NCBI GenBank assembly: GCA_013152685.1
Contig: JAADFX010000043.1
Span: 1-32,726, forward strand
DNA: 32,726 bases
Direction of reading: 5' to 3'
Origin: Methanobacteriota archaeon
GTDB taxonomy: Archaea; Hydrothermarchaeota; Hydrothermarchaeia; Hydrothermarchaeales; BMS3B
In this document: positions 1 through 32,726 of the stretch, piece by piece
Position numbering within the stretch: the first letter of the stretch is position 1
How the letters are laid out: every line of letters begins with the position of its first letter
Program-made: the position numbers and the translations under genes
The notes under the pieces: model-generated
Told to the model about the DNA's origin: nothing
What the model saw: only the letters and a program-made list of their open reading frames with translations
The model's database searches: none

Positions 1-590
1 GAGTTGTGCTCATCCCTGCCCACGCGGTTGCACGCCAGCACAAAGCACTGGTTCTCTATGGCGCGGGCTCTTATGAGGATGTCGAAGTGCTCCTGGCGCT
101 GCGCCGGAAACTCGGCGCTCAGCAGGAAGACCTCGGCTCCAAGCAGGGTGAGGCGCCTGAAGAGCTCCGGAAAGCGCAGGTCATAGCAGGTCGCGAGCCC
201 GAAGGTGGTGCCCCTTACGTTAGCCACCACGGGCTTATCGCCTGGGGCGAAGTGGCGCTTCTCCTCGCCGAAGAGGTGAATCTTGCGGTAGGCGGCGATT
301 ATACCGCTCCCGCTCAGGAGGAGGAAGGTGTTGTACACCCTGCCGCCGCTGCTCTCCAGAAGCGTGCCCGCAACAATGCGCTCCCCCGCGAGCTCACACA
401 GCCTGCGCACCGTCTCGCCGTCCAGCGGCTCCGCAAGCTCCTTCAGTCTTGGAAAGTCGAAGCCGGTGGTGAAGAGCTCCGGGAAGAGCACCAGCTCCGC
501 CTCGGTGCGGCTGAGCACAGAAGCCACCTTTGCAAGGTTTGCCTCCTTATCGCCCAGGGCGATGTCCAGCTGGGCAACCGCCACGCGCAT
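1..590 (-). CDS. Carbon-nitrogen hydrolase (nitrilase superfamily), 3' end beyond the window edge
   Basis: Manual minus-strand translation from ATG at 590: MRVAVAQLDIALGDKEANLAKV...ELVLFPELFTTGFDF...YRKIHLFGEEKRHFAPGD...GLATCYDLRFPELFR. It has the E/K/C nitrilase motifs. Open to the window edge, so absent from the ORF track. Confidence 0.88.
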   Translation of the reverse strand, partial: MRVAVAQLDIALGDKEANLAKVASVLSRTEAELVLFPELFTTGFDFPRLKELAEPLDGETVRRLCELAGERIVAGTLLESSGGRVYNTFLLLSGSGIIAAYRKIHLFGEEKRHFAPGDKPVVANVRGTTFGLATCYDLRFPELFRRLTLLGAEVFLLSAEFPAQRQEHFDILIRARAIENQCFVLACNRVGRDEHN

Positions 591-591
591 C

Positions 592-1476
592 TCAGAAGAG
601 CTCATTCAGGTAAATTTTGTGCTTCCCCAGGTTGCCGCCGTAGTTGCCGGCGGTAATTCTGCGCACACCCTCCACCTGCGTTGCCGCCTCTATTCCCAGG
701 CGCATCGCCTCCGCCACTGCGCTCGCGCTGGTGCCGTCGATGACCACCTCAGCCACCGCGTTGGTCTCCGAGTCCAGGGCGGAGTCCTCAACCCTGTCCT
801 TGAGCGTCGGGCAGAAGCGCTCATTCGTCGTGGCCGGCATGAACTTGTACTTCTTGGAGCCCACCTTCGAGCCGCTTGCGACTATGCCTCCGGGGAAGGG
901 TGTTATTGTGCCCTCCTGCTCAGAAATCGCTTCCACGGCGCGCTCCGCCGCTGTGAGTGCACTCTCCACGCTCGAGGCCAGGATTATGAAGTTCCCCCCT
1001 GCCACGCCCTTTGCCATGGTCAGGTTGCGCTCTATCATGAACTCGCCCATCATTATGGGCACCACCACCATCTCCCTTCCGAACTCATTGCGAAGCTCCT
1101 CGTAGCCGTCGCCAAAGTACTTCAGCTTGAAGCCCACGTCTATCTCCTCGCCCTCGCCCAGGGCAAAGACGCGCGTCGTGGGTGCTGTAAGCACACACTG
1201 CCCTATCCGCTTGATCAGCTCCATGGCGAGCTTCTTCTTCGGCGCAAACACCATGACCGCACAGCCCGGACGCGAGTCCGGCGTCTCCTCTTTGCCCAGC
1301 ATGCGCTCTATCCCTGCCTCGGCGGTGCACGCTATGAGGGAGGTTCCAAACCCGGTGGCCTCAGCGGCGGCGGTGCGCGCCCACCTCTCGTTCACGGCGG
1401 TTATCACAAACCTGGAGTACCAGCTGTCGAAAGCCTCGGCGAAGGTGTCCTCAATCTCCACGCCGTTTACCCTCAT
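592..1476 (-). CDS. ftr: Formylmethanofuran--tetrahydromethanopterin N-formyltransferase
   Basis: MRVNGVEIEDTFAEAFDSW...RIGQCVLTAPTTRVF...KLKYFGDGYE...GVAGGNF...TPFPGGIVASGSKVGSKKYKFMPATTNERFCPTLKD...ITAGNYGGNLGKHKIYLNELF is strongly Ftr-like. Confidence 0.95.
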   Translation of the reverse strand: MRVNGVEIEDTFAEAFDSWYSRFVITAVNERWARTAAAEATGFGTSLIACTAEAGIERMLGKEETPDSRPGCAVMVFAPKKKLAMELIKRIGQCVLTAPTTRVFALGEGEEIDVGFKLKYFGDGYEELRNEFGREMVVVPIMMGEFMIERNLTMAKGVAGGNFIILASSVESALTAAERAVEAISEQEGTITPFPGGIVASGSKVGSKKYKFMPATTNERFCPTLKDRVEDSALDSETNAVAEVVIDGTSASAVAEAMRLGIEAATQVEGVRRITAGNYGGNLGKHKIYLNELF

Positions 1477-1524
1477 GTCCTCACCGGTTCATCATTTTTA
1501 ATCATGAAATTTATACTTTGTGCC

Positions 1525-3599
<2,075 letters not shown>

Positions 3600-3664
3600 G
3601 TCTGCCCTCCTGAAACTGTGGAGGGCAGGGCAATAACGATGGGAAATAATATGAGATTGCGCCT

Positions 3665-3682
3665 TTGTGCACTATTGCACAA
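3665..3682. promoter_or_regulatory. 18-bp palindrome TTGTGCA-CTAT-TGCACAA just upstream of a TATA-like element
   Basis: Read directly: 7-bp perfect arms; TATA-like tttatatat about 10 bp downstream. Confidence 0.5.
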
Positions 3683-3712
3683 TTTCGTTAGGTTTATATA
3701 TTATAACCTCTG

Positions 3713-3734
3713 TGCCCATATCAGCCTATGGGCA
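3713..3734. promoter_or_regulatory. Inverted repeat TGCCCATA-N6-TATGGGCA near the expected start point of the CBS-gene transcript
   Basis: Read directly: 8-bp perfect arms; its right arm is shared with the repeat at 3723..3763. Confidence 0.5.
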
Positions 3735-3763
3735 GGTGGCTTTTTTGTTAATGCCCATAGGCT
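3723..3763. repeat. 12-bp perfect inverted repeat AGCCTATGGGCA-N17-TGCCCATAGGCT with TTTTTT in the loop
   Basis: Arms 3723-3734 and 3752-3763 are exact reverse complements. Confidence 0.7.
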
Positions 3764-3822
3764 CCTCCTCTATATCCCCAAGCTTTATCTGCACCGGGGG
3801 CGTATTTAATACCGGTGGTGGA

Positions 3823-4242
3823 ATGCAGAGGGTGCTCCGGGACACAAAGGTAAGGGATGTGATGACCCGCGGGGTGGTGACCGTAAAGTTCTATGAGCCG
3901 ATAAAGGAGGTACTCTCCGCCCTGGTGGAGAACGACGTCTCAGCCGTGGTTGTGGTGGACGACCGCAACGAGGCGATGGGGGTGATCTCCACGGTGGACG
4001 TGCTGAAGGAGCTGAAGAGCCGTGGGGAGCGGGAGGTCAGGGAGATGGAGGCGGAGGAGCTAATGACGCCCTTCACCGTCACCATCAGCCCCGAGAGCTC
4101 CCTGCTCGAGGCGGCGGAGCTGATGATAGAGAAGAGGATACACCGCCTGGTGGTGCTCCACCCGGGAGAGATCGCGGGTGGTGTGCCGGTGGGAATACTC
4201 TCCGCCACCGACCTGCTCAGGGTGCTGCACAAAAATTTATAA
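3823..4242 (+). CDS. CBS-domain pair protein; the ORF track extends it to 3667 but ATG 3823 is the likely start
   Basis: MQRVLRDTKVRDVMTRGVVTVKFYEPIKEVLSALVENDVSAVVVVD...MGVISTVDVLKEL...LMTPFTVTISPESSLLEAAELMIEKRIHRLVVL...GILSATDLLRVL: two CBS motifs. Confidence 0.9.
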   Translation: MQRVLRDTKVRDVMTRGVVTVKFYEPIKEVLSALVENDVSAVVVVDDRNEAMGVISTVDVLKELKSRGEREVREMEAEELMTPFTVTISPESSLLEAAELMIEKRIHRLVVLHPGEIAGGVPVGILSATDLLRVLHKNL

Positions 4243-4269
4243 GACGGTAGAGTTGGAGGTTGGCTTTAC

Positions 4270-4342
4270 GGGCCGGTGGTCTAGGGGTCATGACGTCACG
4301 CTTACAACGTGAAGGTCGGCGGTTCGAATCCGCCCCGGCCCA
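4270..4342 (+). tRNA. tRNA-Val (anticodon TAC)
   Basis: Acceptor GGGCCGG/CCGGCCC, anticodon arm TCACG-CTTACAA-CGTGA, T arm GGCGGTTCGAATCCGCC; no intron. Confidence 0.93.
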
Positions 4343-4578
4343 CTGCTTTTTGGCTCAGAAACCAGGATTAGCTCAATATCGCAGGCCACTCTCTGCAGCC
4401 TCCTGCGTATGGAGTGCTCGACCGCATTAGAGGAAAGCTTGAATTCAAGGATAGACTCGCCGCGCTGGAGAAGGAAGTGGCCCTGTTAAAGCAGGGGGAG
4501 GGACGGCATAGGACTCCAGCTTGCTGGAGCATCGAAAATTGATTAAGAGGTTACTCTATATTATTATCCCCAGAACAT

Positions 4579-4652
4579 GCGGCCGTAGTATAGCCTGGCT
4601 AGTACACGAGCCTGCCACGCTTGTAGCCCGGGTTCAAATCCCGGCGGCCGCA
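4579..4652 (+). tRNA. tRNA-Gly (anticodon GCC)
   Basis: Acceptor GCGGCCG/CGGCCGC, anticodon arm CGAGC-CTGCCAC-GCTTG, T arm CCCGGGTTCAAATCCCGG; TATA-like ctatattatt upstream. Confidence 0.9.
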
Positions 4653-4719
4653 TCTACCGCCGCGCCTTTTTGCAGCATTTTCAGCGTGCAGCTTAGCCAC
4701 TGGTTTTCCTCTGGCCTCC

Positions 4720-5040
4720 TCACTCCTCCTCGCGCCGGAAGGTTATCCTCACCTCCGCGGGCGTGGCTGCACCGCTCTCAACCTCCACGGCGCGCAGCAG
4801 CGCCGCCGGCACGGCGCAGCCGGGGTGGAGCCTCGCCCGGGTGGCTGCCCTGTAGACGGGCGAGGCGCACATGGGGGCGAGGGCCTCAGCCACCTCCAGC
4901 CTCTCCAGGGCGCCGGCGAATTTTTTCACCCTCTCGCATTCTGAGTTCACGCGCACCCTCACCTCCCTTCCCAGCCTCTCCACCCGTATCCGGGTGACGA
5001 ACCCGCAGGATCCAGGGTCAACCTCAGCGCTGGTGCTCAT
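4720..5040 (-). CDS. Small Cys-containing archaeal protein, possibly DUF6951-like
   Basis: MSTSAEVDPGSCGFVTRIRV...SECERVKKFAGALERLEVAEALAPMCASPVYRAATRARLHPGCAVPAALLRAVEVESG; overlaps the downstream CobW-like gene start by 17 bp. Family name from memory. Confidence 0.6.
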   Translation of the reverse strand: MSTSAEVDPGSCGFVTRIRVERLGREVRVRVNSECERVKKFAGALERLEVAEALAPMCASPVYRAATRARLHPGCAVPAALLRAVEVESGAATPAEVRITFRREEE

Positions 5041-5917
5041 TCTGTGCCTCCAGAAAAGCTCTCAGGGAATCCACATCAATTTCCCTGCCAATTGCCACAA
5101 ACCCCGGCTCCGCCTCTCCGGCGAGCTCCTCACTGCTCACCCTTCCCGAGGAGAGGTCGAAGTACCGGCATCTTCCCCCATACCTGAAGATTCCCTTCGC
5201 CCTTACTATCCTTCCAAACTCCCCGCGCCTCAGCCTCTCGAAGAGCTCCTCCGCCTTCTCAGCGTTCATCTCTCCCGGCTTAGCTGAGAAGGAGTCCAGG
5301 AGGAGATGCACCTCCTCGCCCGCGTCAACCTCAGAGCAGGGCAGCCTCTCGGGGAGCAGCACCTCGCCGAAGGAGGAGCGCAGCACAAGGGCGGAGGGGT
5401 TTATCTCCCCCACCACCCGCTCCACGTACTCGACCTCCCTCTCGCCAGCCAGGTCCACCTTGCTTATCACAACCACCGAGGCGTTTGCTATGGCATCGCG
5501 GCAGAGGCGCCTGAAGCTCCCCATGGCGTAGAGCTCCGGGAAGGAGCTGGCGTCTATTACGTTCACCACGCCGTAAAGCTCAGCAACACCCCTGCGCTCC
5601 AGCCCGCGCAGCGCCCCGACTATGCCCGAGGTGGTGGCGACGCCGCTCGCCTCCAGGAGCACGCGCTCCGGGGAGAACCTCTCCCCGAGCTCCTTAAGCA
5701 CCTCTCCAAGCTCCGCGCGCAGTGTGCAGCACACGCAGCCGCTGGCGAGTTCTGCAACCTTAATGTTCCCCGCGCTGGAGACAAGCTCGCTGTCTATGCC
5801 CACATCGCCGAAGTCGTTGACCACCACGGCGAGACGCGAGTCAGCCCCCTGAACAATTCTGCGTATAAGTGTCGTCTTTCCGGCGCCGAGAAATCCCGAG
5901 ACTAGGGTTACCTTCAT
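5024..5917 (-). CDS. CobW/G3E-family GTPase (putative metallochaperone)
   Basis: MKVTLVSGFLGAGKTTLIRRI (Walker A), CVCCTLRAEL (CxCC), NVIDASSF, VVISKVDL. Confidence 0.92.
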   Translation of the reverse strand: MKVTLVSGFLGAGKTTLIRRIVQGADSRLAVVVNDFGDVGIDSELVSSAGNIKVAELASGCVCCTLRAELGEVLKELGERFSPERVLLEASGVATTSGIVGALRGLERRGVAELYGVVNVIDASSFPELYAMGSFRRLCRDAIANASVVVISKVDLAGEREVEYVERVVGEINPSALVLRSSFGEVLLPERLPCSEVDAGEEVHLLLDSFSAKPGEMNAEKAEELFERLRRGEFGRIVRAKGIFRYGGRCRYFDLSSGRVSSEELAGEAEPGFVAIGREIDVDSLRAFLEAQNEHQR

Positions 5918-5935
5918 TTTTCACCCAAAAAGAGC

Positions 5936-7210
5936 TCACGCGAACATGAGCTCGTCGGAGCCCAGCTTGCTGGCGATGTCCATCTTGCCCAGCACCTTGC
6001 TTATGGCGCGCTGGAAGTCCAGGAGGGTGACCTCGCTGCGCTCCTCCCGGATTGCGAACATCCCAGCCTCGGTGCAGATCGCCTTTATGTCGGCGCCCGA
6101 GGCGCCCTCCGTCAGCGCCGCCAGCTCCTCCATGCTCACGTCCTTGCCCAGGCTCATCCTGCGGGTGTGGATGGCGAAGATCTGGGCCCTGCCCTTCTCG
6201 TCGGGAAGCGGAATCTCTATCAAGCGGTCGAACCTGCCGGGGCGGAGTATCGCGGGGTCGAGGATGTCGGGGCGGTTGGTAGCCGCTATGATGCGCACAT
6301 CCCCCCGGGCATCGAAGCCGTCCATCTCGGCGAGGAGCTGCATGAGGGTGCGCTGCACCTCCCTGTCGCCGCTGGTGTGCGAGTCGGTGCGCCTCGCGGC
6401 GATGGCGTCTATCTCGTCGATGAACACTATGCTGGGCGCCTTCTCCCTTGCAAGCTGGAATAGCTCCCTCACCAGGCGCGCACCCTCGCCAATGTACTTG
6501 CGCACCAGCTCGGAGCCTATGAGCTTAATGAACACGGAGTTGGTCTCCCTTGCCACGGCCTTGGCGATGAGCGTCTTCCCAGTGCCGGGCGGGCCGTAGA
6601 GGAGCACCCCCTTCGGCGGGTCTATCCCCACCTTCTTGAAGGCCTCGGGCTTGAGCAGGGGCAGCTCCACCGTCTCGCGTATCTCCTGAATCTGCTTTTC
6701 CAGGCCTCCTATGTCGGAGTAGCTCTCCTGGGGCTTCTCCTCAATCTCCATCGCAAGCACCGCGGGGTCCTTCTCCACGGGTAAGACGTCCACCACGGCT
6801 AAGCTCTGCTGGTTCATCGCCACTCTAGCACCCGGCACAAGCTTGCTCCTGTCGATGAACTGGGAGGTGTTCACCAGGAAGGTCGGACCCGAGGTGCTCC
6901 TCACAATCAGCTTGCCTCCCTCGAGCACATCCACGATGGTGCCTATAATCAGGGGCATGGAGCGCAGCCTCTCCAGCTCGGAGCGCAGCCTTCGTATTTC
7001 CCGCTCCATCTGGATGCGCTCGCTCTCCAGCATGCGCTTTCTGTCCTCCAACCAGCGCAGCCTCTGGGCGTAGCCGCTCTTTATGCGGTTGTTCTCATTC
7101 TTCAGCTGGACGCACTCCTGCTCCAGCTCCCGCACCTTGCTCAGAAGGTACTGGGTAATGTCCTCCCCGTTTTCGGGGCTCGCCTTTTTGTCCTTAACTT
7201 CCTCGCCCAT
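5936..7210 (-). CDS. pan: Proteasome-activating nucleotidase (PAN), AAA ATPase
   Basis: N-terminal coiled coil, OB-like domain, [22 protein letters not shown]...[15 protein letters not shown]...[15 protein letters not shown]...[20 protein letters not shown]. Confidence 0.96.
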
Positions 7211-7304
7211 TTTTATCTTCCTGTTAAAATTGTCTCACGCCGGAGTTAAATATCTATCGCTGATATATCCCGCGGGGCTAACCATCGCATACTAATTGCA
7301 AAAA

Positions 7305-8483
7305 CTAAGCGAGAAGGAGCCTGATGAACTCGGTGCCCTCCACGAGGCCAAGGCTTCCACGCTGGCACTCCCGCTCTGAGAAGCTACCCACGCCGTCGCC
7401 CTCCACGCGGGGCGAGAGCACGGCGAAGGGCACGGGCTCGGGTGTGTGGGTCTTCACCCTGATGGGCGTGGGGTGGTCAGGGAGCACCGCAATTGCAGTA
7501 TCCTCCTCCATTCCGTCGAGGAGCCTTCCGATGAGCTTCCCGTCCAGGTCCTCTATGGTTCTGAGCTTCATCTCCACGCTCCCCTCGTGCCCCGCCTCGT
7601 CAGGCGCCTCAACGTGGATGTAGCAGAAGTCCACCTCCTCCAGGGCGCGGAGCGCGTACTCCGCCTTTGCCCTGTAGTCGGTGTCGTAGTAGCCCGTTGC
7701 TCCGGGAACGTGCACCACCCGCATGCCCGCGAGCCTGGCTATTCCGCGTATTAAGTCAACTGCCGAGATCGCCGCCCCGGTGATGCCGAACCTCTCAGCA
7801 AAGGGCTCCAGCTCGGGCTTCTTCCCCTGCCCCCAGAGCCATATCATGTTCGCCGGCCTCTTCCCCTGCTCAACCCTGCGCCGGTTCACCTCGTGCTCCT
7901 CCAGCACCTCCCTGGAGCGGAGCATGAGCTCATTCAGCTCCCTAGCCGAGGCGCTGTGCTTTGGCTTGAGGAGGTGCTCCTCCACCCTAGCGCCTACCAC
8001 GTCGTGGGGCGGCGTTGAGCTAAGCCCCTCTCCCCGCTCCGAGACGAAGAGGTGGCGGTAGCTTACTCCTGGGTAGAACCTGCCCGCATGGCCCAGCTCC
8101 CGGTTGAGCGCCTCCACAAGCTCCCTGGCTTCGGCGCTGGTTATGTGGCCCGCGGTGAAGTCGGCTATCCTCCCGTCCTCCACGGTTATGAGGTTGCACC
8201 TCCAGGCAAACTCCCCATCGCCCAGCTCAACCCCCAGGCTCGCTGCCTCCAGAGGCCCCCTGCCGGTGTAGTACTTCCGCGGGTCGTAGCCCAGGATGGA
8301 GAGGTTGGCTATGTCTGAGCCGGCATCCATGCCTGGCGGAATGGTGCGCAGCATACCCGCGGCGCCCCTCCGCGCAATGCTGTCCATGTTGGGGGTGCTC
8401 GCCTCCTCCAGCGGCGTCCTGCCGCCCAGCTCCTCCAGCGGGTAGTCTGCCATTCCGTCTCCCACTACCACCAGGTACTTCAT
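7305..8483 (-). CDS. apgM: 2,3-bisphosphoglycerate-independent phosphoglycerate mutase, archaeal type
   Basis: MKYLVVVGDGMADYPLEELGGRTPLEEASTPNMDSIARRG...GSDIANLSILGYDPRKYYTGRGPLEAAS...LPDHPTPIRVKTHTPEPVPF. Confidence 0.95.
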   Translation of the reverse strand: MKYLVVVGDGMADYPLEELGGRTPLEEASTPNMDSIARRGAAGMLRTIPPGMDAGSDIANLSILGYDPRKYYTGRGPLEAASLGVELGDGEFAWRCNLITVEDGRIADFTAGHITSAEARELVEALNRELGHAGRFYPGVSYRHLFVSERGEGLSSTPPHDVVGARVEEHLLKPKHSASARELNELMLRSREVLEEHEVNRRRVEQGKRPANMIWLWGQGKKPELEPFAERFGITGAAISAVDLIRGIARLAGMRVVHVPGATGYYDTDYRAKAEYALRALEEVDFCYIHVEAPDEAGHEGSVEMKLRTIEDLDGKLIGRLLDGMEEDTAIAVLPDHPTPIRVKTHTPEPVPFAVLSPRVEGDGVGSFSERECQRGSLGLVEGTEFIRLLLA

Positions 8484-9712
8484 CCCATTACCACCCTCTC
8501 GAGCGCCTCCATGGTGGGCTCAATCTCAACCGGCTTTTCATAACGACTGAAGATTATCTCCGGGTCCTTGAGCGCATGCCCCGTGGTGACGCACACCACG
8601 CGCTCGTCTCTGTCAATCTCTCCATACTCCAGCAGCTTCTTCAAGCCAGCGACGCTCGCGGCGCTCGCCGGCTCGACGCCTATGCCCAGCTTCCTTGCCA
8701 GGAGCTTCTGGGCCTCTATAATCTCCTCGTCGGTGACGCTCTCGGCTATGCCGCCGCTCTCCCTCAAAGCACGAAGCGCCTTGGGCGCGTTCACGGGCGC
8801 GCCTATCCTTATTGCGGTGGCTATGGTCTCGGGCTCTCTCTCCGGCTCCACACGGCTTTTTCCCGCCCTGAAGGCCTTCACCAGCGGCGAGGCTCCCTCC
8901 GCCTGTACCCCCACCATGGAGGGCAGCTCGTCCACCAACCCGAGCTGGTGGAACTCCTTGAAGCCCTTCCATATCGCCGAGATGTTGCCGCAGTTTCCAA
9001 CTGGCACAACCACGCGGTCGGGGGAGGAGAAGCCCAGCTGGTCCGCTATCTCGAAGGCCTCGCTCTTCTGCCCCTCCAGCCTCCAGGGGTTGATGGAGTT
9101 CAGCAGGTATATGTTGTGCTTTGTGCACAGCTCGCGCACCAGCCTGAGCGCCACGTCGAAGTTCGCCCTTATCCCCACCACCTGGGCACCGTGGAGCAGC
9201 GCCTGGGCGAGCTTTCCAATTGCTATTTTGCCAGCCGGCAGCAGCACCAGGCACCTTATCCCCGCCCTGGCGGCATACGCGGCAAGCGACGCGGAGGTGT
9301 TCCCGGTGGAGGCGCAGCCCACAGCGCTCGCCCCCAGCTCCAGCGCCTTGGTAACGCCCACCGTCATGCCTCTATCCTTGAAGGAGCCCGTGGGGTTGGC
9401 GCCCTCATTCTTCACGTAGAGTTCCCTCAGGCCCAGCTCCTCAGCGAGGGCTTTAGCGCTGTAGAGGGGCGTGCCACCCTCGCTGAGGCTCACCACTCTT
9501 GTGCCCTCCTCCACGGGCATGAGCTCGCGGTAGCGCCACAGGTTGAAGGGCCGCTTTTTCAGCTCTTCCCTGGTGAGCTCGACCTCGCTCAGGTCGAAGA
9601 CCACCTCCAGCAGGCCCGAGCAGTCGGGGCACTGGTATATCATTGCCCTGCGGTGGTACTCCTTTCCGCACTCCATGCACCTGAGCACAAACATCTTGCT
9701 ACCTCCGCACAT
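8480..9712 (-). CDS. thrC: Threonine synthase
   Basis: Zinc-ribbon N-terminus CMECGKEYHRRAMIYQCPDC; PLP motif NPTGSFKDRGMTVGVTKA; ASTGNTSASLAAYAARAG. Confidence 0.94.
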   Translation of the reverse strand: MCGGSKMFVLRCMECGKEYHRRAMIYQCPDCSGLLEVVFDLSEVELTREELKKRPFNLWRYRELMPVEEGTRVVSLSEGGTPLYSAKALAEELGLRELYVKNEGANPTGSFKDRGMTVGVTKALELGASAVGCASTGNTSASLAAYAARAGIRCLVLLPAGKIAIGKLAQALLHGAQVVGIRANFDVALRLVRELCTKHNIYLLNSINPWRLEGQKSEAFEIADQLGFSSPDRVVVPVGNCGNISAIWKGFKEFHQLGLVDELPSMVGVQAEGASPLVKAFRAGKSRVEPEREPETIATAIRIGAPVNAPKALRALRESGGIAESVTDEEIIEAQKLLARKLGIGVEPASAASVAGLKKLLEYGEIDRDERVVCVTTGHALKDPEIIFSRYEKPVEIEPTMEALERVVMG

Positions 9713-10517
9713 CCAGGTAGAACACCGCCCTGTAGGTGTAGGTAAAGCAGGTTGCCAGCGCGCTGGTTATTATGAGCAGCAGGGTCAGGAGCACCCCCAG
9801 CCCGAACCCCGGCCTGGGCAGGGCTCCAGTGCTTAGGTCCTCGAGGGTGAGGGAGGGCAGGCTGCTGATGAGGTGGTACAGGAGGGTGAGCAGCAGGGGG
9901 AAGTATATGATCCCCACGGTGAAGTAGGAGAGGAGCAGGAAAGCCAGCACGGAAAGCGGCCTGGACTTGACGAAGCTGAGGCTGTTCCTGAAGGTCTTCA
10001 CCGGATCAAGGCCCTCTATTGCCACGCCCACGTCGTAGAAGTTGAAGAGTATCATCAGCACCAGCAGGGTCAAGCCACCCAGCAGGAGGAAAATCAGCAC
10101 AAACACCGTGCTGGCGTCGCCCGGGAGCACCGCCCCCGCTCCCAGGCCGAGGAGCAGGGCAACAAACAGCAGCGCCAGGAAGCCTGCTCCGATGAGGAGG
10201 ATGTATATCACGCTTGCCAGGAGCATGTAGAGGTAGTACCTCCTGCCGCCCTTCAGGAAGCTGTCGATGCTCGCCCGGCCCTCCAGGGCGTCCCTCGCCG
10301 CGACCAGGAGCCCGGCTATGAAGAAGGGGGAGATGAGCCACATCAGGATGGAGTAGGCGGCGCCGCCCGCCAGAACGGCGGCGCTCTCCCCGGAGTAGAA
10401 GAACTGGAGCAGCATCTGGGGCAGGGAGAGCAGGGAGTACACCAGCGCCGGGAGAAGCAGCGCCGGAGTGGTCAGCACCAGCCTCCACGCCGTGACAAAG
10501 GAGCTCACAACACCCAT
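9699..10517 (-). CDS. Multi-pass membrane protein, DUF4013-like
   Basis: Several hydrophobic segments; likely start MGVVSSFVTAWRLVLTTPALLLPAL at 10517, preceded by TATA-like ttatatacc on the minus strand. Confidence 0.65.
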   Translation of the reverse strand: MGVVSSFVTAWRLVLTTPALLLPALVYSLLSLPQMLLQFFYSGESAAVLAGGAAYSILMWLISPFFIAGLLVAARDALEGRASIDSFLKGGRRYYLYMLLASVIYILLIGAGFLALLFVALLLGLGAGAVLPGDASTVFVLIFLLLGGLTLLVLMILFNFYDVGVAIEGLDPVKTFRNSLSFVKSRPLSVLAFLLLSYFTVGIIYFPLLLTLLYHLISSLPSLTLEDLSTGALPRPGFGLGVLLTLLLIITSALATCFTYTYRAVFYLDVRR

Positions 10518-10554
10518 GAGTGATGGAATTGCACCGGAGGTATATAACCTTTCC

Positions 10555-10785
10555 CTACTTTTCTTCCACCAGCTCTGCCAGGGTGCCGGAGGCATCGCCG
10601 CCGGCCGCTGGAGGGCTGCCCACCTCCTCCCCCCGCCGCAGCAGCCTTTTTGCGAGAAGCAGAAGGAGGAGCAGAAAAAGGGAGATGTTGACTGCGAGGA
10701 GCAGTATGAACCTCTCCAGCGGAATCCCCGTCTTCAGCGAGGTGTTCACAAGCCAAAGGGTGAGGCCTTCCAGGGGCGATACCAT
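10555..10785 (-). CDS. Small single-TM protein (76 aa)
   Basis: MVSPLEGLTLWLVNTSLKTGIPLERFILLLAVNISLFLLLLLLLAKRLLRRGEE...; internal start chosen from ORF 10555..10965. Confidence 0.5.
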   Translation of the reverse strand: MVSPLEGLTLWLVNTSLKTGIPLERFILLLAVNISLFLLLLLLLAKRLLRRGEEVGSPPAAGGDASGTLAELVEEK

Positions 10786-10898
10786 GTTTGATAGCTTTGT
10801 TCCGGCGGCGATATATAGTTTACCTCCACCCCCTCCGGCTATCCCTCTCGAAACCCTTATATATCCCCCGCCTTTTATATAATTCCGAGGAGATTGCC

Positions 10899-11336
10899 AT
10901 GGGACTGAAGGACCTTTTTTCAAAGCTCCAGCTTCAGGGGAGCGGTACCCGGCGTGTTCACACAAACATAGAGGATTATGTGGAGATTGAGATTCAGGAG
11001 GGCGTGCCTGAGGAGAGGGGTAACTCCGGGAAGTATGTTAAGGTCTGCAAGCTCAGCGGCTTCGCCGATGTGGACATCTCCGCAAGGGAGCTGAGCAACG
11101 GCAACGTCGTGATTCTGGACATCAAGCCCCTCGCCGAGAGGAGCATGAATGAGCTGAAGCATGCGGTGGACGAGATGAAGGAGATAGTCTCCAGCATGGG
11201 AGGGGACATCGCAGGGCTGAGCGAGTATCTGCTGATTCTCACCCCGCCGTACATGAAGATAGAGCGCAGCGTGGAGGCAAGGGCCACGGACTTTGAAGAG
11301 GCGATGGAGAGGGTGAGGAAGAGGGTTGCAAAGTAA
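10899..11336 (+). CDS. sepF: Cell division protein SepF
   Basis: MGLKDLFSKLQL...KYVKVCKLSGFADVDISARELSNGNVVILDIKPLAERSMNELKHAVDEMKEIVSSMGGDIAGLSEYLLILTPPYMKIER; TATA boxes and GAGGAGAT SD upstream. Confidence 0.93.
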   Translation: MGLKDLFSKLQLQGSGTRRVHTNIEDYVEIEIQEGVPEERGNSGKYVKVCKLSGFADVDISARELSNGNVVILDIKPLAERSMNELKHAVDEMKEIVSSMGGDIAGLSEYLLILTPPYMKIERSVEARATDFEEAMERVRKRVAK

Positions 11337-11880
11337 GGTGGTGCTTAAGACCCACTGCCCCGCCTGTGGCCAGGAGGGGGCGAAGCTGGAGTTTTTGCAG
11401 ACGCGGATTCCCTACTTTGGGGAGGTGATGGAGAGCGTGCTCCTCTGCGGGGGCTGCGGCTACCGCAACGTGGACGTAATGGTGCTGGAGCAGAGGGAGC
11501 CGGCGAGGTACACCCTGGTTATAGACAGCGCCGAGGACATGTACATCAGGGTGATACGCTCCAGCAGCGCGAGCATAGCCGTGCCGGAGCTGGGGGTGGA
11601 GGTCACACCGGGAAGCGAGGCGGAGGGCTTTGTCTCGAATGTGGAGGGCGTGCTTCTGCGCATCGCCGAGGCGGTGCGAACAGCACAGCGCTGGGCGGAG
11701 AGCGAGAGCGCGAGGGAGCGCGCCTCGGAGCTTCTGGCGCAGATAGAGGAGATCAGAGCTGGCAAAAGGAGGGCGACGCTGATAATCACCGACCCCACCG
11801 GGAACAGCGCAATAGTTTCCGGGAAGGCGAAGAAGGAGGTGCTCCATGAAAATAGCGCCGGCGAGCAGGAGCGTAGCTAG
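11326..11880 (+). CDS. ZPR1 zinc-finger domain protein
   Basis: KTHCPACGQEGAKLEFLQTRIPYFGEVMESVLLCGGCGYRNVDVMVLEQREPARYTLVI: ZPR1 signature. Confidence 0.9.
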   Translation: MQSKVVLKTHCPACGQEGAKLEFLQTRIPYFGEVMESVLLCGGCGYRNVDVMVLEQREPARYTLVIDSAEDMYIRVIRSSSASIAVPELGVEVTPGSEAEGFVSNVEGVLLRIAEAVRTAQRWAESESARERASELLAQIEEIRAGKRRATLIITDPTGNSAIVSGKAKKEVLHENSAGEQERS

Positions 11881-12343
11881 AGCTGTTGAGCGGGGCGTCG
11901 CAGAGTACGGGGCCAGCCTTCGGGCTCTGCTCCGCGGCAGGGTGCTGCTGGTGGCGAGCAACGGGAGGCGCGCTGTAAGCGTGGCTCCGCGGAAGGTGGG
12001 GCAAGTGCTCAGGAAGCTTAAGCGTGAGCCCTACTGCGCTGGCCTGGAGATAGGCGAGCTCAGGAGGGGCAGGTTCAGGCTGGGCCTGGAGGGCGCCTAC
12101 CTCATCGCCGGCAGGGCTGAGAAGTACGTCAGGGTGAACCAGAAGGGGGAACAGTTAGTTTTATATGGGAGGGATGTGTTTATAGGCTCAGTGGTGGAGC
12201 AGGGCGAGCTGAATAAGGGAGACCCCTGCCTGATACTCAATGAGCGTGGTGAGGCCCTCGCAATAGGCCGCGTGGAAGGAGAAGGCGAGGTTTTTGTCGC
12301 TAACCTTAGGGACAGAGGCATGTACCTGAGGAAAGGAGAGTAG
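11846..12343 (+). CDS. NIP7-like protein with C-terminal PUA domain
   Basis: PYCAGLEIGELRRGRFRLGLEGAYLIAGRAEKYVRVNQKGEQLVLYGRDVFIGSVVE...VFVANLRDRGMYLRKGE; overlaps ZPR1 gene by 35 bp. Confidence 0.82.
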   Translation: MKIAPASRSVARAVERGVAEYGASLRALLRGRVLLVASNGRRAVSVAPRKVGQVLRKLKREPYCAGLEIGELRRGRFRLGLEGAYLIAGRAEKYVRVNQKGEQLVLYGRDVFIGSVVEQGELNKGDPCLILNERGEALAIGRVEGEGEVFVANLRDRGMYLRKGE

Positions 12344-12347
12344 GAAG

Positions 12348-13109
12348 ATGGTACTGGAGAAGGGTGATTTTGTAAAGATAAACTACACGGGAAGGATAAA
12401 GGACGGAGAGGTCTTCGACACCACCATCGAGGAGGTGGCAAAGCAGCACGGCATCTACGACCCGCGCATGAGGTTTAAGGCCCAGGCGATTGTGATAGGC
12501 GCCGGGCACGTGATACCCGGCCTGGACGAGGCGCTTGTCGGGATGGAGGTCGGGGAGAAGCGGGTGGTGGAGATCCCGCCGGAGAAGGGCTTCGGCCTGC
12601 GCGACCCCTCCAAGGTTAAGGTGGTGCCCATGCGGGAGTTCAGGAAGCAGGGGCTCAGGCCCTACCCGGGGATGCGCATTGAAGTCGAGGGCAAGGTGGG
12701 CAGAGTGCAGAGCGTCTCCGGCGGGCGCGTGCTGGTGGACTTCAACTCAGAGCTGGCGGGCAAGACCCTGGTGTACGAGGTGAACGTGGAGGAGAAGATA
12801 AACAAGCTGGAGGAGAAGATACGCCTTCTCCTGGAGAGGCACTTCCCCTACGCCGACCCGAATGAGCACGAGATCCGCTGCGAGGACGGCAGGGCGATTA
12901 TTACGCTGAGCGATGCTGTGAAGCTGCGCAGCGACGCCTTCATCGCCAAGCACCTGGTGGCGAGGGAGGTCTTCGAGTACCTGGAGGGCATAGAGGAGGT
13001 GGAGTTCCAGGAGGTCTACAGGAAGCCTGAGGAGAAGAAGGAGGAGGCCGGGGAAGAGGAGAAGAAGCAGAAGGGGAGGGCAAAGCGGAAGCGCGGAAGG
13101 AAGAAGTAG
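12348..13109 (+). CDS. FKBP-type peptidyl-prolyl isomerase (archaeal long type) with Lys/Glu-rich tail
   Basis: MVLEKGDFVKINYTGRIKDGEVFDTT...VIGAGHVIPGLDEALVGMEVGEKRVVEIPPEKGFGLRDPSKVKVVP; C-terminal KRKRGRKK. Confidence 0.94.
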   Translation: MVLEKGDFVKINYTGRIKDGEVFDTTIEEVAKQHGIYDPRMRFKAQAIVIGAGHVIPGLDEALVGMEVGEKRVVEIPPEKGFGLRDPSKVKVVPMREFRKQGLRPYPGMRIEVEGKVGRVQSVSGGRVLVDFNSELAGKTLVYEVNVEEKINKLEEKIRLLLERHFPYADPNEHEIRCEDGRAIITLSDAVKLRSDAFIAKHLVAREVFEYLEGIEEVEFQEVYRKPEEKKEEAGEEEKKQKGRAKRKRGRKK

Positions 13110-13137
13110 CGGGCCGGAGACCTCTGAGGTGAGCCTT

Positions 13138-13212
13138 TTTCTGCCCGCCGGCGGGGCGGGAGGGTGCCGGTGCCCGCCTTTCCCGGCTTTTCCCGGGCAC
13201 CGCCGGCAGAAA
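13138..13212 (+). other. GC-rich nested inverted repeats (possible structured RNA or terminator region)
   Basis: Outer arms TTTCTGCC (13138-13145)/GGCAGAAA (13205-13212); inner arms GGTGCCCG (13169-13176)/CGGGCACC (13194-13201). Confidence 0.5.
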
Positions 13213-13260
13213 GCATAAATATATGGGGGGCGAGTTAATAAAAGCCGCAGGGTGGTGAGC

Positions 13261-13449
13261 ATGGGCGTATCCGCCAACCCCGTGACGATAACCTGGGTCG
13301 TCGGAATAGGACTGGCTGCGATTATAGCCAGCGTCCTGCTGCTCAACAGGCGCACCAGCAGGTGGAGCGACAATCAGATCTTCTTCACCTCGATAATCAC
13401 CAGCTTCAGCCTGGTGCTTCTTGCTCTCAAAATCACAGGGAGGCTCTAG
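13261..13449 (+). CDS. Small membrane protein (62 aa, two predicted hydrophobic segments)
   Basis: MGVSANPVTITWVVGIGLAAIIASVLLLNRRTSRWSDNQIFFTSIITSFSLVLLALKITGRL; stop lies 3 nt before the TTG start of the PiT gene; TATA-like cataaatata upstream. Confidence 0.7.
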   Translation: MGVSANPVTITWVVGIGLAAIIASVLLLNRRTSRWSDNQIFFTSIITSFSLVLLALKITGRL

Positions 13450-13452
13450 GGC

Positions 13453-14487
13453 TTGGAGCTTGTGCTTACGCCCTTCCTGATAGCCGCGCTGCTCGCCGGG
13501 CTCTACATGGCCTGGAACATCGGCGCCAACGATGTGGCCAACGCCATGGGCACGAGCGTGGGCTCCCGCGCCATAACCTACAGGCAGGCAATACTTATAG
13601 CCGCGGTCTTCGAGTTCAGCGGTGCCGTAATCTTCGGGAAGCAGGTGACCGAGACTATACGCAAGGGCATTGTTGACCCGGGCAGCATAACCTCCCCCGA
13701 GGTGCTCGCTCTTGGTGCCTTCTCGGCGCTGCTGGCAGCCGGGATATGGCTGACCATCGCCACCTGGGCGAAGCTTCCGGTATCTACAACCCACAGCATA
13801 GTGGGCGCAATGGCGGGCTTCGGCATAGCCGCACAGGGCATAGGCGTGGTGAACTGGGGGAAGATGAGCAAGATAGTCGCCAGCTGGGTGGTGTCGCCGA
13901 TAGCGGGCGCCCTGGTCGCCTTCCTGCTCTTCACCGCCATGCGCCACTTCCTGCTCAGGCGCGTGGAGGACAGGCAGCGCGTTGAGAGGATCTTTGGCAA
14001 GTTTCAGATAGCCACTGCCTGCTTCGTTGCCTTTGCCCACGGCAGCAACGACGTGGCAAACGCCGTGGGCCCGCTGGCGGCGGTGATCACCTTCTCCCAG
14101 GGTGCTGAGGCGGAGGTGGCGTCCCAGCTTCCGGTGCCCAAGTGGCTGCTCGCCTTCGGCGGCTTCGGAATAGTGCTTGGCTTGGCCACCTGGGGGTACA
14201 GGGTGATGGGCACCATAGGGGAGAAGGTCACCCAGATAACGCCGACGCGGGGCTTTACAGCCGAGTTCAGCGCTGCAAGCGTTGTTCTCGCAAATTCGCA
14301 GATAGGCATGCCGATTTCCACGACACACACGCTGGTGGGCAGCGTAATCGGCGTGGGGCTTGCTCGCGGAATAAAGGCATTAAATTTAAAAATAATCAGG
14401 GATATAATTTTATCCTGGCTGGCGACAGTGCCCTTCGCCGCAATCGTTGCGGCGATTACCTTTAAGGTGTTGGTGTACCTGAGGTGA
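13453..14487 (+). CDS. Inorganic phosphate transporter, PiT family
   Basis: MAWNIGANDVANAMGTSVGSRAITYRQAILIAAVFEFSGA and the repeat AHGSNDVANAVGPLAA; paired GANDVAN/GSNDVAN motifs. Confidence 0.95.
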   Translation: MELVLTPFLIAALLAGLYMAWNIGANDVANAMGTSVGSRAITYRQAILIAAVFEFSGAVIFGKQVTETIRKGIVDPGSITSPEVLALGAFSALLAAGIWLTIATWAKLPVSTTHSIVGAMAGFGIAAQGIGVVNWGKMSKIVASWVVSPIAGALVAFLLFTAMRHFLLRRVEDRQRVERIFGKFQIATACFVAFAHGSNDVANAVGPLAAVITFSQGAEAEVASQLPVPKWLLAFGGFGIVLGLATWGYRVMGTIGEKVTQITPTRGFTAEFSAASVVLANSQIGMPISTTHTLVGSVIGVGLARGIKALNLKIIRDIILSWLATVPFAAIVAAITFKVLVYLR

Positions 14488-15164
14488 CGCAGTTGAGGAG
14501 TGTTCTGGGAATGTTTGCACCCTCGCCCTTTGAACCGCTGGAGGAGCACGTGAAGCTGGTGAGGCAGTGCTCCGACCTCTTCCGTGAGATGGTTGTGGCC
14601 TACCTGGACAAGGACTTTGAGACCAGCGACAGGCTTGCGCTCCGCATCTCGGAGCTGGAGCACGAGGCAGACAAGATTAAGAACCACATCAGGGAGCACC
14701 TCCCCAGGAGCATCTTCATGCCCGTGGACAGGGGGGACTTCCTGAACTACCTGCGGGAGCAGGACCAGGTGGCGGACCGCCTGGAGGAGGTGGCGCTGAC
14801 GATGAGCCTGCGCAGGACGGAGATCCCCGAGGAGCTGCGCGACGACTTTCTCGACCTGGCAAAGAAGGTGTGCGATGTGGTTGACCTGGTGCCCCTCGCG
14901 GTGAGGAGCATGATTGAGCTTCTCGAGTCCACCTTCAGGAAGAAGGACAGCAAGGTCAACCTCTACATAAACCTGCTCAACGAGAAGGAGCAGCTCACCG
15001 ACGACCTGGATTTGAAGATAAGGAAGCGGATCTTCGACATAGAGGATAAGCTCACCCACGGTGAGCTCTTCCACCTCATGCGCGTGGTTAAGCTCCTGGC
15101 AAGGGTGGCGGACCACGCGGAGAACTGCGGCGACCGCATGCGGGTTATGGTGGCAAGGCTGTAG
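14484..15164 (+). CDS. DUF47/PhoU-like putative phosphate transport regulator (PiT accessory)
   Basis: FAPSPFEPLEEHVKLVRQCSDLFREMVVAYLDKDFE...ISELEHEADKIKNHIREHLPRSIFMPVDRGDFLNYLREQDQVADRLEE; 4-bp overlap with PiT gene. Confidence 0.92.
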   Translation: MTQLRSVLGMFAPSPFEPLEEHVKLVRQCSDLFREMVVAYLDKDFETSDRLALRISELEHEADKIKNHIREHLPRSIFMPVDRGDFLNYLREQDQVADRLEEVALTMSLRRTEIPEELRDDFLDLAKKVCDVVDLVPLAVRSMIELLESTFRKKDSKVNLYINLLNEKEQLTDDLDLKIRKRIFDIEDKLTHGELFHLMRVVKLLARVADHAENCGDRMRVMVARL

Positions 15165-15467
15165 GTGATGGAAATGATGGAGCCGAAGACGGAGATAATA
15201 ATGGTGGGGCACATCCTGGAGAAGAACATCATCTTCGAGATGTACGAGAGGATAAAGGACATACCCGTGGATGTGAGGCACTGCGAAATCTCCTTCACCA
15301 CCCTGAAGGAGGGGATAGAGGAGCGGAAGCCCTCCACCATGAGGTGCTACCTGGTGGGCCCTGCGGAGGAGCGCAGGAAGGCGATAGAGGAGATTAAGAA
15401 GATAGCCGAGAAGTACGACTGCGGGATAGAGACCATAGACTACGAGGAGATGTGGAGGAGGCGCTGA
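15165..15467 (+). CDS. Conserved-looking small protein of unknown function, last gene of the PiT operon
   Basis: 100 aa; immediately follows the PhoU-like gene; TEIIMVGHILEKNIIFEMYERIKDIPVDVRHCEISF.... Confidence 0.65.
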   Translation: MMEMMEPKTEIIMVGHILEKNIIFEMYERIKDIPVDVRHCEISFTTLKEGIEERKPSTMRCYLVGPAEERRKAIEEIKKIAEKYDCGIETIDYEEMWRRR

Positions 15468-15484
15468 GGTCGGGATGTAGAGGC

Positions 15485-16234
15485 TCACGGCAGGGGCAGG
15501 GTGTCTATCGCGGCGAAGGCGAAGCCGTGCCTCCTTGCGGCTTCCAGTATCTCCTCCCTGTGCCTGACGCCCATCTCCAGCTCCTCCTCGGGGAGCTGAA
15601 CCCTGAGCAGCGAGTCGTGCACCCTCGCCTTTACCGCCGAGAAGCCTAGGCGGCGCACATCCCTCTCAAAGCCGCGCACCCTCTCAATGACCTCCCTCCT
15701 TATCCAGGTCTCGGCGGGGATTCTGGTGGCCATGCAGCTCTCCCGCCTGGGTACGGGCAGCCCCATCTCCCGGGCGTACCTTCCTATCTCCTCCCTGCTC
15801 AGCCCGGCGTCTATGAGGGGCGTCTCCACCCCCTCCTCGTACACCGCCACCATTGCAGCCCTGTAGTCCTGGAGGTCGTCTTGGTCGCTGGCGTCGAGCA
15901 CAGTGGCATAGCCCTCCTCCGCGGCGAAGCGCCTGAGCGCCGAGATCATCGCCTTCTTGCACAGGTAGCACCTCTCGGGCGTGTTTTCTATGAAGTACTT
16001 CTCGCCCAGCAGGTCCACCTCAACGAATCTGTGCTCCACGCCGAGCCTGCGGGCCGTCTCCGAGATGGCATCCCTGTCGGGGAGCATCCCGTGGTCCACA
16101 GTCACCGCCACAAAGCGCCGCCCCGCCTCCTTCAGCATGTGGGCGAGGAACACGCTCCCCAGCCCCCCGGAGAACCCCAGTACGGCGCTGTCCACATCCC
16201 TGAGCCTGGCTCTTAGCTCTCTGAGGCTGTCCAT
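15485..16234 (-). CDS. LarE-like PP-loop protein (ATP-dependent sulfur-transferase family), atypical PP-loop
   Basis: MDSLRELRARLRDVDSAVLGFSGGLGSVFLAHML...PERCYLCKKAMISAL...LDASDQDDLQDYRAAMVA...ESCMATRIPAETWIRREVIERVRGFERDVRRLGF: LarE architecture. Confidence 0.88.
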   Translation of the reverse strand: MDSLRELRARLRDVDSAVLGFSGGLGSVFLAHMLKEAGRRFVAVTVDHGMLPDRDAISETARRLGVEHRFVEVDLLGEKYFIENTPERCYLCKKAMISALRRFAAEEGYATVLDASDQDDLQDYRAAMVAVYEEGVETPLIDAGLSREEIGRYAREMGLPVPRRESCMATRIPAETWIRREVIERVRGFERDVRRLGFSAVKARVHDSLLRVQLPEEELEMGVRHREEILEAARRHGFAFAAIDTLPLP

Positions 16235-16310
16235 ATGAGGACGGGCAGCTCTAACAAAGAAAAGTTTAATTGACGGTAGGGTTGTTAAATTCAGGGTGAA
16301 GGCGTAGGAA

Positions 16311-17321
16311 ATGCGCAGGTATGCTCTGCTGCTGATACTCCTCCTTGCCGGATGCACAGGAGGCGGCGAGGAGGAACCCTACCTGGGGGAGCCCCTGGAG
16401 CAGTCCACAGGCTTTCTGGATGTTGCTGTGGTTTACCCCTACGCCTACGTGACCTCCAGCTGGGGGCTGAGCATAATAGACTTCTCTGACCTGGAGAATC
16501 CCCGCCTGGTGGGAAGCCTGCGCACGCGGGGGCAGGCGGAGGGCATAGCAGTCGCCGGGAGATACGCCTTCGTGTGCGACGGCCTGGAGGGGCTGAAGGT
16601 GGTGGACATCTCCGACCCCCGGAGCCCCAGGGTGGTGGGTGAGTTCAGGTACAGGGGCAACCTGAAGCAGGTGGAGATTGAGGGAGACCTCGCCTACGTG
16701 GCGAACTTCAACTACATAAACGGGCTCCTCGTGCTGAACATCTCCAACCTGAGCAACATAACCCTGGTAGGGAAGTTTGACCCTCCTGGCTATGAGCACG
16801 TGCGCGACCTCTTTGTGGATGAGGACTATGTTTACCTGGCCGACTTTACCGGCGGGCTGCAGATAGTGGAGAAGGATACCCTGAGGCTGGCGGCCACCTA
16901 CCAGAGCAGGGGGGTGGCATACTCCGTTGCCGTGCAGGGGGACATCGCCGTGCTGGCAGACAGCGACGCCGGGGTGGATGTGATAGACGTCTCCACCCCC
17001 GAGGAGCCCCGCAGAATTGCAAACCTCCAGACGATGGGCTATGCCATACGGGTGGGCGCTCTGGATGAGCTGGTGTTTGTCACCACGGGCACCCACGGGC
17101 TGTACATCTTCAACCTCTCGGTTCCCGAGAGGCCAAGGCTGGTGGCCAAGTTTGACACCCCCGGCAACGCCTTCGGCTTTGACATAAGCGGCAGTTACCT
17201 GTACTTGGCAGACTTTGACAACGGCCTTCTGGTGCTGGACATATCCAGCCCCGCCTCCCCCAGGCTCGTGTCCAGGTACCCGGCGCCCGTGGCAGGAGGC
17301 AATGGGGGTGGTGCCTATTAG
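16311..17321 (+). CDS. LVIVD-repeat beta-propeller lipoprotein
   Basis: Signal plus lipobox MRRYALLLILLLAGCTGGG; repeats such as GLSIIDFSDLENPRLVGSL, GLKVVDISDPRSPRVVGEF, GLLVLDISSPASPRLVSRY. Confidence 0.9.
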   Translation: MRRYALLLILLLAGCTGGGEEEPYLGEPLEQSTGFLDVAVVYPYAYVTSSWGLSIIDFSDLENPRLVGSLRTRGQAEGIAVAGRYAFVCDGLEGLKVVDISDPRSPRVVGEFRYRGNLKQVEIEGDLAYVANFNYINGLLVLNISNLSNITLVGKFDPPGYEHVRDLFVDEDYVYLADFTGGLQIVEKDTLRLAATYQSRGVAYSVAVQGDIAVLADSDAGVDVIDVSTPEEPRRIANLQTMGYAIRVGALDELVFVTTGTHGLYIFNLSVPERPRLVAKFDTPGNAFGFDISGSYLYLADFDNGLLVLDISSPASPRLVSRYPAPVAGGNGGGAY

Positions 17322-18744
17322 GAGGCTCAGCGTCGGAACAAAGGTGATGCTTCTGGTCGGATTTGTGATGATAACCCTCATCTTCGGGCTTTTCTCCTGG
17401 ATATACGTTATAAACGAGAGGCACATGGAGAGCCTGCTCAAAGAGCAGGCGAAGGGCATTGCGGACCAGGTTATCCTCGTCCGCCTGTGGAACGCCCAGA
17501 ACAAGGAGCGCATTGAGCCTGTGCTCTCTGTGCTGTCAAACAAGAAGTTCCCCTACAAGTGGAAGATGGTGTCCAAAAAGCCCATAGGCACCGAGAACCT
17601 CCCTGAGAACGCCTTCCAGAGCCGCGCAATTGATGCGTTCCACGAGGACCCCCAGGACGTCTACAGGATATACGAGGCGAACGGGAAGAAGTACTTCGAG
17701 TACGCCGGGCCCATAATAATGGAGGAGCCGTGCCTGAGGTGCCACATAGACCAGGGGTACCGCCCCGGGGATGTGCACGGCGCAATAGTGGTGACCATAC
17801 CCATGGACGAGGCGATGGCGAACCTCCAGGAGACGAAGCTGAGCCTGCTATACACCGCCCTCATCCTCCTGGTGAGCATAATGCTGCTGCTCTACTTCAT
17901 ACTCAAGGGCACTATCATCATGCCCATAAGCATTCTCAAGGAGGCGCTGAGCAGGGTGGGAAAGGGAGACTACAGCGTTGCCATAGAGATAAGGCGCAAC
18001 GATGAAATAGGCGACCTCGCCCAGAGCTTCAACAGGATGGTGCGCGACCTCCGGAACAAGGAGAGGCAGATTATCAGGAGCGAGAAGCTCGCCACCGTTG
18101 GGAAGCTCGCCGCCGGTGTGGCCCACGAGATAAACAACCCCCTGGGCAACATCTCCCTCTACGCCCAGATGCTGTCCCAGAAAATAAAGAACGAGGAGGC
18201 GCGGAGAAAACTCAAAATCATAGAAGAGCAGGCAACACAGGCGGCGAGGATAGTTAAAAGTCTTCTGGAGTTCTCCAGGCAGATGGAGCCCAAATTCAGA
18301 AGGGTGGATTTAAACGAGGTGGTTAATAAGACTCTGGAGATACTCCAGCCTCAGATATCTATAAATAATATAAAGGTGATAAAAAATCTGGACAGGAACC
18401 TCCCACAGGTAAAGGCAGACCCCGCCCAGATACAGCAGGTGCTGGTGAACATAATAAACAACGCGATAGAGGCGATGGCCGGAGGAGGTACGCTGATAGT
18501 GGAGACGAGACAGAGGGACGATGAGGTGGAGGTGAGCATAACGGACACCGGTGAGGGCATCCCCGAGGAGAACCTACACAGGATCTTCGACCCCTTCTTC
18601 TCCACTAAGGGCGTCGGAAAGGGCACCGGCCTGGGGCTGAGCGTGAGCTACGGGATAGTGGAGCGCCACGGCGGCAGGATTGAGGTTGAGAGTGAGGTGG
18701 GCGTGGGAAGCACCTTCAGGGTAATACTTCCACTGGGTGATTGA
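17302..18744 (+). CDS. Sensor histidine kinase with Tll0287/DUF3365-like CxxCH sensor domain, HAMP, HisKA and HATPase_c
   Basis: Two TM segments; EEPCLRCHIDQGYRPGDVHGAIVVTIPMDEA; HAMP-like region; LAAGVAHEINNPLGNISLYAQ H-box; NIINNAIEAM, DTGEGIPEENL, GKGTGLGLSVSYGIVERHGG. Confidence 0.93.
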   Translation: MGVVPIRRLSVGTKVMLLVGFVMITLIFGLFSWIYVINERHMESLLKEQAKGIADQVILVRLWNAQNKERIEPVLSVLSNKKFPYKWKMVSKKPIGTENLPENAFQSRAIDAFHEDPQDVYRIYEANGKKYFEYAGPIIMEEPCLRCHIDQGYRPGDVHGAIVVTIPMDEAMANLQETKLSLLYTALILLVSIMLLLYFILKGTIIMPISILKEALSRVGKGDYSVAIEIRRNDEIGDLAQSFNRMVRDLRNKERQIIRSEKLATVGKLAAGVAHEINNPLGNISLYAQMLSQKIKNEEARRKLKIIEEQATQAARIVKSLLEFSRQMEPKFRRVDLNEVVNKTLEILQPQISINNIKVIKNLDRNLPQVKADPAQIQQVLVNIINNAIEAMAGGGTLIVETRQRDDEVEVSITDTGEGIPEENLHRIFDPFFSTKGVGKGTGLGLSVSYGIVERHGGRIEVESEVGVGSTFRVILPLGD

Positions 18745-18745
18745 G

Positions 18746-19390
18746 ATGGCGAGGATATTGATAGCGGAGGACGATGAGGGTCTTCGCACGGGCCTGGAGG
18801 AGATGCTGCGGGAGGAGGGGTACGAGGTTGAGAGCGTGGAGAACGGCGAGGAGGCGCTGGAGAAGATAAAGAATGAGGACTTCGATGTGCTGCTGACAGA
18901 CCTGGTCATGCCGAAAATGAGCGGAATGGAGCTGCTGGCAGAGGTCAAGCGGGTGAAGCCGGAGGTCAAGGTGATAATCATCACAGCCTTCGCCACGATA
19001 GACAGCGCCGTGGAGGCGATAAAGAAGGGCGCGAGCGACTACATTGAGAAGCCCTTCAAGATAAATGAGGTGCAGAACACCATCAGGCGCGTGCTGGAGG
19101 AGGCGAAGTTTGAGAGGCGCAGCAGCAGCCTCACGGGCAAGATATCCGACGAGATTATAAAGGCGCTCTCCAACCCGATAAGGCGGCAGAGCCTGGAGTA
19201 CCTGTACTCCAGGGGGAAGGTGAGGTTCAGGGACATCCGCGACCACCTGGGAATAGAGGACCCGGCAAAGCTCAGCTTCCACCTCAAGATACTGAAGCAG
19301 GCGGGGCTGGTGGACCAGGACCAGGAGCGCAAGTACTTCCTGACCAGCGTGGGGAGGGAGACCCTGGAGGTGCTGGGTAAGGCGTCATGA
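18746..19390 (+). CDS. Response regulator: receiver domain plus ArsR-like winged HTH
   Basis: MARILIAEDDEGLRTGLEEML...DVLLTDLVMPKMSGMELL...VIIITAFATIDSAVEAIKKGASDYIEKPF then IIKALSNPIRRQSLEYLYSRGKVRFRDIRDHLGIEDPAKLSFHLKILKQAGLV. Confidence 0.92.
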   Translation: MARILIAEDDEGLRTGLEEMLREEGYEVESVENGEEALEKIKNEDFDVLLTDLVMPKMSGMELLAEVKRVKPEVKVIIITAFATIDSAVEAIKKGASDYIEKPFKINEVQNTIRRVLEEAKFERRSSSLTGKISDEIIKALSNPIRRQSLEYLYSRGKVRFRDIRDHLGIEDPAKLSFHLKILKQAGLVDQDQERKYFLTSVGRETLEVLGKAS

Positions 19391-19908
19391 AGGGTGAAGG
19401 GGATGTCCGCACAGTCCTCAGGATAAACGACGGCGAGGAGCTCCGCGCCTTCGTGGAGGAGCTTCAGCGGGAGCTCCCGGGCGTGGAGGTGGTGGAGGAC
19501 GGGAGCCTGAGCCCTCCTCCGGCTCTGGGCATAGGGAACATAAGCTACCACGGTGTGCCGCGGCACAGGGAGGCGAGGGCCTTCAGGAAAATTGTGCGGA
19601 TGGCAGCCTCGCGGGGCGCCGGGGAGGAAGCTCCGGCGCGGGGAACCGGCGCGGAGGTGAAGATTTTCACCACACCCACCTGCCGCTTCTGCGAGAGGGC
19701 GGTGGTTGCGGCCGCGGAGCTCGCCATGGGGGGCGAGGTGGGGTGGCTCAGGATATACGATGCGGTGGAGTTCCCGGAGCTGGCGGAGGAGTATGAGGTC
19801 ACCGCCGTGCCCAAGGTGGTGATAGACGACAGGGTGTTCATAGAGGCGCAGACCACCGCCGGGGAGTACGCACGCCTGATCCGCCGGGGGCTGGACCAGC
19901 TCCGGTGA
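19387..19908 (+). CDS. Glutaredoxin/protein-disulfide-oxidoreductase-like protein with one CxxC
   Basis: KIFTTPTCRFCERAVVAAAELA...EYEVTAVPKVVIDDRVFIEAQT; N-terminal part ISYHGVPRHREARAFRKIV resembles the first PDO unit but lacks CxxC. Confidence 0.8.
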   Translation: MKGEGDVRTVLRINDGEELRAFVEELQRELPGVEVVEDGSLSPPPALGIGNISYHGVPRHREARAFRKIVRMAASRGAGEEAPARGTGAEVKIFTTPTCRFCERAVVAAAELAMGGEVGWLRIYDAVEFPELAEEYEVTAVPKVVIDDRVFIEAQTTAGEYARLIRRGLDQLR

Positions 19909-20057
19909 GGTATGTAAATTTTTTCTCACAGCTTATCCGGTATTTAGAAAAGTTTTGAGCAATCGCCAGTTTTATAAAATTTTATTAAGTGCGTATTAAA
20001 AAAATATATTAAAAAAAATTAAATACCCCGCCCTCCCGTATTATATTGGGGATTACC

Positions 20058-21989
20058 ATGAGGAGGGTTTTGAAACATGGAGCTGTGCCGGCGCTCCTGC
20101 TGGGGCTCCTGCTCCTGGCGGGAAGTGCCGGTGCAGAGGAGTTTAAGGGGCAGTGCAAGACCTGCCACGGTGACGTCTACAGCTTCCTGGAGGAGGGCAA
20201 GCACTCAGCGCTCGACTGCAGCACCTGCCACGGCGACAGCTCAGAGCAGCTCAAGAGCCACATGTCCAGCCCCAAGCAGACAAAGCCCAGCGTCAAGCCG
20301 ATAAAGGAGGGTCCCAAGTTCTGCGGGCAGTGCCACCAGAAGTACTACGAGCAGTACCGCCAGGTGAACTGGAAGTCCACGCCGAAGGTGGAGAAGGGCA
20401 CCCCGGTCGGCCGCGCACCGGCCTTTGACCTGCTGCTACACCGCTACGGCTTCGTGTTTGAGCACGCGGAGCCCAGGAGCCACATCTTCATGCTGCTGGA
20501 CCACGTGATAGTGGACAGGGGCTACAAGGGCAGGTTCAGACTTCAGGACTACAGGCTGTTTGCTCCGCCGGAGGGCTGGGACGGCAACATCCAGAAGCTC
20601 ATAGTGGATGCCGGCAAGAACTACGAGAACGCTCCCTGGAAGGGCAAGCAGGACGTTGCCGGGATAAAGCCCTGGACCTTCGGCGCCGGCAACAGGGTGT
20701 GCCTGAACTGCAAGACCACCGACTACATCGTTGGCTGGGAGACCATATCCAAGGGCGGCAACACCACGGGCTATGCGAAGTTTGTCAGAGCCGGCAACGA
20801 CGTGGCGGCTGAGGACATTGCCAGGGGCACTGTGAAGTACTCCCTCAACTGCGTCCACTGCCACGACCCGCACTTTGCGAAGATGCGCGTGGTCAGGGAT
20901 GCGCTGATAGAGGCGGTTAAGGAGAGGGGACCCTTCCCCTACGACAGCGCAAAGAACAAGAAGGCCATGGAGAAGCTCAGGGTGGTGGCATACCCGGCGG
21001 TGAAGAAGAACTACAGGGAGGTCATAGTCTGGGACGCCGAGGAGAAGGATCCCAAGCTCAACTGGCTCACCTGCGCCCAGTGCCACGTGGACTATGAGTG
21101 CAACCCTGTGACAGACATCAAGACCGACAAGAAGCTCAAGTTCGAGGATCCGCGCACCAACGTCTTCACCTGGCGCAACATTGAGGACGGCTACAAGTTC
21201 TACACCGAGGAGCTGGGAATCTACACCTTCAGGCACGGCATCTCCAAGGCGAGGCTGATAAAGATACAGCACCCCGAGGTGGAGGTCTGGTGGGAGAGCA
21301 AGCACGAGCGTGCTGGTGTCACCTGCATAGACTGCCACATGCCGGAGCAGGACGGCATAAAGCTGCACTCGCCAATAAGTCCGCAGGACGTGGGCGTGGA
21401 CAAAACCTGCCTGAACTGCCACACCAACTGGAACGAGGAGCAGGCGAACTACGTGATTGAGGCGATACAGGAGTACTCCAAGGGCAAGATGCGCGACGCC
21501 GAGTTCCACCTCTCCAGGCTGGTGGAGACCATAGCCTTCGCCGACAAGCTGGGCGTTGACGAGGCAAAGCTGGAGGAGGCCAGGGAGCTGCACAGCAGGG
21601 CGCACATGAACTGGGAGTGGTGGACCGCCGAGAACAGCGACGGCTTCCACGATCCGGACGAGGCCTGGCTGACGCTGGGCAGGGCCTCGAGGCTGGCGGA
21701 GAAGGGCTGGAAGATGCTGGACGAGGAGATAAAGAAGAAGCTGACAGAGATCTCCGCCACAAGGCCCGAGACGGGTGCGGCGCTCGCCGAGGAGTACGAG
21801 AGGCTTGCCAGCAAGTACGAGGAGCTGAGCCAGCGCGTCCAGGAGCTGGAGTCTGAGGTGGAGCAGGTGAAGAGCGCGCCGCCTGCCGCACCGGAGGAGA
21901 AGGGCGTCTGCGGTCCCACCTCGGTGGCTGCGCTTGCCCTTCTGCCAGTGGCGGGCTACGCACTGCTCAGGAGAAGGAGGAAGCTCTGA
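20058..21989 (+). CDS. Octaheme cytochrome c nitrite reductase-like protein (ONR) with CGP-CTERM-like tail
   Basis: Signal peptide; heme motifs CKTCH, CSTCH, CGQCH, CLNCK, CVHCH, CAQCH, CIDCH, CLNCH; HPEVEVWWESKHERAGVTCIDCHMP as in NrfA/ONR; C-terminus KGVCGPTSVAALALLPVAGYALLRRRRKL. Confidence 0.88.
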   Translation: MRRVLKHGAVPALLLGLLLLAGSAGAEEFKGQCKTCHGDVYSFLEEGKHSALDCSTCHGDSSEQLKSHMSSPKQTKPSVKPIKEGPKFCGQCHQKYYEQYRQVNWKSTPKVEKGTPVGRAPAFDLLLHRYGFVFEHAEPRSHIFMLLDHVIVDRGYKGRFRLQDYRLFAPPEGWDGNIQKLIVDAGKNYENAPWKGKQDVAGIKPWTFGAGNRVCLNCKTTDYIVGWETISKGGNTTGYAKFVRAGNDVAAEDIARGTVKYSLNCVHCHDPHFAKMRVVRDALIEAVKERGPFPYDSAKNKKAMEKLRVVAYPAVKKNYREVIVWDAEEKDPKLNWLTCAQCHVDYECNPVTDIKTDKKLKFEDPRTNVFTWRNIEDGYKFYTEELGIYTFRHGISKARLIKIQHPEVEVWWESKHERAGVTCIDCHMPEQDGIKLHSPISPQDVGVDKTCLNCHTNWNEEQANYVIEAIQEYSKGKMRDAEFHLSRLVETIAFADKLGVDEAKLEEARELHSRAHMNWEWWTAENSDGFHDPDEAWLTLGRASRLAEKGWKMLDEEIKKKLTEISATRPETGAALAEEYERLASKYEELSQRVQELESEVEQVKSAPPAAPEEKGVCGPTSVAALALLPVAGYALLRRRRKL

Positions 21990-22121
21990 GCTTCCCTCTT
22001 TTTATTTTTTTCTGGGACTGCAGCACGGGCTGCCTCCGGCTTTTAAAGGAAAAGTTTATAGCTGTCCCAGTACACCTTTTCCATCGTTACATAACTCTGA
22101 GTTAGCCGTGTGGTGTGGCAG

Positions 22122-23405
22122 ATGAACAACAGAGAGGCAGCCTTCAGGGTCAGAGAGGTTCTGAAAGAGCACCACCGCTGGTTTGCGGAGAGCCTTCCCC
22201 TCATAGCCAGTGAGAACGTCACCTCCCTGCTGGTGCGCGAGGTGTGCGCCAGCGACTTCTCCCACCGCTATGCGGAGGGTGCACCGGGCAGGCGGTTCTA
22301 CCAGGGGTGCAGGTACATCGACGAGGTGGAGCTCCTCGCAATAGAGCTGGCGAAGAGGCTCTTCGACGCCCCCTACGTGAATGTACAGCCCACCTCGGGC
22401 ACAGTTGCCAACCTGGCGTGCTTCTTCGCCCTCACCAGGCCGGGAGATACCATGATGGCCCTCCAGGTGCCCCACGGGGGACACATCTCCCACGCGGAGC
22501 TCAGCGCCGCCGGTGTGCGCGGGCTGAGGGTGAAGAGCTTCCCCTTCGACGAGCATGAGATGAACATAGATGTGGACAGGGCGGCGGAGAAAATCCGCCG
22601 TGTTGAGCCGAAGCTGCTCCTTTTTGGCGCCAGCATCTTCCTGTTCCCCCACCCTGTGCGGGAGCTCAGCGAGGTCGCCAGAGAGGTGGGGGCCACAGTG
22701 ATGTACGACGCCGCCCATGTGCTGGGGCTAATCGCCGGGGGCAGGTTCCAGCAGCCCCTCAGGGAGGGGGCGGACGTGGTCTCCGCCTCAAGGCACAAGA
22801 CCTTTCCCGGTCCGCAGGGCGGGGTGATACTGGCCAGGGAGGAGTACGCCTCCCGCCTGAACAGGGCGGTTTTCCCGGGTCTGGTATCCAACCACCACCT
22901 CCACCACCTGGCAGGCTTTGCCGTAGCCCTTGCCGAGATGCTGGAGTTCGGCTCCGCGTATGCGGAGCAGGTGGTCAGGAACGCCAGAGCTCTCGCCCAG
23001 GCGCTTAGCGAGGAGGGCTTCAGGGTGCTGTGTGAGCACAAGGGCTTTACCGAGTCCCACCAGGTGCTCGTGGATGTGGCGGAGCAGGGCGGCGGCACCC
23101 GCGTGGCTGAGGCGCTGGAGAGGGCAAATATAATCCTCAACAAGAACCTCCTCCCCTGGGACGACATAAACAGGAGCGCAGACCCGAGCGGCATTCGCAT
23201 CGGCACCCAGGAGGTCACCCGCCTGGGGATGGGGAGCGGCGAGATGCAGACCATCGCGGAGCTGATAGCCAGGGTGGTCATAAAGGGGGAAAGCACCGAA
23301 AAAGTTAAAAAGGACGTTGCAGAATTGAGGAGAGAATTCAACCGGGTGCACTACAGTTTCGATGATGATGTGAAGGACGCTTACCAGTACATTGAGTTCT
23401 TTTAG
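22122..23405 (+). CDS. glyA: Serine (glycine) hydroxymethyltransferase
   Basis: LPLIASENVTSLLVREVCASDFSHRYAEGAPGRRFYQGCRYIDEVE...ASRHKTFPGPQGGVIL: SHMT PLP lysine motif. Confidence 0.95.
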   Translation: MNNREAAFRVREVLKEHHRWFAESLPLIASENVTSLLVREVCASDFSHRYAEGAPGRRFYQGCRYIDEVELLAIELAKRLFDAPYVNVQPTSGTVANLACFFALTRPGDTMMALQVPHGGHISHAELSAAGVRGLRVKSFPFDEHEMNIDVDRAAEKIRRVEPKLLLFGASIFLFPHPVRELSEVAREVGATVMYDAAHVLGLIAGGRFQQPLREGADVVSASRHKTFPGPQGGVILAREEYASRLNRAVFPGLVSNHHLHHLAGFAVALAEMLEFGSAYAEQVVRNARALAQALSEEGFRVLCEHKGFTESHQVLVDVAEQGGGTRVAEALERANIILNKNLLPWDDINRSADPSGIRIGTQEVTRLGMGSGEMQTIAELIARVVIKGESTEKVKKDVAELRREFNRVHYSFDDDVKDAYQYIEFF

Positions 23406-23545
23406 AAAAATTACGACGTGAAAAAACATGCATATAAAAGCACCTTTCAGATGGGCAGGCACTGGCTTGCATTCTGCAACAGGGAAACACTTTACAAAGT
23501 TAGGTTTACTCTCTAATATCGCCATTACGCACTGGAGAGTGTGAT

Positions 23546-24385
23546 ATGGAAGCGAAACTGGAAGAGCTTACAGCGAAGCGCGACGAACTCGAGGCAGAGA
23601 TTAGGAAGATGAAGCAGCAGGTGGTTGCAAAGCGCAAGCGCCTGCGGGAGCTCAACAAGCGCAAGCGGGACATTATAGAGGCGATAAAGAAGAAGAACAC
23701 GGAGGCAAACAAGGCCAGGGAGAAGCGCGATAAGCTCAACGCCGAGATAAAGAAGCTCAAGGCGCAGCGGGAGGAGGCGAACCAGGAGGTCAGGAAGATC
23801 CTGGAGGAGTACCGAGCCGCCAAGGAGCGCGCTCCCAAGGGCGACTTCAAGCGCCTCCAGAAGGAGAAGAACCGCCTGGAGTGGAAGCTTCAGACGAGCG
23901 TGCTGGAGATAAAGAAGGAAGACGAGCTGGTGAAGCGCATCGCCGAGATTGAGAAGGAGCTTGCGAACTACGCCGAGCTGATTGAGATCTCAAAGAAGCT
24001 GGAGAAGAAGCGCAAGGCATCGCGTAAGATTCACGAGAAGATAATAAAGCTCAGCGACGAGTCCCAGAAGTACCACGAGGCCTTCGTGGCGGCGGTGGAG
24101 AAGATAAAGGAGCTGGAGCAGAAGATAGATGAGATAAACAAGGAGAAGCTCGCCCTCACAGAGGAGCTGGACAGGCTGAACGCCGAGCTCGACGAGAAGG
24201 TTCCCCAGCTGAAGGAGCTGGAGAAGGAGATAGTGGAGCTTGAGACGGGTATAGAGCTCCTCCACCGCGAGAAGAGCGAGAAGGAGCTGCGCGAGGAGGC
24301 GAAGGCGATTTACGAGCGCTTCAAGCGGGGAGAGAAGCTGGACCTGGAGGACATATACCTGCTGAGGCGTTTCAACCTGGTGTGA
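23546..24385 (+). CDS. Long coiled-coil protein (COG1340-like, archaeal)
   Basis: Continuous heptad-rich charged sequence over 279 aa; TATA-like catataaaag near 23431. Confidence 0.82.
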   Translation: MEAKLEELTAKRDELEAEIRKMKQQVVAKRKRLRELNKRKRDIIEAIKKKNTEANKAREKRDKLNAEIKKLKAQREEANQEVRKILEEYRAAKERAPKGDFKRLQKEKNRLEWKLQTSVLEIKKEDELVKRIAEIEKELANYAELIEISKKLEKKRKASRKIHEKIIKLSDESQKYHEAFVAAVEKIKELEQKIDEINKEKLALTEELDRLNAELDEKVPQLKELEKEIVELETGIELLHREKSEKELREEAKAIYERFKRGEKLDLEDIYLLRRFNLV

Positions 24386-24399
24386 AGAGTACAGTTGCG

Positions 24400-24418
24400 G
24401 GGAAACCTGAGGTTTCCC
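24400..24418 (+). repeat. Perfect hairpin GGGAAACC-TGA-GGTTTCCC before the DUF373 ATG
   Basis: 8-bp arms, 3-nt loop, ends 9 nt before ATG 24428. Confidence 0.6.
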
Positions 24419-24427
24419 GTAGTGCTT

Positions 24428-25480
24428 ATGGAGAAGATATACGTAATCTGCGTCGACCGCGACGCCGATATCACCCGGAAGGCAGGGGAGAAGGGGCCTA
24501 TTCTGGGCAGGGAGGAAAACCTGCGCGTTGCGGTCAAGCTCGGTCTTGCGGACCCCTCTGAGAGCGACACCAACACCATCTTCGAGGCGGTCAGGCTTTA
24601 CGACTACTACAGGGAGCAGGGGCGGGAGGTCAGGGTCGCCACGCTGGTGGGGGATGAGAACGTCGGCGTTGTCAGCGACGAGGCTATAGCGAGGCAGCTG
24701 GACGAGATTCTCCGGGAGTTTGAGCCCGACGGCGTGGTGCTGGTCACCGACGGTGCCGAGGATGAGCACATCCTCCCCATTGTGGAGTCCCGCGCCAAGG
24801 TTATATCTGTGAGCAGGGTGATTGTGAAGCAGAGCGAGCAGCTGGAGAGCACCTACTACCTCCTGCTGGACTTCATGAAGGGCATAGCCAGCGACCCGAA
24901 GCTGTCCAGGATAATAATAGGCCTCCCGGGGATAGCGCTGGTGCTGTACATGCTCCTGGGGCCCCACAGCTGGCGCCTCATAGGCGGCATCCTGGGAGTT
25001 TTCCTGATAATCAAGGGCTTCGACCTGGAGGGGGTTATCTCCAGGAGCTTTCAGGACTTCAAGACCTCCTTCATTGCAGGCAGGCTCTCCTTCTTCACCT
25101 ACCTGGTGGCGGTGATTCTGGCGGTGCTGGGCGCCTTTATAGGCTGGCAGGAGGTGGAGGCGCGCGGCTACCAGAGCCACCTGGAGGGCGTCCCCGACTT
25201 CATCGTGGCCTCCATAGACTTCTTCATGTTCGCGGCGCTCATCGCCCTCCTCGGGAAGAGCATAGACGCCCTGCTGGAGGAGGAGAGCGTCAGCAGGTAC
25301 ATGGTGCTGGCGGTGTTCGTCATAGCCCTGAGGCTCATCCTGGACTCTGTTGCCCTCTACATAAGGGGCAACATAGCCAATGAGATGTTTGCCCTCTCCC
25401 TGACCCTCGGGCTGGTGCTCACCATGATCGCCTTCCTGGGGATCAGGGGGAGGAGCAGGGGAAGGGTAGAAGCCTCGTAG
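24428..25480 (+). CDS. DUF373 family membrane protein
   Basis: MEKIYVICVDRDADITRKAGEKGPILGREENLRVAVKLGLADPSESDTNTIFEAVRLYDYYREQG...VVLVTDGAEDEHILPIVESRAKV followed by TM segments. Confidence 0.9.
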   Translation: MEKIYVICVDRDADITRKAGEKGPILGREENLRVAVKLGLADPSESDTNTIFEAVRLYDYYREQGREVRVATLVGDENVGVVSDEAIARQLDEILREFEPDGVVLVTDGAEDEHILPIVESRAKVISVSRVIVKQSEQLESTYYLLLDFMKGIASDPKLSRIIIGLPGIALVLYMLLGPHSWRLIGGILGVFLIIKGFDLEGVISRSFQDFKTSFIAGRLSFFTYLVAVILAVLGAFIGWQEVEARGYQSHLEGVPDFIVASIDFFMFAALIALLGKSIDALLEEESVSRYMVLAVFVIALRLILDSVALYIRGNIANEMFALSLTLGLVLTMIAFLGIRGRSRGRVEAS

Positions 25481-25490
25481 AGGGACGGCC

Positions 25491-26267
25491 ATGGAGAGGA
25501 TAGCAATAATAGGAGGCACTGGCATATACGACCCGGAGCTCTTCGGAGAGAGGGAGAAGAGGGTGCTGACGACGCCCTACGGGAGGGCCTCACCTGCCTT
25601 TATCGGGGAGCTCGCCGGGAGGAGTGTTGTCTTCATGCCCCGCCACGGCACCGGACACGAGCGGCCCCCCCACAGGGTGAACTACCGCGCCAACATCTAC
25701 GCCCTCAAGCAGCTGGGGGTGGGCAGGATAATTGCCACCAACTCCGTGGGCGGGATAAACCCGGAGCTCTCCCCGGGAGACCTGGTGGTGCCCCACGACT
25801 TCATAGACTTCACACGCACCAGAAGGGTGACCTTCTACGACACCCAGGCGGTGCACGTGGACATGAGCCAGCCCTACTGCCCCGAGCTCAGGGAGGCGCT
25901 CATCCGCGCTGGCAGAGGTGCCGGCGGGGTGAAGGAGCGCGGCGTATATGCCGCCACGGAGGGACCGCGCTTTGAGACGCCGGCGGAGATACGCATGCTC
26001 TCCATGCTCGGGTGCGACATAGTGGGCATGACGGGCATACCCGAGGCGGTGCTCGCCAGGGAGCTTGAGATCTGCTACGCCAGCATAGCCACGGTTACAA
26101 ACTATGCCGCCGGCACAAAGCAGGAGAAGCTCACCGCCACGGAGGTGGTGGAGGTGGTGAGGCGCAACGAGGAGAGGCTGAGGAGGCTCATCCAGGAGGC
26201 GGTTGGGCTCATCCCGGAGGAGAGAAACTGCCCCTGCGCCACTGCGCTTGAGGAGGCACGGGTGTAG
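25491..26267 (+). CDS. mtnP: S-methyl-5'-thioadenosine phosphorylase family (MTAP/MTIP)
   Basis: IAIIGGTGIYDPELFGE...MPRHGTGHERPPHRVNYRANIYALKQLGV...YAATEGPRFETPAEIRMLSMLGCDIVGMTGIPEAVLARE. Confidence 0.92.
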   Translation: MERIAIIGGTGIYDPELFGEREKRVLTTPYGRASPAFIGELAGRSVVFMPRHGTGHERPPHRVNYRANIYALKQLGVGRIIATNSVGGINPELSPGDLVVPHDFIDFTRTRRVTFYDTQAVHVDMSQPYCPELREALIRAGRGAGGVKERGVYAATEGPRFETPAEIRMLSMLGCDIVGMTGIPEAVLARELEICYASIATVTNYAAGTKQEKLTATEVVEVVRRNEERLRRLIQEAVGLIPEERNCPCATALEEARV

Positions 26268-26269
26268 GG

Positions 26270-27193
26270 CTACCTCCACCTGTCGAAGATGCTCGCAAGC
26301 CCCCTGGGCTTGAATATCACCATCGCCACCAGCAGGGCGCCGATTATTACAAAGCGCTCGAAGCTCAGCCCCAGGTTTTTGAGGCCCTCCCAGATGAGGG
26401 TCACCACCACGGTGCCCACAATTGGGCCCTCGAGGGTGGCGAGCCCACCAGCTATGGCGTAGATCACCGGCCAGAAGGAGTTGTGCACACTGTATATCTC
26501 AGGGGTGATGTAGGCGAAGCTGTGAGTCTGGAGCGCCCCCGCCAGGCCCGCGATGTAGGTGCTTATGAGAAAGGCCACGAGCTTGTACCTCACCACGTCC
26601 ACGCCGAGGACCTTGGCCTCGAGCTCATTCTCGCGTATAGCCGCGAAGGCAACGCCCAGCCTGGAGCGCATTATCCAGTACACGAGCAGCGTGGTGGCTA
26701 TGGCGAGGAGCAGCATGAAGTAGTACTCGTAGAGGTAGCGGTGCTCCAGGGTGGCGCTGAAGAACCGCCTTGCGGGTATGCCGTCCACACCACCGAAGAT
26801 GTCGGTGAACTGGTTGAGGAATATGGTGCCTATTATTATTGAGAAGCCGAAGGTCACCATCGCCAGGAACCACTCGCGCAGGCGGACGCAGATGGCACCC
26901 ACCAGCAGCCCCGCGAGGGCGGCGAAGCCGGCGCCTATGAAGATGGTGATGAAGGGCGAGAGCTCCAGCCTCGAGGCGAGCAGGGCAGAGGCGTAGCCGC
27001 CTATGCCGAAGAAGGCTGCGTGCCCCAGGGATGCCTGCCCCGAGTAGGTGAGGAGGTTCCAGGAGTGGGTGTATATGATGAAGATGACCATTATTATGAG
27101 CACCTTCATCAGATAGGGGCTGTCTCCGGCGACCAGCGGCAGGAGCAGCCCGGCGAGCAGGGCAGCCGCCCAGAGGAGGTGGGCCCTCTTCAC
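26270..27193 (-). CDS. Branched-chain amino acid ABC transporter permease, LivM-like
   Basis: NLLTYSGQASLGHAAFFGIGGYASALLA...RSRLGVAFAAIRENELEAKVLGVDVVRYKLVAFLISTYIAGLAGAL. Confidence 0.92.
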   Translation of the reverse strand: MKRAHLLWAAALLAGLLLPLVAGDSPYLMKVLIIMVIFIIYTHSWNLLTYSGQASLGHAAFFGIGGYASALLASRLELSPFITIFIGAGFAALAGLLVGAICVRLREWFLAMVTFGFSIIIGTIFLNQFTDIFGGVDGIPARRFFSATLEHRYLYEYYFMLLLAIATTLLVYWIMRSRLGVAFAAIRENELEAKVLGVDVVRYKLVAFLISTYIAGLAGALQTHSFAYITPEIYSVHNSFWPVIYAIAGGLATLEGPIVGTVVVTLIWEGLKNLGLSFERFVIIGALLVAMVIFKPRGLASIFDRWR

Positions 27194-28068
27194 TCCTCAC
27201 CCTCCCCGAAGATTCCATGGGGTCTGACTACCAGGACTGCGATGAGGATGAGGAAGGATATGGCGTCCTTCCAGTGGTTGCCGAAAAGGTAGCCTCCGGC
27301 GTTTTCGGCGATGCCGTAGATGAGGCCGCCCACAATTGCGCCGGGTATGCTCCCCAGTCCGCCGAGGATGATTATGGCGAAGGCCTTGATCGCAGGAAGG
27401 GAGCCGGTGTAGGGGTTGAAGAGCTGGCCGCTTATTGCCCACAGCGCCCCCGCCGCGGCGGCGAGGGCGACGCCGAGGCCGAAGCAGAGCATGTCTATCC
27501 TCTCCACGTTGATGCCCATGAGCTGCGCCGCCTTCCTGTTCTGACTGGTGGCGCGCATCGCCCTGCCCAGACGCGTCTTCTTCAGGAAGAGGTGCAGGGC
27601 GATGAGGATCAGCGCTGTGAAGCCCACCAGTATCACGTAGTCCAGGGGGAGGTTTATCCCGCCCAGGGGGATGGTCTTCGCCGCGTAGGGGCTGTGCATG
27701 CTCCTGAAGTCGTCGCCCCACAGGAAGGCGACGCCGTTCTGGAGGATGTATATTAAGCCCAGGCTGACGAAGATTTCGTTGAGCTTGCCGGTGCCCATGA
27801 TGGGCCTGAAGGCCAGCCGCTCCACGGCTATGCCCAGAAGGCCCAGGATGAGCATCGCCGGCAGAATTGCCAGGTAGGGGTTTATCCCCAGCAGCACCAC
27901 TATCCAGAAGGTGGCGTAGCAGCCCAGCATCAGAAACTCGCCGTGGGCGAAGTTCACCACCTTCATCACGCCGAAGATCAGGGTCAAGCCCGTGGCGAGC
28001 AGCATGTAGATGCAGCCCGCATATATGCCCCAGAAAAGCACCTGCAGTGCTATGCTAAGCTCCGGCAT
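27190..28068 (-). CDS. Branched-chain amino acid ABC transporter permease, LivH-like
   Basis: LTLIFGVMKVVNFAHGEFLMLGCYATFWI...TRLGRAMRATSQNRKAAQLMGINVERID...AFAIIILGGLGSIPGAIVGGLIYGIAE. Confidence 0.92.
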   Translation of the reverse strand: MPELSIALQVLFWGIYAGCIYMLLATGLTLIFGVMKVVNFAHGEFLMLGCYATFWIVVLLGINPYLAILPAMLILGLLGIAVERLAFRPIMGTGKLNEIFVSLGLIYILQNGVAFLWGDDFRSMHSPYAAKTIPLGGINLPLDYVILVGFTALILIALHLFLKKTRLGRAMRATSQNRKAAQLMGINVERIDMLCFGLGVALAAAAGALWAISGQLFNPYTGSLPAIKAFAIIILGGLGSIPGAIVGGLIYGIAENAGGYLFGNHWKDAISFLILIAVLVVRPHGIFGEGEE

Positions 28069-28159
28069 GCCATCACGTGATGTGAATAAAGCGCGGGGAT
28101 TTAAAAAATTTTCCCGGGTTGCCATATAATCTTAAAACGTTAAACACCTGTTCTGAGCC

Positions 28160-28579
28160 ATGAGGCTCGAAATTCCGCTGCTCGGGCTTGCCATCATCCT
28201 GATGTGGGGTCTGTGGGGCTTCCTGTACAAGTACGGTATAGACAGGCTGGGCCTCTTCCGCGCCCTATTTGTGACAAATGTGATGTACATGCTGAGCAAT
28301 CTGGTGATACTCGCCTACCTATACCACAGGGGGGTTGACTTCTCCCTTTCGCCGCCCGCCGCGCTGCTGATGCTGGGCACCGTCCTGGGCGTGGGAGCGT
28401 CGCTGCTCTTCATGCTCGCCCTGGAGAGGTACCCGGGCAGTATAGTGATACCCCTCACCGCCCTGTACCCGGCGGTGAGCGCTGTGCTGGCGGTGCTGGT
28501 GCTGGGGGAGAAGATAAAAGCGGTGAATGCCCTGGGCATCGTCCTGGCAATCCTGGCGGGATACCTGCTCACCAGGTGA
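28160..28579 (+). CDS. EamA/DMT-type single-unit transporter
   Basis: 139 aa, hydrophobic; ALERYPGSIVIPLTALYPAVSAVLAVLVLGEKIKAVNALGIVLAILAGYLL is EamA-like. Confidence 0.87.
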   Translation: MRLEIPLLGLAIILMWGLWGFLYKYGIDRLGLFRALFVTNVMYMLSNLVILAYLYHRGVDFSLSPPAALLMLGTVLGVGASLLFMLALERYPGSIVIPLTALYPAVSAVLAVLVLGEKIKAVNALGIVLAILAGYLLTR

Positions 28580-28620
28580 GTTCTCAAGAAGATTTGATTT
28601 CATAATCAAGATTTTTTTAG

Positions 28621-28635
28621 GAAAAGCTTAAATAT
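28621..28635 (+). promoter_or_regulatory. Putative BRE/TATA element (gaaaagcttaaatat) for the small peptide/radical SAM operon
   Basis: Purine-rich BRE plus CTTAAATAT about 35-40 bp before ATG 28669; SD GGAGGT at 28657-28662. Confidence 0.6.
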
Positions 28636-28668
28636 CTCAGGCACATACCGGAAATTGGAGGTAATTGG

Positions 28669-28776
28669 ATGGACAAAAGCGAAAATGAGAGGGAAATCTG
28701 CTTCAGGTATGAGTGCAGGTACACGGGGGCGGGGCTCACCCACTACGTGATGCAGAGCAGAGAGTCGCCCTTCTAG
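28669..28776 (+). CDS. Candidate radical SAM substrate peptide (35 aa), not in the ORF track
   Basis: MDKSENEREICFRYECRYTGAGLTHYVMQSRESPF*; GGAGGT SD 6 nt before ATG; stop 13 nt before the radical SAM start. Confidence 0.68.
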   Translation: MDKSENEREICFRYECRYTGAGLTHYVMQSRESPF

Positions 28777-28789
28777 GGCAGGTGGTGCA

Positions 28790-30055
28790 ATGCTCCAGGA
28801 GCTCCGCGTTGGGGAGGAGGTGGTATGGTTCGACCCCGAGACCTGCTTCTGGGGTCTGGGGGAGCGGGATAAGCTGGAGGCGCTCCACTCCTGCGTTGAG
28901 GATGAGCTCTCGAGGGAGATGCACGCCCTGCGCAGCTCAGTGGAGGTGGTGATGCTCTATGTGAACCCCACGGACAGGTGCAACGCCTCCTGCCCATACT
29001 GCTACCTCCCGGCGGGCGTCAAATCCCGGGGGAGGTCAATGAGCACCGGGGAGCTGCGCAGGGTGGTGGAGGAGGCGCTGGATTTCTTCGGGGCACGTGG
29101 TGTGGCGGGCTCGGTGGTGTTCCACGGAAGCGAGCCCCTGCTGAGCAGGGAGAGCATCTTCAGCGTGATAGACGAGTACAGGAGGGAGCTCCACTTCGGC
29201 ATCCAGACGAATGGCCTGCTCCTCACCGAGGAGGATGCGGAGTTTATACGGAGCAGGGGTGTGAGAATAGGCATATCCCTGGACTCCCCGGATGAGGAGA
29301 CCAACGACGCCCTGCGCGGGAGGGGGCACTTCCGGAGGGTGTCGGAGGCGCTGAGCTGGCTCTCGGGCTACGAGGGGCTGAGTGTGGTCACCACCATAAC
29401 CAGGCACAACCAGGGGCAGCTGGCGGAGATGGTGAGGTTCCTCCACTCAAGGGGCGTGCCCGTGTGCCTGATGAACCCGGTGAGGCTGACTCAGAGGGGC
29501 TCCCTGTCCCTGATGCCGGAGCCCGCGGAGATGGCCGCCAGCTTTATCAGGGCGGTTGACACCGCCATTGAGCTCACAGGGCAGGGTAGGCGGATTGTGG
29601 TCGCCGACTTCGCCAACCTGCTGCTGGGCATCACAGCGCCCTCTGCGAGGGTGCTGATGTGCGACATCTCCCCCTGCGGCGCCGGCAGGAGGTTCCTCTC
29701 AGTGGCGGCTGATGGCGAGTGCTACCCCTGCGGCGAGTTCATAGGGATGGGGGAGTTCTCCGGGGGTAACATCTTCAGGCGCTCCCTGCCGGAGGTTATC
29801 GACTCCCGGGGCTTTGCCAGGGTGAGGGCCCGGAGGGTGGAGCAGATAGAGGGGTGCAGCACCTGCCCCGTGAGGAACGTCTGCGGTGCCCCCTGCCCGG
29901 CGGAGCTCCACTCCTCAGGCGGCAGCATGCACCGCAGGAGCCACTACTGCGAGTTTTACCTCAGGGTGATAGAGCACGCCTTCAGGGTGGTGCTGCGCGG
30001 CGACCTCTGGCACGTGCTGCGCAGGTCGGCGCTCAGGGAGAAGTTCAGCCTCTGA
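28790..30055 (+). CDS. Radical SAM/SPASM protein, probable peptide-modifying enzyme
   Basis: NPTDRCNASCPYCYLP (CxxxCxxC), GSVVFHGSEPLLS; SPASM-like Cys cluster CDISPCG...GECYPCGEF...CSTCPVRNVCGAPCP...HYCEFY. Confidence 0.92.
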   Translation: MLQELRVGEEVVWFDPETCFWGLGERDKLEALHSCVEDELSREMHALRSSVEVVMLYVNPTDRCNASCPYCYLPAGVKSRGRSMSTGELRRVVEEALDFFGARGVAGSVVFHGSEPLLSRESIFSVIDEYRRELHFGIQTNGLLLTEEDAEFIRSRGVRIGISLDSPDEETNDALRGRGHFRRVSEALSWLSGYEGLSVVTTITRHNQGQLAEMVRFLHSRGVPVCLMNPVRLTQRGSLSLMPEPAEMAASFIRAVDTAIELTGQGRRIVVADFANLLLGITAPSARVLMCDISPCGAGRRFLSVAADGECYPCGEFIGMGEFSGGNIFRRSLPEVIDSRGFARVRARRVEQIEGCSTCPVRNVCGAPCPAELHSSGGSMHRRSHYCEFYLRVIEHAFRVVLRGDLWHVLRRSALREKFSL

Positions 30056-30827
30056 GCTCGGCGCTCATGGCACCGGCAATTGCCGCCTGTGCGCACAGGG
30101 CGGCGAACCTCTCCTCCAGCTGCTGCGAGAGCTTCCCGGCGGTGTACTCCTCGTGCTCAAACTCAAAGTCGTAGGCCACCTCCCAGAGCACAAGAAATTG
30201 GGGCGGCGCCGCCGGAAATTTGCGCTCCACTCCCGGGAGAAGGGCCTCCTCCAGCGCCTCCAGGGAGAGCTCGCCCCTGCCCACCATGGCGATGGCGCTG
30301 GTCAGCCTGCGCACCATCTCCCACAGGAAGCTCTCACCCTTGAAGGTCAGCACCACCACCTCGCCCCTCCTCTCGGCGGTGACGCTCAGGAGCCTGCGGG
30401 TGTAGTTCTTGCCTCTCGCCCTGGTGAAGTTGTGGAAGCTGTGCTCCCCCTCCAGGAGGCGGCACGCTTCCCTTATTGCTCCGAGGTCAAAGCCCTCGTC
30501 GTAGAGGAAGTACCTGTAGGTTCTGTGGAGGGCGTCGTAGCGCGGGTGGAAGTGCCCGGGCACCTCCCTTATGGCGAGCACCCTGAGCTCGGGGCACAGA
30601 CGCGCGTTCACCGCCCTTGGAGGGAGCTTCCTGTCCATGTCGAAGGCGAAGACATTGCCCAGGGCGCTGACAAATCTATCCGTCCTGCCGGCGCTCTTGA
30701 AGTTCCTCACCTCGCCTAGGCTGCGCAGCGCACGGAGAAGCTCCCCCTCGACGGTTCGCCTGTCCGGCTGGCGCTGGGAGCCGTAAAAGGCGGTGCCGTC
30801 GTAGTACACCTTGGCGGCCAGCCTCAT
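30045..30827 (-). CDS. truA: tRNA pseudouridine synthase A
   Basis: MRLAAKVYYDGTAFYGSQRQPDRRTVEGELLRAL...FKSAGRTDRFVSALGNVFAF...FHPRYDALHRTYRYFL. Confidence 0.94.
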   Translation of the reverse strand: MRLAAKVYYDGTAFYGSQRQPDRRTVEGELLRALRSLGEVRNFKSAGRTDRFVSALGNVFAFDMDRKLPPRAVNARLCPELRVLAIREVPGHFHPRYDALHRTYRYFLYDEGFDLGAIREACRLLEGEHSFHNFTRARGKNYTRRLLSVTAERRGEVVVLTFKGESFLWEMVRRLTSAIAMVGRGELSLEALEEALLPGVERKFPAAPPQFLVLWEVAYDFEFEHEEYTAGKLSQQLEERFAALCAQAAIAGAMSAELRG

Positions 30828-30838
30828 CTCTCCCTCCT

Positions 30839-32116
30839 CTACCCCGCCAGCTCCCTCTCGAGTTCTTCAATGTCCACCTCGCGCTGCTCGCCACTGCGCA
30901 TGTCCTTCAGCAGCACCCTGCCCCGCTCCGTCTCCTCTCCCACGAGGACGACATAGTCTATACCCTTCGAGCTGGCGTAGGAGAGCGCCTTCTTCACCTT
31001 TCTGCGCATCACCTCGAGCTCGCATGCCACACTGCGCCGCAGCAGGGCGGAGATTTCTATGGCCCTGTCCAGGTACTCCTCGCCAAAGGGTATCACCATA
31101 ATCTTAGCGCCCTCCTCGCCTCCCAGCTCGACCCCATCCTTCTCCAGCGCCAGCATGATGCGGTCGAAGCCGAAGGCGAAGCCGCTGGTTGCCACCGGCT
31201 TACCGCCGAAGGTCTCCGCTAGGGAGTAGCTGCCCCCGCCGCATATCTGCTTCTCAGCTCCGAGCTTGCTGGCGTATATCTCGAAGACCATGCCGGTGTA
31301 GTAGTCGAGCCCGCGGGCTATCCCCAGGTTGAGGGTGTACTCCCTGACGCCGAAGCTCTCGAGGGCGTCGAGTATACCCTCCAGCTCTCTAAGCTCATTA
31401 AGCGCCGCCTCCCTGCCCGCGAGCAGCTCTTCAGCGCGGCTCACCACAGCGCTGCGCTCACCCTTCAGCTCCAGCACCCCGGCTATTGCACTTCTGTCCT
31501 CCTCTGACAGCCCCAGCTTCAGCAGCTCCTCCTCAAGCTGCTCCTCGTCCCCCTTGTCTATTATGCCCATTATCCTGCACTGCTCCCCCTCGGCTATGCC
31601 CCTCTCCTCAAGAAACTTCCTGAGCACACCCACGCTGCCCACGTGGAGCTCGTAATTGCGCAGCCCCAGCTCGTCGAGCACCGCCTTTGCAAGGGCGATG
31701 ACCTCCGCCTGCGCCTCGGGCGAGGAGGAGCCTATAAGCTCCACACCAGCCTGCCAGAACTCCCGGTAGCGTCCCGCCTGGGGGCGCTCGTAGCGGAAGC
31801 AGTTCCCGAAGTAGTACAGCCGCAGGGGCTTGGGCGAGCTCTGGAGCTCATTAACATAGAGGCGCATCACGGGTGCGGTAAGCTCCGGCCTCAGGGCTAA
31901 GTCGCGCCCCCCCTTATCCTTAAAGTGGTAGAGGTGGGCCACTATCTCCTCCCCGGATTTTGCGGTGATCAGCTCCAGGTGCTCGAAGGTGGGCGTCGCC
32001 ACCTCGGCGTAGCCAAAGCGGACAAAAACGCGGCGCATCCTCTGCTCCACACTGCGCCGGGCCGCCATCTCCTCCGGGAGGAAGTCCCTGGTGCCTCTGG
32101 GCCTGGAGTACTTCAT
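30839..32116 (-). CDS. hisS: Histidyl-tRNA synthetase; ATG 32116 is the likely start
   Basis: MKYSRPRGTRDFLPEEMAARRSVEQRMRRVF...LRPELTAPVMRLYV...YYFGNCFRYERPQAGRYREFWQAGVELIG...GIARGLDYYTGMVFEIY. Confidence 0.95.
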   Translation of the reverse strand: MKYSRPRGTRDFLPEEMAARRSVEQRMRRVFVRFGYAEVATPTFEHLELITAKSGEEIVAHLYHFKDKGGRDLALRPELTAPVMRLYVNELQSSPKPLRLYYFGNCFRYERPQAGRYREFWQAGVELIGSSSPEAQAEVIALAKAVLDELGLRNYELHVGSVGVLRKFLEERGIAEGEQCRIMGIIDKGDEEQLEEELLKLGLSEEDRSAIAGVLELKGERSAVVSRAEELLAGREAALNELRELEGILDALESFGVREYTLNLGIARGLDYYTGMVFEIYASKLGAEKQICGGGSYSLAETFGGKPVATSGFAFGFDRIMLALEKDGVELGGEEGAKIMVIPFGEEYLDRAIEISALLRRSVACELEVMRRKVKKALSYASSKGIDYVVLVGEETERGRVLLKDMRSGEQREVDIEELERELAG

Positions 32117-32345
32117 GGCAGGTATATTACCTCCCGGGGATATTAAAAACTTATTCCCGGGCGCTCCGGTTCCCCGGCTAGCCGCAGAGCCTGCCCGCGA
32201 TGGCCCGGTTAACAATCGTTTCAATTATGGATAAAAAACAAAAATAGCAGAAGCACTTAAAGAGCTTCCCATCCCAACCGCAAGCGGCGTTCTGGCATTT
32301 GCATTTATTAAACCGATATACAAGGCTTTGCAAAATCCGGAGTAT

Positions 32346-32723
32346 TTAAACCTCAAACAGCTTTAAGCCAAATCTTTTAAACCTGCCAAAATGCTTTATG
32401 TTGAATGACGCAAGGGAGCAGTTTCTGTTGATGCATATTGCCGCTATCATACAGTCAAATCTACCCGTGGAATAACCTGATTTTTCAAGCTCGGACTCAA
32501 ATTTCGACGATAGAATGGCATCCCGGTTATTATACTCAAAAGTTTTCAGCTGCAGTATTTCTTCAGGGATTTTCTTTCCAATTTTATTAAATCCATAGAG
32601 AATTTCATGGAGATTTATTGAAGTAGTGGCAACTTCCACAGCCTCCAATTTTTTTAGTATTTTTTCTCCTTCCTTCGAGTTCCTGTCAAAAATCTCAATT
32701 AAAACATCTGTATCCAGAACCAC
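32346..32723 (-). CDS. PIN-domain protein, VapC-like toxin
   Basis: MVLDTDVLIEIFDRN...TSINLHEILYGF...RFDCMIAAICINRNCSLASFNIKHFGRF: PIN acidic residues in typical positions; AT-rich relative to the rest of the window. Confidence 0.83.
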   Translation of the reverse strand: MVLDTDVLIEIFDRNSKEGEKILKKLEAVEVATTSINLHEILYGFNKIGKKIPEEILQLKTFEYNNRDAILSSKFESELEKSGYSTGRFDCMIAAICINRNCSLASFNIKHFGRFKRFGLKLFEV

Positions 32724-32726
32724 CTG

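Follow-up and report, generated by a model that had tools for sequence, protein, structure and literature searches.

The window analysed here, a stretch of 32,726 nucleotides, belongs to the 1.8-Mb, 96%-complete genome of an archaeon of the Hydrothermarchaeota, which falls into the genus of Candidatus Pyrohabitans jungbluthii JdFR-16. A gene for a radical SAM/SPASM protein (cbpB) is preceded in this window by a short peptide gene (cbpA), and the following features were located at the pair and upstream of it:

28160-28579, plus strand: EamA-type half transporter, 139 aa (PF00892)
28594-28609, palindromic, no strand: perfect palindrome TTGATT-TCAT-AATCAA, candidate cbpAB operator (genus comparison)
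28620-28635, plus strand: BRE/TATA-like element GGAAAAGCTTAAATAT (sequence; recurs in the relatives L029 and L040)
28657-28662, plus strand: Shine-Dalgarno sequence GGAGGT of cbpA (sequence; 6-nt spacing)
28669-28776, plus strand: cbpA, 35-codon precursor peptide gene (TIGR04164 match, ORF conservation, purifying selection)
28790-30055, plus strand: cbpB, radical SAM/SPASM peptide maturase, 421 aa (TIGR04163, PF04055, PF13186)

The cbpA frame extends from the ATG at 28669 to the stop codon at 28774-28776 and encodes MDKSENEREICFRYECRYTGAGLTHYVMQSRESPF (35 aa); 13 nt separate it from the ATG of cbpB at 28790. The 35-codon reading frame, the GGAGGT sequence at 6-nt spacing and the 13-nt gap, all claimed in a first-pass annotation of this DNA, were borne out in the sequence.

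The search against NCBIfam models of peptide-modifying radical SAM enzymes that had been proposed with that annotation returned CbpB, TIGR04163, at 484 bits (483.7 against a curated cut-off of 375; residues 4-406 on profile positions 3-424 of 428). In the window's genome CbpB alone lies above this cut-off, and the other radical SAM matches there were far weaker. The family is named peptide-modifying by NCBI and has no known non-peptide substrate. The Pfam domains PF04055 and PF13186 were both matched. The SPASM-type cysteine cluster noted earlier is intact and comprises the radical SAM motif CX3CX2C at C64/C68/C71 and the seven SPASM cysteines C296, C314, C356, C359, C365, C369 and C387, with an extra C291; in 48 CbpB homologues all of these were invariant except C359, which was conserved in at least 90%. 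In the AlphaFold model (pLDDT 93.9) the barrel is preceded by a 45-residue beta3-alpha N-terminus, and no Pfam profile for a PqqD/RRE domain matched the protein. The solved structures closest to the fold were CteB (5WGG/5WHY), anSME and ChlB. CteB, the thioether-forming SPASM maturase of SCIFF, was the best match among solved structures in sequence (3e-18) as well as in fold, but it has a longer N-terminal part, with the alignment starting at its residue 93, whereas CbpB has about 45 residues before the barrel. The next-best NCBIfam models were those for ranthipeptide (PapB) and dynobactin (DynA) maturases, which gave 121 bits (cut-off 340) and 128 bits (cut-off 450), respectively. The PQQ and mycofactocin families, where they matched CbpB at all, stayed far below their cut-offs.

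The peptide was best matched by TIGR04164 (CbpA), yet with 23.2 bits (E 3.6e-5) it scored under the curated cut-off of 35, so that routine annotation would miss the gene. All 46 CbpA peptides tested, the window's among them, matched this model at E < 0.01. In the window's peptide, the family motif C-x(4-6)-GL(S/T)H(Y/F) takes the form C16-RYTGA-GLTHY, within a conserved core at approximately residues 12-27, FRYECRYTGAGLTHYV. In the family alignment Cys16, Gly22, Leu23 and His25 are invariant, and Arg13 (R in 50/59), Ser/Thr24 and Tyr/Phe26 are near-invariant; an SPF tail is present in archaeal CbpA and absent from bacterial CbpA. Based on position and motif, we assign the window peptide as the CbpA of the adjacent CbpB, where a strict score rule would not file it. 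CbpA/CbpB is thus an already named family, of which the window locus is, judged by these sequence features, a new sub-threshold member.

The number of residues before the core varies across the family from 1 to about 20, and many homologues are 19-30 aa long with next to no leader (25-28 aa in Archaeoglobi, 19 aa in Methanohalarchaeum). With an N-terminal part as short as one residue and peptides of 19-28 aa, a classical leader does not appear to be general in the family, which makes the division into leader and core suggested for the peptide doubtful. Of the two regions whose conservation was to be checked, the GLTHY portion of YTGAGLTHY held up as part of the family motif, and C-x4-C did not. 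Residue 11 is Ser instead of Cys in the closest relatives, a second Cys occurs in some lineages only, and C-x4-C was therefore rejected as a functional motif. The SCIFF peptide, the substrate of CteB, is Cys-rich, with six Cys in forty-five residues, in contrast to the one invariant Cys of CbpA. The several Cys donors in the core by which sactipeptides and ranthipeptides are recognised were likewise not found, and CbpA differs from ranthipeptides in having no multi-Cys core.

A scan of the genome collection for cbpB gave 67 loci, 61 of which were taken into the motif test; four distant loci (26-27% identity) and two truncated ones were left out. In 59 of the 61 loci a peptide with the motif ends no more than 450 nt ahead of cbpB, and the total of motif hits over both strands of all 61 loci was also 61, so that just two occurrences lie elsewhere. 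In the two loci without it (L042, L072) the cbpA frame looks interrupted, by MAG error or decay, and inspection of the four distant loci by eye revealed no CbpA-like ORF. Moreover, the motif was present in two loci outside those from which it had been defined. One was the single new genome obtained from a test set of 350 Chloroflexota (L129), whose contig starts inside the gene, and the other was the plasmid of Methylovirgula sp. HY1 (L130), on which the cbpAB pair is annotated in RefSeq. On the same plasmid (L130:11759-16708) pqqA-pqqD-pqqE genes lie 3 kb from cbpAB, with another radical SAM gene near. The distance between cbpA and cbpB varied across loci from 17 to about 400 nt. For close cbpA pairs pN/pS was mostly 0.02-0.2, indicating strong purifying selection, and for the window gene and its Pyrohabitans relatives pS was 0.51-0.57 and pN 0.15-0.16. 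The lack of a conserved short ORF upstream of homologues, named beforehand as a refuting outcome, was thus not observed, and in almost every close pair synonymous change was far above change in amino acids, as expected for selection at the protein level. Together with the family match, these results support the pairing of a short peptide with a SPASM radical SAM enzyme.

The promoter region was compared between relatives. The GGAAAAGCTTAAATAT element was seen where it had been claimed and recurs in the corresponding position in L029 and L040, the two nearest relatives (CbpB 68% identical); several other relatives have similar TATA-like A/T runs upstream of cbpA. Its naming as BRE/TATA-like expresses resemblance to the consensus only. 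The palindrome TTGATT-N4-AATCAA sits just before this TATA-like box. It occurs exactly once per genome in the three cbpAB-bearing Pyrohabitans genomes searched (the window's and those of two congeners), always just upstream of cbpA, and its 16 bases are conserved between species at the above CbpB identity. Two congeners in which CbpB was not found (82% and 93% complete) lacked it, as did three genomes of the same family in which CbpB is encoded; a control with the reversed pattern gave 0 occurrences. By its distribution the palindrome looks like a genus-specific, private operator of cbpAB, for which it is a candidate. Conservation of the EamA half transporter gene immediately ahead of cbpAB is confined to the genus of the window (as seen in L029 and L040), and it is doubtful that this gene is part of the cbpAB system.

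Genes for DNA-binding proteins were observed beside cbpAB in other archaea. Ribbon-helix-helix regulators are divergent from cbpA in L031, L039 and L044, those of L031 and L044 matching an AIRS domain weakly, and a homologous gene in ANME-1 (L048) is co-directional with cbiMNQO-cbiT; this protein is a candidate archaeal cobalt/cobamide regulator. Additionally, winged-helix proteins with DUF7839, which are 63% identical to each other, are encoded divergently from cbpAB at L043:6791-7597 and L033:6103-6891. These two loci belong to distant Hydrothermarchaeota with CbpB in different clades, and the DUF7839 protein is a possible regulator.

In bacteria the pair is linked to cobalamin riboswitches. 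Of the 21 bacterial loci, 14 carry an RF00174 (Rfam) aptamer ahead of cbpA, in every case on the strand of that gene and at a distance of 81-190 nt from its start; the rest of the 246 kb covered by the bacterial loci gave no match. By their titles, the riboswitch-bearing loci include Actinomycetota, Omnitrophota, Chloroflexota, Planctomycetota, Armatimonadota and Desulfobacterota; the number of independent cases is below 14, as near relatives are included (four Verrucomicrobia-type, two Desulfomonile). The bacterial loci L058, L059, L075 and L077 gave no riboswitch even at E 0.05 (L077 and L059 are short contigs), none was found near cbpAB of Methylovirgula, and neither the window nor ten archaeal loci contained RF00174.

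Cobalt and corrinoid genes are the second link. Among the bacterial loci without a riboswitch, the pair is flanked by cbiA and cbiM in L062 and by cbiB/cbiA and cbiX in L086, in both cases within cobalamin genes. In ANME-1 (L048) cbiT-cbiO-cbiQ-cbiN-cbiM and the regulator gene are divergent from cbpAB, in Methanoliparia and ANME-1, several lineages of which have a divergent ribbon-helix-helix gene, cobT lies directly downstream of cbpB, and in L034, whose CbpB falls into the group that is sister to the window's, a gene for a NicO-family nickel/cobalt transporter is divergent from cbpA. Further neighbours are a pair of metE-like genes upstream of cbpAB in the archaeal locus L085 and, downstream, hemA in L064 and a gene for a hemL-type aminotransferase in L058. 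In the CbpB tree, from which L087 was omitted due to stops in the chosen frame of its cbpB, both main clades (the ANME-1/bacterial side and the window's side) hold B12-linked loci; neighbour links within one lineage are not independent. No cobalt neighbour was seen for cbpAB of Archaeoglobi and Methanomassiliicoccales. The window itself contains neither the riboswitch nor a cobalt gene adjoining cbpAB, so that the B12 link there rests on its relatives. Members of the CobB/CfbB family were present in 43 of 49 CbpB-positive genomes and in the window's genome as well. Judging from 'cobopep', the short name in use at NCBI, its curators may likewise have had a connection to cobalt in mind.

Taken together, cbpA and cbpB probably form a near-leaderless RiPP-like pair that acts in cobalt/cobamide metabolism, and CbpA is very likely the substrate of CbpB. 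As a dedicated SPASM radical SAM maturase of the 35-aa CbpA, CbpB would use the 5′-deoxyadenosyl radical and its auxiliary clusters in order to cross-link the invariant Cys to a residue in G-x-G-L-T-H-Y. Our guess is that a thioether from the single invariant Cys is the most economical chemistry, because the fold of CbpB is nearest to CteB, anSME and ChlB and because one Cys is invariant. In bacteria cbpAB would be expressed at cobalamin scarcity via the B12 riboswitch; in archaea the pair is found next to genes for cobalt uptake or corrinoids, in some cases together with a DNA-binding regulator encoded divergently. Once mature, the peptide would most likely act within the cell on cobalt or a corrinoid, as chelator, chaperone or assembly factor. 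A precedent exists in PqqA-PqqE and MftA-MftC (mycofactocin), where very short conserved ribosomal peptides are converted by a SPASM enzyme to a cofactor and not to a secreted product. Unlike these two systems, CbpAB is linked to cobalt/cobamide genes and has no PqqD-like partner that was found nearby.

Among the alternatives, the mature peptide could be a B12-sparing cofactor or redox peptide for a B12-independent enzyme, made when cobamide is short. Riboswitch control in bacteria and the metE-like genes of L085 would fit such a role, which we nevertheless regard as unlikely since the linked genes are mostly those for cobalt uptake and corrinoid synthesis and not for B12-independent isozymes. 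Slightly less probable still is that CbpAB supplies or helps to make the lower axial ligand of cobamide, as a peptide-derived base activated by CobT. We know of no chemistry that leads from a CbpAB peptide to a lower ligand. The location of cobT behind cbpB in Methanoliparia and ANME-1 and a CobT-family match in 43 of 50 CbpB-positive genomes are in favour of a lower-ligand role, as are the absence of BluB above cut-off from all 50 genomes (0/50) and the finding that in nearly all CbpB-positive genomes the ThiC family is represented by one protein, which scored as ThiC wherever this was tested, extra paralogues being rare. However, lower-ligand genes remain unassigned for 42% of the bacteria predicted to produce cobamides (PMC6461909), so that a missing BluB counts for little, particularly in anaerobes. 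In Halobacteriota, CobT of the bacterial type showed no enrichment alongside CbpB (10/37 vs 47/210), and the window's genome has no CobT-family match, perhaps due to incompleteness. The comparison within Hydrothermarchaeota (CobT in 10/11 CbpB-positive vs 6/12 CbpB-negative genomes) is not decisive given the small sample and genome completeness.

An ordinary RiPP natural product such as a bacteriocin or signal, as implied by the first-pass annotation, would be in agreement with a short peptide adjoining a SPASM maturase and with ranthipeptide and dynobactin maturases among the nearest families. It is considered improbable in view of a core almost unchanged from Hydrothermarchaeota to Verrucomicrobiota, the B12 riboswitch control and the absence of a conserved exporter, protease or immunity gene from 60 neighbourhoods, in which no third dedicated gene, RRE protein genes included, recurred beyond single lineages. 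The cobalt/cobalamin context, which the first-pass annotation had missed, points instead to a housekeeping metal or cofactor role. There is very little to recommend the view that cbpA merely regulates cbpB as an upstream ORF. Its small size and its constant position ahead of cbpB would fit, and leaders under riboswitch control are known from bacteria, but the variable distance to cbpB, the conservation across domains of residues and not codons, and the membership of CbpB in a peptide-modifying family all speak against this.

For the preferred reading of CbpA as a modified peptide of cobalt/cobamide metabolism, a literature search found no experimental paper on the CbpA/CbpB family and no paper with a short peptide and radical SAM maturase as member of a cobalamin-riboswitch regulon; the function of the family and its riboswitch linkage thus appear to be undescribed in the literature found. 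To our knowledge, no peptide product is known in cobalt or cobamide metabolism. On balance, we lean towards the view that a radical-SAM-modified peptide of archaea and bacteria, made under B12 shortage, is an unrecognised part of this metabolism, as chelator, chaperone or cofactor. If so, cells would answer B12 shortage with a modified ribosomal peptide, cobalt/cobamide metabolism would gain a peptide product, and one peptide would span Hydrothermarchaeota, Archaeoglobi and ANME-1 to Verrucomicrobiota and Desulfomonile. An uncharacterised NCBI family would also become testable, as the bacterial copies would be inducible or repressible by cobalamin. In archaeal genomes, genes of 25-35 codons below the model cut-off can hide functional partners.

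Further genes were observed elsewhere in the window. Two BPD_transp_2 permeases of the branched-chain amino acid type are encoded at 26270-28125 (minus strand), without a recognised ABC ATPase beside them in the window; they adjoin cbpAB in L029 and L040, too. A GTPase of the CobW/HypB/UreG type (PF02492), a metal-handling family, is encoded at 5027-5917 (minus strand), about 23 kb from cbpAB, with no evident link to the pair. Finally, a 647-aa protein encoded at 20046-21989 (plus strand) has matches to cytochrome c552 and to cytochrome c3/c7-type proteins and is a multihaem cytochrome candidate.
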